This document shows, piece by piece, positions 1-64,000 of a DNA stretch of 64,000 nucleotides. Position numbers and translations under genes: made by a program. Source of the DNA: Nitrospirota bacterium. GTDB lineage: Bacteria; Nitrospirota; Thermodesulfovibrionia; Thermodesulfovibrionales; UBA6898. The stretch is taken from positions 119,851 to 183,850 of the forward strand of contig JACRLO010000010.1 of assembly GCA_016235245.1 (NCBI GenBank), given 5' to 3'. The notes below the pieces were generated by a model, which was given only the letters and a program-made list of their open reading frames with translations, ran no database searches and was not told the origin of the DNA. The stretch's first letter is position 1; the number at the start of each line of letters is the position of its first letter.

Positions 1-2047
1 GTGCCAGATGGGAGGGCACCTCCTCATAATGAGAGAACTCCATGGAGTAAAGGCCTCTTCCTGAGGTCAGGCCGTGGAGCTGATTTGCATAGGTGAGCAT
101 CTCGGCCATCGGCACCAGGGCATTGATCTTCTGATTGCCGCCCGCCTGCGGCTCGACTCCCTGCACTTTGCCTCTTTTTGAATTCAGATCGCCAATGATC
201 GCGCCTAATGATTCTTCAGGTATGGTTATTTCGGTCTTCATAAGCGGTTCAAGGAGTACGGGCTTTGCTTCCTGTACAGCCTTCTTGATCGCCATGGAGC
301 CCGCGATCTTGAACGCCATTTCAGAGGAGTCAACCGTATGGTATGATCCGTCAAGGAGCGTGACGCGAAGGTCGACGATCTGATAACCTGCAATAGCGCC
401 TTCATGCATTGCATCAATAATGCCCTTCTCAACCGCAGGGATGTACTGTCGCGGGATGGAGCCGCCGACGATCTTGTCGATAAACTCAAAGCCTGCGCCG
501 CGTGGAAGGGGCTCAACCGCGATGTGGCAATCCCCGTATTGACCTTTCCCGCCCGACTGTTTCTTATACTTGCCCTGAACCTTGGCAGAACCGTGGATCG
601 ATTCACGATAGGGGATCTTCGGCGTTTTCATTTCGATCTCAACGCCGAACCTTCTCTTGAGACGATCGAGCATAACCTGGATATGCACCTGTCCCATGCC
701 GGAGATGAGCATCTCCTTTGATTCCTCGTCCCTGCTGAACCTGAGTGTCGGGTCTTCTTCGAGGACTTTATGGAGTGCAACGCTCACCTTCTCTTCATCG
801 CCCTTTGATTTTGGCGCTATGGCATAGGAGATGATCGGATTGGCAAACGTCACCTTTTCCAAAATGATAGGCTTTGCCTCATCGCAGAGAGTGTCGCCGG
901 TATTGGTTTCCTTCAGTTTTGCCACGACCGCTATTTCTCCTGCGCCGAGCGTCTGGACAGGCACATGCTTCTTGCCCTGAAGATAGAATACCTGGCCTAT
1001 CCTCTCTTTGGTGTCAGCCGTAGCATTATAAACCGCGGAGTCTGCCTTAAGCGTGCCTGAATAGACCCTGAAGAGGGAGAGCTTACCCGCATAGGGATCT
1101 GCGATGGTCTTAAAAATAAACGCAGACATAGGCTCAGTTTCAGAAGGTTTTCTGAAGATCAGTCCGCCGTCTTTCGGATTTTTTCCGCTTACTGGCGCAA
1201 TCGTTGCCATCTCGATCGGTGAGGGCAGACAGAGAGCGATTGTGTCGAGCAGGTTTGATGTCCCGATATTTTTCGTGGCAGCTCCGCAGGAGACGGGGAT
1301 ATACTTTCTGGAGAGGGAGCCTTCCTTGATGCCGCTCAGTATCTCTGCTTCGGTCGGTTCTGTTCCTTCAAGATACTTTTCGAGCAGGGCGTCGTCTGAC
1401 TCCGCAATCTTTTCGACCAGTTTCTTCCGGTATTTATCGGCCTCATCCCCGAGTTCTGCCGGGATATCCTGCTCGGTGATCTTGCCGCCGCTCAGTATGA
1501 AGGCCTTCATCTTTACAAGGTCGATAATACCGGTGAATGTATCGCCGGCGCCGATCGGTATCTGGAGGGGGATCGGCTCTGTCTCAAAGGATTTTTGCAC
1601 TTCGTCAAGGGCGCGCTCGAAATTGGCCGTGTCCTTGTCCATCTTGTTGATAAAGACGATCCTTGGAATCTCATATTCGCAGGCATATTTCCAGACCCGC
1701 TCGGTCTCTGCCTTTACGCCGGAGATGGCGCTTACCAGGATGACCGCGCCGTCAACGACCCTGAGGCAGCCTTTGGTGTCCTCGATGAAGTTGATGAAGC
1801 CGGGAGTGTCAACAATATTTATCCGATATCTGTTCCAGTTGCAGAAGGCGAGAGCTGACGTGATGCTGATCTTCCGTTCGATCTCTTCGGGCTCAAAGTC
1901 TGTAACGGTTGTGCCGTCCTGAACATTGCCGAGCCTGTCAGTCATTCCTGAGCTGAAGAGCATTGCCTCGGCGAGAGACGTTTTTCCTGCCCCGCTATGG
2001 GCGATGAGAGCGACATTCCTGATGTTTCCAACTTCAAAGTTAGCCAT
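1..2047 (-). CDS. Elongation factor G, type 2 (3' end outside window)
   Basis: Translational GTPase of the EF-G family. The minus-strand reading frame is open from an ATG at 2047, preceded by a GAGGGGG ribosome-binding site, to the window edge, giving about 682 codons, so only the extreme C-terminus is missing. The P-loop reads AHSGAGKTSL instead of the AHIDAGKTTT of canonical EF-G; G3 is VDTPGF and G4 is FINKMD. The C-terminal part carries EF-G domains III-V (for example YRESIHGSAKVQGKYKKQSG). The P-loop and the divergent switch I region are typical of the second EF-G paralogue found in many bacteria, whose role is less certain than that of translocase EF-G. A canonical fusA is expected elsewhere in the genome. 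Confidence 0.93.
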   Translation of the reverse strand, partial: MANFEVGNIRNVALIAHSGAGKTSLAEAMLFSSGMTDRLGNVQDGTTVTDFEPEEIERKISITSALAFCNWNRYRINIVDTPGFINFIEDTKGCLRVVDGAVILVSAISGVKAETERVWKYACEYEIPRIVFINKMDKDTANFERALDEVQKSFETEPIPLQIPIGAGDTFTGIIDLVKMKAFILSGGKITEQDIPAELGDEADKYRKKLVEKIAESDDALLEKYLEGTEPTEAEILSGIKEGSLSRKYIPVSCGAATKNIGTSNLLDTIALCLPSPIEMATIAPVSGKNPKDGGLIFRKPSETEPMSAFIFKTIADPYAGKLSLFRVYSGTLKADSAVYNATADTKERIGQVFYLQGKKHVPVQTLGAGEIAVVAKLKETNTGDTLCDEAKPIILEKVTFANPIISYAIAPKSKGDEEKVSVALHKVLEEDPTLRFSRDEESKEMLISGMGQVHIQVMLDRLKRRFGVEIEMKTPKIPYRESIHGSAKVQGKYKKQSGGKGQYGDCHIAVEPLPRGAGFEFIDKIVGGSIPRQYIPAVEKGIIDAMHEGAIAGYQIVDLRVTLLDGSYHTVDSSEMAFKIAGSMAIKKAVQEAKPVLLEPLMKTEITIPEESLGAIIGDLNSKRGKVQGVEPQAGGNQKINALVPMAEMLTYANQLHGLTSGRGLYSMEFSHYEEVPSHLA

Positions 2048-2094
2048 AAAACCCCCTCGTAAAATAGCGTTATAACTGAAATGCTTATCGTTGA

Positions 2095-2538
2095 TCAGTC
2101 CGACGTATGCTCTTTCAATATCTCTTCAATTACCGGTGATGTTGCAGTCTTTCCGGGCTGGGCAGCCGACCAGATCTTTATAAAAATAAACGATGCGACC
2201 AGGAAACTGAATCCGAAAATTGCAGAGAGGGAGTCCGCATCTGCAGACGAGAAAAAGCGGGGCATGACTTCTTTGCCGATGACTGCACCGATTACGAGCA
2301 TCAATGCCGGGAAGCCGTAAATGACCATGGAGCCCTTCATATATGCAGAGGTATGGACCAGGACCTTTACCTGCTGGCCAACAACTGCCCCTGCCTTATT
2401 AATTGCCTCGATCTCCATTGACTGATCGCCTGCCACGCAGGTGCCTGAGGAGCAGCCCTGACAGGAACTTTTTTTTGGAACAGAGACACGGGCGTGCAGG
2501 CCTTCAACGCTTAGTACGGTGCCTATCTCTTCGATCAT
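2095..2538 (-). CDS. RseC/MucC-family (SoxR-reducing system) membrane protein
   Basis: About 147 aa from the chosen ATG at 2538 (MIEEIGTVLS). It has a cysteine cluster SSCQGCSSGTC near residues 23-33 and two transmembrane segments in the second half, the layout of the RseC/MucC family. Members associate with Rnf-type electron-transfer complexes or modulate sigma-E, but no rnf or rpoE gene is visible here. Longer in-frame starts exist at 2553 and at a TTG at 2592. None has a convincing ribosome-binding site; 2538 was chosen because the conserved N-terminus begins there. It sits 47 bp upstream of the EF-G gene on the same strand and is divergent from gpmA. Confidence 0.75.
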   Translation of the reverse strand: MIEEIGTVLSVEGLHARVSVPKKSSCQGCSSGTCVAGDQSMEIEAINKAGAVVGQQVKVLVHTSAYMKGSMVIYGFPALMLVIGAVIGKEVMPRFFSSADADSLSAIFGFSFLVASFIFIKIWSAAQPGKTATSPVIEEILKEHTSD

Positions 2539-2640
2539 AGGGAATTTTACCATAGGGGGTTTCAAAAAAGCTGTTAGGGAATTAAGGGACAATAAAGGTA
2601 GAATAGGGCGTCTGATATCTCACAATAATGGGGTCCTGAT

Positions 2641-3384
2641 ATGACGAAACTTGTGCTTCTGAGGCATGGCGAAAGCATCTGGAACAGGGAGAACCGTTTT
2701 ACCGGCTGGACTGACGTTGATCTGTCTGAAAAAGGCATGGAAGAGGCGAAGAAGGCGGGCCGGCTGCTCAAAGAGGAAGGTCTTGTCTTTGACCTTGCGT
2801 TTACCTCTGTCTTGAAGCGGGCGATCAGGACGCTCTGGCTTGCTCTGGATGAGATGGACCTCATGTGGCTGCCGGTCAGGAACTCCTGGCGCCTTAATGA
2901 GCGGCACTATGGCGCGCTTCAGGGACTCAATAAATCCGAGATGGCCGCCCAATACGGGGAAGAGCAGGTGCGCATATGGAGACGCAGCTATGATGTTATG
3001 CCGCAGGCGCTTGAAAAAAACGACAGCAGGTATCCGGGCAGCGATCCGAGATACGCCGGGCTGGCTGAGCAGGATATCCCCCTTACCGAGAGCCTGAAAA
3101 GTACGGTTGAGCGGTTTCTGCCGTACTGGCAGGAGACAATTGTCCCGGAAATCGCATCGGGCAGGCGGGTGCTTATAGCAGCACATGGAAATTCGTTGCG
3201 AGCCCTGGTCAAGCACCTCGACACGATCTCTGATAGCGAGATTGTTGGCATGAACATCCCTACCGGCATTCCCCTTGTCTATGAACTTGATGAAGCGCTC
3301 CGGCCGATCCGGCATTATTACCTCGGCGATCAGCAGGAGATAGCCGCTGCCATGGAGAAGGTCGCGAACCAGGGAAAGAAATAA
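2641..3384 (+). CDS. gpmA: 2,3-bisphosphoglycerate-dependent phosphoglycerate mutase
   Basis: Glycolytic/gluconeogenic enzyme interconverting 3- and 2-phosphoglycerate through a phosphohistidine. The 247-aa protein has the family's usual length. The catalytic motif LVLLRHGES (His9), the [10 protein letters not shown] segment, the acid/base region [12 protein letters not shown] and the second catalytic histidine in AAHGNSLRA are all present. Cytosolic. It stands alone on the plus strand, divergent from the RseC-like gene and 68 bp before the DUF523 gene. Confidence 0.95.
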
Positions 3385-3452
3385 CTCCCATTAAATTATT
3401 GACGTCTTACTATCAGGCTGAATGGCTTTGAGCAGGTGGAACGGTCTGTGAT

Positions 3453-3959
3453 ATGAATAATAAAATTCGCCTAGGCATCAGTGCCTGTCTTTTGGGTGAA
3501 AATGTCCGCTACGACGGCAGGCACAAACTTGATCCTTTTCTGAAAAATACCCTCAGCGAATATGTTGAGTGGCAGGCTGTCTGCCCTGAGATTGAAACTG
3601 GGCTGCCTGTTCCGCGCGAGGCAATGCGGCTTGTCGGCGATCCCGGGTCTCCGCGTCTGGTGACAATCAAAACAGGGATCGACATCACGGATCTCATGCA
3701 GGAATGGTCGGGGAAAAAACTCCGGGAGTTGGAGAGCCAGGACCTCTGCGGATTTGTATTTAAGAGCAGATCTCCGAGCTGCGGCATAAAGGGCGTTGAA
3801 GTTTTCAACCGTTCAGGCCAGCCGATCAGCAAAGGCACAGGTATTTTCTGTGCGGCATTTATGGCGCGCTTTCCTCTTGTTGCAGTTGAAGATGAAGAGA
3901 GCCTTCAAGACGCGATACGTCGCAAAAAATTCATTGACCTGCTTGGCTGTTTCCGGTGA
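3453..3959 (+). CDS. DUF523 family protein
   Basis: 168-aa cytosolic protein with the DUF523 signatures: GISACLLGENVRYDG near the N-terminus, the CPEIETGLPVPREAMRL segment and the SRSPSCGIKG motif. The conserved cysteines suggest metal or iron-sulfur binding, but the family's biochemical function is not established to my knowledge. Its TGA stop overlaps the ATG of a short downstream ORF (TGATG), an arrangement typical of translational coupling. Confidence 0.85.
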   Translation: MNNKIRLGISACLLGENVRYDGRHKLDPFLKNTLSEYVEWQAVCPEIETGLPVPREAMRLVGDPGSPRLVTIKTGIDITDLMQEWSGKKLRELESQDLCGFVFKSRSPSCGIKGVEVFNRSGQPISKGTGIFCAAFMARFPLVAVEDEESLQDAIRRKKFIDLLGCFR

Positions 3960-4099
3960 TGTTTTCTCGGGAGTATTTTCGACAAAGAATTACTATTCTT
4001 AAGGTCGTGGAACCACAGTATTATCTCTATCCCAATCCCCTGGAACTCATGCTCAGAAATCATGGATACTGTTGCCCTGTCATGGACGCTGCCGATTGA
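3959..4099 (+). CDS. Candidate small ORF coupled to the DUF523 gene (46 aa)
   Basis: The sequence TGATG joins the DUF523 stop to an ATG opening a 46-codon frame that ends with TGA at 4097-4099. The product starts MFSREYFRQRITILKVVEPQ and ends GYCCPVMDAAD; it is basic at the N-terminus, has two adjacent cysteines and no membrane segment. It fills most of the otherwise empty gap before the convergent gene ending at 4115. I do not recognise it. It could be a genuine small protein or the degraded tail of a longer gene; coupling and composition are the only support. Confidence 0.4.
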   Translation: MFSREYFRQRITILKVVEPQYYLYPNPLELMLRNHGYCCPVMDAAD

Positions 4100-4114
4100 G
4101 CCGGCGATGCTGCC

Positions 4115-4507
4115 TTACCCTTGCAGTTCCTTTTTCAGCCATACCCTTATATCCTCGGTAATGGCGTACATGCCGTGAGATGGCGGCTCAGCCGGATCTG
4201 TAATGGCCTTTTCAAGCAGTTCTGCCGGGACCTCGTCGATCTTGCCGATGGTGGTAGTGATATCGGTATTGCCGACCTTCATGACCATCAGGGCCGGCGG
4301 GTTGCACTGTGATTCGATATAGAACATGTAGCCTGCAATCTGTCTGAGTTTCTCCAGATCTTCGGGCTTGGCGTGAAAACGCGGTTCCATGACCATGCGC
4401 GGTGTCACATCATACTTGAGCTTTGCATGAATGTCCGGCCGTTTCCTGATTTCATTCAACCCCTGGAGCTCCCAGATGGTTTTCTCGGTGGTATCTTCCT
4501 GATCCAT
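4115..4507 (-). CDS. Hypothetical protein in the glutaredoxin-FTR operon
   Basis: 130 aa, no signal peptide or membrane segment, mixed charged composition, a single cysteine (ESQCNPP). I do not recognise a family. It is the last gene of a tight minus-strand operon: its ATG at 4507 lies 2 bp after the stop of the ferredoxin:thioredoxin reductase-like gene. A role linked to thiol redox is suggested only by that context. Confidence 0.7.
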   Translation of the reverse strand: MDQEDTTEKTIWELQGLNEIRKRPDIHAKLKYDVTPRMVMEPRFHAKPEDLEKLRQIAGYMFYIESQCNPPALMVMKVGNTDITTTIGKIDEVPAELLEKAITDPAEPPSHGMYAITEDIRVWLKKELQG

Positions 4508-4509
4508 TG

Positions 4510-4839
4510 CTATCTCCTTTGTGTTCTCCGCTCAGGGACAACGCCGTGAGGGACCGTTTCGTTATTCCAGGCCTCTGAAACATACAACGAGCAGTAACAG
4601 CTCCCGTAATCCCTGACATTATCATCCCGGTATCTGCAGGGGCAGATGATATCTTCATCACGTTCCCTGAACCCTGATGCCAGCCTGCAGGGACAGGAGC
4701 GATACCCGTAGCGCTCTTCGTTTTTCAGAAGCCCCGCCAGAATGTCGAGGACGAACTCTCTGTCGTTGTTCAGCTGCATGCCCCGTGAAGCTGCATAGCC
4801 CGAAAGGATTTCATACAGATGCTCTGCCGTGACGGTCAT
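4510..4839 (-). CDS. ftrB: Ferredoxin:thioredoxin reductase catalytic subunit-like protein
   Basis: 109 aa with the Cys signature of the FTR catalytic (beta) chain: CPCR, then after 16 residues CPCRYR, then a C-Y-C motif (the family's CHC position). In FTR these cysteines ligate a 4Fe-4S cluster and form the redox-active disulfide that passes ferredoxin electrons to a thioredoxin-like partner. No variable (alpha) subunit is present, as is usual in non-photosynthetic anaerobes. The gene directly follows the glutaredoxin-like gene (1 bp between the upstream stop and this start), which makes that protein its likely electron acceptor. Confidence 0.85.
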   Translation of the reverse strand: MTVTAEHLYEILSGYAASRGMQLNNDREFVLDILAGLLKNEERYGYRSCPCRLASGFRERDEDIICPCRYRDDNVRDYGSCYCSLYVSEAWNNETVPHGVVPERRTQRR

Positions 4840-4840
4840 G

Positions 4841-5086
4841 CTACTGCAGCTTTCCCCTCAACGCATCGATATCATACCCTGAGATTACATCCTCTACCAC
4901 GGTGGTCGGATATGAAGCCTGAGGGTTATGTTTGGCAAGTTCCCTTGTTGCGGCCCACTGCTCCGAGCCATCGAGCGTATCGACCTCGATTAACGTATAG
5001 CTGATCCCGTTTTCCTCAAGAAATTTCTTTACCTTCTTGCAGACGGGGCAGGTGCTTAATGTGTATACGGTAACCTTTTTTGTCAT
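4841..5086 (-). CDS. Glutaredoxin/thioredoxin-like redox protein
   Basis: 81-aa thioredoxin-fold protein with the active-site motif STCPVCKKVKKFL near residues 11-24 and a YPTTVVEDV segment supplying the cis-proline position. The two-cysteine CPVC active site suits dithiol chemistry. First gene of a three-gene minus-strand operon with ftrB and an unknown gene, so its reductant is probably ferredoxin through FTR rather than glutathione. The upstream region holds AT-rich -10-like sequence but no promoter I would assign. Confidence 0.87.
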   Translation of the reverse strand: MTKKVTVYTLSTCPVCKKVKKFLEENGISYTLIEVDTLDGSEQWAATRELAKHNPQASYPTTVVEDVISGYDIDALRGKLQ

Positions 5087-5217
5087 AGTTATACGGGAGA
5101 ACGCTTTACCATATACTATATCATAGAGTCGAGGCTCTTATCCCTTAGTTTACCGTGCCGACACAGGGCATGGTAATATTCAATCCTGGCAAAATTATAA
5201 GGAAAGGCTATGTATCG

Positions 5218-6162
5218 ATGAAACCGGGGAACATTTTCATTCATCATGATGGGGCGTTAGGTGATATGCTTCTTTCTCTTCCCTGCATTCAGATCATCAG
5301 GGAGTTTGCCGCTCAAATACATCTGGCAGGCCGAAGAGATGTAGTGCATTTTCTGAAAGAAGCCGGAATTGTTGATGAGATTTCGTCTGCCGACAGCCTG
5401 CGGTATAGCTCGCTCTATTCCGAATCATTGGATGATTCAATGAAGTCTTTTCTTTCCGGTTTTTACCGATCGTTTTTTTTTACGGCCAATACGGAATCCG
5501 CGCTTCTTCATACTATTCGACGCATCATTCCTGCCACCCGGGCGATACAGACCATTCCACCGGACAACATCCCTGAGCATGCGGCTGAATTCAGGGTTAA
5601 GCAATGCGGATTTGGCAGGATCGAAGCGCAGCAAAAGGTCCTGGTCCGCATTTCGGATAAAGAAAAAGTATGGGCGGCTGAGTTTTTGAACGGGCGGGGC
5701 TATGCTGCTGCCGGACATGGTCTCTTCATTGTCCATCCCGGAAGCGGCGGGAAGAAAAAATGCTGGCCGCTTGAAGAGTATGCTGAACTGATCGCGTTGG
5801 TCATGAGCAACCCGTCTTTATTCTGCCTGCTGTTGTCAGGTCCTGCAGAAGATGCGGAAACAGTACGGATGCTGGAGCAGCTGGCAAGGACGGGCAGAAG
5901 GATCGTTCATCTGCATGACGTGCCATTGATACGTGTAGCGGCACTGCTTGAACGGTCTCGGTTCTATATCGGCAATGACTCCGGCATCAGCCACCTTGCC
6001 GGCATTATGCATTGCAGAGGGGTGGTATTATTTGGCCCGACTGACCCGCGCGTATGGAAGCCGACAGGCGGCACGCTGGAAGTCCTGAAGTTTGATGATG
6101 AAACAGATGGCATAGGCGGGCAGATACAAATCAGGATGAAAAGGTCCCTGGATGCCTGCTGA
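5218..6162 (+). CDS. Glycosyltransferase family 9 (heptosyltransferase-like)
   Basis: About 314 aa. The N-terminus HHDGALGDMLLSLPCIQ and the C-terminal nucleotide-sugar half (VHPGSGGKKKCWPLEEYAEL, then FYIGNDSGISHLAG and VVLFGPTDPRVWKP) match ADP-heptose:LPS heptosyltransferases, acting at the cytoplasmic face in LPS core assembly. Start chosen at ATG 5218 because AAGGAAAGG lies about 10 bp upstream; a GTG at 5155 would add 21 residues with no homology support. No other LPS genes are nearby, so the acceptor cannot be named. Confidence 0.85.
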   Translation: MKPGNIFIHHDGALGDMLLSLPCIQIIREFAAQIHLAGRRDVVHFLKEAGIVDEISSADSLRYSSLYSESLDDSMKSFLSGFYRSFFFTANTESALLHTIRRIIPATRAIQTIPPDNIPEHAAEFRVKQCGFGRIEAQQKVLVRISDKEKVWAAEFLNGRGYAAAGHGLFIVHPGSGGKKKCWPLEEYAELIALVMSNPSLFCLLLSGPAEDAETVRMLEQLARTGRRIVHLHDVPLIRVAALLERSRFYIGNDSGISHLAGIMHCRGVVLFGPTDPRVWKPTGGTLEVLKFDDETDGIGGQIQIRMKRSLDAC

Positions 6163-6233
6163 AAGATTCAGAGGAATATAGTTTGGGCTCGTTTTCGGCG
6201 CATCTCCCTGCTTCGGAATTGTCCCTGCACTGC

Positions 6234-7214
6234 TTAGAAGAAGCGCTGCGGAGGCGGAACCTGTTGCAGGTTTATGCCCTTAAGTATCAATAAGGGAAGC
6301 ATGCAGGCAGCGCCGACAATCGCTATGATAATGAGGGGAAGGACAATATACCCGAGAGTCGCAATGCCTATCCATTTAAGTTTCTCCCCCGAGTTTTTCG
6401 GGTAGTCAGGGGGGGCCGGGTTCAGCGCCTTCAGTTCCTCATACAGGAGATAGGAGTAGATCATGGTGAACGGGGCGGCCAGGAAGGAAAGGATTATGCC
6501 GAGAAATGGGATCATGCCGAGGCCTGTTGAGATTGCCCAGATAACAAGAAATCTGATAAAAACGTCAAACCATCGGTCTTTCACGTATGCCTTGCTCTTG
6601 AGCAGTGCATTCATGCCGCATACATTCTCGGTTGCCAGTATATACTGCGAAAAGCTGAACCAGATGGTGAAGATGATACCGGGGATGATAAAGAGAAGAT
6701 AGCCTCCGGCAATCACATACGCCATGATCGAGAAAAGCCAGAAGAAAGCCCAAAACTTTTTCCATCCAGCAGAAAGAGCCCCCCTGACGCTCAGTGACCT
6801 GTCTGCAACGGCGAAGATGAGCGCTGCAATCGGCCAGAACATGGCGGTCATGCCTGCGGTGACTCCGGTGATTACCGATATCACAAGGATGGGGGTCTTA
6901 CCTGCAGGGAGCAGCAGTGCAAAAAACTCACCGATGCCGGCAGCGGCAGCGATGCAGACGATTAGGGCCGCTATCGAAAGGAGCTGTAACGGCAGCAATA
7001 CACCGATCCGGGCTTTGAAGAGTTCCCAGGAGCGGGTGAGAAGGTCACCGATTTCCGGGAGGCCGTTTGGAGCTGCCTGGCGAGCCTGATCAGATGAAGA
7101 AGGCGGAATGGATTGAGGTTTTTCGGAATCTCCGGAACTCCTTTTCGCCTCATTTTGTTTGAGTTTATCGGCTTTCCATCGCTCGTATTCTTCACGGTCC
7201 TTGAATTCAGGCAT
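6234..7214 (-). CDS. Multi-pass membrane protein of unknown function
   Basis: 326 aa. The first 70 residues are polar (MPEFKDREEYERWKADKLKQ) and Ser/Pro rich, followed by about six hydrophobic segments with glycine-rich turns such as YLLFIIPGIIFTIWFSF. The layout resembles bacterial YciC/DUF975-like or GDPD membrane-domain proteins, but I cannot assign a family. Convergent with the glycosyltransferase gene; 36 bp after the end point of the histidine kinase gene upstream. Confidence 0.65.
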   Translation of the reverse strand: MPEFKDREEYERWKADKLKQNEAKRSSGDSEKPQSIPPSSSDQARQAAPNGLPEIGDLLTRSWELFKARIGVLLPLQLLSIAALIVCIAAAAGIGEFFALLLPAGKTPILVISVITGVTAGMTAMFWPIAALIFAVADRSLSVRGALSAGWKKFWAFFWLFSIMAYVIAGGYLLFIIPGIIFTIWFSFSQYILATENVCGMNALLKSKAYVKDRWFDVFIRFLVIWAISTGLGMIPFLGIILSFLAAPFTMIYSYLLYEELKALNPAPPDYPKNSGEKLKWIGIATLGYIVLPLIIIAIVGAACMLPLLILKGINLQQVPPPQRFF

Positions 7215-7249
7215 GGTTCATCACATTTTGAATGACAGAGGGGTAAGCA

Positions 7250-8386
7250 TCATGATATATGATGCGAGGGCAGTGATAACCTGAATGTGGTCCCGTCGGC
7301 CCCGGAAGTCGTGAACTCGACCTTTCCACCAAGCACGCTTTCACCAAAGAGTTTCATGGCATAGGTCCCGATGCCGCGTCCATGGTTGCCCTTGGTACTG
7401 AAATGGCGCTGAAAGACCCTCCTCGCCACATCATCGGCAATCGCCTGACGACTCCATACGTGAAACGTCAGATCCGGGTCATGATCAACCCAAAGTTTTA
7501 CGGTGCCGCCATCTTCCGTTGCCTCGAAGGCGTTTGTGAGCATGTTCGTAATTATTCTCAGCACCAGATGCAGATCTGAGCGGACAGGGATGCAGGGAGC
7601 ATCTTCCGGGGAAAACAGTATCTTGTTTTTCGCAGCGCAGTGGCCTGTAAAGACTGCCTGCATCTCCCTGATGACGTCATCAGTCGTGAAGTCCTGCATT
7701 TTGACTGCATACGTCTGCTGGTCCGATTGCGAAAGTGCCCGCTGGATTTCGACTTCTTTTGCCAGGTGACAGGATATCTGCTGTATCTGCCTGGCGAGCC
7801 TGTTCTTGCCTTCCTGATCCTTAAATTCCATCAGTTCGCTCGCTCCCAGCAGAGCCGTGATGGTATTGCTGATGTCGTGAAAGAAGGCGCGCTCCAGAGA
7901 CGCCCGGCTCTCCTCAAGGGTTATGTTCTGTACAAAGAGGAGAAGGAATCGCGTTCCTTCCAGTGATATCGGGCATGACCTGACACGGAGGCAGAGATCT
8001 GTCTGTCTGCCATCCCTGCTGACCGTAGCAACGCATTTCTGCTCCTGCGGTCCATCGGTGGAAAGACTTGTCACAATGGCAATCGCAGCACCGCAGGTTG
8101 AGCAATAACGTGAGGTCCCGCATCCGCCCGGCATATCATGGGCATGGATACACCCGATTGCCTCACCGGGTCTAAGACTGAGTACGCTGCGGGGATCATC
8201 AATACCGATCATATCAAGAAGAGCACTATTGACCGAGAGGATCTGGCGGTGCTCGTTCAAAACGGCAATAAGGCCGCCTACGGTCTTGAGGAGGCCGTCA
8301 ACAACAGGGTTACTGCTCGCTTCGTGGATATCACGATACAATTCTCCTGGCGTTGACCGCTCCGGCGATGCAAAGTGCGTTTCCAT
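7250..8386 (-). CDS. PAS sensor histidine kinase with cysteine-rich PAS domain
   Basis: 378 aa, no membrane segment. A PAS-like domain (about 35-150) contains GCIHAHDMPGGCGTSRYC followed by STCGA, a cysteine signature seen in a group of soluble sensor kinases and suggestive of metal or redox sensing. The phospho-acceptor helix is FFHDISNTITALLG (His170), then an HATPase domain with NMLTNAFEATEDGG (N box) and GRGIGTYAMKL (G box). Start set at ATG 8386 because GAGGAGG lies 7 bp upstream; an in-frame start at 8425 has no such site. No response regulator is adjacent, so it is an orphan kinase here. Confidence 0.85.
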   Translation of the reverse strand: METHFASPERSTPGELYRDIHEASSNPVVDGLLKTVGGLIAVLNEHRQILSVNSALLDMIGIDDPRSVLSLRPGEAIGCIHAHDMPGGCGTSRYCSTCGAAIAIVTSLSTDGPQEQKCVATVSRDGRQTDLCLRVRSCPISLEGTRFLLLFVQNITLEESRASLERAFFHDISNTITALLGASELMEFKDQEGKNRLARQIQQISCHLAKEVEIQRALSQSDQQTYAVKMQDFTTDDVIREMQAVFTGHCAAKNKILFSPEDAPCIPVRSDLHLVLRIITNMLTNAFEATEDGGTVKLWVDHDPDLTFHVWSRQAIADDVARRVFQRHFSTKGNHGRGIGTYAMKLFGESVLGGKVEFTTSGADGTTFRLSLPSHHIS

Positions 8387-8548
8387 TAAATCCCTCCTCA
8401 ACCGAAGTCTTTGTCCTAATAGCATTATAGGATAGAATGGTCCGGGATGCGAGAGAAAATAGACGCAACAGGCATAAAGGGACAGGAACTCAGGGGAACG
8501 GGCAAACTGCAGCGGTTCAGGAGAATGCTGTACTACCCAGAGGGAAAA

Positions 8549-8625
8549 TGGCGGGGCGGACGGGACTCGAACCCGCGACCTCCTGCGTGACAGGCAGGCG
8601 TTCTAACCGACTGAACTACCGCCCC
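8549..8625 (-). tRNA. tRNA-Asp (anticodon GTC)
   Basis: On the minus strand the sequence folds as a cloverleaf: acceptor GGGGCGG/CCGCCCC, D stem GTTC/GAAC, anticodon stem CCTGC/GCAGG with loop CTGTCAC (GTC), T arm GCGGG-TTCGAGT-CCCGT, discriminator G and an encoded CCA. It lies 107 bp downstream of tRNA-Val and is probably cotranscribed with it. Confidence 0.97.
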
Positions 8626-8732
8626 CGTTTAAAGACTCTTAAGAGTGAACTGTAATAGCAAAAAGCAGAAAACACTCAATTACCTTGTGTTACAGCCCAT
8701 TACTGACTACCATTCACCACATATATTAAAAA

Positions 8733-8808
8733 TGGTAGGCGGAACAGGGATCGAACCTGCGACATCTGCCTTGTAAGGGCAGCGCTCTCCCAGCTGAGCT
8801 ATCCGCCC
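8733..8808 (-). tRNA. tRNA-Val (anticodon TAC)
   Basis: Minus-strand cloverleaf with acceptor GGGCGGA/TCCGCCT, D stem GCTC/GAGC, anticodon stem CTGCC/GGCAG with loop CTTACAA (TAC), T arm GCAGG-TTCGATC-CCTGT, discriminator A and encoded CCA. First gene behind a strong sigma-70 type promoter. Confidence 0.97.
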
Positions 8809-8819
8809 AAGAGACATAT

Positions 8820-8849
8820 TTTATACACCAAAAGAGCCTTCCTTGTCAA
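8820..8849 (-). promoter_or_regulatory. Sigma-70 promoter of the tRNA-Val/tRNA-Asp unit
   Basis: Minus strand: -35 TTGACA (8849-8844), 18-bp spacer, -10 TATAAA (8825-8820). Predicted transcription start near 8813, five bases before the tRNA-Val 5' end. Confidence 0.8.
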
Positions 8850-8946
8850 TCATCTGGTACGACAAAAAACTGAGAAGATACCGTAATTTACGATGGATTA
8901 CCCCCTGTTGAGCAGGACTGCATACCATCACCCGGCAGGAGAGAAG

Positions 8947-9270
8947 TTACTTCTTTATGGCGACTGAGCCGTCAGCTGCGTTATACGTGTATTTTGAGAG
9001 ATCGAGCTCAGGTGCGGAGAGGAGCGGCTTGATCTCTTCAAGACTCTGGGGGAAGCTGTCGTTTACCGCCCGGTGAGCCTGGATCGCTTTTTTGATTGCA
9101 TCAAGGTTTGCTTCAATCTGCGCGTCCTTGGACCGGTGGTAAGCATCGATCATCCTGTCTCCCTGAACAGCTATCGGGTTATTTGGCTTCTCGTCAGGGT
9201 TCTTGGGCTTATCGGTGCAGGCGACAAATAATACCGGTAAAAGGCAAACAAGAATATATAATGCTTTCAT
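8947..9270 (-). CDS. Small lipoprotein
   Basis: 107 aa with a type II signal peptide (MKALYILVCLLPVLFVAC; lipobox FVAC, lipidated Cys18), then a charged/proline-rich linker and a helix of the kind found after the N-terminal helix of pseudopilins (IEANLDAIKKAIQAHRAVND). The ending SFPQSLEEIKPLL...YTYNAADGSVAIKK also recalls the C-terminal region of type II secretion pseudopilins. Function unknown; possibly a periplasm-facing anchored protein. Confidence 0.75.
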   Translation of the reverse strand: MKALYILVCLLPVLFVACTDKPKNPDEKPNNPIAVQGDRMIDAYHRSKDAQIEANLDAIKKAIQAHRAVNDSFPQSLEEIKPLLSAPELDLSKYTYNAADGSVAIKK

Positions 9271-9317
9271 GTTTCCATATTATCACAAATTACCCGCATT
9301 TCTTTTTAAATAGTGCG

Positions 9318-9761
9318 GTGGAGTGGGTTACGCTGTCGCGGACATCAGCTTTTTTTCTTGCAACGAGCGATGCGCTTGCCAAGAAGGCCCTGCAGGACCA
9401 GAATGAATTCCTTGTTACCTGGTTTCGTATGCTCTTTACGCTTCCGGTCCTTGTCGTTACATTGTTTCTGGTGCCATGGCCACGGCTTGATGCGGACTTC
9501 TACCTGGCATTTTTCGCTGCGCTTCCCCTTGAACTCATCACTGTCATTTTATATATTAAGGCCTTCAAACGTTCTCCTCTGAGCCTGACCATGCCCTTTC
9601 TGGCTCTTACCCCGGTCTTTCTGATAGCGGTCTCCTATGCTGTCCTTGGCGAAAAAGTTTCAGCCGTAGCCTATTTTGTGTTATCCCTTTACCACAAGCA
9701 CAGGGCAGCGGGCATGACCGATCACCTTTTCTGTTACGCTGCCCATAAGAAGTCTTTTTAG
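9318..9761 (+). pseudogene. 3'-truncated EamA/DMT-family transporter remnant
   Basis: From a GTG at 9318 the frame encodes about 120 residues resembling the N-terminal half of an EamA (drug/metabolite transporter) protein: a first helix with ATSDALAKKALQDQNEFLVT, then WFRMLFTLPVLVVTLFLVPW and PLSLTMPFLALTPVFLIAVS-YAVLGEKVS. Similarity ends near 9680, exactly where the convergent uspA gene begins (its stop is at 9681); the rest of the frame is antisense to uspA. Intact EamA proteins of this type are about 280-300 aa, so more than half is missing. The exact start is uncertain. Confidence 0.6.
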
Positions 9762-10535
9762 CCCGGTTCGCCCATGGGACCCCATAATGATAGTATCCGC
9801 TTCCATTTCATCTGTCATATCTATGATCGCCTGCCATGTCTCTGCTTCTCTGACAAAGGCCTGCACCCTGATCCCTGAAGCTTCAGCCTTCTGTTTTGCC
9901 TTGTCCGCATATGATCGGGCCTTGACAACAAGCCTGTCCCAGGCTTCAGGCGATTCCCCGTAAAACTCTGCCGGCATATCAACCACAGACAGGATGATCA
10001 GCTCTCCCCCGTAGGACAGGGCAAAGTCGATAGCCTTTTCCGTTGCAGCGTCACTGTATTTTGATCCGTCCGTTGCGATCAGTATCTTTTGCCAGCCGAC
10101 TGCCGCGTCCTTCGGAACAACAAGAACATCCCTGTGGCTGTATCCGATGACCCTTGCCGTAACACTCCCGACAAGGGCCCGCTCAAGCCTGTGCTGACCT
10201 CTCCTGCCCATGACGATGAGGTCGTAATTTTCAGCATCTGACAGGTCAACGATCCGCTCGTGCGTTTCGCCTTCTTCGCAGACCGTCCTGACCATGATCT
10301 TCGCTCCCACTGCAATACGTGCAGCCTCTGCAAGTGAGTCCTCGCACGGTTTGCGCATCGCTGCCATAACATTACCGACACTCGTCGTATCAAGATCGCC
10401 GAGGTACGGAGGGATGACCGATACCACAGTCATCCAGCATTTTTCATGCTCTGCAAATTTAAAGGATTCGCTGAGCGCATGCATGCTCGACGTCGAGCCG
10501 TCTATGGCAACGAGGATCTTCCGGTATCTGCCCAT
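9681..10535 (-). CDS. Universal stress protein, two tandem UspA domains
   Basis: 284 aa, two UspA domains (about 1-142 and 147-284). Both carry the ATP-binding G-2X-G-9X-G(S/T) pattern: GRRGQHRLERALVGSV and GSHGRTGLKRLLMGSV, so nucleotide binding is expected for both. Last gene of cassette A; its ATG lies 2 bp after the TSUP stop, implying co-translation. The close pairing with an anion exporter suggests the Usp modulates or senses conditions for the transporter, which is inference. The 3' end abuts a truncated transporter gene. Confidence 0.92.
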   Translation of the reverse strand: MGRYRKILVAIDGSTSSMHALSESFKFAEHEKCWMTVVSVIPPYLGDLDTTSVGNVMAAMRKPCEDSLAEAARIAVGAKIMVRTVCEEGETHERIVDLSDAENYDLIVMGRRGQHRLERALVGSVTARVIGYSHRDVLVVPKDAAVGWQKILIATDGSKYSDAATEKAIDFALSYGGELIILSVVDMPAEFYGESPEAWDRLVVKARSYADKAKQKAEASGIRVQAFVREAETWQAIIDMTDEMEADTIIMGSHGRTGLKRLLMGSVTEKVIGHARCPVLVVKG

Positions 10536-10537
10536 GA

Positions 10538-11626
10538 TTACGCCTTTGAGTGGGCAAGTGCTTCCTGATGCTCACGTTGTTCAGCCCTGCGTCCCTGCCA
10601 CATGGCCCGGAGAACGATAAAGGCGCCAAGGGCCAGGGCAAAGATCATTATGCCGAAGCTCGTGCTTTTCAGCATCTTTGTTGTCTGTTCGGTTAATGGT
10701 GAAATGAGGCCAAGCTGGGAAAGATAAACCGGGACCATCAGCGCACGGCTGAACAGCACGATCACCATGATCAGGCCCATTACCACTTTTATCATGAAGG
10801 GTTTGACATAGGTGGTGCCCATTGCACCAAGCTGAATGCCGAAGAGCGAGCCGCCAAGAATGATCATGGCAAGCCGGATATCAACCATGCCGTGAAGCGC
10901 ATACTTGAACGAGCCGCCAAGTCCCATCACAAACGCGATGACAAGCTCGGTTGCCGAGGCCATGAGACTCGGTGCGCCAAGCACATAGATCATGGAAGGA
11001 ACGCCGACAAAGCCTCCTACTGCAATCGTTGCGGCAAGAACGCCTGTTGCAAAACCGAGCGGTATGGTGAAGAGGATCGATATCCTTGCATTCAGACTTT
11101 TGAAATATACCATGGTGCCGGGGATGTTGACTGACTGGACCCATTTCGCCAGTTTGGTCATCTTCTCTTCTGCATGCATATTCCCTGACTTGTACGTCTT
11201 CCAGGCATCTCTGAGTACAAAGATGCCTACAACGGCGAGTACCACCACAAAGGAAACGCTGACATAGAGGTTTGACCCTGCATCACCGAAAGCTTTTTTA
11301 ATACTCTCCTGGATATGCGCTCCGTAAAGAACGCCGGCCTCTGCTGAAACGCCGAGGGCAATACCGAGCTTTACATCGACCTGACCATATTTGGCTCTCT
11401 TAATGGCTCCGACCAATGCCTTCGGAAATTTGTGGCACATATTACTTGCCACTGCCACGAGTGCCGGCACGCCCATGCTCATCATGCCTGGGGTAAGGAC
11501 GAATGCTCCTCCTGAGCCGATAAATCCGCTGACAAGGCCTCCTACAAAACCGACAAGAAACAGATATATGATGGTTATCGCATCAAGGTTTATGAAATTC
11601 GCTGCTGTTTGGGCTAAATCGTGCAT
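10538..11626 (-). CDS. TSUP (TauE/SafE) family transporter, cassette A
   Basis: 362-aa polytopic inner-membrane protein with about eight to nine hydrophobic segments. The two TSUP half-repeats show as SGFIGSGGAFVLTPGMM (N-terminal) and AATIAVGGFVGVPSMIYV (C-terminal). Family members export sulfite, sulfonates or related sulfur anions; the substrate cannot be read from sequence. An extended cytoplasmic loop (about residues 125-180) separates the halves. GAGGTTAAG precedes the ATG at 11626, overlapping the end of the upstream small membrane protein gene. Confidence 0.9.
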   Translation of the reverse strand: MHDLAQTAANFINLDAITIIYLFLVGFVGGLVSGFIGSGGAFVLTPGMMSMGVPALVAVASNMCHKFPKALVGAIKRAKYGQVDVKLGIALGVSAEAGVLYGAHIQESIKKAFGDAGSNLYVSVSFVVVLAVVGIFVLRDAWKTYKSGNMHAEEKMTKLAKWVQSVNIPGTMVYFKSLNARISILFTIPLGFATGVLAATIAVGGFVGVPSMIYVLGAPSLMASATELVIAFVMGLGGSFKYALHGMVDIRLAMIILGGSLFGIQLGAMGTTYVKPFMIKVVMGLIMVIVLFSRALMVPVYLSQLGLISPLTEQTTKMLKSTSFGIMIFALALGAFIVLRAMWQGRRAEQREHQEALAHSKA

Positions 11627-11629
11627 GTC

Positions 11630-11887
11630 TTACTTAACCTCCATTTTCTTTTTTGATGCCTCAACTCCAAGCATCGTCCAGAAATGACCGGTAAAGGTGC
11701 CGTGGAAGTATGAGAAGATAAACGCCGCGATAATCGGCAGGAAGGCAAAGAGCCCGCCTTTGCCGAAGGTGTTATTGAGGAAATCCTGATTTAAGAGTAA
11801 CGCGATATACAGTCCGGCGGAAACCAGGCCGGTCAAGATCAGGGGTGTCACAGGTTTCTTTCTTTTTTTCTGCTCGATTGATGTCAT
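11630..11887 (-). CDS. Small two-helix membrane protein of cassette A
   Basis: 85 aa from ATG 11887, which has GGAGG about 4 bp upstream. The N-terminus is basic (MTSIEQKKRKKPVTPL), followed by two membrane helices (LILTGLVSAGLYIALLL; GLFAFLPIIAAFIFSYFHG) and a short lysine-rich tail. No family recognised. Sits 3 bp upstream of the TSUP gene, so an accessory subunit of that transporter is plausible. A longer upstream in-frame start would overlap the 58-aa gene and has no ribosome-binding site. Confidence 0.75.
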   Translation of the reverse strand: MTSIEQKKRKKPVTPLILTGLVSAGLYIALLLNQDFLNNTFGKGGLFAFLPIIAAFIFSYFHGTFTGHFWTMLGVEASKKKMEVK

Positions 11888-11900
11888 TGTTCCTCCGTTA

Positions 11901-12077
11901 TTATGAGCGTGATTCCTGCAGGGGCTGCTGCTTCCAAAGTTCCGGTCTGTCGGAGAGTTTCCTGTCCTGGCTTTCTTCTTCCTGCAGGAATTCCCGCGCT
12001 GTTGTGTGTTCATTTTCCTCTGCGAATGTTACTGCTGCCATAAGCCTGTCAAACTTGCTCAATACTGATGTTTTCAT
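11901..12077 (-). CDS. 58-aa protein with a 'MAAVTFAEENE' motif
   Basis: Minus-strand ATG at 12077 preceded by GGAG (GGAGATCATC), 58 codons, TAA at 11901-11903. The product begins MKTSVLSKFDRLMAAVTFAE and ends with an acidic/polar tail (LQEEESQDRK...). It is soluble, with no membrane segment. The segment LMAAVTFAEENE recurs inside the two Usp-like proteins of cassettes A (IMAAATFAEADD) and B (IMSAVAFAEENE), so this gene looks like a stand-alone copy of that module. It lies 14 bp downstream of the Usp-like gene and 13 bp upstream of the small membrane protein gene. Function unknown. Confidence 0.72.
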   Translation of the reverse strand: MKTSVLSKFDRLMAAVTFAEENEHTTAREFLQEEESQDRKLSDRPELWKQQPLQESRS

Positions 12078-12091
12078 GATGATCTCCTTTT

Positions 12092-12577
12092 TTATATTAG
12101 GGCCGTTGCCGGCCTTGAGATATGAACGATGGGTTTTGCAATATTTCTCAGAAGCCTTTTTATATCAAGTGAGTTCATTTTTTCTGACAGTGAAGGGCTT
12201 AAGAGCACCATATCTATGAATGCTTTTTCTTTCAGAATCGCCTTTATTGCAGCTGCTACGTCTCCATCAGCCGCATGACAGAGCAGATCGACAGAGACAA
12301 TCTGAGCTTTATTGGATAACTCCCTGATCCTACCCTCGAGTTTTTCCCTGCAGTTGCTCTGTTGACACTCCATAATCTCTTTTGCGGTTTTCATGTCATC
12401 TGCCTCGGCGAACGTGGCTGCGGCCATGATATCTTCGAAATTGTCCGCAAGATGTATTGGCCTCATGATCAGTGCTTCAACGCTTGCATCAAGCGTTTTT
12501 GCGAGTTCCAGGACATAGGAGAAGCCTTCATCGCAGTGCTCACCTCCCTTGGTTACGAATAAGATCGTATCTTTCAT
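12092..12577 (-). CDS. Degenerate Usp-like protein, first gene of cassette A
   Basis: 161 aa from ATG 12577, preceded by AAGGAGATAGGGAA. The fold pattern is Usp-like (ILFVTKGGEHCDEGFSYVLELA at the start, ending KPIVHISRP), but the C-terminal loop reads LLSPSLSEKMNSLDIKRLL and lacks the glycine-rich ATP-binding signature. The middle holds an inserted helix with FEDIMAAATFAEADDMKTAK, shared with the cassette B paralogue at 19213-19686. A -24/-12 promoter lies 38 bp upstream. Probably a non-nucleotide-binding sensory or adaptor Usp. Confidence 0.78.
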   Translation of the reverse strand: MKDTILFVTKGGEHCDEGFSYVLELAKTLDASVEALIMRPIHLADNFEDIMAAATFAEADDMKTAKEIMECQQSNCREKLEGRIRELSNKAQIVSVDLLCHAADGDVAAAIKAILKEKAFIDMVLLSPSLSEKMNSLDIKRLLRNIAKPIVHISRPATALI

Positions 12578-12613
12578 TTCCCTATCTCCTTTTTTGAATT
12601 GCGTAATGTATAT

Positions 12614-12629
12614 TCCAAACTTCATGCCA
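12614..12629 (-). promoter_or_regulatory. Sigma-54 type (-24/-12) promoter of cassette A
   Basis: Minus strand reads TGGCATGAAGTTTGGA: -24 TGGCA and -12 TTGG with 10 bp between the GG and the -12 dinucleotide. The -12 GC is GG here, a deviation from consensus. The -12 dinucleotide begins 38 bp upstream of the ATG at 12577, the same distance as in cassette B. Confidence 0.6.
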
Positions 12630-12682
12630 TGACATAACTGTTCGAATTAGAAGGAAAATATGAAATAGAGAGGTTGTGGTAT

Positions 12683-12700
12683 TGTTTCATACTGAAACAG
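12683..12700. promoter_or_regulatory. Palindromic upstream activator site, cassette A
   Basis: TGTTTCATACTGAAACAG, with a perfect GTTTCA-TAC-TGAAAC inverted repeat, 55 bp upstream of the -24 element. A second TGAAACAG half site starts 11 bp after the first (12704-12711). The same TGTTT-N8-AACAG pattern occurs twice upstream of cassette B. Likely binding site of the NtrC-type regulator at 13212-14540, by inference; it could also serve the divergent DUF202 gene. Confidence 0.6.
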
Positions 12701-12768
12701 GCGTGAAACAGATACGGGAAACTATTTCAGATATTTATTGCTTCGGATGGAGGTATAATGAAATCACG

Positions 12769-13200
12769 ATGGAGAAGAATTCCCCGGCAGACGGGCAGGC
12801 AGACAGGGTCAGAAACAGGCGCGTGCATATGGCGAATGAGAGGACGTTTCTGGCCTGGATCAGGACAAGCATTGCAATAATGGCTTTCGGTTTTGTGGTT
12901 GAGAAGTTCGGGCTGTTTGTCAGGCAGTTCTCTTATTATCTTGCCCAGACGGGACATCTGCCACAGGCAGAACTGCAGACTTCTGTCAGTCAGCCGCAGG
13001 GATATTCTTCAGTGCTTGGCATTCTTCTCGTTGCATTCGGCGCAGTCATGGGCGTGCTTGCGTTCATACGCTACAAGAAGGTAGAACGTCAGATTGACGA
13101 GGATGCCTATCAGCCGTCGCGCATTCTTGATCTGATGCTTATGCTCTCAATGCTGATTATCGGCGTGTTTCTGGCGGTCTATCTTATGCACAGTCTGTGA
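12769..13200 (+). CDS. DUF202 (YidH-like) membrane protein
   Basis: 143 aa from ATG 12769. The conserved DUF202 block RVHMANERTFLAWIRTSIAI is followed by three membrane segments (IMAFGFVVEKFGLFV; VLGILLVAFGAVMGVLAFI; MLMLSMLIIGVFLAVYL). Family function unknown. The chosen ATG lacks a well-spaced ribosome-binding site (GGAGG is about 15 bp upstream); ATG 12829 is an alternative that would still keep the domain. Divergent from cassette A, sharing the intergenic region with the palindromic site. Confidence 0.82.
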   Translation: MEKNSPADGQADRVRNRRVHMANERTFLAWIRTSIAIMAFGFVVEKFGLFVRQFSYYLAQTGHLPQAELQTSVSQPQGYSSVLGILLVAFGAVMGVLAFIRYKKVERQIDEDAYQPSRILDLMLMLSMLIIGVFLAVYLMHSL

Positions 13201-13211
13201 GACGCACGACA

Positions 13212-14540
13212 TTACTTCTTCAGAATTCTCCAGAGGCTGGTGCGCGAAATACCGAGGAGTTCGGCTGCCTTTGAGCGGTTGTTGTCTACGAAATCAAGAA
13301 TCCTCTCTGCATAATCCCTGTTCAGTTCATCGATCGTCCTGACCCTGTTGGGTGAAATGGTCTCGACCTCGAAAAGCTTAATGGTCTGAGGAAGGTTGCC
13401 GGGCTGAATTGTTGCGGACTTTTCGAGTATGACCGCTCTTTCGATGATATTTTCGAGTTCTCTTACATTACCAGGAAAGCCGTAGGAGATCAGAATATCC
13501 AGGGCCTCTTTGCTGAACGCGGTTATTTTCTTGTTCTCTTTCTTCGCATACTTCTGCAGAAAATGTTTGATAAGGGGTGTAATGTCTTCTCTTCGTTCCC
13601 TGAGGGGCGGAATAAATATATCCATGACATTGAGGCGGTAATAAAGATCTTCCCTGAATTTACCTTCCTTGATCATCGCCGAAAGATTCTGGTTTGTAGC
13701 GGCGATAAGCCTGACATCAACCTTGATCGAGCGTGTCCCTCCTACGCGCATGAATTCTTTGTCTTCGATGACTTTCAGGAGTTTGGCCTGGAGCGAGGGC
13801 GTCATTTCCGCGATCTCATCCAGGAAGAGAGTCCCGGTGTCCGCCACCTCGATCAGTCCCTTTTTCGAAAATGCTGCGCCGGTAAAAGCTCCTTTTTCGT
13901 GGCCGAAAAGTTCGCTGGCAAGAAGCTCTTCGGTGAAGATGGCACAGTTGAGGCCGAGAAATGGTTTATCTCCCCGGGCGCTCGTATGATGGATCATCCT
14001 TGCGACAAGTCCTTTCCCGACGCCGCTTTCGCCGGTAAGCAGTACATTGCAGTCGGAATTGGTGATGCTCCTGATCACCTCGACAACGCGCTGCATGGTA
14101 TGGCTTTTTGCGATGAACGGAAATTCCTGATCGATGCCGAGGGTGACTTTAAGTGCGGTGTTCTCTTTTTCTATCCTTTTTTTTTCCAGGACTTTCCTGA
14201 TCTTGAGATTCAGTTCGTCAAGATTAAAAGGTTTGGTCACATATTCTGATGCACCTTTTTTCATGGCGGCAATTGCAGATTCAATGCTGCCAAAACCGGT
14301 GATGATGATCACTTCTGCGTCGGGCTCCTTCGTCTTGATCTTTTCAAGCAGCGTCAGTCCGTCCATGCCCGGCATCTTGATATCCGCAATGATCACGTCA
14401 TAGAAGTTTGCTTCGAAAAGGGCGAACGCAGATATGCCGTCTTTTGTGCCGGTGACTTCATAGCCTTCCTTTTCGAGGGCATACGCAAGGTGCTTCAGGG
14501 ATATTGCTTCATCCTCTGCTATCAATATTCTCTGGCTCAT
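13212..14540 (-). CDS. NtrC-family sigma-54-dependent response regulator
   Basis: 442 aa: receiver domain (1-120, phospho-acceptor Asp53 in DVIIADIKMPGMDG), AAA+ sigma-54 activator domain (about 140-370) and a Fis-type helix-turn-helix ending RSKAAELLGISRTSLWRILK. The AAA+ part has Walker A GESGVGKG, the sigma-54 contact loop GAFTGA, Walker B GTLFLDEI and the arginine finger region FREDLYYRLNV. All hallmarks of an active enhancer-binding protein are intact. The gene overlaps its kinase gene by 4 bp (ATGA). It lies between two cassettes with -24/-12 promoters and a shared palindrome, its likely targets. Confidence 0.95.
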   Translation of the reverse strand: MSQRILIAEDEAISLKHLAYALEKEGYEVTGTKDGISAFALFEANFYDVIIADIKMPGMDGLTLLEKIKTKEPDAEVIIITGFGSIESAIAAMKKGASEYVTKPFNLDELNLKIRKVLEKKRIEKENTALKVTLGIDQEFPFIAKSHTMQRVVEVIRSITNSDCNVLLTGESGVGKGLVARMIHHTSARGDKPFLGLNCAIFTEELLASELFGHEKGAFTGAAFSKKGLIEVADTGTLFLDEIAEMTPSLQAKLLKVIEDKEFMRVGGTRSIKVDVRLIAATNQNLSAMIKEGKFREDLYYRLNVMDIFIPPLRERREDITPLIKHFLQKYAKKENKKITAFSKEALDILISYGFPGNVRELENIIERAVILEKSATIQPGNLPQTIKLFEVETISPNRVRTIDELNRDYAERILDFVDNNRSKAAELLGISRTSLWRILKK

Positions 14541-16096
14541 ACTCCTCCGGGCAGCGTAATCAGAAAGGTCGAGCCTTTCTCTGATGTATTTTTCAGTTCG
14601 ATCCTGCCTTTATGTTTCTCCAGTATACTGTACACAATGGCAAGGCCCAGGCCTGTTCCGTGGTCCTTGGTGGTGAAAAAAGGATCGAAAATTCTCTGGA
14701 GCTTTTCCTCGGGGATTCCCTTGCCCGTATCTGAGACCGCGATCTTTACCCGGGGACCGTCGCGGTCAATCGTAATGGTCAGCAGCCCCTTGCCTTCCAT
14801 CGCGTCAACGGCATTATTGAACAGGTTGATGAAGACCTGCTCCATCATGTGACTGTCAGCCAGGACCGTGGCATCCTCCCGCGCCTGGACTTCGTAGCGG
14901 ACGTCTCCCAGATCGTCGGTCGCCGCCATCTGGGTCAGTAAACCCTTGATCAGGACGGTGATCTGGACCGGGGCAAGCTCTGGAGGCTTTTCGCGCGCAA
15001 AGGCAAGGAGGTCGCTCACGATTCTTTTTACCCTCAGCGTCTGCGAATAGATATCCCCGACGGTTTCTTTTATGATTCCGGGACAGGTCTCGGCATCGAT
15101 CTCCTTTGTGAGGATCTGCGCTGCAAGATAGATATTGTTGAGCGGATTGTTCAGCTCATGGGCGACCCCTGAGGCAAGCGTCCCCAGAGAGGCAAGCTTC
15201 CGGCCCTGGAGCAACTCCTCGTTCTTTTTTTCGATCTCGTGGTCTCTTTCGATAAGGTCGTTTTCCATTTTGTTAAAGGCACTGATCAGGACACCGACTT
15301 CGTCATGCTTGGCCGGGACCGGGAGGGAAGAAAAATCCCCTTTGCCGGCTTTTTCGATAGCGCTCGTGAGCATCTTCATCTGGTTGACTGCGCTGCGGAC
15401 AATCCCAAATAATGCGGTAAAGCCGACGACAAGAAAGAGCGGGAACAGAATAAGAAGTGCGGTCTGCGAAAGTCTGACCGTGCGGTCAACCTTTTCCCGT
15501 GTCACGGTGTCAAGGCCCTTTGAGAGCGTCAGGATCTCCTCGCTGCCGATCTTTCGAAGCGCGGTCAACTCGGTATCCAGATCCCTGAGGTTACCCAGGA
15601 TTGCCGATTCTGATCCCGGCTTAAACAGGATCTCGATCTGCCTGGCATTGACGGCAGGGCTTTCGAGAAATGTTGCCTCCATGAGCGGGAAAAAGATCGC
15701 ATAGTGTGTGTTGCGGGCCTTCAGTTTTCCTATATTGTCGAGAAATTCCCATGAAAGGGTTTCGATCCTGCTGAAGCGCCGTTCGTAATCCTCAATGCTT
15801 GCCTGAAGGTTGCGTATCTGTCCATTGGTATCAAGGTGCTTATTCTGTTGAAGGATGTCCTTGATCTCTTTGATATAACTATGGACGCTTTCGATCTCGC
15901 GCACATCCCTGTACAGGAGGAAATTCTTTTCGTGGCGCCGGAGCTGGAGCGTTTTGCTGCGAAGCGTATCGGACAATTCAAGATTCCGTATCTCTTTTCT
16001 GATCTCGATAAAGTTCACATATGCGAAGATCGCCAAAATGGCTATGAGCGTAGAACTGATCAGAAAACTGAGAATGATCTTCTTCTGCAGGGACAT
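14537..16096 (-). CDS. Membrane sensor histidine kinase partner of the NtrC-type regulator
   Basis: 519 aa. TM1 about 8-28, a periplasmic helical domain of about 170 residues, TM2 about 205-228, a HAMP domain, a short coiled coil, then HisKA with VAHELNNPLNNIYLAAQIL (phospho-acceptor His313) and HATPase with NLFNNAVDAMEGKG and GTGLGLAIVYSIL. The periplasmic part is mostly helical, and I do not recognise a ligand motif. Being translationally coupled to the sigma-54 regulator, it should control its phosphorylation in response to an envelope or extracellular signal. Confidence 0.93.
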   Translation of the reverse strand: MSLQKKIILSFLISSTLIAILAIFAYVNFIEIRKEIRNLELSDTLRSKTLQLRRHEKNFLLYRDVREIESVHSYIKEIKDILQQNKHLDTNGQIRNLQASIEDYERRFSRIETLSWEFLDNIGKLKARNTHYAIFFPLMEATFLESPAVNARQIEILFKPGSESAILGNLRDLDTELTALRKIGSEEILTLSKGLDTVTREKVDRTVRLSQTALLILFPLFLVVGFTALFGIVRSAVNQMKMLTSAIEKAGKGDFSSLPVPAKHDEVGVLISAFNKMENDLIERDHEIEKKNEELLQGRKLASLGTLASGVAHELNNPLNNIYLAAQILTKEIDAETCPGIIKETVGDIYSQTLRVKRIVSDLLAFAREKPPELAPVQITVLIKGLLTQMAATDDLGDVRYEVQAREDATVLADSHMMEQVFINLFNNAVDAMEGKGLLTITIDRDGPRVKIAVSDTGKGIPEEKLQRIFDPFFTTKDHGTGLGLAIVYSILEKHKGRIELKNTSEKGSTFLITLPGGV

Positions 16097-16180
16097 GATG
16101 AGCTATATTAGCACCATCAACGGCAAAAATAAAAATGCCCCTGACGCCAAACGCGATCCCTTAACGAGGGCTGAAAGACA

Positions 16181-16600
16181 TCAGGCGCCTACTACCAATA
16201 CCGGACAGGGGGACTGATGAATCACTTTGCCGACCGTGTTGTCGCCGAAGATCCCTCTCAGCCAGCTCCGCTTTTTTGCTCCCATGACGATCACATCACA
16301 CCGTTCCTCCCCGGCTACTTCGAGGATCTTTTGTGAGGCATCGCCTTCCTCGATCCTTGTTTTGACCATTACTCCTTCCGTATCGGCAAGCTTTCTGATT
16401 TCGGCAGCTTCGAGCCGGGACCCGTTGTCGAGCACGTCCGCGATATTCTTTATCCCAACGAGGTTCAGATCGCCTTCGTTGGGCGGCAGGACCTTGACTA
16501 CCGTTATCCAGCATTTTTCATCGCAGGCCAGGTTGATCCCCTGCGAGAGCACTTCTTTCGAGCCCTTTATTGCGATTAGGACTTTTCTGTAGCCTTTCAT
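16181..16600 (-). CDS. Single-domain universal stress protein with altered ATP loop
   Basis: 139 aa from ATG 16600 (GAGGTGA 6 bp upstream); a GTG at 16609 overlapping the upstream stop is less likely. It has the Usp fold pattern (YRKVLIAIKGSKEVLSQG ... CPVLVVGA), but the nucleotide loop reads GAKKRSWLRGIFGDNTVGKV, so the second glycine of the G-2X-G signature is replaced. Its N-terminal half is related to that of the tandem Usp of cassette A (both contain KCW-(M/I)-TVV). Last gene of cassette B. Confidence 0.88.
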   Translation of the reverse strand: MKGYRKVLIAIKGSKEVLSQGINLACDEKCWITVVKVLPPNEGDLNLVGIKNIADVLDNGSRLEAAEIRKLADTEGVMVKTRIEEGDASQKILEVAGEERCDVIVMGAKKRSWLRGIFGDNTVGKVIHQSPCPVLVVGA

Positions 16601-16605
16601 TGCAT

Positions 16606-17463
16606 TCACCTCACTACCAGAATTGGACAGGCTGCATTCATGATGACCCGTTCTGTTGTGCTGCCTAAAATTGCCTTATTCACTCCGTGGTATCCGTGGC
16701 TGCCCATAACGATCAGGTCGTGCTTCTGCTCTTTGGCCATCTCCACAATACGGTCAGGAGCGTGACCTTCGGATACGTGTGTGTTTACTGTTGTTCCCTG
16801 GAGCAGCGCAAATTCTTTTGCAGATTTTGTTATCTTCTCCGCTTCCTGCATCATGCTGCTGCGGATCGAATCTGTCTTGAAGAATTCAAGCATCTCCTCA
16901 TAGCGGGGGATAACGTAGAGAACGGTAACCGAACTATGGTCCTGTTTAGCGATCTCGCAGGCACGCTTCACTGCCAGTTTGCTGAAGTCCGACCCATCAT
17001 AGGGCACAAGGATAGATGCATATTCTCCTGTGCATTCGGTGCAGGGTTTCTTTACAACAAGCACATCAGTCGCAGCTCCTGCTATAACTCCAGTGGTAAC
17101 GCTTCCCATCAGCAGCCTGTTCAGACCTTTCCTTCCGTAGGTGCCAAGGACAATAAGGTCTGCCTTCTTCCCCTGTGCAACGTCGAGGATCACCTCCACA
17201 GGATCGCCTTCGCAGAGCAGCGACTGCACCTCTATGCCGAATTCTGAAGCGACCATCTCCTTTGATTGCATGCATACTTTATTTCCGATTGTGAGCCTTT
17301 TGTCGAGCTGCTCGGGAGCTATGCCGAACTCCTCGGAATCGAAGAAGACCGCATGCACCATGATTACGCTGCCGCCTTGCCTGCGGGCTCTATTGGATGC
17401 CTCGATGAGAGCTGCCTTGCTCGACGGCGAATCATCGAAACCTACTACCATTGTTTCATACAT
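16606..17463 (-). CDS. Universal stress protein, two tandem UspA domains, cassette B
   Basis: 285 aa from ATG 17463 (MYETMVVGFDDSPSSKAAL), which follows the upstream stop by 2 bp; GGAGGTG precedes it. Two UspA domains with intact ATP signatures, GTYGRKGLNRLLMGSV and GSHGYHGVNKAILGSTTERV. A CTEC motif (about 148-151) joins the domains. Longer upstream in-frame sequence is antisense-like Arg-rich noise inside the preceding gene and was excluded. Confidence 0.92.
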   Translation of the reverse strand: MYETMVVGFDDSPSSKAALIEASNRARRQGGSVIMVHAVFFDSEEFGIAPEQLDKRLTIGNKVCMQSKEMVASEFGIEVQSLLCEGDPVEVILDVAQGKKADLIVLGTYGRKGLNRLLMGSVTTGVIAGAATDVLVVKKPCTECTGEYASILVPYDGSDFSKLAVKRACEIAKQDHSSVTVLYVIPRYEEMLEFFKTDSIRSSMMQEAEKITKSAKEFALLQGTTVNTHVSEGHAPDRIVEMAKEQKHDLIVMGSHGYHGVNKAILGSTTERVIMNAACPILVVR

Positions 17464-17465
17464 GA

Positions 17466-18251
17466 TTAATGCGCACCTCCACCCTGTCTGAAGACCAGGC
17501 CGACGCCAAAGCCTGCGCCAAGAGCAGAGAGGATCGAGAGCAGACCGTACAGGGCCGCACTGTTCTTTGCCATGCCTGCAAGGGTCTTTACCACTCCTGC
17601 CTGTTCCACCTGCACCTTTGAGACTGCCTGGTCTACCACCTTGCCGTCTTTCACCGCGTATACGGTCACGATATAATCTCCGGGAGGCGCCTGATACGGC
17701 CACTGCGTCAGGATGTAGTATGACTGTTTGCCGTCCTTCTCCTTCAGCTCAATCTTGCCGTCAGTTGTGCTGTAGAGTTTTGATTGTTCTTTGTACTTGA
17801 TGAATTCACTGAACCATTTTTCTTTTTCCACAGCATTAGCAATGGGCTCGATTGCTGCATGCCTGCCGAGTGCAGGATACCCGACAACATATTTATCCAT
17901 CTCATCCCTGCTGATCAGGTCCTCAAGTTTCCTGGTGCTGTGGATGGAATAGAGGTTCGGCACATATTCGAAATTCATGGTCTCGACGTTCATCCAGAGA
18001 ATGCCGCCGACCTTGCCCTTTTCCTTCAGCGCTTCATGACCTTCCGGAGAAGCAATCTTGATGATGAGGTCAGTGCCGGGGTCAGTGATGCCGCTGACGC
18101 TTACCGTGCTGCCGTGGTAGAAGAAGTCGATATTGATATGGTCATGGTTGGCCTTAGCGGTCAGTTCCGCCGATGCCGTGCCGATGCATGCAAGCATGCT
18201 GATAACGATGAGTATCGGTTTTATTATATTTACGCTGATCACTGCTTTCAT
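17466..18251 (-). CDS. TIGR02186-family membrane-anchored protein
   Basis: 261 aa: signal peptide (to about TASA at 27), a periplasmic beta-rich domain with FFYHGSTVSVSGITDPGTDL, a second domain containing PYQAPPGDYIVTVYAVKDGK, and a C-terminal membrane helix (LYGLLSILSALGAGFGVGLVF). This matches the TIGR02186/Alph_Pro_TM family, which commonly sits next to TSUP exporters. Function unproven; an extracytoplasmic partner of the transporter is likely. AGGAGG lies 8 bp before the ATG. Confidence 0.82.
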   Translation of the reverse strand: MKAVISVNIIKPILIVISMLACIGTASAELTAKANHDHINIDFFYHGSTVSVSGITDPGTDLIIKIASPEGHEALKEKGKVGGILWMNVETMNFEYVPNLYSIHSTRKLEDLISRDEMDKYVVGYPALGRHAAIEPIANAVEKEKWFSEFIKYKEQSKLYSTTDGKIELKEKDGKQSYYILTQWPYQAPPGDYIVTVYAVKDGKVVDQAVSKVQVEQAGVVKTLAGMAKNSAALYGLLSILSALGAGFGVGLVFRQGGGAH

Positions 18252-18252
18252 T

Positions 18253-19182
18253 TTAGTGTCCTCCTGCCTGTGATAAGAGTAATGATGGGGTGAGCGTCAG
18301 ATCGAAGACGATTTTGACCGTGACCACCAAAACGATTATCGCGAGTATTATTTTGAGCTGTTCGCCCTTGAGTTTTCTGCCGAAGACCGCTCCGACCTGT
18401 GCTCCGACCGTTGAACCGATCAAAAGCAGCACCGCAAGGATAAAATCGACACTGTGGTTTGTGTACGCCTGAAGAAACGTAACCTCGATGCAGTTAAAGA
18501 GGATCTGGAAGAGGCTTGTCCCGACCACCACATGCATCGGCATCCTGAGGATGTAGATCATGACCGGGACCATCAGGAACCCGCCGCCGACACCCATGAG
18601 CGCTGCGAGCACACCGACAAAGCCGCCGAAAATGATCGGAAGGAGCATTGAGTGTGTCACGCCTGATTTTTCATAACGTGTCTGAAGAGGCAGGGATTGT
18701 AAAAACCGGGTAAAGGCATTGCTTTTCTCTTCTGTCGATTTTGCTGTTTCAATCTGGTTCTTGCTCTTGCGGAGGGCGCTGAGGCTCTCGATAAACATAT
18801 AGGTGCCGACAGAGCCTAACATCAGCACATAGGTCATTTTGATCACAAAATCGGCATTCCCCATGGCCTTGAGTATCTTGATCGCCTGCACGCCGAGCAG
18901 GCCGCCGATGAAGCCGCCGATAAGGAGATGGACCCCCATCTTGAAATCGACATTGCCGACTTTCCAGTGTGCGTACGTACCTGATGTAGAAGCTGCCACG
19001 ATCTGATTCGAATCCGTTGCCGCTGCTACGGTTGAGGGTATGCCGAGCATAATGAGAAGCGGTGTCATAAGAAAGCCCCCGCCGACCCCGAACAGGCCTG
19101 AGAGCAGGCCGACAGCCAGCCCGAGTCCGACCGGGATGAGAATATTTACGCTGGTGAGTGCTACCGGCAGATACAGATACAT
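18253..19182 (-). CDS. TSUP (TauE/SafE) family transporter, cassette B
   Basis: 309 aa from ATG 19182, which has GGAGGAG about 8 bp upstream. Two half-repeats with signatures SGLFGVGGGFLMTPLLIMLG and AALMGVGGGFLMVPVMIYIL; about eight membrane helices and a central cytoplasmic loop (about 135-180). This is the more typical TSUP architecture of the three in the window. Predicted export of a sulfur-containing or other small anion; substrate not determinable. Confidence 0.92.
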   Translation of the reverse strand: MYLYLPVALTSVNILIPVGLGLAVGLLSGLFGVGGGFLMTPLLIMLGIPSTVAAATDSNQIVAASTSGTYAHWKVGNVDFKMGVHLLIGGFIGGLLGVQAIKILKAMGNADFVIKMTYVLMLGSVGTYMFIESLSALRKSKNQIETAKSTEEKSNAFTRFLQSLPLQTRYEKSGVTHSMLLPIIFGGFVGVLAALMGVGGGFLMVPVMIYILRMPMHVVVGTSLFQILFNCIEVTFLQAYTNHSVDFILAVLLLIGSTVGAQVGAVFGRKLKGEQLKIILAIIVLVVTVKIVFDLTLTPSLLLSQAGGH

Positions 19183-19212
19183 CAATCAAACTCCTCCTTT
19201 ATGGTGTTGTAA

Positions 19213-19686
19213 TTATGCGGTTTGCGGCTGCTTTGCCATGGTCACGATCGGCCGCGATGCTGTCCTTACCAGTCTGCTCAGTTGCCGTGAAGACAGGTTT
19301 CCGTCTTCTGTAATGTTCGGGCTCAGAAGCACCATGTCCACGCTGCTGTTGCTCTTCAGATAATCTTTCAGCGAAGTCGCAGCATCCTGGACCGCGGTAT
19401 AGATTGCGGTTGTTACCCCCGAGGTCCTGCACGTTTCTTCGATGGCGTCCTTGATGTCAGTCCTGTCTTCGTCTGACGTCATAATCTGCTGCGCTATTGC
19501 AGGCTCGTTCTCCTCTGCGAAGGCGACCGCTGACATGATGTCCTCGATCTTCTTTGATAACTTCTTCTTGTTCACCAAAAGCACGGCCATGTTCTTGTCC
19601 ATCATCTTTGCAAGATCAAGGGCATAGGTAAGACCCTCGTCAAGTCCTCCTTCTTTGTACGCTACAAATAATAGATTTCGTTTCAT
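19213..19686 (-). CDS. Degenerate Usp-like protein, first gene of cassette B
   Basis: 157 aa, paralogue of the first gene of cassette A: same opening (NLLFVAYKEGGLDEGLTYAL), same inserted helix IEDIMSAVAFAEENEPAIAQ, same ending region VDMVLLSPNITED...RPIVTMAK. The glycine-rich ATP loop is absent. AAGGAGG precedes the ATG at 19686, and a -24/-12 promoter starts 38 bp upstream. Confidence 0.8.
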   Translation of the reverse strand: MKRNLLFVAYKEGGLDEGLTYALDLAKMMDKNMAVLLVNKKKLSKKIEDIMSAVAFAEENEPAIAQQIMTSDEDRTDIKDAIEETCRTSGVTTAIYTAVQDAATSLKDYLKSNSSVDMVLLSPNITEDGNLSSRQLSRLVRTASRPIVTMAKQPQTA

Positions 19687-19722
19687 CGCTGACCTCCTTG
19701 GTCCAAAATCAATTACGTATAG

Positions 19723-19738
19723 TGCATGTTGAATGCCA
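19723..19738 (-). promoter_or_regulatory. Sigma-54 type (-24/-12) promoter of cassette B
   Basis: Minus strand TGGCATTCAACATGCA: -24 TGGCA and -12 TGCA with exactly 10 bp between GG and GC. The GC lies 38 bp before the start codon at 19686, leaving room for a transcript start near 19711 and the AAGGAGG site. Confidence 0.72.
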
Positions 19739-19788
19739 GACTGTAACTTGCTGAAAGTAAAGTGAAAAGATTGCTCGTTACAATCGTG

Positions 19789-19806
19789 TGTTTAGAATAT
19801 GAACAG
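19789..19806. promoter_or_regulatory. Palindromic upstream activator site 1, cassette B
   Basis: TGTTTAGAATATGAACAG, an imperfect palindrome (TGTT...AACA), 52 bp upstream of the -24 element. Matches the cassette A site in length and in both ends. Confidence 0.6.
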
Positions 19807-19917
19807 CAAAGTCAGTAATTTTATGCGCTGTCCATATGCTGAACGTAAGATTTAATACATTGAAAAATAAATATTAATTGGAGATCGAGCGGTTGGTTTA
19901 GAGAAATAAACGGGTGG

Positions 19918-19935
19918 TGTTTAAATTATGAACAG
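19918..19935. promoter_or_regulatory. Palindromic upstream activator site 2, cassette B
   Basis: TGTTTAAATTATGAACAG, differing from site 1 at only two positions, 129 bp farther upstream. The 19739-20105 stretch around these two sites has no ORF that I would call; it is AT-rich, consistent with a bendable regulatory region. Confidence 0.6.
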
Positions 19936-20105
19936 TGTTAACGGCAGCAGTCTGGGTTTGCGGTGACGGCCCAGATAAACTCGGATTTTGATGATGAAGT
20001 GACGCGGTTAAGAACAATACGTGAATAAACGAAAAGCAAATACAAGGCCTCTTACCTTTTCTCTATGAATTTCAGGCGGCATTACTGAACCACATATTCA
20101 GTGAA

Positions 20106-20528
20106 TCATGCCTCTGAGCCTTTCAGTTTTGCCTTTAACTCCCTGTTCTCTTTCTGCATCTCTGTCCATTTAAGGGCCTTGTCAATGGTCGAGAGGATCT
20201 GTTCTTTGCGAAAGGGCTTAATGATGAAGTCGAAGCCGCCTTTCTGGAGCGTCTCTGCCGCAGCCTCTTCAGTCGCAAAGGCAGTAATGATTACCACGGG
20301 GATATCCTTATTCACTGCCTTGACTGCGTCTAACAGTTCGCTGCCATCGAGCCCCGGCATTTTAAGGTCTGCGATCAACAGGTCAATTCCGCCCTGTTTT
20401 GCGATCTCAAGGGCCTCAAGCGGATTGTTTGTGGTGACTATTGTATGCGGTGTTTTTTCCCGTATGATCATGCTGAGAAGTTTCAGCATATCGGGTTCGT
20501 CGTCAACGGCCAGAATATTTGCAGACAT
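20106..20528 (-). CDS. Single-domain response regulator (receiver)
   Basis: 140 aa from ATG 20528 (AGGAGG 8 bp upstream). CheY-like receiver with the acidic pair in LAVDDEPD, phospho-acceptor Asp54 in LLIADLKMPGLDG, the T/S in VVIITAFAT and Lys in FDFIIKPFRKEQ; then a short C-terminal coiled helix without an output domain. It follows the hybrid-less kinase gene by 16 bp, so it probably receives phosphate from it and acts by protein-protein contact. Confidence 0.9.
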   Translation of the reverse strand: MSANILAVDDEPDMLKLLSMIIREKTPHTIVTTNNPLEALEIAKQGGIDLLIADLKMPGLDGSELLDAVKAVNKDIPVVIITAFATEEAAAETLQKGGFDFIIKPFRKEQILSTIDKALKWTEMQKENRELKAKLKGSEA

Positions 20529-20544
20529 GAATGTATCCTCCTGG

Positions 20545-22815
20545 TTATGCATTTTTTCCTCTCGGGTCTTTTGAGTCAGGCATTGCCGGCAGCGTTATGA
20601 TGAAGGTCGTGCCTGGTGATTCAGACTCATCTGCTGTTTTTGTGTCAAAGGTTATGGTCCCGCGATGTCTGGTTATTATACCGTATGACACGGAGAGTCC
20701 CAAACCTGTTCCATCGCCGACCTTTTTTGTGGTGAAGAGCGGATCGAAGATATTTTTTCGATGCTCCTTCCTGATGCCGCTGCCTGTGTCGGTAATCCTG
20801 ATCTCGATCCATTTCCCTTCTTTTACCGCGCGAGTCGAAACAGAGAGCATTCCTCCGCCCTTCATGGCATAGACCGCATTGTTGATGATATTGAGAAATA
20901 CCTGCTGCAGTTCATCCGGATCGCCTTTCACCGGCGGGAGGTCCTGTCCCAGATCAAGTGCGTTAATCGATACCTTGCGGACAAGGAGGTTGTTGCCGAG
21001 CACGGTCAGGACCTCGGTGATATTTTTATTGATGTCCACGGTCGTTTCCGTATGTTCCTTGGTCCTGGCGAAGGTCAGCAGGTTATCCACCACTTTTTTC
21101 GCCTTATAACCCTGACCCTCGATCGTCTTGAGAATGTCGTGATTTTCCGAATCAGGCGGCGTCTTCTCCAGAAGCATATCCGTAAATCCGAGAATAATCG
21201 CAATGGGGTTGTTTATCTCATGGGCAACACCGGCTGCCAGCGTACCCATGGAGGCGAGCTTTTCCGTGTAGTAGCCCTGCTCCTCCATCTTCTTCCGCTC
21301 GGTAATGTTTCGGGAGATGCCCAATATGGCGTAGATATTGCCCGCATCGTCCAGCAGTCTCCTGAAGTTGGTGTTCAGCCAGATCTCCTTTTCCCCGACA
21401 CGGATCAGGTGCGTCACCTGCCTGCCGCGCTTGATGTCATAGACCTCCTTGATGGTTTGAAGGAGCATCTCGGCCGTCGGCCAGGAAAAGATCTCGGCGA
21501 TATTGTGGCCGATGATCTGGTCCTCAGGCCTGCCTAAGAGTTTTGAGCCATAACGGTTAATGGAGGCGAAGTTGCCCTCCCGGTCTATGGTAAAGATGAT
21601 GTCTTCCGCGTTTTCGACAAGAGAGCGGTATCGCTGTTCGGATTTCTTCAGTTCCTTTGTCTGACGTGAGACCTCCTGCTGCAGTGACGACGACCAGCGG
21701 ACCATAAGTGAGATGACGGTCAATGAGCCGGCAAGGATGATGAAGATCAGGACCCCCTGCATCATGAACTGCCGAATCTGGATTCCGTGGATCGCGCCTT
21801 CCACCTCGCTGACCGGAGCTACGACAGCAACCGACCAGATCCTGGTCTCAGCCAGGTCTGAAAGCACGATCGGGCTGTATGCGATAAGCTTCTTGATGAT
21901 GCCTTCTTTGCCCCTGTGCCAGCCCGAAACATACCAGCTTGTGCCCTCTTTGCCGGTGAGCATCATCTTTTTCTGGATCTCGTTTATGCGGGCAAAGGAG
22001 ATGGTCGACATCTTCTCCTTTCTGGCTTCAAAGGCGTTTCTGCCGATCAGGTTTTTTTCTATGTGATACAGAAAGGTGCCGTTGCTGTCGATGACCCAGG
22101 CATATCCGGTCTTGCCGGACTTGATCCCTTCAGTCAGTTTCTGTATCAGTGACGTCACGTCAATGACGATAACGATACTGCCGGCGAACTTGTCGGTTGC
22201 AACGGGGTGCGAGTCGTCAACAGAGACCTGCCAGACCGGCACGGCTATCTTCATGACCAGCAGCTGCTCGTCATTGCCCTGCGGCAGGGGGTAGACCTCG
22301 CTTGCAAGAATGGCATCACGCTTTACGCTGTCTTTTGCCCACTGATAATATTTCATATCCTCGGGGTCGGTCTGCAGGATATCGAAACGCGAATCGGTGA
22401 CGGTATAGGACTGCTGTCCTGTTGAGTCTATATAGCGGATCGCGATCGCTCCCTCCTGTCTCAGGCTTGAAAACGCTATCTGCATACGTTTGGGCAGGAA
22501 GCTTTTTTCATAATACTGGACTGACGGGGAGAGCGAAAGAAGAAGCAGTTCCTTATGGACTGTCTGAATATGCTGTTTGATCTGTTCTGCCGCATGGCGG
22601 GCCAGAACGAGCTGCTGCTGGTTGAAGTCGTCAGTCACGACCTCCTTGACCTTGGCCATAAACTGCCAGCCTGAAAGCAGCACAATCGTCAGAAGGACGA
22701 CGGAGATAATAACGGTCTTTCGTATCGGATTTTTTGAAAAATACTTATTAAGCGGCTTGAAGGAATTATGCCGACCTGAAGGTGCGGCGTTGGATGTCCT
22801 GTTGAATATGTTCAT
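20545..22815 (-). CDS. Cache/PAS membrane sensor histidine kinase
   Basis: 756 aa. TM1 about 34-53, a large periplasmic dCache-like region (about 55-345; contains YAWVIDSNGTFLYHIEKNLI), TM2 about 350-372, a PAS domain (about 395-510; MVRWSSS precedes it), HisKA with GVAHEINNPIAIILGF (phospho-acceptor His532) and HATPase with NIINNAVYAMKGGG and GTGLGLSVSYGII. The Cache fold usually binds small extracellular ligands such as organic acids or amino acids. It lies downstream of cassette C, separated from uspA by a strong inverted repeat. Confidence 0.92.
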   Translation of the reverse strand: MNIFNRTSNAAPSGRHNSFKPLNKYFSKNPIRKTVIISVVLLTIVLLSGWQFMAKVKEVVTDDFNQQQLVLARHAAEQIKQHIQTVHKELLLLSLSPSVQYYEKSFLPKRMQIAFSSLRQEGAIAIRYIDSTGQQSYTVTDSRFDILQTDPEDMKYYQWAKDSVKRDAILASEVYPLPQGNDEQLLVMKIAVPVWQVSVDDSHPVATDKFAGSIVIVIDVTSLIQKLTEGIKSGKTGYAWVIDSNGTFLYHIEKNLIGRNAFEARKEKMSTISFARINEIQKKMMLTGKEGTSWYVSGWHRGKEGIIKKLIAYSPIVLSDLAETRIWSVAVVAPVSEVEGAIHGIQIRQFMMQGVLIFIILAGSLTVISLMVRWSSSLQQEVSRQTKELKKSEQRYRSLVENAEDIIFTIDREGNFASINRYGSKLLGRPEDQIIGHNIAEIFSWPTAEMLLQTIKEVYDIKRGRQVTHLIRVGEKEIWLNTNFRRLLDDAGNIYAILGISRNITERKKMEEQGYYTEKLASMGTLAAGVAHEINNPIAIILGFTDMLLEKTPPDSENHDILKTIEGQGYKAKKVVDNLLTFARTKEHTETTVDINKNITEVLTVLGNNLLVRKVSINALDLGQDLPPVKGDPDELQQVFLNIINNAVYAMKGGGMLSVSTRAVKEGKWIEIRITDTGSGIRKEHRKNIFDPLFTTKKVGDGTGLGLSVSYGIITRHRGTITFDTKTADESESPGTTFIITLPAMPDSKDPRGKNA

Positions 22816-22831
22816 CGTGTGGTAACCGGGT

Positions 22832-22870
22832 CGGAAGGAGAAAGGGCGCTTAGTGTCCTTTCTCCTTCCG
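22832..22870. repeat. Perfect 14-bp inverted repeat (hairpin) between uspA and the kinase gene
   Basis: CGGAAGGAGAAAGG (22832-22845), an 11-base loop, then CCTTTCTCCTTCCG (22857-22870). On the minus-strand transcript the stem forms 6 bases after the uspA stop and 16 bases before the kinase start. No T-run follows, so it is not a classical intrinsic terminator; it may stabilise the 3' end of the upstream mRNA, attenuate read-through or hide the purine-rich (GGAAGGAG) segment. Confidence 0.75.
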
Positions 22871-22876
22871 GCGTTA

Positions 22877-23308
22877 TTATATCTTTACGACATAGACAGA
22901 ACAAGGGCTGTGCTTTACGACCCTGGATGCAACACTGCCCATTTTGAATCTTGATGAAGCGCCGGTGCCGCGACTGCCCATAAGAATAAGATCAATCTTC
23001 TCCTTTTCGGCATATTCTATGATGGCGTCAGGAACTGACTCTGCAGCCACAATATGCCGGCAGGTAGCATTAATATCATCGATGGTCAGGATGCCGCATG
23101 CCTGCTGAACGATAAACTCGGCGCGTTTTTCCATTGACTCTTTGACCTTGTCACGCGCTGACGCCGAGATTTCAGTCTCGAACACCTCAAGATACGGCAT
23201 GACATTGATGAGACAGATATTTGCTCCCTTGGTCTTTGCATAGTCTGCAGCGATCTTGAGGGCCTCTGCCGAATATGTTGATCCGTCAACCGGAACGAGT
23301 ATTTTCAT
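22877..23308 (-). CDS. Universal stress protein, cassette C
   Basis: 143-aa single UspA domain: MKILVPVDGSTYSAEALKIA at the start, and a clear ATP-binding loop GSRGTGASSRFKMGSVASRV. Family dimers bind ATP and accumulate under starvation or stress. Last gene of cassette C, 16 bp after the unknown membrane-anchored gene, with a strong hairpin just downstream. Confidence 0.93.
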   Translation of the reverse strand: MKILVPVDGSTYSAEALKIAADYAKTKGANICLINVMPYLEVFETEISASARDKVKESMEKRAEFIVQQACGILTIDDINATCRHIVAAESVPDAIIEYAEKEKIDLILMGSRGTGASSRFKMGSVASRVVKHSPCSVYVVKI

Positions 23309-23324
23309 GGTGTTCCTCCTTTTA

Positions 23325-24053
23325 TTAATGTTTGGCCTTGCTCATCGACAGACCGACGCCGTCAAATAAGAAGTAAATTGCGAATCCCCACCACATGGTG
23401 TAGATAACGTAGAAGACGAGGAGTGCTGTCATAAGCACGGCCTTTTCTTTCACCTGGACCGGCTCTACCTTATAATAGTTGTACGCAGTTTCAATAGCCT
23501 TTTTTGATACATCAGAGATGATCTTGGCCTGCTCGACCTTGCCGTCCTTCTTCAGCGCCTTATCCATGGCGGTGAATGCGTTATACCACTGCCTGAAGAT
23601 CTTCTTCTCGTCATCGTGGCTGTAGCGGGTCTTGACCGCCTCTCCCTGGTTTTTATACATGGCGTCAGAATCCTGCAGCGCCGATGCGAGTATCGCTCCG
23701 AGGTCGCCCTCGATCTTCATGTCTGTTCCGGCCACCTCGATTTTGGCGCCTGCAGCGGTGAGGACCTTGCTTATGTTTTGGATCCGGGCCTCTGTGTCGC
23801 CCGGCTTGTCATCTGCCTTTGCCCCGCTGATCTTTACCGAAAGGACCTGGCCGTTGAATTTATCGGCACTCTTTTTGAGTTCAGGGATGAAATAGGATGA
23901 CCCTTTCGAGAGCGTATTGAACATGTCGTCAGCATAGGTGAGTCCGTTTCTGCCATCGCCGAATACCGGCGAGAAGATCAGCAGGAGCACCCCAAAAAAT
24001 GATGCGGCCAGCAGTGCGCCTATTGTTAACGATGTCTTGTTTGTCTTTGCCAT
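23325..24053 (-). CDS. Unknown membrane-anchored protein between TSUP and Usp genes
   Basis: 242 aa. N-terminal membrane helix (TIGALLAASFFGVLLLIFSPV), an extracytoplasmic helical domain of about 160 residues with a short beta-like segment (NGQVLSVKISGAKAD), then a C-terminal membrane helix (AVLMTALLVFYVIYTMWWGFAIYFLF). No recognised domain. GAGGAATAGTC precedes the ATG, 2 bp after the TSUP stop. In position it parallels the TIGR02186 protein of cassette B: membrane-anchored, periplasm-exposed, between transporter and Usp. Confidence 0.75.
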   Translation of the reverse strand: MAKTNKTSLTIGALLAASFFGVLLLIFSPVFGDGRNGLTYADDMFNTLSKGSSYFIPELKKSADKFNGQVLSVKISGAKADDKPGDTEARIQNISKVLTAAGAKIEVAGTDMKIEGDLGAILASALQDSDAMYKNQGEAVKTRYSHDDEKKIFRQWYNAFTAMDKALKKDGKVEQAKIISDVSKKAIETAYNYYKVEPVQVKEKAVLMTALLVFYVIYTMWWGFAIYFLFDGVGLSMSKAKH

Positions 24054-24055
24054 GA

Positions 24056-25303
24056 CTATTCCTCCCCTCTGAGTTTGCCGATATTAAGAAAGAATTTGCT
24101 CATGACCCAGATGCCGAAGATACTTACCACGATCCAGAAGATGATGTTGCCGGCAAATTCGATGTTGGTCACGACTGACTTTGACATGGAAATATATTCG
24201 AGTTCTACCATCTTCTTTGGCAGGGTGCTTACCCTGTTGATGAAGCCGGCAATGATCGAGACCGCATAGAAGCCGAGGATATGTGTGCCTTTAACGACCT
24301 TTGTTACGAGCGCGCCGACCTGGATGCCGATGAGTGATCCGATCAGCATGCCCATCGCAAGCGTGTAGAAAACATAGCCATAGATGGCATACTGGGCGAT
24401 TGATGCAAGTCCTGCCGTAAATATGATCTGCAGGATGTCAGTGCCGACGGTCGTTCCTGCAGAGACGCCGAAGACGTATACGAACATGGGGAAGGTGACG
24501 AAGCCGCCGCCTACGCCCATGATCGCTGCAAGCATACCGACTACGAAGCCCCCCATGATCAGGAAGATGGCAGATATCTTTTTGCCGCCTACCACAAGGT
24601 GTTCGTCAAACGTGATGTAAGGAGGGATCTTGACAGACTGGACTTTCATGGCCAGTGCCGGTGTCGTGTCTGGTCCGCTGTGTGCACCGCCGTCACCGCT
24701 TTTCTTGGTTGATCTCATGAAGTCAATGAAGGCATAGAAGCCGAGAAACCCAAGCAAAACAGCGTAGACCGTGCTGATGAAAGCCTCGCTCAGCAAGGGG
24801 TCCTTGTTATAGAGTGCCTTGTTGATTGCGCCGCCGACAAAGGTTCCGACGCCTGAGCCGACCAGAAACCATACGGCAAGCTTGACAGAGACGTTACCCA
24901 GTTTTCTGTGGACTGTCGTTCCCATGATCGCCTTGGCGAATATGTGAAATACGTCCGTGCCGACTGCGAGTATGCCTTTCACGCCGGCAGCCATAAGGGC
25001 CGGGGTGATGATAAAGCCTCCTCCTGCACCGATACAGCCGGTGATGAGGCCTGCAGCGAGACCCACTGCAATGGATACCATAAAGATGAGATTGGAATAG
25101 TGTGCCGGAGCATACGCTGTCTTGCCTCCGATCATGTCTGCGGCGTTCAGCGATGAGACCACCAGGATCGGCAGTATCATTACCAGCAGCAGCAGCAGCT
25201 TTTTGCGGTTCTTCAGGATGTTCATGGAGACTTCGAAGTCCCATTTGGCATAGGCAACAGAACCTGCCATGAGAAACTCGTACAACCTTCGCGGAAAACT
25301 CAT
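24056..25303 (-). CDS. TSUP (TauE/SafE) family transporter, cassette C
   Basis: 415 aa from ATG 25303, which has AAGGAGG 8 bp upstream. An N-terminal amphipathic stretch (MSFPRRLYEFLMAGSVAYAK) and an extra membrane segment (KKLLLLLVMILPILVVSSL) precede the TSUP core with signatures TGCIGAGGGFIITPALMAAG and AAIMGVGGGFVTFPMFVYVF. Longer than the cassette A and B transporters because of this extension and a large middle loop. 19 bp downstream of the gntR stop. Confidence 0.9.
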   Translation of the reverse strand: MSFPRRLYEFLMAGSVAYAKWDFEVSMNILKNRKKLLLLLVMILPILVVSSLNAADMIGGKTAYAPAHYSNLIFMVSIAVGLAAGLITGCIGAGGGFIITPALMAAGVKGILAVGTDVFHIFAKAIMGTTVHRKLGNVSVKLAVWFLVGSGVGTFVGGAINKALYNKDPLLSEAFISTVYAVLLGFLGFYAFIDFMRSTKKSGDGGAHSGPDTTPALAMKVQSVKIPPYITFDEHLVVGGKKISAIFLIMGGFVVGMLAAIMGVGGGFVTFPMFVYVFGVSAGTTVGTDILQIIFTAGLASIAQYAIYGYVFYTLAMGMLIGSLIGIQVGALVTKVVKGTHILGFYAVSIIAGFINRVSTLPKKMVELEYISMSKSVVTNIEFAGNIIFWIVVSIFGIWVMSKFFLNIGKLRGEE

Positions 25304-25322
25304 AGTAAAACCTCCTTGTGTA

Positions 25323-26084
25323 TTATCTGAGTCGTTCAAATTCAGACTGAAATTTATAGCTGTCGCTTCGGCCCTGCAGCTTGGTATAGGCGACAGGTGT
25401 GTTGTCAGAACTGAGAAGCAATCTGTGCACAACCAGCACGGAGACGTTTTCTTCAAGGTCAAGGTATCGTGCTGCATCCCCTGTTGCCTGAGACACTTCA
25501 ACCGTCTGGATAACTTTAAAGATCTTTTTCAGGGCCTTTTCCTGAAGAAAGAAATAGAGCGATACTCCTGCGATATCAAGGCGGTCTATCTCAGGGGTAA
25601 TGCGGTATGGGATGAAGGATTCGTCGACATACGCCGGGTGTCCGTTAAGAAGTCTTCTGCTGAGCATATAATAAATATCTCCGTCAGTCTTCAGATAGGA
25701 CCGGATGTCCGGAGCAGGCTCCTTAATCCCCCTGAACAGGAGTTCCTTTTCTGCTTTCACCTCCTTTCCAAACATTTCTTCGGTAAATATCGTTCTCATG
25801 GCAACGCCCACGACCGGCAGGACGCTTGTGACAAAGGTCCCCTTGCCCTGGATCTTCATGAGGTAACCGTCTGCGGTGAGGTTATTGATGGCCTGACGGA
25901 CCGTGATCTTGCTGATGTTATAGGTCCTGCTCAGCTCATCCTCTGAGGGGATCCTGTCGTTGAGCTTCCAGTTGCCTGAGTTGATCTCCTCAAGAAGGAT
26001 CCTGGTAAGCTGGATGTAGAGCTTCTCCTGATTGAATCTGTCTACTGTTTTAGATTGAGACAGTGATGTTTCAGAATGGATCAT
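25323..26084 (-). CDS. GntR/HutC-family transcriptional regulator
   Basis: 253 aa: N-terminal winged helix (about 20-88) with RIPSEDELSRTYNISKITVRQ and GYLMKIQGKGTFV, then a UTRA ligand-binding domain (about 105-245; ending in a typical VVHRLLLSSDNTPVAYTKL stretch). UTRA regulators sense small effectors such as sugars, amino acids or sulfur compounds. First gene of cassette C and probably autoregulatory: an 18-bp near-palindrome overlaps its -10 region. Confidence 0.9.
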   Translation of the reverse strand: MIHSETSLSQSKTVDRFNQEKLYIQLTRILLEEINSGNWKLNDRIPSEDELSRTYNISKITVRQAINNLTADGYLMKIQGKGTFVTSVLPVVGVAMRTIFTEEMFGKEVKAEKELLFRGIKEPAPDIRSYLKTDGDIYYMLSRRLLNGHPAYVDESFIPYRITPEIDRLDIAGVSLYFFLQEKALKKIFKVIQTVEVSQATGDAARYLDLEENVSVLVVHRLLLSSDNTPVAYTKLQGRSDSYKFQSEFERLR

Positions 26085-26090
26085 AACAAC

Positions 26091-26108
26091 ATATTATTAT
26101 AATGATAT
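26091..26108. promoter_or_regulatory. Candidate GntR operator (near-palindrome over the -10 region)
   Basis: Plus strand ATATTATTATAATGATAT; 16 of 18 positions match its reverse complement. It overlaps the -10 and spacer of the gntR promoter, where a repressor would block RNA polymerase. AT-rich, so chance palindromy cannot be excluded. Confidence 0.35.
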
Positions 26109-26119
26109 GATGATGTCAA
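26091..26119 (-). promoter_or_regulatory. Sigma-70 promoter of gntR
   Basis: Minus strand TTGACA (26119-26114), 17-bp spacer, TAATAT (26096-26091). The predicted transcript start falls on or next to the ATG at 26084, so the mRNA may be leaderless; no ribosome-binding site precedes that ATG. Confidence 0.6.
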
Positions 26120-26239
26120 GAGATTTTTTCGTCTATCTTAATAAAGTGACATCGGGTATGATATTTACTATGCATGCTGATACGGTAACATGCCTGAATA
26201 AAAGGACTTTTTTGTATAATATCAGGCTCGGGAGATGCT

Positions 26240-27478
26240 ATGGTTTTTTATAAAAAGATATCATTCTATCTTATTCTGATGGTCATAATCATACCTGCCT
26301 TTCTTCTCTACAGAGCCACATTACGCGGTTTGGATGTCAACGGGTACCTCCTGAAGAAGAAGGATCTGGTAATCAGCGTTACCGGAACATCCACTGGAAC
26401 GATCAAGGCTGACAATGAAGTGAGGCTCTCGGCGCAGAGGATAGGCAGAATTGCAAAACTCCATGTGGAAGAGGGCACAAGAGTCGGTGCCGGCAGCAGC
26501 ATTGCCGATTTCGAGTCTGACGAGGTGCAGCAGAGGCTCCTTCTTGCCTCAGCGTTTCTGCAGCGGATGAACGCCCAGCTCGATGGTCTGAAGCTTGGGC
26601 TGACGTCGTTTAAAGCCGATGTAGAATCGAATATTATAAAGGCAGAGGCCGTTTTCGATGAAGCTGAAGCGCGCTTAAAACGTTTCCAGGAACTGAAAGA
26701 TAAGGGCTTTGTATCGCAGAGCGATCTTGACGTTGTTAAAAGGGAGCATGAGGTCGCCAAGGCCTCCTCTGTGGCTGCCCGTGCCGCCAGGCAGCAGATA
26801 GGAGCGCGGGAGGCAGAGATAAAGGCCCAGGCAGCAGCAGTCGAACAGTCTCAGCGAGAATACAATCTGGCAAAGCTCATGCTCGACTACTCGTTTATCA
26901 AATCACCCATTGCCGGTATCGTCACAAGCCGGCCGGTAAAAATTGCGGAGACCGTACCTGTCGGTGCTCTGATCGCCTCGGTGGTCTCTACCGATTCTCT
27001 CTATGTCGAAGCCTTTATCGACGAGGCCGATGCGGCCAAGATTGTGATCGGACAGCAGGTGAATGTCACGATGGATGCGTATCCGGAAAAGCATATGCAG
27101 GGAGAGGTATATCTGATATCTCCCGTGGTCCTGGGCAACAAGCAGGAGGCACGAACCTTTGAGGCGAGGGTCAGACTTCTTGACAGGAAGATCTTGACAA
27201 AGCCGGGCATGTCAGCGGATGTTGAGGTGGTGGTGAGCAGGAAGGAACAGGTGCTGATTATTCCGTCCCAGGCTATCGTCGAGAAGAATAACGCCAAATA
27301 CGTCTACCTCGGCAATGGCAATAAGGCAGTATTCAGACAGATAAAAACAGGACAATTCAACTGGACGTATACAGAGGTGACGGAGGGGTTACAGGAAGGG
27401 GACATTGTCATAACCAATCCGGATATTGCCGGTCTGAAGGATAATGCGCGGATAAAGGTGCTTGTTTCAGAGAAATGA
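26240..27478 (+). CDS. Efflux periplasmic adaptor (MacA/HlyD-like)
   Basis: 412 aa: an N-terminal membrane anchor (SFYLILMVIIIPAFLLY), a split lipoyl/barrel-sandwich domain (AKLHVEEGTRVGAGSSIADF and FIKSPIAGIVTSRPVKIAET), a long coiled-coil hairpin between them (about 95-215), a beta-barrel with VTMDAYPEKHMQGEVYLISP and a membrane-proximal domain. First gene of a MacAB-type operon; its stop overlaps the ATPase start (ATGA). A TATAAT at 26215-26220 and GGGAG before the ATG support the start. No TolC-type gene is adjacent. Confidence 0.9.
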   Translation: MVFYKKISFYLILMVIIIPAFLLYRATLRGLDVNGYLLKKKDLVISVTGTSTGTIKADNEVRLSAQRIGRIAKLHVEEGTRVGAGSSIADFESDEVQQRLLLASAFLQRMNAQLDGLKLGLTSFKADVESNIIKAEAVFDEAEARLKRFQELKDKGFVSQSDLDVVKREHEVAKASSVAARAARQQIGAREAEIKAQAAAVEQSQREYNLAKLMLDYSFIKSPIAGIVTSRPVKIAETVPVGALIASVVSTDSLYVEAFIDEADAAKIVIGQQVNVTMDAYPEKHMQGEVYLISPVVLGNKQEARTFEARVRLLDRKILTKPGMSADVEVVVSRKEQVLIIPSQAIVEKNNAKYVYLGNGNKAVFRQIKTGQFNWTYTEVTEGLQEGDIVITNPDIAGLKDNARIKVLVSEK

Positions 27479-28134
27479 TCGTCCTGAAGGATATATACCG
27501 GTCCTACGAGCTTCCCAAGATCACGGTTGAAGTTCTGAAGGGGATCAATCTTGAGGCAGAGCAGGGGGATTTTATCGCCATCATGGGCCCATCAGGATCA
27601 GGCAAATCAACGCTCCTCAATATTCTCGGATGCCTCGACAGGCCTACCTCGGGCCGCTATCTTCTGGATAATATCGACGTATCTACCAAAAACGACAATG
27701 AGCTTGCAGAGATCAGAAACCGGTCGATCGGTTTTGTGTTTCAAAGCTTTAATCTCCTGCCCCGTTTTCCGGCATGGAAGAACGTCGAACTCCCTCTCCT
27801 GTACGGCGGAGTTGAACCCAGAATGCGGAAGCAAAAGGCTGTCGAGATGCTTTCACGCATGGGACTGGGTGACCGGTCAGACCATAAACCGAGTGAGCTT
27901 TCGGGCGGCGAGCAGCAGCGCGTTGCGATAGCGCGTGCCCTGATCAACAGCCCGGTCATTATCCTTGCTGACGAGCCTACCGGTAATCTCGACAGCAAGG
28001 TCGGCAGGGAGATTATGGAGATATTTTCCGAACTGAACCGGGGGGGCGTTACCATTATCCTGGTGACTCATGAGCTTGAGATAGCCGGTTTTGCGAAGAG
28101 GACCATAACGATGCGCGACGGAGTGTGCTTATAG
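27475..28134 (+). CDS. ABC transporter ATP-binding protein (MacB/LolD type)
   Basis: 219 aa with all ABC motifs: Walker [11 protein letters not shown]-loop VFQSFNLLP, signature [15 protein letters not shown], Walker [14 protein letters not shown] and H-loop LVTHE. It belongs to the MacB/LolD/FtsE group that works with FtsX-like permeases. Four-base overlap with the adaptor gene and overlap with the permease start. With the permease damaged, its own function is doubtful. Confidence 0.93.
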
Positions 28135-29211
28135 TGGATGCGCGTGAGGTCCTGAGCCTTTCGAAAGACGCACGGCTGAGCAACAAGATGAGGTCTCTCC
28201 TGACCATGCTTGGCGTGATCATCGGGGTTGCCTCCGTGATTATGCTGGTTGCCATCGGGGCGGGCGCCAAGACCTATATACACCGCGAATTGGGCAATCT
28301 CGGCACGAACATCCTTATCGTTGTGCCTGGCAAGACCTCCACCAAAGGAGGCATTCATCCTCCCACGGCAAGCACGGTCCGCAAGCTGGTGTACGATGAT
28401 GCGATTATTTTAAAAAAGCGGGCCCGTCATATTGCCGATGCCGTGCCGCTGATCCTTGGCTCCTCAAAAGTCAAATATCTCAACCAGAGCAGGGACAATA
28501 ACGTGGTCGGCTGCACAGAGACCTATTTCGACCTGAGGAACCTTTCGGTCGAATCCGGCAGATTCCTGGGTAACTCTGACATTGAGTCAAAGAGTCGGCA
28601 TCGATTTTGACGACATCGTCTTCATCCCCACCACGACTGCGCAGGGGCTTTTGGATACGGACGACCTGTTTAATATAACGATCAAGGTGAAGTCGGCCGC
28701 CGAAATAGAGCCTGCCATAGAAGAGACCCGCCAGATCCTGATGAAGCGCCATGCAAACAAAGAGGACTTTACGGTGATGAGCCAGGATGAGATGCTGGGA
28801 GTCATGAACAAGGTGCTGGGCGTGATGACTGCCGTACTTGCGGGCATCGCCGCCATATCGCTGCTTGTGGGCGGCATCGGCATCATGAATATCATGCTGG
28901 TGTCCGTGCGTGAGCGGACGCGTGAGATCGGCATCAGGAAGGCGCTCGGTGCAAAGAACAAAGATATCCTTATCCAGTTCCTGGCAGAGTCCGTGACCCT
29001 GAGTCTTATCGGCGGACTGGGGGGAGTGCTCTTTGGCGGCATGGTGTCGCTTGGATTTCAGCTCTTTATTCCCTATCTTCCGATGGAGATATCGTGGTGG
29101 TCGGTGCTGCTTGCCTTTTTCTTCTCTGCGTCAGTCGGCGTGTTTTTCGGTGTCTACCCTGCACGCAAGGCATCTCTGTATGATCCGATTGTTGCCCTCA
29201 GATATGAATGA
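28134..29211 (+). pseudogene. FtsX/MacB-type permease, broken by internal deletion and frameshift
   Basis: Two frames together make an FtsX-like permease. Frame 1 (GTG 28134 to the stop at 28610) encodes the N-terminal membrane helix (LTMLGVIIGVASVIMLVAIG) and part of the periplasmic domain up to GRFLGNSDIESKS. Frame 2 (from about 28582, a TTG that could start MSQRVGIDFDDIVFIP) encodes the rest, including the three C-terminal helices (IAAISLLVGGIGIMNIMLVS; REIGIRKALGAKNKDI). Family members carry about 40-50 residues between these points that are absent here. So a deletion with a frameshift is likely, unless it is an assembly error. Confidence 0.7.
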
Positions 29212-31678
29212 CACTGAGCTGACCAGGATAGTCGCATGGATGGATCAGGGCCTCCGGGGAAGGCAGCTGGCCGGTCACTATACGTCCTCTGTGGATGAGA
29301 AGGTCGTTGGCATATTTAATTCCCTGGCGGATGATCCTGAACTGCTTCTCGTTGCGACCGGAGGCTACGGCAGAAAAGAGCTTGCACCGTATTCGGACAT
29401 TGACATCATGTTTCTTTCCGAGAGCAGGAAAAATACCGCTGCAGCAGAAAAGGTCCTGTACCGGCTTTGGGACGAACGGCTGGACATCAGTCATGCATTC
29501 AGGACGCTCAACGAGTGTACTGAGGAGGCATTCAGGGATATCCGGACCAGGACTGCGCTTCTTGAGTCGCGTTATCTCGCCGGCAGCAGAAGGCTCTATG
29601 AGAGGTTTACGAAAGAGGTCTATCCTGCTATTGCCCACCGGAAGCAGAAGCAGTTCGTGTCGGAAAAGCTCGCCGAACGGGAAAAGCGTCATATCAGCAC
29701 CGGAGATTCGATCTATCTTCTTGAGCCCCATATCAAGGAAGGCGACGGCGGACTGAGGGACATTCATGCCGTTTTGTGGCTGGCCCGGGTAGTATTCCGT
29801 ATAAAGGATATTGACGGTCTCGGCGCAATCCTGGACCGCCATGATTATAAACGCTTTCTTGATGCCTATGACTTTATGATTCAGATACGGTATTGTCTCC
29901 ACGCTGAAAGTAAACGCCAGAACGATATCCTCTCCTTCGAATATCAGCGGGCTGTGGCCTCCCGACTGGGCTTTCGCGATTCAAATAAATTCAGCGGAGC
30001 CGAGCGGATGATGCGCTACTACTACCTTAAGGGCAGGATTATCAAGGAGATATCGCATGCGGTTATGGTACAGTGCAGCAGGCAGTATGCACCGCTCTTC
30101 AGGGATTTCACGAAGAAGAAGATCACCGGGGACTTTTCCCTGTCCGGGGGAAAACTGATCGCCAGGAATGAAGCCGTCTTTTCCGGCCATTCTGAGAAGA
30201 TCATGGAGGCGTTTTACCATCTATCGAAAACGGATAAGCGGTTCAGCAACAGGCTGCGCGCGCTGATACGGGACAGCCTGCCGAGGATAAACAGCCGCAC
30301 CAGAAGCATTCCTGCTGCCGTACATCATTTCCGCGAGATCATGAAGGGGAGCCGTGTGTCAGAGACGCTCAGAGAGATGCATGACAGCGGCGTGTTAGGC
30401 AGGTTCATCCCGGAGTTCGGCGCTCTGCGTTCGCTTGTGGTGCATGAGGCATATCATATGTACACGGTCGACGAGCATACCCTCCTGGCGATCAGGAATC
30501 TGGAACGCCTCAGGACGACAACGGTAAAAAGTCTTGAAGCGCTGAAAGAGATTATTCTCGGCATGGGGCAGCTTGATGTACTATTTCTTTCGATCCTGTT
30601 CCATGACATCGGCAAGGCAGTCGGAAAGCATCACGAGGAAGAGGGATATAAGAGGCTGAAATCTATCATGGGCAGGCTGAATATGCCCCCGGAAAAAAGA
30701 CTCAGGATCGAGTTTCTTGTGAGAAACCATGTCCTGATGTCGCGGATCGCCATGACCAGGGAGATCGATGACCCCGAGGTGATCGCGCTTTTTGCCGATG
30801 CAGTCGGTGACCGTGAGAACCTCAGGGCGATCTATCTTATTACGTATGCCGATATGTCTGCGGTGAACCCCCAGTTCTGGAATGCCTGGAAATCCTCTCT
30901 TCTGTCGGAACTGTATGAGAGGACCTCACAGTATCTCTCGGGCTCCGGGGGCGTTGCAAAAAACCATGATGTCGCAGCCCTTTTTCCGGGCAAGACTGCC
31001 CTGCAGAAGGGTCTTTCCCTGTTCCTTGAGGCCATGCCTGAGCGGTATCTCCTTTCAACGACCGATGCAAGACTGAAAGAGGATTTCCTGCTTTACCAGA
31101 AGGCCTCGGACCGGGGCGCAGCAGTGCGCATTGAAGTCATGCCCGACGGCATTGCGGAGATCGTTATCAGTGCATCGGATGCTCCCGGAATCTTCTCGCG
31201 GATCGTCGGCTTCCTGTCCATGAAAAAATTAAATATTGTTCATGGAAGAATATTTACTGGAAAGAGCGGAATTGTTATTGATAAAATTGCGGTCTCCAAC
31301 TGGAAGGACGTCTGGTGGGACGGGCTTGAGTCAGATATCGTCGTCGGCCTCGAAGCTGCGGTGCTGAAGCGGACAGATATACCGTTTACCGGCCTGACCC
31401 ATGAGAAGCACGGGCTTTTCGATGCCTTTGTGGAGATCGACAACGAATCCTCGGATGTATATACGCTTGTGGAGATCTTTTCGCAGGACAGAATTGGATT
31501 ACTGTATGATATTTCGAGGATTTTTTATCAGAAGGGGGCAGGCGTTGTATCTGCCCGCATCAATACGGAGGCAGGCCTTGCGCAGGACATATTCACGATT
31601 CGCTGCGGTGACAATAAGGCGGATTATGAGACGGCGCTTGAGATTCTGAGAGACTTATGGAATATGCTAAAAAACTGA
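29204..31678 (+). CDS. glnD: Protein-PII uridylyltransferase/uridylyl-removing enzyme
   Basis: 824 aa from ATG 29204, overlapping the permease tail by 8 bp. Nucleotidyltransferase motif GGYGRKELAPYSDIDIMFL (about 53-71), the GlnE-like helical domain with HIKEGDGGLRDIHAVLW, an HD phosphohydrolase domain (LFHDIGKAVGKHHEEEG near 465), and two C-terminal ACT domains (IVISASDAPGIFSRIVGF; EIFSQDRIGLLYDISRIF). Modifies PII in response to glutamine, controlling nitrogen assimilation. No glnB or glnA is in the window. Confidence 0.93.
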   Translation: MNDTELTRIVAWMDQGLRGRQLAGHYTSSVDEKVVGIFNSLADDPELLLVATGGYGRKELAPYSDIDIMFLSESRKNTAAAEKVLYRLWDERLDISHAFRTLNECTEEAFRDIRTRTALLESRYLAGSRRLYERFTKEVYPAIAHRKQKQFVSEKLAEREKRHISTGDSIYLLEPHIKEGDGGLRDIHAVLWLARVVFRIKDIDGLGAILDRHDYKRFLDAYDFMIQIRYCLHAESKRQNDILSFEYQRAVASRLGFRDSNKFSGAERMMRYYYLKGRIIKEISHAVMVQCSRQYAPLFRDFTKKKITGDFSLSGGKLIARNEAVFSGHSEKIMEAFYHLSKTDKRFSNRLRALIRDSLPRINSRTRSIPAAVHHFREIMKGSRVSETLREMHDSGVLGRFIPEFGALRSLVVHEAYHMYTVDEHTLLAIRNLERLRTTTVKSLEALKEIILGMGQLDVLFLSILFHDIGKAVGKHHEEEGYKRLKSIMGRLNMPPEKRLRIEFLVRNHVLMSRIAMTREIDDPEVIALFADAVGDRENLRAIYLITYADMSAVNPQFWNAWKSSLLSELYERTSQYLSGSGGVAKNHDVAALFPGKTALQKGLSLFLEAMPERYLLSTTDARLKEDFLLYQKASDRGAAVRIEVMPDGIAEIVISASDAPGIFSRIVGFLSMKKLNIVHGRIFTGKSGIVIDKIAVSNWKDVWWDGLESDIVVGLEAAVLKRTDIPFTGLTHEKHGLFDAFVEIDNESSDVYTLVEIFSQDRIGLLYDISRIFYQKGAGVVSARINTEAGLAQDIFTIRCGDNKADYETALEILRDLWNMLKN

Positions 31679-34600
31679 AGAACTATTCACTGCTGATTGC
31701 ATTTCTTCTGGTCATGCTCGTCATCGGCCTGGTACTCCGGGGCCCGCATATCTCCAATACGCTCAAGAAGGTCATCCTTCCTGAACTGGAACTGGCCACA
31801 GGAAAAAAGGTGATCGCCCAGAAGATCTATATCAATATCTTTCCGTTGTTTATCGAGGCAAGAGACCTCAAAATATTTGACGACGAGGGAAACAAGATCC
31901 TTCTTGCAAGAAGGGTCAAGGCATATCTCGACATTTCGGGACTCTTCAACCGGTCTCTCACGATCCGGCGGCTTGTGATCAGGGAGCCGGTCCTGGAGGC
32001 GACTCAGGAGCAGGCTGAGTCAATAGAAAAGAATATTCGGGACTATCTTGCAACAACGCGCAAGGATAGTCTGAAGGTGAAGGTGATTGCCCTGGACCTG
32101 CAGCAGGGAAGTGCGCGCCTCAGTTCCCTTAAGCTCAAGACCGCTCTGGATATAAAGGGGGTAAGCGGGGAAGCCATTCTGAGCGAAACACAGCGGCTTC
32201 GTGTTGACGCAAAAAGCGTTTCAATGCGCAGGGAGGGGCTTCCAGAGCTGACTGCCGCCATATCTGCAGGGGTCCTTGTCAAGGGCAATACGGTTTCTAT
32301 TCAGAAGATCGCCGTGACAACCCACGGTTCGCAGGTTACTGCAGAGGGCGATGTTAAACAGGGCGGCGCTGACCTGAAGACTGCTGCCTCGGTTGTCGTC
32401 TCGTCGGTCAAGGAGCTCTTCGGCCTGAAGAAGAGCGGTGAAGGGAAGGTCAGCGTGAGCGGCATGGTGAAGTACGCAAAGGACAATACTACCCTGGATC
32501 TTTCTCTGGCCGGCAATTTTTATCTCGAGACCCTGATGGAACTCCTTAAGGTCAATGAAAAGCTGGAAGGCCTGGTAGAGTTCAAGGGAGACGTGAAGGG
32601 ACCGCTTAAGGATATCGTGGCAAAGGGCAGCGCTGTCATGACAAAAGGAAACCTGTACCACGTTGAGATTGATAAGGTTGCCTGCAAAGTTCACTATGAA
32701 AAGGGGACGATGCGTTTTTTCGATGGCGACGGCAGGCTGTATAATGGAAGGGCGACGGCCTCGGCTGCTATAGCCTTGCCTGTTGTCAATCATTTCACGC
32801 TTGATATCGATTTTGCCGATGCAGACAGCAAGCCCCTCTTCAAGCTGATCGGCTGGGACCCGGGCGTGCCGCCCGGTAAAGTGAAAGGCACGCTTCACCA
32901 CGCAGGTGAACGGTTCAGCCCCAAGGGAATTTTTCACTATGTAAGCGCTGAAACCGGCAACGACGTCCTTGGACGTGTCAGGAGCATGACAGGAAGCTAT
33001 GACCTTGAAGGTGATCTGCTGGCACTTCGGGATCTTACGGTGAGGACCGGAAAGTCCGAGGCCCTTGCCGGCGGTATGGTTGATATTAAGCACAAAACAC
33101 TCGACCTGCCTGTCGTGATGACAACTACAGACCTGCATGAAATAACCGCTCCATACTTTGAGCCTTTGAAGGGCGAGGGTGAGTTCAGAGGAAAGGTGAC
33201 CGGGACCTTTGACGACCCCATGATCAGCGGAAAAGCGGCGATTGCAAAGGCCTCCCTTTCAGGATATCCGGCTGAACGTATTACGGCAGATCTCGCGTAC
33301 CGTAAACATCTGCTTGAGGTAAAGGATCTGGCCGCAGGCGACGGCAGCGGCAGCGCCCATGTATCCGGCACCATAGCGTTTAAGGATGCAAAAGAGCTCT
33401 TTGATATTGCACGCCCCACCTGGGGGCTGCGGGCCGTAATGAAGAATATCGAGAGCGGGAAATTCGTAAAGATATTTTTCCCGGGGTATTCTGGCAGCGG
33501 ACGGTTCTTTGCAACGGCTCGGCTGGAAGGCTTCGGCAAACTGCCTGACGTAAAGGCGGAGGTATCGCTTGAGACGGCCACCGTCTTCGATGTCCCTGTT
33601 CATGCAGCGTCCTTTCATTTCGCGTATGCAGCATCAAAAATCGTTTTTACCGCCATGACGGTCAGGCAGGGAGAGTCTGTTGCCCGTGGCGAGCTGACGA
33701 TCTATCCGGACGAGACATTCTCCTATACCGCATCGGCTGACAACATCAGACTGAGTGATATTATCAGGCGGCCACTCCAGGGAGAGGTGATCGCGACTCT
33801 TACCTCGGAAGGCCGGGGAGCCTTTGATAATCCGACAATTTCGATCGATGCCAGGATGATTGAAGGAGCGCTTAAGGGGAAACAGATCGGCAAAGGGGTG
33901 ATCACCGCCTCGCTGAAGGATAAAGAGTTTGTTGCAAATGCAAAGCTCATCAATGACCGCATCACCATGTCGGCCAGGGGCAGAACGGACGGCCTCATGC
34001 CCTGGGAGGCTTCTGCCGATTTTCAGACAGGAAGATACGATTTCCTGATAACGTCTCTGCTTAAGGATATCCCGGAGGATCTTATTCTGAACCTTAATGG
34101 GTCGGTTTCACTGCACGGCACCCGGAATCATATTGCGGGTGCTGCATTGATTCGCCATGTCGTGCTTTCGATGTATGGCTACAGCTTTACGAATGAGGAG
34201 GAGATATCTTTGGACCTGAAAGACCGGGCGCTTTCTCTGGGCAAAATGGCCCTGCGAAGCGGCAGCACGGTTTTCCGCGCCGGCGGCAGTATTGACTTTG
34301 GCAGGAGCTATAATATTTCGGTGGAAGGCAGTTCTGCACTCTCTCCGTTTAAAAGCTTTTCGACCAGGCTTGGTGTTTTGAGGGGCGATGCTGTCTTCGT
34401 GATCGGGGTAAACGGTGACTGGGAAAACCCCAAGGTAAACGGCGGCATCAGTCTTGCCAACGGCTCCATCGGACTGAAGGATTACCCCTCTTATCGCATT
34501 ACGGACCTCAAGGGATATCTGTATATGGACAATGACAGGGTCGTACTCCAGGACCTTCGCGGCAAACTGGGCGGCGGAGACCTGGATCTGTCCGGTGTCC

Positions 34601-35586
34601 TGTATCTGAAGAAGTTCGCTTTCTCGCGCTTCTATGTGGAAGCAAAGATGAATAATATCACGAGCATCATATCACCGGAGTTTTCGGTGAACTTTGGCGG
34701 GAGCCTTCTTTACAAGGGGACTCCTCTTGCGCAGATAGTATCGGGCAATATTGATATAAATCGTGCGCGGTACAAGGAACGCGTGGAATGGAAGAGCTGG
34801 CTGCTCCAGGCAAAGAAGGCGGAAAAAATCCGGACAGACATTGCGAGTTATGAGAAGGCGAACCTGAATATCAAGATCACCGGAAAGGATAACATCTCGA
34901 TTGATAACAATGTCGCGCGGGCGGTCGTAAGTTCTGATATGGTGTTGCGGGGGACCCTGAATCGTCCGGTACTGTTTGGCAGGCTCGAAACAAAGGATGG
35001 GACAGTATACTTCAGGAATAATGAATTTAAAATTCTGCATGCCAGCACGGATTTTGCAGATCCGAACCGTCTCAATCCTGTTATTGCCATCGCGGCCGAG
35101 ACAACGGTCAAGGGCTACCGGATCAAGATGAACCTTGAGGGGCAGCTTGACCATTTTAATATGTCACTTGTTTCGGACCCGCCGTTGAAGGAGATGGATG
35201 TGCTTTCCCTGCTGACGGTCGGACAGGCCGGAGGAGGCGTCAAGGGCTTTGAGGCTGGCATAGGCGCCGGCGAGGCGACATCTTTTGTGACCGGCAAGAT
35301 GCAGGATGTGATCGAGGAGCGGGTGCGTTCGATAACCGGCCTCGACCGTTTTCAGATCGATCCCTATGTTTCAAAGACCACGGGAACGGTCGAACCCATG
35401 GTGACAGTATCCAAGCGCATGCTTGGGGAAAAGTTCTTTGTGACCTATTCAAGCGCTCTGGGCAGCAGGGAAGAGCAGATCGTAAAGCTGGAATACTTCG
35501 TGAATAAAAAAATATCTCTGGTCGGCATCCGCGACGAGCGCGGCATCGCAGGCGGCGATATTCGTTTCAGATTCGAGTTTAAGTAA
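31657..35586 (+). CDS. TamB/AsmA-like inner-membrane-anchored giant protein
   Basis: 1309 aa. N-terminal membrane anchor (SLLIAFLLVMLVIGLVL), then a long repetitive beta-rich periplasmic region of the AsmA/DUF3971 type, ending in a TamB C-terminal (DUF490) domain with MDVLSLLTVGQAGGGVKGFE and DRFQIDPYVSKTTGTVEPMV. Such proteins bridge inner and outer membranes and are proposed to move phospholipids or assist outer-membrane protein insertion. It overlaps glnD by 22 bp and is followed 29 bp later by its likely partner, the BamA/TamA-like protein. Confidence 0.88.
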   Translation: MEYAKKLKNYSLLIAFLLVMLVIGLVLRGPHISNTLKKVILPELELATGKKVIAQKIYINIFPLFIEARDLKIFDDEGNKILLARRVKAYLDISGLFNRSLTIRRLVIREPVLEATQEQAESIEKNIRDYLATTRKDSLKVKVIALDLQQGSARLSSLKLKTALDIKGVSGEAILSETQRLRVDAKSVSMRREGLPELTAAISAGVLVKGNTVSIQKIAVTTHGSQVTAEGDVKQGGADLKTAASVVVSSVKELFGLKKSGEGKVSVSGMVKYAKDNTTLDLSLAGNFYLETLMELLKVNEKLEGLVEFKGDVKGPLKDIVAKGSAVMTKGNLYHVEIDKVACKVHYEKGTMRFFDGDGRLYNGRATASAAIALPVVNHFTLDIDFADADSKPLFKLIGWDPGVPPGKVKGTLHHAGERFSPKGIFHYVSAETGNDVLGRVRSMTGSYDLEGDLLALRDLTVRTGKSEALAGGMVDIKHKTLDLPVVMTTTDLHEITAPYFEPLKGEGEFRGKVTGTFDDPMISGKAAIAKASLSGYPAERITADLAYRKHLLEVKDLAAGDGSGSAHVSGTIAFKDAKELFDIARPTWGLRAVMKNIESGKFVKIFFPGYSGSGRFFATARLEGFGKLPDVKAEVSLETATVFDVPVHAASFHFAYAASKIVFTAMTVRQGESVARGELTIYPDETFSYTASADNIRLSDIIRRPLQGEVIATLTSEGRGAFDNPTISIDARMIEGALKGKQIGKGVITASLKDKEFVANAKLINDRITMSARGRTDGLMPWEASADFQTGRYDFLITSLLKDIPEDLILNLNGSVSLHGTRNHIAGAALIRHVVLSMYGYSFTNEEEISLDLKDRALSLGKMALRSGSTVFRAGGSIDFGRSYNISVEGSSALSPFKSFSTRLGVLRGDAVFVIGVNGDWENPKVNGGISLANGSIGLKDYPSYRITDLKGYLYMDNDRVVLQDLRGKLGGGDLDLSGVLYLKKFAFSRFYVEAKMNNITSIISPEFSVNFGGSLLYKGTPLAQIVSGNIDINRARYKERVEWKSWLLQAKKAEKIRTDIASYEKANLNIKITGKDNISIDNNVARAVVSSDMVLRGTLNRPVLFGRLETKDGTVYFRNNEFKILHASTDFADPNRLNPVIAIAAETTVKGYRIKMNLEGQLDHFNMSLVSDPPLKEMDVLSLLTVGQAGGGVKGFEAGIGAGEATSFVTGKMQDVIEERVRSITGLDRFQIDPYVSKTTGTVEPMVTVSKRMLGEKFFVTYSSALGSREEQIVKLEYFVNKKISLVGIRDERGIAGGDIRFRFEFK

Positions 35587-35615
35587 AATAGACGGGTTTA
35601 AAGGACAGGAAACGG

Positions 35616-38372
35616 TTGAAAGCAGGAACTGACATAAAGACGCGCAGCGTAAGCAGACTGGTCGCCCTGATCACGACCTTCTCTGCCTGCCTGTGCCTGC
35701 TTTTGTCTGCCGCTCCTGCTGCTGCCGCTACCGTCGGCACGCTGGAGATCGAGGGGCTCCATTCGCTTGAAAAGCAGGAGATGGTCGATATGCTCGGCCT
35801 CAGGGCTGGTGATCCTGTCGATGCCGAGATCATCAGGACTGCTATTAAACGGGCCTTCCGAAAGGGGATCTTCGATGATATTTCGATCGAGGTCACAGAC
35901 GGCGAGCCCTGCCTTGTGACGGTGAAGATACGCGAGAAGGATATGATCCGGAAGGTTGACGTGCAGGGGAACTATTCTCTTTCTGCCGGAACGGTAAGAG
36001 AGTTGCTTGCACTGAAGGAGGGCGGGGTGATGCGCCCTGACCTTATTGATCAGGCAGCCGCAGAGCTGAAGGCTCAGTTTGCCTCCCTCGGATTTCCCGA
36101 GGCGAAGATCGGGATCAGTGCGTCCCGGACTGCAGAGCATCACCATGCGGTAACGCTTACGGTTACAATCGAAGCCGGTCCCCCTCTTGTCATAAAAGAG
36201 GTGAAGGTCACCGGCACTGACCTTGTCCTGGCGGGCGACCTCAGGGTATCTTCCGGCGATATCTACGATCAGGTCAGGATCAGAAAAGAGCTGCAGAGGA
36301 TACGGGAGAGGCTGAAGAAGGACGGCTATGTCAAACCGAAGGCAGGTTCTTATTCTTTTCAGGATGGTATCCTTAGCGTGCCGATTGAACCTGGCAAGAA
36401 GCTTTCGGTGGAGCTTCAGGGCAATAGTGCGCTATCGACCGGGCGTCTTGTAAAGGAGCTGCCGTTTTTTGAAGGCGAGGTCTTTAATGACGAGTCTGTT
36501 GATGAAGCGGTAAACAGGATGCTCTCCCTTTATCATAAGGAGGGGTATTCCCTTGCCCAGATAGCGCCCGTGGTGCAGTCGGATCAGCAGCAGCTCGAGC
36601 TGACTTTTTTCGTGTATGAAGGCAGACAGGCTAAGATCGGGACGATCCAGTTCAGCGGTGCTGAGCTTCCTCCACGCATACTGCAGAGTGTGCTCGAACT
36701 GAAAGAGGGCGCGCCATATAATCCGGACGTCAGACAGCGCGACAGGGATACGCTCAGGGAATACTATGCTGCATTGGGGTATCTCGAAGCCTCGGTTGGG
36801 GAGATAGAACTGCGTACTGATGAGACCTCCGGCAGGATAGACCTGATCGTCCCTATTGACCAGGGCAGGCTCACAACCATTGACATCCTTGATATCAGGG
36901 GTGTTGAGCCGTCAAGAAGAGAACAACTGCTTGCCCTGATCGCGCTCAGGCAGGGGCAGCCTTACAATGAGGTCGAGATATCCGATGCCCGTTTCAGAAT
37001 TATCGATCTCTACGCGCGGGAGGGATATGCCAACATCGACGTTTTGGTGCAGCGTACGATTGAGAATCACCGCGCCCAGGTCCTTTTTACCGTTTCGGAG
37101 GGCAGGAAAAAGACAATCGGCAAGACTGTCGTGGCAGGCAACGAGCAGACACGGTATGGGGTCATCAAAAGAGAGATAGCCAATGCTGAAGGCTCTCCCT
37201 ACAGTTTCAGCATCCTTGCCGAGAAACGGCAGAAGCTGTTCAGGCTTGGTCTGTTTACCGACGTAGAGATAGAGGCCTCCGATGCCGATGGTGACCGGAA
37301 GGACCTTCTTGTCCGCGTTAAGGAAGGCAATGCCGGCACCTTTGAATTCGGCTTGGGGTATGCCGAGTATGAACATTTTCGTGGTTATTTTGAATTAGGC
37401 TACAAAAATTTATTCGGCCTCAACCGGCAGGGGCTCTTCAGAACTGAACTCAGTTCTCTTGAGCGAAGGTTTATTCTGCAGTATCACGAACCCTGGTTCC
37501 TGGGGACCTCACTGCCGCTCAGGGTGATATTCATGCATGAGAACAAAAAGGAACTCAGGATCCCCGACAGGGTGGTCCGGTATCAGCTCGAGCGCGACAC
37601 GGTCAACGTCGGCGTTGAGAAGAAACTGGCCGATTCTCTTAAGGGAGAACTCTATTACGAGTTTTCTCTGGTGAAGACGACTGACGTACAGCCTGATGTG
37701 GTGCTGAGCAGGGAGGACGTCGGAACTCTTGCGATCAGTTCGGTGCGGTCCTCTCTTTATTTTGATACGCGTGACAATCCTTTTGAACCCCAAAAAGGCA
37801 TGCTTGCCGGAATAACGGCCAAGATTGCCTCGCCGCTGCTTTTTTCAGAAACGCATTTTATCAAGGTGACAATGTTTACAAGCTTCTTCCACCAACTGCA
37901 TAAGAGAGTGGTCCTTGGAATCTCTGCCCGTGGCGGCATTGCCTATGGTTTCGGTAAAACGACAGAACTGCCCATTGTTGAGCGTTATTTCCTGGGCGGC
38001 AGATCTTCCGTGCGGGGATATGATCAGGACATGCTCGGGCCGAAGGGCAGCGACGGAAACCCTACAGGAGGCAATGCCTTTGTTATGGGCAGCGTCGAGC
38101 TCAGAACAGATGTCGGCAAGGGCATCAGTATTGTGCCATTCGTTGATTTCGGCAATGTCTGGATCAATACGAATGATTTTTCGCCGACTGACATAAAATA
38201 TACTGCAGGTGTAGGGTTGCGCTATGCTACTCCTGTCGGGCCGTTAAGAGTTGATTATGGATATAAGCTGAAGCGGGATGTGGTCTGCATTGACCGGACG
38301 CCCCCGCTGCCGCCGCAGTGTTCTCCGGAAAGCCGCGGCGCAATCCATTTCAGCATCGGACATGCGTTTTAG
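35616..38372 (+). CDS. BamA/TamA-like outer-membrane assembly protein
   Basis: 918 aa from a TTG at 35616 (AAGGACAGGAAACGG upstream; no better in-frame start). Signal peptide (to about AAAA 37), about six POTRA repeats (about 38-560, e.g. VGTLEIEGLHSLEKQEMVDM), and a C-terminal Omp85 barrel with the loop-6 motif GGRSSVRGYDQDMLGP and a terminal aromatic residue (HFSIGHAF). Located after a TamB-like gene, as tamA is with tamB, but the number of POTRAs exceeds the three of classical TamA. Confidence 0.9.
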   Translation: MKAGTDIKTRSVSRLVALITTFSACLCLLLSAAPAAAATVGTLEIEGLHSLEKQEMVDMLGLRAGDPVDAEIIRTAIKRAFRKGIFDDISIEVTDGEPCLVTVKIREKDMIRKVDVQGNYSLSAGTVRELLALKEGGVMRPDLIDQAAAELKAQFASLGFPEAKIGISASRTAEHHHAVTLTVTIEAGPPLVIKEVKVTGTDLVLAGDLRVSSGDIYDQVRIRKELQRIRERLKKDGYVKPKAGSYSFQDGILSVPIEPGKKLSVELQGNSALSTGRLVKELPFFEGEVFNDESVDEAVNRMLSLYHKEGYSLAQIAPVVQSDQQQLELTFFVYEGRQAKIGTIQFSGAELPPRILQSVLELKEGAPYNPDVRQRDRDTLREYYAALGYLEASVGEIELRTDETSGRIDLIVPIDQGRLTTIDILDIRGVEPSRREQLLALIALRQGQPYNEVEISDARFRIIDLYAREGYANIDVLVQRTIENHRAQVLFTVSEGRKKTIGKTVVAGNEQTRYGVIKREIANAEGSPYSFSILAEKRQKLFRLGLFTDVEIEASDADGDRKDLLVRVKEGNAGTFEFGLGYAEYEHFRGYFELGYKNLFGLNRQGLFRTELSSLERRFILQYHEPWFLGTSLPLRVIFMHENKKELRIPDRVVRYQLERDTVNVGVEKKLADSLKGELYYEFSLVKTTDVQPDVVLSREDVGTLAISSVRSSLYFDTRDNPFEPQKGMLAGITAKIASPLLFSETHFIKVTMFTSFFHQLHKRVVLGISARGGIAYGFGKTTELPIVERYFLGGRSSVRGYDQDMLGPKGSDGNPTGGNAFVMGSVELRTDVGKGISIVPFVDFGNVWINTNDFSPTDIKYTAGVGLRYATPVGPLRVDYGYKLKRDVVCIDRTPPLPPQCSPESRGAIHFSIGHAF

Positions 38373-38384
38373 AGGCCGTAATGG

Positions 38385-38498
38385 GTGATGGGTAATGAGT
38401 GAAAGACGAAAAACGGGAGTTTGTAAAATGCTCATGAGGATACTAAAAGTCTCGTTAATGGTTCTTTTTCTCATCACTGATCACTCATCACTCATCAC
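38385..38498. repeat. Inverted GTGATGRGTRATGAGTGA repeat flanking the SurA-like start
   Basis: Left arm GTGATGGGTAATGAGTGA (38385-38402) and right arm TCACTCATCACTCATCAC (38481-38498) are complementary at 16 of 18 positions. The right arm lies inside the signal-peptide coding region of the next gene. The composition is simple-repeat-like and probably a member of a dispersed family. Confidence 0.6.
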
Positions 38499-38940
38499 GG
38501 GCACCTGCTCTGCCATCAGCGATCGTGTCATCGCCTTTGTTGACGATCATGCCATTACCGAGAGCGAGCTGCAGGAGAGCTACAAGGCTGCGAGTATCCT
38601 TTCCCGCAGCATAACGCGTGAAGAAGTCCTCAATACCATGATTAACCGGGTGATTCTTCTTAAGGAGGCGAAGAAATACCGCATTGAGGCCCCGACGGTC
38701 GACGAGGTGCTGAAAGAGTATATTGACATCAAGATCCGTGCCTTTATCCGGGTGAATGACGCTGATATAGAAAAATTCTATAACGCAAATATGCAGAATT
38801 TTCAGGATAAAGGGTATGAGGATGTGCGGGACGAGATTGACATGTTTCTTACCGAAAAGGAACTGAACGAGCGTCTTAAGGAGACTCTGAGCGACCTCCG
38901 AAAGAAGGCCTATATCAGGATATACCTTGATACTAAATGA
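38428..38940 (+). CDS. SurA N-terminal-domain protein lacking the PPIase domain
   Basis: 170 aa from ATG 38428 (GGGAG about 8 bp upstream). Signal-peptide-like hydrophobic start (MRILKVSLMVLFLI), interrupted by a polar stretch (TDHSSLITG) encoded by the repeat arm, then the SurA N-terminal pattern DRVIAFVDDHAITESEL and helical chaperone sequence. The parvulin PPIase domain of full SurA is absent. Placed directly after the outer-membrane assembly gene, it probably acts as a periplasmic chaperone. Confidence 0.78.
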   Translation: MLMRILKVSLMVLFLITDHSSLITGTCSAISDRVIAFVDDHAITESELQESYKAASILSRSITREEVLNTMINRVILLKEAKKYRIEAPTVDEVLKEYIDIKIRAFIRVNDADIEKFYNANMQNFQDKGYEDVRDEIDMFLTEKELNERLKETLSDLRKKAYIRIYLDTK

Positions 38941-38970
38941 CCAGCCTGCAGTCTCCACATTCCCCTGACC

Positions 38971-40203
38971 GTGCATAACCGCAGGCAGATCCTCAGCTGG
39001 TGTCTTTTTGATTTTGCGAATTCGAGCTATTCAGCAGTCATCGCTGCAGTCATATTCCCGGTATTCTATGTCTCCGCCATTGTCGGCAATGCCTCGGGCC
39101 AGGGAGATGTCTGGTGGGGAAGGACCATATCGCTCAGCATGGCATTCGTTGCCCTCTCTTCTCCGTTGCTCGGCGGTATTGCTGATTACAGCGGAAGGCG
39201 GAAGCGCCTTCTCTTTCTCTACACAATGGCCTGTGTCATTGCCATATCCATGTTTCCTATTCTTGGGAAAGGGATGGTGCTTGAGGGTTTTTTCCTCGTC
39301 CTCATTGCCAATATCGGTATGGAAGGTGGTCTGGTTTTTTACAATTCCTTTCTTCCGGAGATAGCACAGAGGCAATACCAGGGCCGCGTATCTGCATGGG
39401 GTTTTGGCGTAGGGTACGCCGGTTCGATACTTTCACTGCTTTTTGCACTTCCGCTGGTAAAGGCAGGACGGTTTGCCGAGACCTGGATCATGGTGGCGTT
39501 CTTCTTTGCGTTATTTTCCCTTCCCGCGTTTCTGTTTCTCCCGAAAGACAGAACAACAGGATTGTCTGTTGTCGGTTCTGCAATGAAAGGGTGGACCTAT
39601 TTTCTGTCAGTCATCAGGGAGATCTTTGCAACCCGTCAATTAAGGAAGTTCATGATCTCCTACCTGGTTTATGAGGACGGCGTCAATACGGTCATCGTCT
39701 TTTCGAGCATCTTTGCCGCGACAACGCTCGGTTTTTCCTCCCAGGAGCTGATTGGCCTTTATCTTATAGTCCAGGTGACTGCCCTTGCCGGAGCATTTGT
39801 TATGGCAAAGCCTATTGACTCCTGGGGGCCGAAGAAGGTCGTGACCCTTTCTCTGATGCTCTGGTCTACGGTAGCGGTGGCTGCCTATTTCATCGAGGCC
39901 AAGAGACCGTTTCTTATTCTTGCCTCAGTTGCCGGCCTTGGGCTTGGGACGGTACAGGCTGCAAGCAGGGCATTCTTCACGCAGTTCATACCTGCCGGAA
40001 GAGAAAGCGAATACTTCGGGGTCTACTCTCTTGTCGGGAAATCGTCTGCTGTGCTCGGCCCTCTGGTATTTGGCTATATCTCATCGACCTTCGGCAGTCA
40101 GCGGCCTGCAATACTCGCTGTTTCCCTGTTTTTTATCGGAGGTTTTTTTCTTCTGAGAACGGTTAAGGCTGGCGGCCCGAATATTGCGAAACGAGAAAGT
40201 TAA
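38971..40203 (+). CDS. UMF1-family MFS transporter
   Basis: 410-aa polytopic protein with 12 expected helices. The opening SWCLFDFANSSYSAVIAAVI and the GGIADYSGRRKRLL loop match the Atg22/UMF1 branch of the major facilitator superfamily. Homologues are implicated in amino-acid or other metabolite efflux; the substrate here is unknown. Convergent with the nitronate monooxygenase-like gene. Confidence 0.86.
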   Translation: MHNRRQILSWCLFDFANSSYSAVIAAVIFPVFYVSAIVGNASGQGDVWWGRTISLSMAFVALSSPLLGGIADYSGRRKRLLFLYTMACVIAISMFPILGKGMVLEGFFLVLIANIGMEGGLVFYNSFLPEIAQRQYQGRVSAWGFGVGYAGSILSLLFALPLVKAGRFAETWIMVAFFFALFSLPAFLFLPKDRTTGLSVVGSAMKGWTYFLSVIREIFATRQLRKFMISYLVYEDGVNTVIVFSSIFAATTLGFSSQELIGLYLIVQVTALAGAFVMAKPIDSWGPKKVVTLSLMLWSTVAVAAYFIEAKRPFLILASVAGLGLGTVQAASRAFFTQFIPAGRESEYFGVYSLVGKSSAVLGPLVFGYISSTFGSQRPAILAVSLFFIGGFFLLRTVKAGGPNIAKRES

Positions 40204-40221
40204 AAAGGATCAGGCGGTGGG

Positions 40222-41316
40222 TCAGAGCTTACCAGTCAGTTCCTGCATCAGGGTCTGAACACTGACGATTTTATCTACCCGTGAAGCATTGGTTCCGACG
40301 GTATACAGAGGTTCCTCTTTATCGGCATTATAGTTGGCTGAACTCAGCAGACCATTACAGATACAGAAGTGATGATCGTTGCTGGCCTTTGCGGGACAGA
40401 CGCTGTATTTGCCTTCGCTGTCTTTCTGCAATACATATCCCTTGTCGCATTTCGGTTTTCGCAGCTTTGAAAGTGCAGAGACATACATGGGAGACTGCTT
40501 GATGATCCTGAAGGGAAGGCCGCAGGGCGAACCAGGATCAAAGGCAACGATAATGTCTTCATCCTGAGCGGTAACGACAGAGCGCTTATAATCCGGAGAT
40601 GCGCTGCTCTCTTCGGTAGCGAGGAAGCGGGTTCCCATCTGGACTCCGTCAGCCCCTGCCTTCATAAACCGTGCAATATCCTCGTGCGTATAGATGCCGC
40701 CTGCAACGATGATCGGAAAATCACCATATTTTTTTGCTGCATCCTTGACCGGCGGCAATAAGTTTTCAAGTTTGTTCGCCTCAATGTCTATCTGGTCCAT
40801 TTTAAAGCCGAGATGGCCGCCTGCAAGAGGTCCCTCCAGCACGATGGCATCAGGCCGGTAACCGAGTTTCTCCCATTTTTTGCAGATGATCTCGAGAGCC
40901 CGCGTTGATGAAACGATCGGGATAAGGGCTGTATCTTTCGGATCCTGTATGGCAGGGAGTGAAACCGGAAGGCCTGCGCCGGAAATGATCACATCAGCGC
41001 CGGCGTCAAGGGCTCCTTTTACCGAATCATTGTAGTCACGGGAAAGTGCGCACATGATGTTGATGCCGGCAAAACCGCCATTGGCTTTAGCCTGGGAAAC
41101 CTCTTCATACGCAGCCTCATAGGAATTGAGTTTCTTGCCTGTGCGCTCCGACACCAGACGGTCAAGGCAGGCGCTTGAAACAATGCCTACGCCGCCTTCT
41201 TTCGCAACAGCACTGGCAAGAGGAAAGAGGGAAACGCCGACTCCCATACCGCCCTGGATGATGGGTACCGGTATCGTCTTTCCCTTTATGGTTAATGGCA
41301 AAAGTGCTTCGATCAT
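40222..41316 (-). CDS. Nitronate monooxygenase-like FMN enzyme with C-terminal Cys cluster
   Basis: 364 aa TIM-barrel FMN protein: PIIQGGMGVGVSLFPLASAV at the N-terminus, PDAIVLEGPLAGGHLG with the expected His, and PIIVAGGIYTHEDIARFMKAG followed by GADGVQMGTRFLAT for FMN phosphate. Related to class II nitronate monooxygenases and FabK-like enoyl reductases. The C-terminal 90 residues contain five cysteines (GLPF...KCDKGYVLQ, SVCPAKASNDHHFCICNGLL), possibly an Fe-S or zinc site. FabK is the main alternative. Confidence 0.82.
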   Translation of the reverse strand: MIEALLPLTIKGKTIPVPIIQGGMGVGVSLFPLASAVAKEGGVGIVSSACLDRLVSERTGKKLNSYEAAYEEVSQAKANGGFAGINIMCALSRDYNDSVKGALDAGADVIISGAGLPVSLPAIQDPKDTALIPIVSSTRALEIICKKWEKLGYRPDAIVLEGPLAGGHLGFKMDQIDIEANKLENLLPPVKDAAKKYGDFPIIVAGGIYTHEDIARFMKAGADGVQMGTRFLATEESSASPDYKRSVVTAQDEDIIVAFDPGSPCGLPFRIIKQSPMYVSALSKLRKPKCDKGYVLQKDSEGKYSVCPAKASNDHHFCICNGLLSSANYNADKEEPLYTVGTNASRVDKIVSVQTLMQELTGKL

Positions 41317-41465
41317 AATTCTATTTATAATCGCGTATTACGGAAATTTTATCAAGTGATATTTTATTAATATAAGACGAAGCGCGAAAAATCCGGTAAA
41401 GGCTTTTCATGCCTCCTGCAAATGTTTTACAATAAACAAAACCACGCAGCAGAAAGGATACAATC

Positions 41466-42665
41466 ATGCTTTCTCCACGGGCACAGAAGATAAAACCATC
41501 ACCGACCCTCGCGATTGATTCGAGGGCAAAGGCCATGAAGGCTTCGGGTATCGACGTCATTAACTTTGGAGTTGGCGAGCCTGACTTCGACACACCGGAC
41601 AACATTAAAGAGGCTGCCTGCAAGGCGATCCGGGACGGCTTTACCAAATACACTGCGGTGGGCGGCATTGACCCGCTAAAGGATGCGATCATCGAGAAGT
41701 TTCAAAGGGACAACGGCCTAACCTATAAACGGGAAGAGATCGTTGTGTCCTGCGGAGCGAAGCACAGTCTGTATAATATCGCCCAGGCGCTTTATGGCCC
41801 CGGTGATGAGGTGATCATCCCGGTACCGTATTGGGTGTCCTATCCTGATCAGGTCCTTCTGAACGACGCAAAGCCTGTCTTTGTGAAGACGCTTGAGTCT
41901 GACTCGTTTATGGTGCGGCCTGAGGCGCTTGAGGCGTGTATCACCAAAAATACGAAGGCACTGATCCTGAACTCGCCGTCAAACCCCACAGGCATGCTCT
42001 ATGACAAAAAAGCGCTTGAGAAGATCGCAGCGCTTGCGGTCAAACATAATTTTTATGTGATATCTGATGAGATCTATGAAAAGCTGGTGTATGACGACTT
42101 TGCACACGTCAGCATAGCCTCCCTTGGCGAAGAGGTCAGGGCAAAGACCATTGTGGTAAACGGTCTTTCGAAGTCCCATGCCATGACAGGATGGAGGCTT
42201 GGTTACGCGGCAGGGCCGTCCGATGTGATCAAGGCCATGACCAACATCCAGAGCCAGTCAACGTCCAATCCCAACTCCATGACACAGAAGGCGGCAGTGG
42301 AAGCTCTGAACGGTCCTCAGGATTTTATCGAAACCATGCGTGCCGAGTTTGACAAACGGAGAAAATGTATTGTGAGCGAACTCAATACGATTCCCGGCAT
42401 GAGCTGTACCATGCCCAACGGTGCGTTCTACGCTTTTCCGAACACGGCAAAGATATACGGGGCAATGTTCAGGGACAAAGCGATCAACTCTTCGACAGAC
42501 CTTGCGCTCTATTTCCTTGAAGAGGCGAAGGTCGCGCTGGTCCATGGCGAGGCCTTTGGTGACGACAACTATGTGCGAATCTCCTATGCTACGTCCATGG
42601 ACGCTATCACGAAGGGACTGGAAAGGATCAGGCAGGCATTGCAGAACCTTGAGTTCAGGAAGTAG
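41466..42665 (+). CDS. PLP-dependent aminotransferase (aspartate aminotransferase-like)
   Basis: 399 aa, fold type I class I/II aminotransferase. NFGVGEPDFDTPDNIKEAA at the substrate-binding N-terminus, LNSPSNPTGMLY, YVISDEIYEKLVYDD, and the PLP lysine in NGLSKSHAMTGWRLGYAAG; the C-terminal arginine is in DNYVRISYATSM. Best fit: aspartate aminotransferase subgroup Ib. Era begins immediately after its stop, suggesting one transcript. Confidence 0.92.
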   Translation: MLSPRAQKIKPSPTLAIDSRAKAMKASGIDVINFGVGEPDFDTPDNIKEAACKAIRDGFTKYTAVGGIDPLKDAIIEKFQRDNGLTYKREEIVVSCGAKHSLYNIAQALYGPGDEVIIPVPYWVSYPDQVLLNDAKPVFVKTLESDSFMVRPEALEACITKNTKALILNSPSNPTGMLYDKKALEKIAALAVKHNFYVISDEIYEKLVYDDFAHVSIASLGEEVRAKTIVVNGLSKSHAMTGWRLGYAAGPSDVIKAMTNIQSQSTSNPNSMTQKAAVEALNGPQDFIETMRAEFDKRRKCIVSELNTIPGMSCTMPNGAFYAFPNTAKIYGAMFRDKAINSSTDLALYFLEEAKVALVHGEAFGDDNYVRISYATSMDAITKGLERIRQALQNLEFRK

Positions 42666-43550
42666 ATGACCGATACCTTCAGGTCAGGTTTTATTGCGCT
42701 CATCGGCAGGCCGAATGTCGGCAAGTCTACGCTTCTCAATGCGATTCTCGACCAGAAGATTGCAATTGTGGCAAACCGGCAGCAGACAACACGGAATAAA
42801 CTGCTGGGCATAAAGACCTTTGAGCATGCGCAGATGATATTTGTCGATACGCCCGGAATCCATAGTCCGCGCCATGCCCTTGGGGAATCGATGGTCAGGA
42901 CTGCGGAAGAGGCGATGCAGGATATTGATGTTGTTGCCTTCGTGACCGACGCCGACAAGCGTGATGAAGACCTTGCGATTATCGCTTTGTTTAAGAAACT
43001 GAAGACGCCTGTCCTGTTTGTGCTGAACAAGGCTGAGACAAAGAGTCCCTCCGAGATCTCTGATATTATCCATGCGTATGGCGATCTTTTTCCGTTCAGC
43101 GCGTTTCTCTCCCTGTCGGCGCTCAAGGTAAAAGGCATCGAGTTTCTGCTCGAAAAAATAAAAGGTCTTCTTTCTGAGGGGCCGAAATATTATGACGATG
43201 ACACGGTCACTGACCAGTATGAGCGGTTTATGACCGCTGAGATCATCCGGGAGAAGATCATCAAAAACACCTCTGAGGAGGTCCCCCATGCTGTTGCGGT
43301 TGAGATACAGGAATGGAAGGAAAAGAAAAAAGGTCTCGTCAGCATCAGTGCCGCCATCTACGTCGAACGGGAAGGGCAGAAAGGTATTATCATCGGGAAG
43401 AAGGGTGAAATGCTGAAGACGATAGGCAGCCAGGCGCGCAGGGATATCGAGAAACTGATCGCTTCAAAGGTGTTTCTTGAACTTTGGGTAAAAGTGAAGA
43501 AAGGCTGGCGCGATGATAAAAAAATTCTGCAGACACTGGGGTATCGGTAA
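42666..43550 (+). CDS. era: GTPase Era
   Basis: 294 aa, usual Era length. GTPase motifs G1 GRPNVGKST, G3 DTPGIHSPRHALGESM and G4 NKAE; KH domain at the C-terminus with GIIIGKKGEMLKTIGSQARR. Binds 16S rRNA and acts in 30S maturation. The G4 motif is NKAE rather than NKxD. Directly abuts the aminotransferase stop and the next gene start. Confidence 0.95.
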   Translation: MTDTFRSGFIALIGRPNVGKSTLLNAILDQKIAIVANRQQTTRNKLLGIKTFEHAQMIFVDTPGIHSPRHALGESMVRTAEEAMQDIDVVAFVTDADKRDEDLAIIALFKKLKTPVLFVLNKAETKSPSEISDIIHAYGDLFPFSAFLSLSALKVKGIEFLLEKIKGLLSEGPKYYDDDTVTDQYERFMTAEIIREKIIKNTSEEVPHAVAVEIQEWKEKKKGLVSISAAIYVEREGQKGIIIGKKGEMLKTIGSQARRDIEKLIASKVFLELWVKVKKGWRDDKKILQTLGYR

Positions 43551-44003
43551 ATGTTTGTCGAGATGAAGGTTGAGGGGCTTCTCTTTGATCCCAGGAGCAA
43601 TATGTACATACTTTTGCTGAAGCAGGTAGAAGGTTCAGGGACTCTTCCCATCTGGATAGGCAAGCCTGAGGCGGATTCGATAGCGCTTGCCCTCGGCAAG
43701 GTTTCTACGCCCAGGCCTCTTACCCATGACCTTGTCAAGAACGTGATTGACGGTCTTAACGTGAAGGCTACCAAGGTCGTTATCACGGAGATCATTGACA
43801 ATACGTTTTATGCGCTCATCCATATTGCCGACGGCCAGAGAGAGGCCCTGATCGATTCGCGGCCGAGTGATGCCGTGGCGATCGCGCTTAGGGTCAATGT
43901 GCCGATCTTTGTGGAAGAATCGATCCTCGGCACCAAGACCGCTGACGAACGTGACGAATGGCTGAAGAACCGTAAGCCTGAAGACTTCGGCAATATCATG
44001 TAA
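43551..44003 (+). CDS. Bifunctional nuclease family (DUF151) protein
   Basis: 150 aa, DUF151/BFN family. The stretch LPIWIGKPEADSIALALGKV and the RPSDAVAIALRVNVPIFVEE motif are diagnostic. Members in plants have nuclease activity; bacterial roles are poorly known. Located between era and recO in a tight run (abutting starts and stops; TAATG overlap with recO). Confidence 0.88.
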   Translation: MFVEMKVEGLLFDPRSNMYILLLKQVEGSGTLPIWIGKPEADSIALALGKVSTPRPLTHDLVKNVIDGLNVKATKVVITEIIDNTFYALIHIADGQREALIDSRPSDAVAIALRVNVPIFVEESILGTKTADERDEWLKNRKPEDFGNIM

Positions 44004-44746
44004 TGCTTCAGAGGACCGAGGGCATCGTACTCCGGACAATCCCGTATGGTGAAGCAGACCTCATTGCCACGTATCTCACCAAAGACCTTGGAATCGTAAA
44101 AGTATTCGCTAAGAGCCCCAGGAAGACAAAGAGCAGGTTCGGCAGCAGTCTTGAGCCATTGACCTTCTCACGTATTGCATTTTGGGGAAAAGAGGACGCT
44201 GCCTTGCCCCGCCTGACCCAGCCCCGCCTGACACAGGCTGATATTGTCCATCCGTTCAGTTCGCTGAGGGAATCGCTGCACTGTTTTATCAGGGTGTCTG
44301 AGCTTATTGAACAGACACTGCATCTTGTCCCTGAAAGGGATACGGGCAGAAATGTCTTTCCCCTTCTTATGAATACACTGGCGATCATGGAAGCAGGCTG
44401 CCGGAATCCGCTCATCGGGCTGTTTTACAAACTTAAACTTTTGGAAATAACCGGTTTTTTGCCGGGGCTTCATAGTTGTGGGCGGTGTGGCGGCAGGAGC
44501 AATGCCTTCCATCTGTCTCACGGAACCGTGCTGTGTCTGCAATGCTCGGAAGATGAAGATATAAGCAGCAGGCTTTCGCCGGGGGTTACGGCATTTTATT
44601 CGAGCCTGATGAAATGGGAGATCTCAAAACTGGATAGACTAAAGCCTGATGAAGGCATCGTGAAAGAGCTGTCTCTTCTTTTAGACGAGCATAGCAGATA
44701 TATTACCGAAAAGAATCTCAGGTCTCGGGAATTCAAAAGAACGTAA
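44003..44746 (+). CDS. recO: DNA repair protein RecO
   Basis: 247 aa. N-terminal OB fold (RTEGIVLRTIPYGEADLIAT), helical middle part with LYRLLNTLAIME-like sequence, and a zinc-binding motif CGRCGG...CLQC. Loads RecA with RecR in the RecF pathway. Start ATG overlaps the stop of the DUF151 gene. Confidence 0.92.
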   Translation: MLQRTEGIVLRTIPYGEADLIATYLTKDLGIVKVFAKSPRKTKSRFGSSLEPLTFSRIAFWGKEDAALPRLTQPRLTQADIVHPFSSLRESLHCFIRVSELIEQTLHLVPERDTGRNVFPLLMNTLAIMEAGCRNPLIGLFYKLKLLEITGFLPGLHSCGRCGGRSNAFHLSHGTVLCLQCSEDEDISSRLSPGVTAFYSSLMKWEISKLDRLKPDEGIVKELSLLLDEHSRYITEKNLRSREFKRT

Positions 44747-45304
44747 TCAGACTTCCCTGCGTTTTTCGTCCTCCTCCTGATGCATTTTGCATTCGATACA
44801 CATGGTAGTTACCGGTCTGGCCTCAAGTCTTTTTACATCGATCTCAAGTCCGCAATCATCGCATATGCCGAAGGTGTTGTTGTCGATGCGTTCAAGGGCT
44901 TCTTCGATCTTTTTCAGGAGGCGCTGTTCCCTGCCGCGAAGTCGAAGCATAAAATTCGTATCTGTTTCGGCAGATGCCTGGTCTCCCATATCAGGGAACG
45001 TAGTCTGTCCGGGAAGTTCATTAAGCGCTACCTCGGCCTCGTTGAGAAGTGCCGATTTCTGTTGAAGAAGAATGCCTTTTATTTTTTGAAACTTTGAACT
45101 GCTCGGGCCTTTCAATAAAGGTTTTTTCGCGGGAGCATTGACCGTTTGAGTCTGTTTCGAAACTGCCTTTGCCGGCTGTTCGACTTTTCTCGCCGGTTTT
45201 TTTGCCGCCGTTACCGGTGATGCCGCTGCCGTTTTTTTTGCAGTATGTGATGACTGCGGACCCTTTTTAGCTGCAGTCTTAATGCTCTTTTTTTTCGTTG
45301 GCAT
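44747..45304 (-). CDS. DksA/TraR-family protein with Lys/Ala-rich N-terminal extension
   Basis: 185 aa from ATG 45304 (AGGGGAG upstream). Residues 1-75 are Lys/Ala/Pro rich and likely disordered (MPTKKKSIKTAAKKGPQSSH); residues 76-185 form a DksA/TraR-type domain with a coiled coil and a zinc finger FGICDDCGLEIDVKRLEA followed by TTMCIEC (two CXXC). Likely binds RNA polymerase secondary channel or acts as a small transcription regulator. Convergent with recO. Confidence 0.86.
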   Translation of the reverse strand: MPTKKKSIKTAAKKGPQSSHTAKKTAAASPVTAAKKPARKVEQPAKAVSKQTQTVNAPAKKPLLKGPSSSKFQKIKGILLQQKSALLNEAEVALNELPGQTTFPDMGDQASAETDTNFMLRLRGREQRLLKKIEEALERIDNNTFGICDDCGLEIDVKRLEARPVTTMCIECKMHQEEDEKRREV

Positions 45305-45407
45305 AATAGCTCCCCTCATGAATTTACTTAGACTAACAGAACATTTTCTTCTCCGTCAAGACCGTTATGCGAAGGAGAGAACGAATTGAGGCTGAACAAC
45401 GCGCTGA

Positions 45408-45944
45408 CTATTCGCCGTTTTCCCTGGATCTGATAAAGGAGATAAGCGCTTCTCTGCTCTGGTCATCAATATCAATGAATTTGACGCCGATACCACAGTT
45501 CTCTGCATGCGGGGCATGGCGTTTTATATGAACGATCTCCCCCTTGATCCTGACCGGATGAGGAAGATCAGGTACATGAAGCAGGAGTTCTGCAAGCTCA
45601 TGGATCGAATGCTGCCGTATTGTCCTGATGAACATGCCCTGCCTGCTTACGTTTCTCGTGTATTCGTCAATAAACTCGTTGTAGGTCCTGTAGGAGACCT
45701 TTAAGGAAACAGGGCAGCGGCTTTCAACCCTCTGATCCGGATACGGACTCTCGGCGTCGTGACGCTTTATCGTCACTAACGATCCGCAGGAGGAGCAGGG
45801 AACTTCAGAAAATGGATTCTGCTCAAGATATGCGTCGCTCAGGATTTCTTTGCAGTGCGGGCACTGCTGAATCCTGTTATTGAAGGGGCTGTCAGCGCTG
45901 CCTCTGCCGATCTGCTGCGCAAATTTCTCGAATTCGTCAGTCAT
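45408..45944 (-). CDS. PilZ-domain protein with zinc-ribbon
   Basis: 178 aa: a zinc-ribbon-like segment (CPHCKEI...PCSSCGS, about 27-59) followed by a PilZ domain. PilZ landmarks seen are ESRCPVSLKVSYRTYNE (charged start) and TRNVSRQGMFIRT (N-x-S-x-x-G). A c-di-GMP binding output is expected. Stand-alone, divergent from the FixH-like/cus operon. Confidence 0.82.
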   Translation of the reverse strand: MTDEFEKFAQQIGRGSADSPFNNRIQQCPHCKEILSDAYLEQNPFSEVPCSSCGSLVTIKRHDAESPYPDQRVESRCPVSLKVSYRTYNEFIDEYTRNVSRQGMFIRTIRQHSIHELAELLLHVPDLPHPVRIKGEIVHIKRHAPHAENCGIGVKFIDIDDQSREALISFIRSRENGE

Positions 45945-45968
45945 AATCTATTATAGGCGAATGCTGAA

Positions 45969-45987
45969 AATATTATTGAATAATATT
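45969..45987. promoter_or_regulatory. AT-rich palindrome between PilZ and cus-type operon
   Basis: AATATTAT-TGA-ATAATATT, a perfect 8-bp inverted repeat with a 3-bp centre, in the 121-bp divergent intergenic region upstream of the FixH-like gene. Candidate operator; AT content lowers specificity. Confidence 0.45.
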
Positions 45988-46065
45988 CATTATTTCTTCA
46001 AAAAAGCGTAGTATCATAATTGCATATCAAGGCACGAAACGCGTGCACTACAAAAGGAGGATGTG

Positions 46066-46452
46066 ATGAAAAAAATACTGATGGGTGTTCTTATGGTAGT
46101 TCTCGCCTTTGGCGTTGCTCTGGCAAAAGACTACGAAGTGAAAAAGAAGGCAGGCGATTTTGACGTGGAAGTGAGGATAGACAAGAACCCGCCGGTTGTG
46201 GGTGACAATACTATTGCCATAGAGGTGAAGCAGGCAGGCAAGGCTGTTGCCGATGCGAAGGTGCTGGTTGATTATTCCATGCCCGCAATGCCGGGAATGC
46301 CTGCCATGAATTATAAGACGGATGCCGAACTCAAGGGCAATATATATAAGGCCACCATGAATCTTTCGATGTCCGGTCCCTGGAATATTGCGATAAAGAT
46401 CTCCAAGGCAGGCAAGACATCGACCGCCAAATTCAGCATCGACGCCAGGTAA
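46066..46452 (+). CDS. FixH/YtkA-like periplasmic protein
   Basis: 128 aa from ATG 46066 (AAAGGAGG 5 bp upstream). Signal peptide (MKKILMGVLMVVLAFGVALA), then a beta domain with VDYSMPAMPGMPAMNYKTDA and LSMSGPWNIAIKIS: the FixH/YtkA pattern, methionine-rich. First gene of a heavy-metal efflux operon, where the Met-rich loop may bind copper. Nine bp before CusC. Confidence 0.85.
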   Translation: MKKILMGVLMVVLAFGVALAKDYEVKKKAGDFDVEVRIDKNPPVVGDNTIAIEVKQAGKAVADAKVLVDYSMPAMPGMPAMNYKTDAELKGNIYKATMNLSMSGPWNIAIKISKAGKTSTAKFSIDAR

Positions 46453-46461
46453 TATCGAGCC

Positions 46462-47772
46462 ATGAAGCGACAGACAGGCATCTTGCAGAATCGCTGCCAT
46501 CACGTAATGGCTGGTATGCTGCGGGTTCTGCCTGTTTTTTTTCTCTTCTATACCTGTATCCCCGCGTCAGCTGATGGCCTTGTGCTGCATGATCTTATCC
46601 AGGAAGCCCTGAACAACAGTCCGGAGATCCGTGCGTCTGAGGCTCGCGCCCAGGCTGCCCTGCATCGCGTGGCGCAGGCAGGAAGCCTTCCTGATCCCAT
46701 GTTCATGTTCGGGTATCAGAATGAAGGATGGGAGCGGTATACTTTTGCCAAGGAGCCGGACGCCCAGTGGATGTTTTCTGCGTCGCAGATGTTCCCTTTT
46801 CCCGGCAAGAGGTCCCTGAAAGAGGAGATGGCGAGGCAGGATGCGCAGGGGGTATCCATACTCCATGAATCGGTAAGGCTCAAGACCATCGCGCGGATCA
46901 GGGAACTCTATTTCGATCTTTTCCTTGCCTATAAGACCATCGACCTCATAAGGGAGCGGACCGTACTTTTTTCCCGCATCGAGGATGCTGCGCTGGCCCG
47001 GTATTCCTCCGGCATGGGCATGCAGCAGGAGGTGCTTATGGCGCAGACCGAAAAGTATATGCTGCTTGAAAAGGAAGAGATGCAGAAGCAGAAGGTCCAG
47101 TCTCTTGAGGCTATGCTTAATGCCACGGTCGGAAGGGATGTGCCTGTGCCGCTTGGCAGGCCGGCAGAACAGAAGTTTTCTCTTGGGGCCAGGAGTCTGG
47201 ATGAACTGCTTCATAAGGCCTATGAACATTCTCCCGAGATACGGATCAAACAGAGGATGGCTGCTGCTGCCGAGGCCAGAGTCAAGATGGCACAGAAAGA
47301 GTACTATCCTGACTTTACCGTTGCTGCCAGTTATTTCACGAGAGGCGGCGGGCAGTTCATGGATATGTGGAGCCTGACAACTACCATCAATATACCGCTT
47401 TATTACAGGACAAAACAGAGGCAGGCAGTACTTGAGGCAGAGGCCATGCTTGCGGAGGCGCAGAGAGAACTTGAGGCGGCGCGTCTTATGACCGCCTCCT
47501 CCATCAGGGATACGTATTCCATGTATGCAGCCTCTGAAAGACTGATTGACCTTTATAAAAACGGACTTATGCCCAAGACATACCAGGACTTTGAATCGGC
47601 CCTGGCAGGCTACAGCACTGGAAAAACAGAGGCGATCACGGTCATAAACAGGCTGAAGGCGCTGATAGATTTCGAAACGCAGTATTGGGTGCAGGTCGCC
47701 GAGCACGAGAAGGCTTCAGCCCGGTTCGAGGCGATGACCGGCGTGCATGAAACAGGGGGAACAGTTCAATGA
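46462..47772 (+). CDS. Outer-membrane efflux protein (TolC/CusC-like)
   Basis: 436 aa. N-terminal signal-like hydrophobic stretch (MLRVLPVFFLFYTCIPASA), and two OEP repeats (SLPDPMFMFGYQNEGWERY; KEYYPDFTVAASYFTRGGG) with long helices. Second gene of the efflux operon; its stop overlaps the CusB start. Confidence 0.9.
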   Translation: MKRQTGILQNRCHHVMAGMLRVLPVFFLFYTCIPASADGLVLHDLIQEALNNSPEIRASEARAQAALHRVAQAGSLPDPMFMFGYQNEGWERYTFAKEPDAQWMFSASQMFPFPGKRSLKEEMARQDAQGVSILHESVRLKTIARIRELYFDLFLAYKTIDLIRERTVLFSRIEDAALARYSSGMGMQQEVLMAQTEKYMLLEKEEMQKQKVQSLEAMLNATVGRDVPVPLGRPAEQKFSLGARSLDELLHKAYEHSPEIRIKQRMAAAAEARVKMAQKEYYPDFTVAASYFTRGGGQFMDMWSLTTTINIPLYYRTKQRQAVLEAEAMLAEAQRELEAARLMTASSIRDTYSMYAASERLIDLYKNGLMPKTYQDFESALAGYSTGKTEAITVINRLKALIDFETQYWVQVAEHEKASARFEAMTGVHETGGTVQ

Positions 47773-48986
47773 AGAGGCACTATCTTGTCGGTCTTGTTGT
47801 GGCGGTAATGGCACTCGTCGCAGTAGTGTACGCTGCCAGAAACGGAAGTGGTGCGAAGAAAGGGACTCCAACGCAGGAAGCAGAGCACCGGGGCCATGAG
47901 GCTGCCAATCCCCAGACTGCTGAGAAGCCGAAACAGCAGGAGGTTCAAGCGGAGCCGGCCACGGTGGAGATACCCGAAGACAAACAGCAGATGATCGGAG
48001 TAAAGACAGTCGATGCCGCTGTTCATGAACTTAAGAAGATTATCAGAACAGTCGGCAGGATCGAATACGATGAGAGGAAGATTGCAACGGTCAATGCCAA
48101 ATTCGAAGGATGGATTGAGAAGCTCCATGTCGACTTCAGCGGAAGATATGTTAAGAAAGGTGAAGCACTGGCGGAGATTTACAGTCCTGAGCTTGTTGCA
48201 ACCCAGCAGGAGTTTATCAATGCCCTCAGATGGGCTGATCAAAGCAATAATAACGGAAAGAGCGAAACGATGAAGACGCTGCTGTCAAAGGACGCGTCCT
48301 CTCTGGTCGAGGCTGCGCGCAAACGCCTGAAATTCTGGGACATATCGGATGATCAGATTAAAAAAATAGAAGAGACCGAAAAGCCGGTAAGGACTCTTAC
48401 GCTGTACAGTCCGGTAAGCGGATATGTGGTCCAGAAGATGGCGGTCAGGGGAATGCGGGTGATGCCAGGTGAAAAGCTCTTCGACATCGCTGATTTAAGC
48501 AATATCTGGGTGCTTGCCGATATTTATGAAAGCGAACTGCCGCTGATAAAGCAGGGACAGCGGGCGAAGATAACGCTGAGTTATTTCCCGGGCAGGGAGA
48601 TGAACTCCGTGATCGATTATATCTATCCAACGCTCTCGGCAGAGACGAGAACGGCAAAGGTGCGGTTTACCCTGCCTAATCCCGGAAATCAGCTGAAGCC
48701 GCAGATGTTTACGAATGTGGAGATCGCTATTTCTCTGGGAAGGAAACTTGCCGTTCCCTCCGAGGCTGTCTTGGACACGGGGACGCGCAAGGTTGTGTAT
48801 GTTGATAAGGGCGACGGCAATTTTGAGCCAAGAGAGATAAAGACAGGCGCGGGAGTGGATGGGCTGACAGAGGTCCTTGATGGACTGAAGGCCGGTGAGA
48901 AGATCGCATCTTCAGCGATCTTCCTGATAGATTCCGAGGCGCAGCTGAAGGGTGTAAAACCGCTTGCCTCCGGACATAACCATTGA
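47769..48986 (+). CDS. RND efflux periplasmic adaptor (CusB-like)
   Basis: 405 aa: N-terminal membrane/signal segment (YLVGLVVAVMALVAVVYAA), a variable linker, then the adaptor core: IEYDERKIATVNAKFEGWIE, LAEIYSPELVATQQEF, TLYSPVSGYVVQKMAVRGM and the C-terminal LAVPSEAVLDTG. This is the heavy-metal RND adaptor pattern. Four-base overlaps with both neighbours imply one polycistron. Confidence 0.9.
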   Translation: MKRHYLVGLVVAVMALVAVVYAARNGSGAKKGTPTQEAEHRGHEAANPQTAEKPKQQEVQAEPATVEIPEDKQQMIGVKTVDAAVHELKKIIRTVGRIEYDERKIATVNAKFEGWIEKLHVDFSGRYVKKGEALAEIYSPELVATQQEFINALRWADQSNNNGKSETMKTLLSKDASSLVEAARKRLKFWDISDDQIKKIEETEKPVRTLTLYSPVSGYVVQKMAVRGMRVMPGEKLFDIADLSNIWVLADIYESELPLIKQGQRAKITLSYFPGREMNSVIDYIYPTLSAETRTAKVRFTLPNPGNQLKPQMFTNVEIAISLGRKLAVPSEAVLDTGTRKVVYVDKGDGNFEPREIKTGAGVDGLTEVLDGLKAGEKIASSAIFLIDSEAQLKGVKPLASGHNH

Positions 48987-51900
48987 TTGCTAAAATCATA
49001 GAGTTCAGCGGCAGGAACAAGTTCATTGTCCTGCTTCTAGTCGGCTTTCTCTGCCTCTGGGGCTACTGGTCTCTGCAGCGGACGCCGCTGGACGCCATAC
49101 CTGACCTGAGCGACACGCAGGTGATCATCTTTACGGAGTGGGGAGGCAGGAGCCCCGATCTGGTCGAAGACCAGGTGACCTACCCGATTACCTCTACCTT
49201 GCTGGCTGCTCCTAAAGTTCAGGCAGTGCGCGGCTTTTCTTATCTTGGCAGTTCTTTCATTTACGTGATATTTGAAGAAGGGACTGATATTTACTGGGCG
49301 AGGAGCCGTGTTTTGGAATATCTTCAGTCAGTCCGCTCCAAGCTGCCCGCTGATGTGAACCCTGTGCTTGGGCCTGATGCCACAAGCCTTGGCTGGGGTT
49401 TTTCCTATGCGCTGGTGGATGAGACAGGCACCCATGATCTTTCTCAGCTGCGGTCGCTCCAGGATTGGAACATCAAGCTGGCGATAGAGAGTGTCCCTGG
49501 CGTCTCTCAGGTTGCCAGTATCGGCGGCTTTGTAAAACAGTATCAGGTGCATATCGACCCTAACCGTCTTTCTGCCTACAACCTTTCAATCATGAATGTG
49601 ATGGAGGCAGTGCGGAAGAGCAACCGCGATGTTGAGGGAAGGGTCCTTGAAATGTCTGGAGTCGAATATATGATTCGCGGCAGAGGTTATGTGAAGGGTC
49701 TGCAGGACCTCGAACTTATCTCAGTCGGTGTCGGGCCTTCAGGAACGCCCATCTACCTGCGCGATATCGCTTCGGTCCAGTTGGGACCGGAGATGAGACG
49801 GGGCATTGCCGATCTCGACGGCAAGGGCGAGGTTGCAGGCGGTATTGTTGTGGTCCGGTTTGGAGAAAATGTGCTTACGGTCCTCGACCGCGTGAAAGAG
49901 AAGATCGAGAAGGATATCAAGCCGTCCCTGCCCAAAGGCGTTACGATTGTCACGACCTATGACCGCTCTGACCTGATTCTCAGGTCCATACATACGCTGA
50001 AAGAGGAGATCATCAAGCTCTCCATTGCGGTGAGTGTGGTCTGCATCGTCTTTCTCTTCCATCTGCCGAGCGCACTTGTGGTGATCCTGACGCTTCCTGT
50101 TGCGATCATCATCTCCTTTATCTGCATGTATTACCTCGGCGTTACCTCAAACATTATGAGCCTGAGCGGCATCGCGATTGCTGTTGGCGCCATGGTTGAC
50201 GCCTCGATCATCATGGTAGAAAATGCCCATAAAAAGCTGGAAGAGTGGGAGCACGCAGACAGACCAGGCAGCAGGACTGACGTGATCATAGAGGCTTGCA
50301 AAGAGGTCGGTCCGTCTCTGTTTTTTTCGCTGCTTGTTATTACTGTCGGGTTTTTCCCGGTATTTACGCTCGAGGCCCAGGCTGGCAGACTTTTTAAGCC
50401 CCTTGCTTATACCAAGACCTTTGCCATGCTTTTTTCGGCGTTCCTGGCAGTTACCCTTACGCCGGTCCTTATGACCATGTTCATCAGAGGGAAGATAAAG
50501 CCTGAGCATGATAATGTGATCATCCGGTTTCTTGAAAAGATCTACAGGCCCCGGGTGATGTTCTCTCTAAAGCACCCGAAGTTTGTTATCGTGATAGCGC
50601 TTCTGCTTGTTGCTGCAACTGTTTATCCGCTGATGAAACTCGGCAAGGAATTTATGCCGCCTCTTGACGAGGGCACGCTTTTTTATATGCCGACAACAGT
50701 CCCCGGCGCTTCGGTCTCAGAGGTTTCAAAGATCCTCAGACTTCAGGACCGCCTGCTGATGACGATTCCTGAGGTATCTCAGGTATTTGGCAAGGCAGGC
50801 AGGGCAGAGACTGCGACAGACCCTGCACCTCTTGAGATGTTCGAGACGGTCATAAACCTGAAGCCTGAGTCGGAGTGGCGGCCTGGAATGACCACGGAAA
50901 AACTGAAGAATGAGCTGAACGATGCCCTCCAGATTCCCGGTGTCGCAAATTCATTCACCATGCCGATCAAGGCACGTCTCGATATGCTTGCCACCGGCAT
51001 CAGGACACCTGTGGGCGTAAAGGTGCTCGGTCCTGACCTGTCAACCATTGAAAAGCTCTCCATTGATATTGAGAATGCTGTTAAGAGTGTCCCCGGTACG
51101 CGGAGCGCGTATGCAGAACGCGTTATGACAGGATATTTTCTCGACATAAAACCGAAGAGGGCCGAGATCGCGCGGTACGGACTGTCCATAGACGATGTGC
51201 AGACAGTCATTGCAGCTGCCTTGGGCGGCATGAACCTGACCGTTACGGTCGAGGGCAGGGAGCGGTATCCTGTGCATGTACGTTATGCGCGGGAACTTCA
51301 AAATGATATTGAAAAGCTCAAACGGATATTCGTCCCCATTTCATCCCGCTCATCTGCATCTATGTCTAATCCCCAATCCTCAACCCCTGCCTCTATCGCC
51401 CATATACCTCTTGGCGAGATTGCGGATATTGCAATTGTGCAGGGACCGACATCGATCAAGAGTGAAGAGGGGCAGCTTGCCAACTATGTGTACATCGACT
51501 TTTCCGGCCGCGATGTAGGCGGGTACGTTGAAGAGGCAAAGAAGAATGTCGAAAAGCAGGTGAAACTCCCTGTGGGGTACAGTCTTCAGTGGAGCGGTGA
51601 GTATGAATACCTCCTGAAGACGCAGGAGCGGCTCAAGACTGTCATCCCGCTTACGCTATTCATCATTTTTGTGCTCATCTTTCTGAATACGAAGTCAACC
51701 GTAAAGACCACGATCATCCTGCTTGCCGTGCCGTTTTCCCTTGTCGGGTCGTTCTGGCTGCTCTATTTCCTCGGATATAATATGAGTATTGCTGTATGGG
51801 TCGGTATGATCGCCCTGGCAGGACTTGATGCCGAGACTGGAGTTGTGATGCTTCTGTACCTTGACCTTGCCTATGACAAATGGAAGAAGGATGGAAAACT

Positions 51901-52171
51901 GAACACTGAGCAGGACCTCAGGGATGCCATAATGTTCGGCGCAGTCAAGAGGATCAGACCAAAGCTCATGACCGTCGGCGTCATCCTTGCAGGCCTTATT
52001 CCAATCCTGTTCAGCCACGGTGCTGGCTCTGACATCATGAAGCGCATTGCAGCACCTATGGTCGGCGGTGTTATTACTTCAGAGATACTTGAACTTACGA
52101 TCTATCCTGCCATCTTTCTGATCTGGAAGGGAAGGAAGTTTCGAAAAGAACAAGTAAGAATTGACGTGTAA
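48983..52171 (+). CDS. Heavy-metal efflux RND pump (CusA/CzcA-like)
   Basis: 1062 aa, 12-helix RND transporter. Signatures include DLSDTQVIIFTEWGG, GVTSNIMSLSGIAIAVGAMV and GMIALAGLDAETGVVMLLYL, as in CusA. An insertion of about 25 residues (SSRSSASMSNPQSSTPASIA) sits in the periplasmic part before HIPLGEIADIAIV. The TTG at 48983 overlaps the CusB stop; no ATG is near. Confidence 0.92.
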   Translation: MIAKIIEFSGRNKFIVLLLVGFLCLWGYWSLQRTPLDAIPDLSDTQVIIFTEWGGRSPDLVEDQVTYPITSTLLAAPKVQAVRGFSYLGSSFIYVIFEEGTDIYWARSRVLEYLQSVRSKLPADVNPVLGPDATSLGWGFSYALVDETGTHDLSQLRSLQDWNIKLAIESVPGVSQVASIGGFVKQYQVHIDPNRLSAYNLSIMNVMEAVRKSNRDVEGRVLEMSGVEYMIRGRGYVKGLQDLELISVGVGPSGTPIYLRDIASVQLGPEMRRGIADLDGKGEVAGGIVVVRFGENVLTVLDRVKEKIEKDIKPSLPKGVTIVTTYDRSDLILRSIHTLKEEIIKLSIAVSVVCIVFLFHLPSALVVILTLPVAIIISFICMYYLGVTSNIMSLSGIAIAVGAMVDASIIMVENAHKKLEEWEHADRPGSRTDVIIEACKEVGPSLFFSLLVITVGFFPVFTLEAQAGRLFKPLAYTKTFAMLFSAFLAVTLTPVLMTMFIRGKIKPEHDNVIIRFLEKIYRPRVMFSLKHPKFVIVIALLLVAATVYPLMKLGKEFMPPLDEGTLFYMPTTVPGASVSEVSKILRLQDRLLMTIPEVSQVFGKAGRAETATDPAPLEMFETVINLKPESEWRPGMTTEKLKNELNDALQIPGVANSFTMPIKARLDMLATGIRTPVGVKVLGPDLSTIEKLSIDIENAVKSVPGTRSAYAERVMTGYFLDIKPKRAEIARYGLSIDDVQTVIAAALGGMNLTVTVEGRERYPVHVRYARELQNDIEKLKRIFVPISSRSSASMSNPQSSTPASIAHIPLGEIADIAIVQGPTSIKSEEGQLANYVYIDFSGRDVGGYVEEAKKNVEKQVKLPVGYSLQWSGEYEYLLKTQERLKTVIPLTLFIIFVLIFLNTKSTVKTTIILLAVPFSLVGSFWLLYFLGYNMSIAVWVGMIALAGLDAETGVVMLLYLDLAYDKWKKDGKLNTEQDLRDAIMFGAVKRIRPKLMTVGVILAGLIPILFSHGAGSDIMKRIAAPMVGGVITSEILELTIYPAIFLIWKGRKFRKEQVRIDV

Positions 52172-52242
52172 GGCAAGGATTACCTTACGGTGTCTTGCAT
52201 GTCCTGTTTCTTATTTCCGGTTTCTTTCAGGTAAAATCAATC

Positions 52243-53562
52243 ATGTCAGAGGAATTAATAATAATAGGTGGTGGGCTCGCAGGCTCAGAGGCTGCGTGGC
52301 AGGCAGCCAAGAGGGGTGTAAAGGTGCGCCTGTATGAGATGCGGCCGCAGAAGATGACCGAGGCGCATTCCACATCGAGCCTTGGCGAACTCGTCTGCTC
52401 CAATTCCCTGCGCTCTAACGATCCCCATAGCGGACCCGGTCTCCTGAAAAAAGAACTCTCCATCGCAGGATCTCTTATCATGGAGGCAGCAGAGGCGACA
52501 ACCGTTCCGGCAGGTTCAGCCCTGGCGGTTGACCGGACCCTTTTTGCCCAATACATCACCAGAAAACTTTCAGATGACCCGCATATCACGATCATCAGGG
52601 AAGAAGTCAAAACGCTCCCTGACTCAATCGCCGTTATCGCAACGGGCCCGCTGACCTCCCAATCCATGACCGATGCCTTGGCCGGGCTGACAGGGCAAGA
52701 GTATCTCTACTTTTATGATGCCATTGCTCCGATCATCGATGCCGATTCCATAGACCGCAATAAGGTCTATGCCATGTCGAGGTATGGCAAGGGTGGTGAC
52801 GACTATCTCAACTGCCCAATGAGCAGTGAAGAGTATAAAACGTTCTATCAGGAGATCCTTGCTGCGGAGAAGGTGAATCCGAAGGGCTTTGAAGAAAAGA
52901 TGGTCTTCGAAGGATGTATGCCGATCGAAGTGATGGCCTCGCGGGGCGTCGATACCATGCGATATGGGCCGATGAAGCCTGTTGGCCTGCCTGACCCCAA
53001 AACCGGAAAGGACGCCTATGCTGTTGTGCAGTTGAGGACCGAAAACAGGGAGATGACAGCCTATAATATGGTCGGATTTCAGACACGTCTGACATGGCCT
53101 GAGCAGAAGAGGGTCTTCAGCATGATACCAGGACTTGAGCATGCTGATTTTCTAAGATACGGCAGCATCCACAGAAACACGTTTATCAATGCCCCTGCGC
53201 TCCTTAACAAGGACCTGTCGTTCAGGCAGCGGCCTCATCTTTTTCTTGCCGGACAGATTACCGGCGTTGAGGGATATATCGAATCAACTGCCATGGGTCT
53301 TATTGCCGGGATCAATGCTGCGCTCAAACTGCAGGGCAACACTGCTCCTGAGGTGCCGCATTTCTCGGCGCACGGTGCCCTGATACGGCATATTACAGAA
53401 TCAGAGAGCAGACATTTTCAGCCGAGCAACATTAATTTCGGTCTTTTCCCGCCAACGGAAGGGCTGGCAAGGATGCGGGACAAGAAACTCAAAAGGGCTA
53501 AAACAGCTGAACAGGCGCTTGAGATCTGGAAGAAATATGTCTCGCAGCTGAATGCGGAATGA
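52243..53562 (+). CDS. trmFO: Methylenetetrahydrofolate-tRNA-(uracil-5-)-methyltransferase
   Basis: 439 aa from ATG 52243. FAD-binding start IIIGGGLAGSEAAWQAA, EMRPQKMTEAHSTSSLGELV, GALIRHITESESRHFQPSNI near the C-terminus. Uses folate to make m5U54 in tRNA. First gene of the trmFO-xerC-hslV-hslU cluster, the same order as in Firmicutes and several other phyla. Its stop overlaps the xerC start by 4 bp. Confidence 0.95.
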   Translation: MSEELIIIGGGLAGSEAAWQAAKRGVKVRLYEMRPQKMTEAHSTSSLGELVCSNSLRSNDPHSGPGLLKKELSIAGSLIMEAAEATTVPAGSALAVDRTLFAQYITRKLSDDPHITIIREEVKTLPDSIAVIATGPLTSQSMTDALAGLTGQEYLYFYDAIAPIIDADSIDRNKVYAMSRYGKGGDDYLNCPMSSEEYKTFYQEILAAEKVNPKGFEEKMVFEGCMPIEVMASRGVDTMRYGPMKPVGLPDPKTGKDAYAVVQLRTENREMTAYNMVGFQTRLTWPEQKRVFSMIPGLEHADFLRYGSIHRNTFINAPALLNKDLSFRQRPHLFLAGQITGVEGYIESTAMGLIAGINAALKLQGNTAPEVPHFSAHGALIRHITESESRHFQPSNINFGLFPPTEGLARMRDKKLKRAKTAEQALEIWKKYVSQLNAE

Positions 53563-54440
53563 AGAAGCTGATCGATCAATTCCTCAGGCACCTTGAGCTT
53601 GAGAGGGGAGTTTCGCCGCATACACTCAGGGCCTATAAAAAGGACCTCGAAGAATTTCAGGGGTATGCTGATAAAGAGGCCGCTGATGTTGAGATGATTG
53701 ATGTCCGTGGGTTTGTCGCTCTTCAGATCAAAAACGGTCTTTCAAAGACGACTGCCGGCAGGAGGCTGGCCGCTGTCCGGTCATTTCTCAAATTCCTGAC
53801 CAGGGAAGGGTATCTGAAGTCTAACCCTGCAAAGCTCGTCACAACGCCAAAGGCAGAACAGCATCTCCCCCGGTTTCTTTCGGTTGATGATGTCTTCATG
53901 ATGATCGAAAAGCCTGATACCATGGGTTTTATCAATTCCCGCGACAGGGCAATTCTGGAACTGCTCTATTCGAGCGGGCTTCGTGTTGCAGAGGCAGCAG
54001 GTCTGAACCTGGAAGATGTCAATACGAAAGAGGGGCTGGTAAAAGTGAGAGGCAAAGGGAAGAAAGAGCGCATTGTACCGCTTGGGTCAAAGGCCGTAGA
54101 GGCGATCAAGACCTATATGGTCGAAAAAATATTGCTAAAGAAGAAGAACAAGGCCCTGTTTCTGAACAGGAGCGGCACCCCGCTTTCGGATCGCGGTATT
54201 CGGCGGATCGTCGTGAAGTATGCCCGCCTTATTGGCGTAGCCGGCCAGGTCGGGCCGCATACCATGCGTCATACGTTTGCATCGCATCTTCTGCAGGCGG
54301 GCGCTGATCTTCGCGTCATACAGGAACTGCTTGGCCACTCGTCGCTCTCAACGACGCAGAAATATACCCATACAGATATTGCGCATCTCATGGATATCTA
54401 TGACAAGGCCCATCCTCTCTCATCGGAAGATAATGCCTGA
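53559..54440 (+). CDS. xerC: Tyrosine recombinase XerC
   Basis: 293 aa. N-terminal SAM-like core-binding domain (HLELERGVSPHTLRAYKKDL), catalytic domain with Arg in LYSSGLRVAEAAGLNLED, Lys in VRGKGKKERIVPLG, H-x-x-R in HTMRHTFASHLL, His in LLGHSSLSTTQKYTH with the Tyr nucleophile. All catalytic residues are present. Resolves chromosome dimers at dif. Confidence 0.93.
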   Translation: MKKLIDQFLRHLELERGVSPHTLRAYKKDLEEFQGYADKEAADVEMIDVRGFVALQIKNGLSKTTAGRRLAAVRSFLKFLTREGYLKSNPAKLVTTPKAEQHLPRFLSVDDVFMMIEKPDTMGFINSRDRAILELLYSSGLRVAEAAGLNLEDVNTKEGLVKVRGKGKKERIVPLGSKAVEAIKTYMVEKILLKKKNKALFLNRSGTPLSDRGIRRIVVKYARLIGVAGQVGPHTMRHTFASHLLQAGADLRVIQELLGHSSLSTTQKYTHTDIAHLMDIYDKAHPLSSEDNA

Positions 54441-54475
54441 CGCTCGCCGACCCGTATCGCGCAGGGAAGGGCCCC

Positions 54476-54504
54476 TGAACAGTAATGAAGTTTTGGTATA
54501 TAAT
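54476..54504 (+). promoter_or_regulatory. Candidate sigma-70 promoter of hslVU
   Basis: TGAACA (54476-54481), 17-bp spacer, perfect TATAAT (54499-54504), 38 bp before the hslV ATG and following the xerC gene end by about 35 bp. The -35 is weak. Confidence 0.45.
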
Positions 54505-54542
54505 TCTCTCATTAGAAATATCAGGAAAAATAAGGAGTAATC

Positions 54543-55073
54543 ATGTTCCATGCAACAACCATACTCTGTGTGAGAAAGAATGGAAAAGTTGCCATAGGCG
54601 GCGACGGACAGGTAACGCTCGGCAACACGGTCCTGAAGCAAAATGCAAAGAAAATCCGGAGGATGTACAACGATAACGTAATCGCTGGTTTTGCCGGCGC
54701 CACTGCAGATGCGTTCACGCTCTTTGAAAAGTTCGAGGGCAAGCTTGAGTCCTATCGAGGCAATATCACGCGGGCAGCAGTTGAACTGGCTAAGGACTGG
54801 AGGACAGACCGGATGCTGAGACGGCTCGAGGCCCTGCTGGTGATCGCTGACCGGGAGCATACCTTTATCATTTCAGGCACGGGAGACGTTATCGAACCGG
54901 AAGACGGCATTGCCGCAATCGGTTCAGGCGGGGCCTTTGCACAGGCAGCGGCGCGGGCACTGATCGACAATACAGAACTGAATGCGGAACAGATCATTCA
55001 GAAAGCAATGAAGATCGCCTCAGACATCTGCATCTATACAAACGACAATATAACAATAGAGGAGCTTGCCTGA
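54543..55073 (+). CDS. hslV: HslV peptidase subunit
   Basis: 176 aa. N-terminal threonine hydrolase of the HslUV (ClpYQ) protease. The start [20 protein letters not shown] shows a four-residue propeptide before the catalytic Thr5; [19 protein letters not shown] follows. AAGGAG precedes the ATG. Confidence 0.95.
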
Positions 55074-55074
55074 T

Positions 55075-56415
55075 ATGGACAGCCTGACACCCAAACATAC
55101 CGTTTCAGAACTCGACAAATATATCATAGGGCAGAATAAGGCCAAGAAGGCTGTTGCTATAGCCCTCAGGAACCGGTGGAGGAGGCAGAGACTTTCGCCG
55201 GAACTCAAGGATGAAGTGCTTCCGAAGAACATTCTGATGATCGGGCCTACCGGAGTCGGAAAGACCGAGATTGCCCGCCGCATATCACGCCTCGCTGCCG
55301 CGCCTTTTATCAAGGTCAAGGCATCCAAGTTTACCGAGGTCGGGTACGTGGGTCGGGATGTTGAGTCCATGATCAGGGATCTGACCGAGATATCGGTGAG
55401 CATGGTAAAGAACGAACACCTCGAGAAAATACGTGAAAAGGCGCGGCAGTTTGCCGAGGAGAGGCTGCTCGACCTGCTGCTTCCTGCTCCGCGCTCGCTT
55501 CGCCTGCCTGAGCAGGAAGAGGAGGACAGGGAAAAGCAGAAAGAGACGCGGGAGCGGCTGAGGGAGCAGCTGCGCAGCGGCAAGCTCGATTCCAGGTCCG
55601 TTGATGTTGAGGTAAAGGAGCGGTCCATGCCGTTTGGCGTAATCTCGAATGTCGGGCTTGAAGACCTCGAGATGAACCTCAAGTCCATGCTCGGGAATCT
55701 CCTGCCTGAAAAGGCAAAGCGGAAGAAGGTGAAGGTGCCTGAGGCCTTTGTGCTGCTTGAGCAGGAGGAGTCCAACCGGCTGATCGATATGGACAAGATT
55801 ACCCAGGAGGCGGTGGAGCGCGTTGAGCAGTCGGGTATTGTTTTTGTCGATGAGATCGACAAGATCGCAAGCAAGGGCAGCGGTCATGGGCCTGACGTAT
55901 CGCGCGAGGGCGTACAGCGGGACCTGCTGCCGATCGTGGAAGGTTCGACAGTGACGACCAACTACGGTCCGGTAAAGACAGAGCATATCCTTTTTGTGGC
56001 CGCCGGCGCATTTCATATTGCAAAGCCTTCTGATCTGATACCCGAGCTTCAGGGAAGGTTCCCTATCCGCGTTGAGCTTGAGGCGCTCGGCAAGGACGAT
56101 TTTGTCCGGATCTTGACCGAGCCGAATAACGCGCTGGTAAAGCAGTATATCGCACTCCTTGCTACAGAGGAAGTGTCGATTGATTTTGCAAAAGATGCGA
56201 TCGAAGAAATAGCGGAGATCGCCGCTCTGGTCAACGACAAGACAGAAAATATCGGGGCGAGAAGACTCCATACGATACTTGAGAAGCTCCTTGAAGATGT
56301 CTCCTTTGATGCGCCGGAGAAGAAGGGGTCGACTGTCCTGATCGACAGGGCATATGTGAAGGATAAACTTGGCGATATTGTGAAGGATGAGGATTTGAGC
56401 AGGTATATCCTTTGA
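55075..56415 (+). CDS. hslU: HslU ATPase subunit
   Basis: 446 aa from ATG 55075 (GGAG 10 bp upstream). AAA+ Walker [16 protein letters not shown], Walker [12 protein letters not shown], sensor and C-terminal tail (EDLSRYIL) that docks HslV. The I domain (about 110-240) is present. Unfolds substrates for HslV. Confidence 0.95.
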
Positions 56416-56448
56416 GATAGTACACACACAAGATGGAGAATAATAATT

Positions 56449-57225
56449 ATGAGTAACTCCCCCCAACCCCCTCTTAATTTAAGAGCCAACAGTAGGCTGG
56501 ACGGAGCCGGGGGCGAGGGGGAGTTATGGAAAAACCGTGTCCTGTGCTTTGCACTCTGCAGTCTGCTTCTTGTCTTTTTCACTTCCTGTTCATCGCCCCG
56601 TCATTCAGCGCGGCAGGAACCTGTTCTTCAGGATTTGCCTGGCGGTCCGGTCGAGGTCGTTGCCTCGTGGTATGGTTCTGACTTTCACGGCAAACCGACC
56701 TCTTCCGGCCAGATATTCGACATGCATCTGCATACCTGCGCGCACAAACAGTATCCCTTTGGCACAAAGCTCAAGGTCACGCACAAAACAAACAATAAAT
56801 CGGTTGAATGCGTTGTGAATGATCGCGGTCCGTTCGTAAAAGGACGCGACTTGGATCTGTCCTATGCGGCGGCAAAGCAGATCGATCTTGTAGGCCCGGG
56901 CATTGCGCTGGTGCTGCTCGAAATACAGGGCAGAGACGCATCATATATTAAGCCGGTGCGGGTACAGTCGTCCGACAGGAAGGGCAGCCCTTTTGCCATA
57001 CAGGTCGGATCATTTACGGACAGTATCAATGCAGTCAGGCTCAAGGTTGGACTCAGGCTCAAAGAGGTTAATGCCTATATCCAGGAAACTGAGGTCAAGG
57101 GTGTAACCTACTACCGCGTAAGGGTCGGGAACTTTGATCAGTTCAGCCAGGCAATGGAAACTGCCGAACAACTGGGACAGGAAGGCTATCCCGCGCTTAT
57201 TGTCAAGGCTGATCTGAAGATGTAA
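56449..57225 (+). CDS. rlpA: RlpA-like lipoprotein with SPOR domain
   Basis: 258 aa. The first about 26 residues come from a palindromic repeat element (see 56455-56525), then a lipobox (LLLVFFTSC), a double-psi beta-barrel RlpA domain (VASWYGSDFHGKPTSSGQIF, then NDRGPFVKGRDLDLSYAAAK) and a C-terminal SPOR domain (PFAIQVGSFTDSINAVRLKV). Probably a septal/peptidoglycan-associated lytic transglycosylase. Confidence 0.86.
   Translation: MSNSPQPPLNLRANSRLDGAGGEGELWKNRVLCFALCSLLLVFFTSCSSPRHSARQEPVLQDLPGGPVEVVASWYGSDFHGKPTSSGQIFDMHLHTCAHKQYPFGTKLKVTHKTNNKSVECVVNDRGPFVKGRDLDLSYAAAKQIDLVGPGIALVLLEIQGRDASYIKPVRVQSSDRKGSPFAIQVGSFTDSINAVRLKVGLRLKEVNAYIQETEVKGVTYYRVRVGNFDQFSQAMETAEQLGQEGYPALIVKADLKM
56455..56525. 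repeat. Nested palindromic element inside the rlpA start
   Basis: Outer arms AACTCCCCCCAACCCCC (56455-56471) and GGGGGCGAGGGGGAGTT (56509-56525) pair at 14 of 17 positions; an inner perfect palindrome CTCTTAATTTAAGAG is at 56471-56485. The whole resembles a short MITE- or REP-like dispersed element. It supplies codons 3-26 of rlpA. Confidence 0.6.
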
Positions 57226-57320
57226 TGTTCAGTAGTCCGCTTCACTCTCGATTATTGTCAATCAGTCTTGCCAAAATCAATGCCAATGAAAAGGCGGGTA
57301 AAGAAATGATATAATTATTC

Positions 57321-59993
57321 ATGGTATTCAAACCAAGATGGCTTATATGTATGGTTTGTTGTGTTTTAGTTTTTTTTGCCTTTTATCCTGCCTGGGTATT
57401 TTCAGCCGAAAAGCATAATCACATAAAGATAGGTGTTCTGGCCTTCAGAGGCGAGGAGCATGCCATACACATATGGAAGCCCACCGCAGAATATCTTTCT
57501 TCCAGAATCCCTGGCCATGTGTTTTCTATTGTACCTCTTGATTTTCACAAAATTAATTCAGCAGTCAGCAGGGGGGAAGTAGATTTTATTCTTGCAAACT
57601 CTTCTATCTATGTTGAGCTGGAAACCCTGTATGGCATCAGCAGGATAGCTACAATGAAGAAAAAGGCCGATACTGACGAAGGATATACGACATCTTTCGG
57701 CGGAGTCATCTTTACAAGGGCTGACAGAAAAGATATCCAATCATTAAAAGATCTAAAGGGAAAATCATTCGTAGCCGTTGATGAGACATCGCTTGGAGGA
57801 TGGCGCGTGGCCTGGCGGGAGTTAAAAGAACAGGGAATTGATCCCTATCGTAATCTGGCCTCACTGTCTTTTATGGGTACACATGATGCTGCAGTATTTG
57901 CGGTAAAGGACAAGAAGGCGGATGTCGGAACAGTCAGGACTGATGTGCTTGAGTCTTTACAGCAGAGTAAGCGTATTGAGATTAAAGAATTTCGGATACT
58001 TAACAGGCAGAAGAATGACAGATTTCCATTTGCCTTAAGTACGCGTCTTTATCCTGAATGGCCCTTTGCCAAGGTCAGGCATACATCAACCGAGCTCTCG
58101 CAGCAAGTGGCTGTCGCACTGATGACTCTTCCTGCTCAGAGCGAGGCGGCACGAGTTTCAGAAATAACCGGCTGGACCATTCCTCTTGATTATGTAACCG
58201 TGCATGAACTCCTTAAGGAACTTCGGCTTGCCCCTTATAGTAATTATGGAAAGATAACCTTCAAACAGGCACTAAGTCAGTACTGGTATGTGGTAGTAAT
58301 TGTTATTGTGTTTATCTTTGCTGCAACGGGCGTAACTATTTATGTGTCTCATTTGAACACGGGACTCAGGCAGGCTAAAAAGGAGATTGAAGCGACGCAA
58401 AGAAGTCTGGAACAAAAAGTAGATGAAAGGACAAAAGACCTCAGGTCAATAAATGAAAAACTGGAAAAGGAGATCATACAGCGCAGACAGGCTGAAGTAG
58501 CACTGAGGGAGTCAGAGCGGCGTTTCAGGGTGACGCTTGAAGGCGCAAATCTCATAGCTCTCCAGCTGGATATGGAGGGCAGGATTATTTTTGCAAATGA
58601 CTACCTTGCAAATCTTACGAACTGGAATCTCGATGATATTACCGGGCATAACTGGTTTGATCTATTCATCCCCGAGAACACAAGAACAGCCATGCTGCAG
58701 CTTCATCATCAAAATACCTCAGGGGAAATAGTTGGTGAGTGTGTAAACGAAATTGTGACAAGGCAGGGCAGCAAACTGCTCATATCATGGACAAATTCGA
58801 GGTTGCTCGATGAGGCCGGTCATAGTATAGGCATCACCTCACTCGGCATGGACATTACACAAAGACAGCAGATAGAAGAGTACGTTCTGAAGAACCAGAA
58901 ACTGGAGGCTATCGGCACGTTGGCAGGAGGTATTGCACATGATTTCAACAATCTGCTGCAGGGTATCTTCGGTTTTATTGCCATGGCAAAGTTCAACGTG
59001 GACAAAAATGGAAAGGCCCATGATTTTCTCGATCAGGCTGAATCATCCCTCGGCATCGCAACAAATCTTACAAATCAGTTGCTGACATTTGCAAAGGGAG
59101 GAAAGCCTGTTAAAAAAGTCCTTGCGATTGAAGCGATAGTAAAAAATGCAGCTGACTTGGGTCTTAGCGGATCGCAGTCTGATTACACCATGGTGTTTGA
59201 CGATTATCTCTGGCATATAGAGGCTGATGAAGGCCAGATTGGACAGGTGATTCAAAACCTTGTTATCAATGCAGATGATTCTATGCAGCAGGGCGGGACG
59301 ATTACCATTTCAGCACGGAATGTGATGCACAGTATGCCCAATTCACCGCAGACGAAGTTTGTGAAAATAAGCATAGAAGATTGCGGATGCGGCATCTCTG
59401 AAGACGATCTGAAGAAGATATTTGATCCCTATTTTACCACTAAGAAGAAGGGAACTGGGCTTGGGCTTTCGACGACATATTCAATTGTGAGAAATCATGG
59501 AGGCATGATAGAAGTTGAATCCGTCCTTGGAAAAGGCACTTCGTTTTACGTATATTTGCCTGCAACGGCGGATGACAGAGTCCCGAATGAATTGACTGCC
59601 GAAAAAAAGGAAAGCAAGGTGAAAGGGAAAATCCTTGTTATGGATGATGATGAAATGGTGCAGAGGATTTCCTGCAGTATGCTGCAGACATTGGGGCATG
59701 AAGTAGAGCTTGCAAAAGATGGAGATGAAGCAATCGCCAGATATAGTGAAGCTATGCGAGATGGAGACCCTTTTGCCCTGGTAATTCTTGATTTGACAAT
59801 CCGTGGCGGGATGGGAGGTGCTGAGACAAATAAGAGACTTCATGAGATTGACCCTCATGTGAAAACCATAATTTCGAGCGGATATTCTGATGATTCCACT
59901 GTATCAAAATTCAAGGAACACGGTTTTCAAGGGTATCTGAAAAAACCCTATAAGTTTACCGATCTGGAAGAAAAGCTTGCCTCTTTGTTATAG
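57321..59993 (+). CDS. PhnD-like-sensor hybrid histidine kinase with receiver
   Basis: 890 aa. Signal/anchor region (MVCCVLVFFAFYPAWVFSA), a PhnD-like periplasmic binding domain (about 35-285; HIKIGVLAFRGEEHAIHIWK), a TM helix (about 325-345), coiled coil, PAS domain (about 395-515), HisKA with GGIAHDFNNLLQGIFGF (His540), HATPase (GTGLGLSTTYSIV), then a receiver domain (ILVMDDDEMVQRIS, Asp824). Phosphonate/phosphite-type binding domains suggest sensing of small oxyanions. A TATAAT (57311-57316) precedes the start closely. Confidence 0.88.
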   Translation: MVFKPRWLICMVCCVLVFFAFYPAWVFSAEKHNHIKIGVLAFRGEEHAIHIWKPTAEYLSSRIPGHVFSIVPLDFHKINSAVSRGEVDFILANSSIYVELETLYGISRIATMKKKADTDEGYTTSFGGVIFTRADRKDIQSLKDLKGKSFVAVDETSLGGWRVAWRELKEQGIDPYRNLASLSFMGTHDAAVFAVKDKKADVGTVRTDVLESLQQSKRIEIKEFRILNRQKNDRFPFALSTRLYPEWPFAKVRHTSTELSQQVAVALMTLPAQSEAARVSEITGWTIPLDYVTVHELLKELRLAPYSNYGKITFKQALSQYWYVVVIVIVFIFAATGVTIYVSHLNTGLRQAKKEIEATQRSLEQKVDERTKDLRSINEKLEKEIIQRRQAEVALRESERRFRVTLEGANLIALQLDMEGRIIFANDYLANLTNWNLDDITGHNWFDLFIPENTRTAMLQLHHQNTSGEIVGECVNEIVTRQGSKLLISWTNSRLLDEAGHSIGITSLGMDITQRQQIEEYVLKNQKLEAIGTLAGGIAHDFNNLLQGIFGFIAMAKFNVDKNGKAHDFLDQAESSLGIATNLTNQLLTFAKGGKPVKKVLAIEAIVKNAADLGLSGSQSDYTMVFDDYLWHIEADEGQIGQVIQNLVINADDSMQQGGTITISARNVMHSMPNSPQTKFVKISIEDCGCGISEDDLKKIFDPYFTTKKKGTGLGLSTTYSIVRNHGGMIEVESVLGKGTSFYVYLPATADDRVPNELTAEKKESKVKGKILVMDDDEMVQRISCSMLQTLGHEVELAKDGDEAIARYSEAMRDGDPFALVILDLTIRGGMGGAETNKRLHEIDPHVKTIISSGYSDDSTVSKFKEHGFQGYLKKPYKFTDLEEKLASLL

Positions 59994-60029
59994 ACACTCT
60001 CTATCAATAATGCCCCTGGAGCAGGTCCC

Positions 60030-61688
60030 CTAACTGATATCGTCCAAAGCCGACAGGCTGGCCTCGACTGCCTTTATTGCATCAATAGCCGAACTCGTTA
60101 TCCCGCCTGCATAACCTGAGCCTTCACCAATGGGATAGAGGTTCCTGACCGCCACTGACTCATAATTCTCCCCGCGCGGTATTCTGACTGGGGAGGAAGT
60201 TCTGGTTTCTGTCCCCAGCAGAATCGCCTGCTCCGAAACAAATAAGGGATAATCCGTTTTCCATGTATTGAACGCTGCCAACAGCGTCTCGTTTATAAAT
60301 TTTGGGAGAATGCCATGCATATTAACCGCGGTCGCTCCCATCTTGAAAGAATTGCTGTTTAGGCTGTCGGATACCTTTTTATATAAGAAATCGATCAGAT
60401 TCTGTGCTGGTGCTTTCCAATTTCCTCCTGCCTCAAAGGCCCTCCGCTCTATATCTTTTTGAAATTCAATCCCTGCCAGGGGATGGGGCGATCCATAGTC
60501 ATCAGTATGACAGGTCACCACAAGCGCGGAATTTGAAAATGGTGATGACCGTTGAGAGTAGCTCATGCCGTTTACAACCATCATGCCCTGTTCAGATGAA
60601 GCATTTATGACTTCACCTCCTGGGCACATGCAGAAGGTATAGACACCTCGTCGTATTTTTCGATCGGTATAGGTAAAAGAATACGTTGCATTCCCAAGTG
60701 CAGGATTGTCCATATATTTCTCGCCGTACCGAATACGATTAATCAGTTCTGTCGGATGCTCTACTCTCAGGCCGACAGAAATGGGCTTTTGTTCAAGGAG
60801 GACACCGCTACGGAACATCATCTCAAAGGTATCCCGCGCAGAATGCCCCAGCGCAAGATAGATGATGGATGAACGATATTCTGCAGTTCCATTGATAACT
60901 ACGCCTGAGGCCATGCCGTTTGACAGAAGTATATCAGTCATCCTGGAACTGTACTGTATTTCTCCGCCTCTTTCGAGAATATAGTTTCTGATATTGCGGA
61001 CTATCTTGCAGAGCAGGTCCGTCCCCAAATGGGGCTTGCCGACATACCGGATTTCTTCAGGCGCGCCAAATTTTATAAACGTATCCAGCACCCTGTCTGC
61101 ATAATACGAATTCTTTGTCCTGGCAAACAGCTTTCCGTCAGAGTATGAGCCGGCACCACCTTCACCGAATTGGATGTTGGATTCAGGGTCCAGCGTCCGT
61201 AGTTTCATAAACCTTTGAACATCAATGGAGCGCTCTTCTATTTTTTTGCCCCGTTCAAATATCCGGGGTTTTATCCCATATTCGATAAGCTCAAGGGCTG
61301 CGAACATGCCTGCAGGACCGAAACCTATAATGATAGGGCTCTCAGTAAGCTTTATTGATGTTTTCGGCAATGATAGGTGTTTCGTGTACACAGGAAGGTT
61401 TTCGCTATTGTCAAAGCTCTCAGGAGTTCGTACTGCTATTGACATACGGTAATAGAACTGGTCCTTATTGCTGATATCCAGAGACTTGCTGAGTATGGTA
61501 ATGAATTGTATGTCTTTTTCTGAAATGTTCAGCTTTTGTGCCGCAGCCGAAACATATTCATCTGTCACGTCTCTTTCAAACGGTATTTTTAAATTGCGTA
61601 CGATTAAATCCAAAAAACCTCCCTGCGGATCTGTCAGGTATTTCTGTCTGCCGCGTTGCAACATACGAGTCTGCCTGCTTTCTGACAC
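60030..61688 (-). CDS. FAD-dependent oxidoreductase (COG2509-type)
   Basis: 552 aa. N-terminal 105-residue domain then Rossmann motif IIIGFGPAGMFAALELIEYG, PRIFERGKKIEERSID, YALGHSARDTFEMMF-like, and a C-terminal GEGSGYAGGITSSAIDAIKA. This matches the uncharacterised NAD(FAD)-utilising dehydrogenase family. Start GTG 61688 is uncertain; ATG 61664 is an alternative. Divergent from pdaD. Confidence 0.85.
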   Translation of the reverse strand: MSESRQTRMLQRGRQKYLTDPQGGFLDLIVRNLKIPFERDVTDEYVSAAAQKLNISEKDIQFITILSKSLDISNKDQFYYRMSIAVRTPESFDNSENLPVYTKHLSLPKTSIKLTESPIIIGFGPAGMFAALELIEYGIKPRIFERGKKIEERSIDVQRFMKLRTLDPESNIQFGEGGAGSYSDGKLFARTKNSYYADRVLDTFIKFGAPEEIRYVGKPHLGTDLLCKIVRNIRNYILERGGEIQYSSRMTDILLSNGMASGVVINGTAEYRSSIIYLALGHSARDTFEMMFRSGVLLEQKPISVGLRVEHPTELINRIRYGEKYMDNPALGNATYSFTYTDRKIRRGVYTFCMCPGGEVINASSEQGMMVVNGMSYSQRSSPFSNSALVVTCHTDDYGSPHPLAGIEFQKDIERRAFEAGGNWKAPAQNLIDFLYKKVSDSLNSNSFKMGATAVNMHGILPKFINETLLAAFNTWKTDYPLFVSEQAILLGTETRTSSPVRIPRGENYESVAVRNLYPIGEGSGYAGGITSSAIDAIKAVEASLSALDDIS

Positions 61689-61797
61689 TTAGTAAGGCCT
61701 GACATTGACATTGTTATAGGATGCATTTTATCATTTAGGATAAGCAATTAAATCTGCCTTGTCGTATAAATTATTTCTGAAACAGGAGGATGAAAGA

Positions 61798-62343
61798 ATG
61801 ACCCCAAAAAAAGTTTTCTTTACGAAAGGGGTGGGCGTACATAAAGACAAATTATCATCCTTCGAGGTTGCATTAAGAAATGCAGGCATTGAGAAGTGTA
61901 ATCTTGTTTATGTGTCCAGCATATTTCCGCCTGCGTGCAAGATTCTGACAAAGGCTGCAGGTGTAAAACAGCTCGATCCTGGGCAAATTACGTACTGCGT
62001 AATGTCCCGCAATGAGACGAATGAACCGAACCGTCTTATTTCTGCTGCAGTCGGTTTTGCCATGCCTACGGACTTTGCCAACTACGGGTATCTCTCTGAA
62101 CATCATGCCTGCGGTGAAAAAGCGGTTGTTTCCGGTGAATATGCAGAAGACCTCGCAGCGACGATGCTTGCCACAACACTCGATATTCCCTTTGATGCTG
62201 ATCAGGCCTGGAATGAGCGCAAACAGGTGTATACGGCAAGCGGACATATCTTCAAGACCCAGAATATCTGCCAGTCTGCAGAGGGGAATAAAGATGGTCT
62301 CTGGACCACGGTATTAGCTACAGCAGTTTTTATTATGGAATAA
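61798..62343 (+). CDS. pdaD: Pyruvoyl-dependent arginine decarboxylase
   Basis: 181 aa from ATG 61798, AGGAGG upstream. The self-cleavage site VYVSSIFPP (Ser40-Ser41) generates the pyruvoyl group; the [10 protein letters not shown] start and [20 protein letters not shown] are also conserved. Converts arginine to agmatine. Agmatinase starts 0 bp after its stop. Confidence 0.93.
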
Positions 62344-63210
62344 ATGCCGAAGTCTGTTTCCTGTTTTTGCGGGCCGGAGTATGCCAAAGCTTATTCTGAT
62401 GCCTCAACCGTAATTCTTCCGGTTCCTTTTGACAAAACCAGTACATGGCAAAAAGGTGCTGATAAAGGCCCTGCCGCTATCATTGAGGCTTCAGGATATC
62501 TTGAACTCTACGATATTGAGACCGACAGCGAGGTATACAAAAAGGGCATTTTCACTGCCCGGCCTATCAATGCAGTTTCCTCCCAACAGTTGATCAAAAA
62601 AGCTGATGCGGCAGTATCACGCTATCTTAAGGACAATAAACTTGTTGTGTCGCTCGGCGGCGATCATTCGGTCTCTATCGGCGTGATCAAGGCTTATGCC
62701 AATCACTTTAAGGATCTGAGTGTCCTGCATCTGGATGCACATGGCGATTCACGCGAATTCTATGAAGGAAGCCCCTATAATCATGCCTGCGTTATCGCAC
62801 GGGCCAGGGAATATACCAAAAACGTAGTTTCTGCAGGTATTCGCAGCATAGATGGCTCTGAGTTGCCTGGCATGGACAGGAAGAAGGTGTTCTTTGCCCA
62901 TGATATTCACGATTCAGACAAATGGATAGCTAAGGCGGTGAGGCAGCTGAGCGGCAGTGTCTATATCACCATAGATCTTGATGTATTCGATCCGGGTATC
63001 ATGCCCTCAACAGGCACGCCTGAGCCGGGCGGGTTAGGGTGGTATCAGGTTCTGAAGCTCCTCGCTGCTGTCGCGAAGACAAAACGGATCGTGGGGTTCG
63101 ATATCGTTGAGCTCTGTCCCTCAAGGGACAAGGCCCCTGATTTTCTGGCTGCCAAACTGATCTATACGCTCCTGAGCTATATTTACGGAGATAGATCAGA
63201 TAAGACATAA
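62344..63210 (+). CDS. speB: Agmatinase
   Basis: 288 aa ureohydrolase. Metal ligands in GGDHSVSIG, LDAHGDSREFYEG and ITIDLDVFDPG are all present; the N-terminal STWQKGADKGPAAIIEAS matches. With pdaD completes arginine to putrescine. Confidence 0.94.
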   Translation: MPKSVSCFCGPEYAKAYSDASTVILPVPFDKTSTWQKGADKGPAAIIEASGYLELYDIETDSEVYKKGIFTARPINAVSSQQLIKKADAAVSRYLKDNKLVVSLGGDHSVSIGVIKAYANHFKDLSVLHLDAHGDSREFYEGSPYNHACVIARAREYTKNVVSAGIRSIDGSELPGMDRKKVFFAHDIHDSDKWIAKAVRQLSGSVYITIDLDVFDPGIMPSTGTPEPGGLGWYQVLKLLAAVAKTKRIVGFDIVELCPSRDKAPDFLAAKLIYTLLSYIYGDRSDKT

Positions 63211-63317
63211 ATTTCCTCTGTAGCATCAGGCGTGATCGGAAAGTGTTCCGCGAGTATTCTCCCCGCTTCGCTGATCGCAGCGCAGATGCCCTTCTTTCTT
63301 GCCTTATTTGACCACGT
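63183..63317 (-). pseudogene. Orphan C-terminal coding remnant
   Basis: Minus-strand frame between a stop at 63318-63320 and TAA at 63183-63185 reads ARKKGICAAISEAGRILAEH followed by FPITPDATEEIYV. The AEHFP pattern resembles the C-terminal end of TPM-domain membrane proteins, but no start or domain body is attached. It overlaps the tails of speB and the nitroreductase. Confidence 0.3.
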
Positions 63318-64000
63318 TTACCTGGGCCGGACCGCGCTGGACAGTGCGATGATAATCTACTGCCGGCTCTCCGAAGGCCATGGCATAACCGGGCATATGG
63401 TCATCGGGAATACCGAGCCGCCCGGACAGGTTTGGCAGTAGCGAAAGAACCATCATAAACAGCCCGTCCCAGACCGTGCCAACCCCGCGAGCGTGGGCCA
63501 TAAGCTGGAAGGTGGCCAGGGCGATATGGGTATCCTGGACCGGGCAGGGCGAGTTCCTGGGAGCACTTGTCAGCAGCAGATGGGGGGCGCCGCGGAAGAT
63601 GATGTCTTTACCCTCCTCCTGCCAGCCCTTGAGTGCCATGCCCATATATTGACCGACAAAGCCTTCCGGCAGTCCGCCTGCTTCCTGCAGTTTGGCAAGT
63701 CCGCTCATCACCTCTTCCCGCAGGTTAGCCATGACCCTGGCCTCCCTGACAACGGTGAACAGCACCGACTGGCTGTTAACCCCGGTGGGAGCATAGCAGG
63801 CGATGGCCAGGAGTTCATCAATCAGGGATTGCGACAGGTCTTTGCCGGTATATCGGCGGACTGCCCGCCGCCCCTTGATCAGGATTTCCAGCTGAGCTGG
63901 GTCTACCATATTGCCGGATATCTGAGTGCTGGCCACCGGGTCCTTGCCGAGGACCGAGACCGCCCCGGTCGGACAGACAGCAAGGCAGTGCTGGCAGCGG
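63304..64000 (-). CDS. Ferredoxin-nitroreductase fusion (5' end outside window)
   Basis: The frame is open to the window edge. The N-terminal visible part RCQHCLAVCPTGAVSVLG is a 4Fe-4S ferredoxin motif; the remainder is an FMN nitroreductase domain starting LIKGRRAVRRYTGKDLSQSL and ending GYAMAFGEPAVDYHRTVQRG. An NADPH or ferredoxin-coupled flavin reductase is expected; substrate unknown. Confidence 0.88.
   Translation of the reverse strand, partial: RCQHCLAVCPTGAVSVLGKDPVASTQISGNMVDPAQLEILIKGRRAVRRYTGKDLSQSLIDELLAIACYAPTGVNSQSVLFTVVREARVMANLREEVMSGLAKLQEAGGLPEGFVGQYMGMALKGWQEEGKDIIFRGAPHLLLTSAPRNSPCPVQDTHIALATFQLMAHARGVGTVWDGLFMMVLSLLPNLSGRLGIPDDHMPGYAMAFGEPAVDYHRTVQRGPAQVNVVK

Follow-up and report, generated by a model that had tools for sequence, protein, structure and literature searches.

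To our knowledge, neither the regulation of TSUP transporters nor, for the most part, their substrates are known. Short targeting tags on unrelated enzymes are familiar as the encapsulation peptides of bacterial microcompartments. Universal stress proteins (Usp) act on transporters in several described pairs, namely TeaD with TeaABC, UspC with KdpD and Rv2623 with Rv1747 (PMC5549992). TSUP transporters are abundant, and the Firmicutes and Nitrospirae examples in a table of sulfate reducers have 8–12 (PMC5840216).

The window (the whole 64,000-nucleotide stretch of DNA that was analysed) contains a minus-strand operon which combines the two kinds of protein. It starts with a degenerate Usp-like protein of 161 aa (12092–12577), followed by a 58-aa stand-alone module microprotein, or solo (11901–12077), an 85-aa membrane protein (TM85, 11630–11887), a TSUP transporter (TauE/SafE, 10538–11626, PF01925, E 4.8e-35) and a tandem universal stress protein (9681–10535, PF00582, E 7.2e-66), which has canonical ATP motifs (G-2x-G-9x-GS) in both halves. 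Upstream of the operon, at 16096–13212, genes for a histidine kinase (14537–16096, minus) and an NtrC-type (sigma54) response regulator (13212–14540, minus) were assigned based on their ORFs and family clustering. TM85 is a constant companion of the adjoining TSUP type and has no Pfam or NCBIfam match. Of 396 genomes, 103 have it, and 93 of these hold the module described below as well.

A second cluster lies on the same strand. Its Usp-like protein of 157 aa (19213–19686) has the same architecture as the product of 12092–12577, based on the ORF, BLASTP and alignment, and a second TSUP gene (18253–19185, PF01925, E 1.6e-51) directly follows it. Then come a membrane protein of the Alph_Pro_TM / TIGR02186 type (17466–18251; PF09608, E 1.5e-51; TIGR02186 below its own cut-off), a universal stress protein assigned by sequence and clustering (16606–17703), the true start of which is probably internal, and a single-domain universal stress protein (16181–16609, PF00582, E 4e-22). 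It is worth noting that two small membrane proteins outside any known family, the 85-aa protein at 11630–11887 (minus) and one of about 137 aa (cluster c9, e.g., L102:12058–12471), accompany particular TSUP types. They are candidate TSUP subunits.

The earlier note on this DNA had placed a 58-aa ORF at 11901–12077 without giving its strand. The coordinates were right, and the gene is on the minus strand, with an ATG at 12077 and a stop at 11901; the plus-strand frame of the region has three stops. An AGGAG ribosome site (Shine–Dalgarno) at 12084–12088 lies 6 nt before the ATG. The gap from the stop of the upstream Usp-like gene is 14 nt, and the gap to the downstream gene of the 85-aa membrane protein is 13 nt. 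The recurrence of the motif in the two larger proteins was likewise found again: BLASTP aligned the 58-aa protein with the product of 12092–12577 at E = 3e-7 (16/37 identical) and with that of 19213–19686 at E = 7e-7 (12/28 identical), and a whole-genome profile search recovered both. The ORF is kept across genera and was seen in 6 named relatives, with 67% protein identity to the counterpart in L034, and free copies are present throughout the phylum. According to the earlier note, neutral evolution would speak against the gene. The values obtained are not neutral (dN 0.17/dS 0.55 against L034; dN 0.10/dS 0.89 for the free copies of L037 and L039), and the 58-aa gene is under purifying selection. 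In the protein, hairpin residues 8–32 are followed by a basic, Pro/Arg-rich C-terminal tail, and a basic tail of the type RPxxRKxLRA is recurrent in free copies.

A profile of 34 columns built on the module (A1) was run against the whole 3.25-Mb genome and returned exactly four copies at E ≤ 5. Three of them lie on the minus strand of the window, in the 58-aa protein (11967–12062, E 4.8e-17), inside the Usp-like protein (12350–12451, E 5.8e-16) and in the 19213–19686 protein (19462–19560, E 1.2e-13). The fourth is on a different contig (L003, E 1.1e-12), where it makes up the C-terminal end of a response-regulator receiver, the gene of which is directly upstream of another TSUP gene. TSUP genes adjoin all four copies; the genome has roughly seven TSUP loci. 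Given the BLASTP E values and just four profile matches in the genome, the similarity is well beyond chance. Within the phylum, the module was detected in 128 of 396 sampled genomes (E ≤ 1e-3, scores up to 72 bits), and the named relatives that carry it are 'Nitrospirae', 'Nitrospiraceae' and 'Thermodesulfovibrionales' MAGs.

Based on a survey of 60 regions around the matches, together with the window and the named relatives, five architectures were distinguished: free; internal in Usp-like proteins; N-terminal in Usp-like proteins; C-terminal in receivers (L003, L166 and L174); and inserted in a PPDK-like enzyme. The free microproteins have about 50–110 aa with one or two module copies each, and a free module gene is present in most TSUP_A operons. 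One 165-aa protein has three copies. Tandem copies are spaced by 37–53 residues, and some genomes hold a single module. In the PPDK_N/PEP-utilizers protein of 887–888 aa, the module occupies residues 190–219. Genes for PPDK-like proteins with an insert in the N-terminal part were found at L123:3829–6492 (−), L104:11004–13670 (−) and L127:12649–15315 (+); in L123 and L127, the gene is downstream of TSUP–TIGR02186 and adjoins a second PPDK-like gene. The module is a portable unit of 34 residues common to microproteins, Usp-like proteins without the ATP motif, receivers and a PPDK-like enzyme. The scope given in the earlier note, which covered the free copy and the Usp-like proteins alone, was therefore too narrow.

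No Pfam or NCBIfam model covers the module. The best match in a PDB sequence profile search was an unconvincing antitoxin fragment (E 0.059), and Foldseek with the 58-aa model gave no significant match. Among plasmid records, the query with an N-terminal module in a Usp-like protein found nothing, and the internal-module query matched in the Usp region alone (E 0.2–0.5). GenBank phages gave no match.

An AF2 model of the 58-aa protein, based on an alignment of 7 sequences, has helices at residues 8–20 and 24–32 and a disordered tail, with pLDDT of about 83–86 over residues 11–30 and a mean of 66. The hairpin is predicted in both contexts, the 58-aa protein and the Usp-like protein. Judging by the mean pLDDT of 66, the lone hairpin may be unstable on its own. 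Across 152 copies, A15, E16 and F/Y14 are conserved at 100%, A11 at 99%, G18 at 94% and A23 at 90%, and the invariant Ala–Glu pair (A15–E16) closes helix A in every copy. Module residues A11, F14, G18, A23 and L/M27 correspond to positions 8, 11, 15, 20 and 24 of a tetratricopeptide-type (TPR) helix-turn-helix hairpin, the pattern A/F/G/A/(L,M) being present in the 152 copies. TPR_4 of Pfam matched 14 of 36 solos weakly, below the cut-off, and the three-module protein matched TPR_4/6/14 at about 1e-4, also below the cut-offs (TPR_4, 23.2 of 27 bits). The Pfam TPR search found no match in the 58-aa protein, and none of the proteins tested reached a Pfam TPR gathering score (PF00515/PF07721 clan). 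A tandem array of 34-residue repeats was not found, as there is usually one copy. Based on the models, a single helix-turn-helix hairpin of TPR-like type is the most likely structure of the module; since the TPR matches are weak and stay under the cut-off, this is a description and not a family assignment. In TPRs, positions 12 and 13 face the ligand and are variable. Because the invariant A15 and E16 occupy these positions, we infer a binding face there.

The Usp-like hosts depart from canonical universal stress proteins. For the product of 12092–12577, the AF2 model (mean pLDDT 76.6) has the order β1–α1–β2, a helix at 47–58, a helix at 62–93, then β3 onward. In this model the module is inserted after β2, and its second helix continues into α2 of the Usp fold. 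The earlier note had described one inserted helix midway through the Usp fold; the insertion is seen in the model, and it comprises two helices between β2 and α2. The best Foldseek match was the Usp 4wny (E 5.7e-7), and TeaD, of a TRAP transporter, was found at E 3.3e-5. The Usp α/β fold is supported by AF2 and Foldseek for this protein and by alignment alone for that of 19213–19686. The Pfam Usp model (PF00582) gave 16.8 of the required 24 bits for the former and no match for the latter. The ATP motif G-2x-G-9x-G[ST] is absent from the 12092–12577 protein and from all 82 module-bearing proteins of 120–260 aa, whereas 80 of 101 module-free Usps have kept it. Canonical Usps are frequent at module loci, being missing in 11 of 68.

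Gain and loss of the module were read from regions of genomes in which TM85 or TIGR02186 operons occur and no module was detected. In L142, L148, L149 and L154, an orthologous Usp-like protein without the hairpin occupies the same operon position, and in L143 and L144 the orthologue has a decayed module. Since orthologues without the module hold the same operon position, the module is a true insertion, and the Usp fold can do without it.

The genomic context of the module is dominated by TSUP. A TSUP gene lies within 3 kb of 136 of 153 module genes, on the same strand in all 136, and 124 of the 153 lie upstream of it by no more than 1.5 kb; the chance expectation for such proximity is roughly 1–2%, an estimate from about eight TSUP genes in 3.2 Mb. 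The adjoining TSUPs are of several types, with TM85, TIGR02186, a 245-aa protein or a 137-aa protein as companions, and module genes are found directly upstream of four different types. TSUP/TM85 operons without any module also occur. Outside TSUP loci, a free module comes first in L155:1–4135 (−), from the same genus as the window, and in L162:3961–7204 (+), where it is followed by a CysH-like PAPS/APS reductase, Sbp, Usp and CysT, with CysW additionally in L155; these gene sets are apparent assimilatory sulfate operons. In L160:3958–6495, L161:3815–5198 and L163:4191–6165 (all +), a module microprotein or ORF is directly upstream of chrB; chrA comes next in L160 and L163, and L161 and L163 have Usp genes close by. 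A similar chrB-like gene in L165 was assigned by sequence resemblance alone. Chromate is an analogue of sulfate. The common theme of the module loci is oxyanion transport plus Usp; the narrower reading as sulfur oxyanions we infer from the cys and chr exceptions and from family knowledge of TSUP. In its distribution, the module goes with genes for TSUP, sulfate-ABC and chromate transport, and not just with the two Usp-like proteins of the earlier note.

It should be noted that the window also holds a module-free TSUP, with a GntR-type regulator gene upstream of it at 25323–26084 (−). L158 and L164 each have a free module ahead of a similar GntR gene. The cytosolic N-terminus of TSUP481 (24056–25501) and its relatives, RRxFEFLKMAS..HAKWDYEVSMSILKNRKK, looks module-like by eye; the profile-profile probability was 0.8%, and it was therefore not counted. 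This N-terminus is strictly conserved among orthologues, and the genes of the subfamily are usually followed by one for a 245-aa membrane protein without a Pfam match.

Upstream of the module operon, at 12683–12699 (+), there is an exact palindrome, TGTTTCA-N3-TGAAACA. The best match to the palindrome within 450 bp upstream of the first module gene had two mismatches or fewer in 29 of 100 module operons, versus 0.7% of 1196 background windows. Operons with solo or N-module genes often have the variant TGTTGCA-N3-TGCAACA. The sequence is probably an operator at which the co-encoded NtrC-type (sigma54) regulators act, the one encoded here being the obvious candidate to bind it, and related regulators probably control different TSUP operons. 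A search near the operon for the strict sigma54 −24/−12 consensus found none above chance.

A free module of 51 aa was also found on the IMG/VR phage contig L139 (IMGVR_UViG_3300032365_000044) at 7980–8135 on the plus strand. It has a GGAGG ribosome site and is oriented against its neighbours in a moron-like manner; the contig also encodes a portal protein (phrog_213) and a thymidylate kinase. This copy fits a free module acting in trans, and as a single contig it is weak evidence.

Based on the above results, we suggest that the module is a tag by which proteins dock on a shared partner, and that the free 58-aa copy is a trans-acting adaptor or competitor, a proposal to which we give about an even chance. 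A shared interaction surface was already suggested in the earlier note, and this idea is favoured by the portability of the module, the module-free Usp-like orthologues, and the free genes in most TSUP_A operons and on the phage contig. Because helix A ends in an invariant Ala–Glu pair at ligand-facing TPR positions, every tagged protein probably meets the same kind of partner. This partner would be soluble and would recognise the tag via the Ala–Glu face of helix A. The tag could then assemble a layer that senses stress or phosphorylation (pseudo-Usp, receiver) on the partner, and this layer would set the activity or expression of the transporter, as is reported of TeaD for TeaABC. The free copy, a product of the operon itself, would be a trans-acting adaptor or competitor at the same site and may thereby set the gain of the system. 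Tentatively, and as something possible rather than probable, the module may be a dedicated docking code that has spread in the lineage and addresses a hub; this hub would bring the transport of oxyanions (sulfate/sulfite/chromate) into line with signals from stress and phosphorelays, the microprotein would be a regulator of this hub, and the phage copy would interfere with it or hijack it. Co-presence of the module in the two main operon types of a genome was also considered as a sign of a shared partner (53/5/0/3, Fisher p 0.0016) and was discarded, as the losses fall mostly in one family and are non-independent.

The constant presence of TSUP, the nearest neighbour of most module genes, and the position of module genes directly upstream of four TSUP types would also be expected if the hairpin docked directly on the cytosolic face of TSUP (or on TM85) and gated it, the free copy being a minimal inhibitor or activator subunit. 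However, the module also occurs with the unrelated sulfate ABC transporter (sbp/cysT/cysW) and with ChrA, which would require a single surface to match several folds, and TSUP/TM85 operons exist without it. Since unrelated transporters share the tag, direct binding to TSUP becomes less likely, and we regard it as unlikely. The hairpins could instead recognise each other by TPR-like stacking, the free copy capping or bridging those of the Usp-like proteins and receivers of its operon. The 47 adjacent solo/Usp-like pairs, the proteins with two or three tandem copies and the TPR-like residues, which make hairpins apt to stack, agree with this, as does the slightly greater likeness of solo/Nmod partners within a locus (0.568 versus 0.537 for other loci; permutation p 0.004). 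But the solo/Imod pairs have no such excess (p 0.64); being weak in one class and absent in the other, coevolution of solo and Usp-like modules within a locus was not retained as a signal. Moreover, the tandem spacing is unlike that of a TPR solenoid, and several genomes hold a single module, so pairing between different proteins is not obligatory. Homotypic stacking is thus quite unlikely in our judgement.

Two further explanations dispense with a dedicated partner or with a distinct module. Being short, acidic and often terminal, the module might be a stability helix or a regulated degron, and the survival of orthologues without it agrees with such a role. Invariant residues of surface type (A15 and E16), conserved free-standing genes and the restriction to transport operons are unexpected in a generic element of this kind, and the explanation appears improbable. 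That the module is an ordinary fragment of a TPR protein, or a chance similarity of short helices, is suggested by the weak Pfam TPR matches. This can hardly be true: the profile finds just four copies in the genome at E ≤ 5, all linked to transport, and therefore does not match ordinary TPR proteins, and the conservation goes beyond the TPR consensus (A–E, T22 and R24).

With a tag on the regulatory proteins of TSUP operons, and a microprotein version of this tag, there is a handle for finding the control hub. The tag also helps with the annotation of hundreds of small 'hypothetical' ORFs, possibly missed by gene callers, and the orthologues with and without the insert are a natural experiment on the gain and loss of a docking element. 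In the literature searched, typical module strings were absent, and TauE/SafE, universal stress proteins and two-component systems were never joined. The hairpin type is known, and its use as a shared tag in an oxyanion-transport setting appears to be undescribed in the literature and databases searched.

Compared with known systems, the module resembles encapsulation peptides in being a short helical element found at N-termini, at C-termini and internally on unrelated co-encoded proteins; unlike them, it also exists as a conserved gene of its own, and the gene maps here contain no shell or microcompartment genes. With the TPR hairpin (PF07721 and relatives) it shares two helices and small, aromatic, Gly and Ala residues at positions 8, 11, 15 and 20. 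It differs in being a single hairpin rather than a repeat array, in staying below every Pfam cut-off, in its invariant Ala–Glu at positions 12–13, in being without the canonical residues at 27 and 32, and in a tandem spacing of 37–53 residues versus 34. The closest functional parallel is with TeaD of Halomonas elongata (3HGM), UspC–KdpD and Rv2623–Rv1747, where, as here, a protein of the Usp fold is encoded beside a transporter or acts on one. In contrast to these, the present Usp-like protein has lost the ATP motif and contains a hairpin insert, of which a free copy is encoded alongside, and the transporters are TSUP-type.
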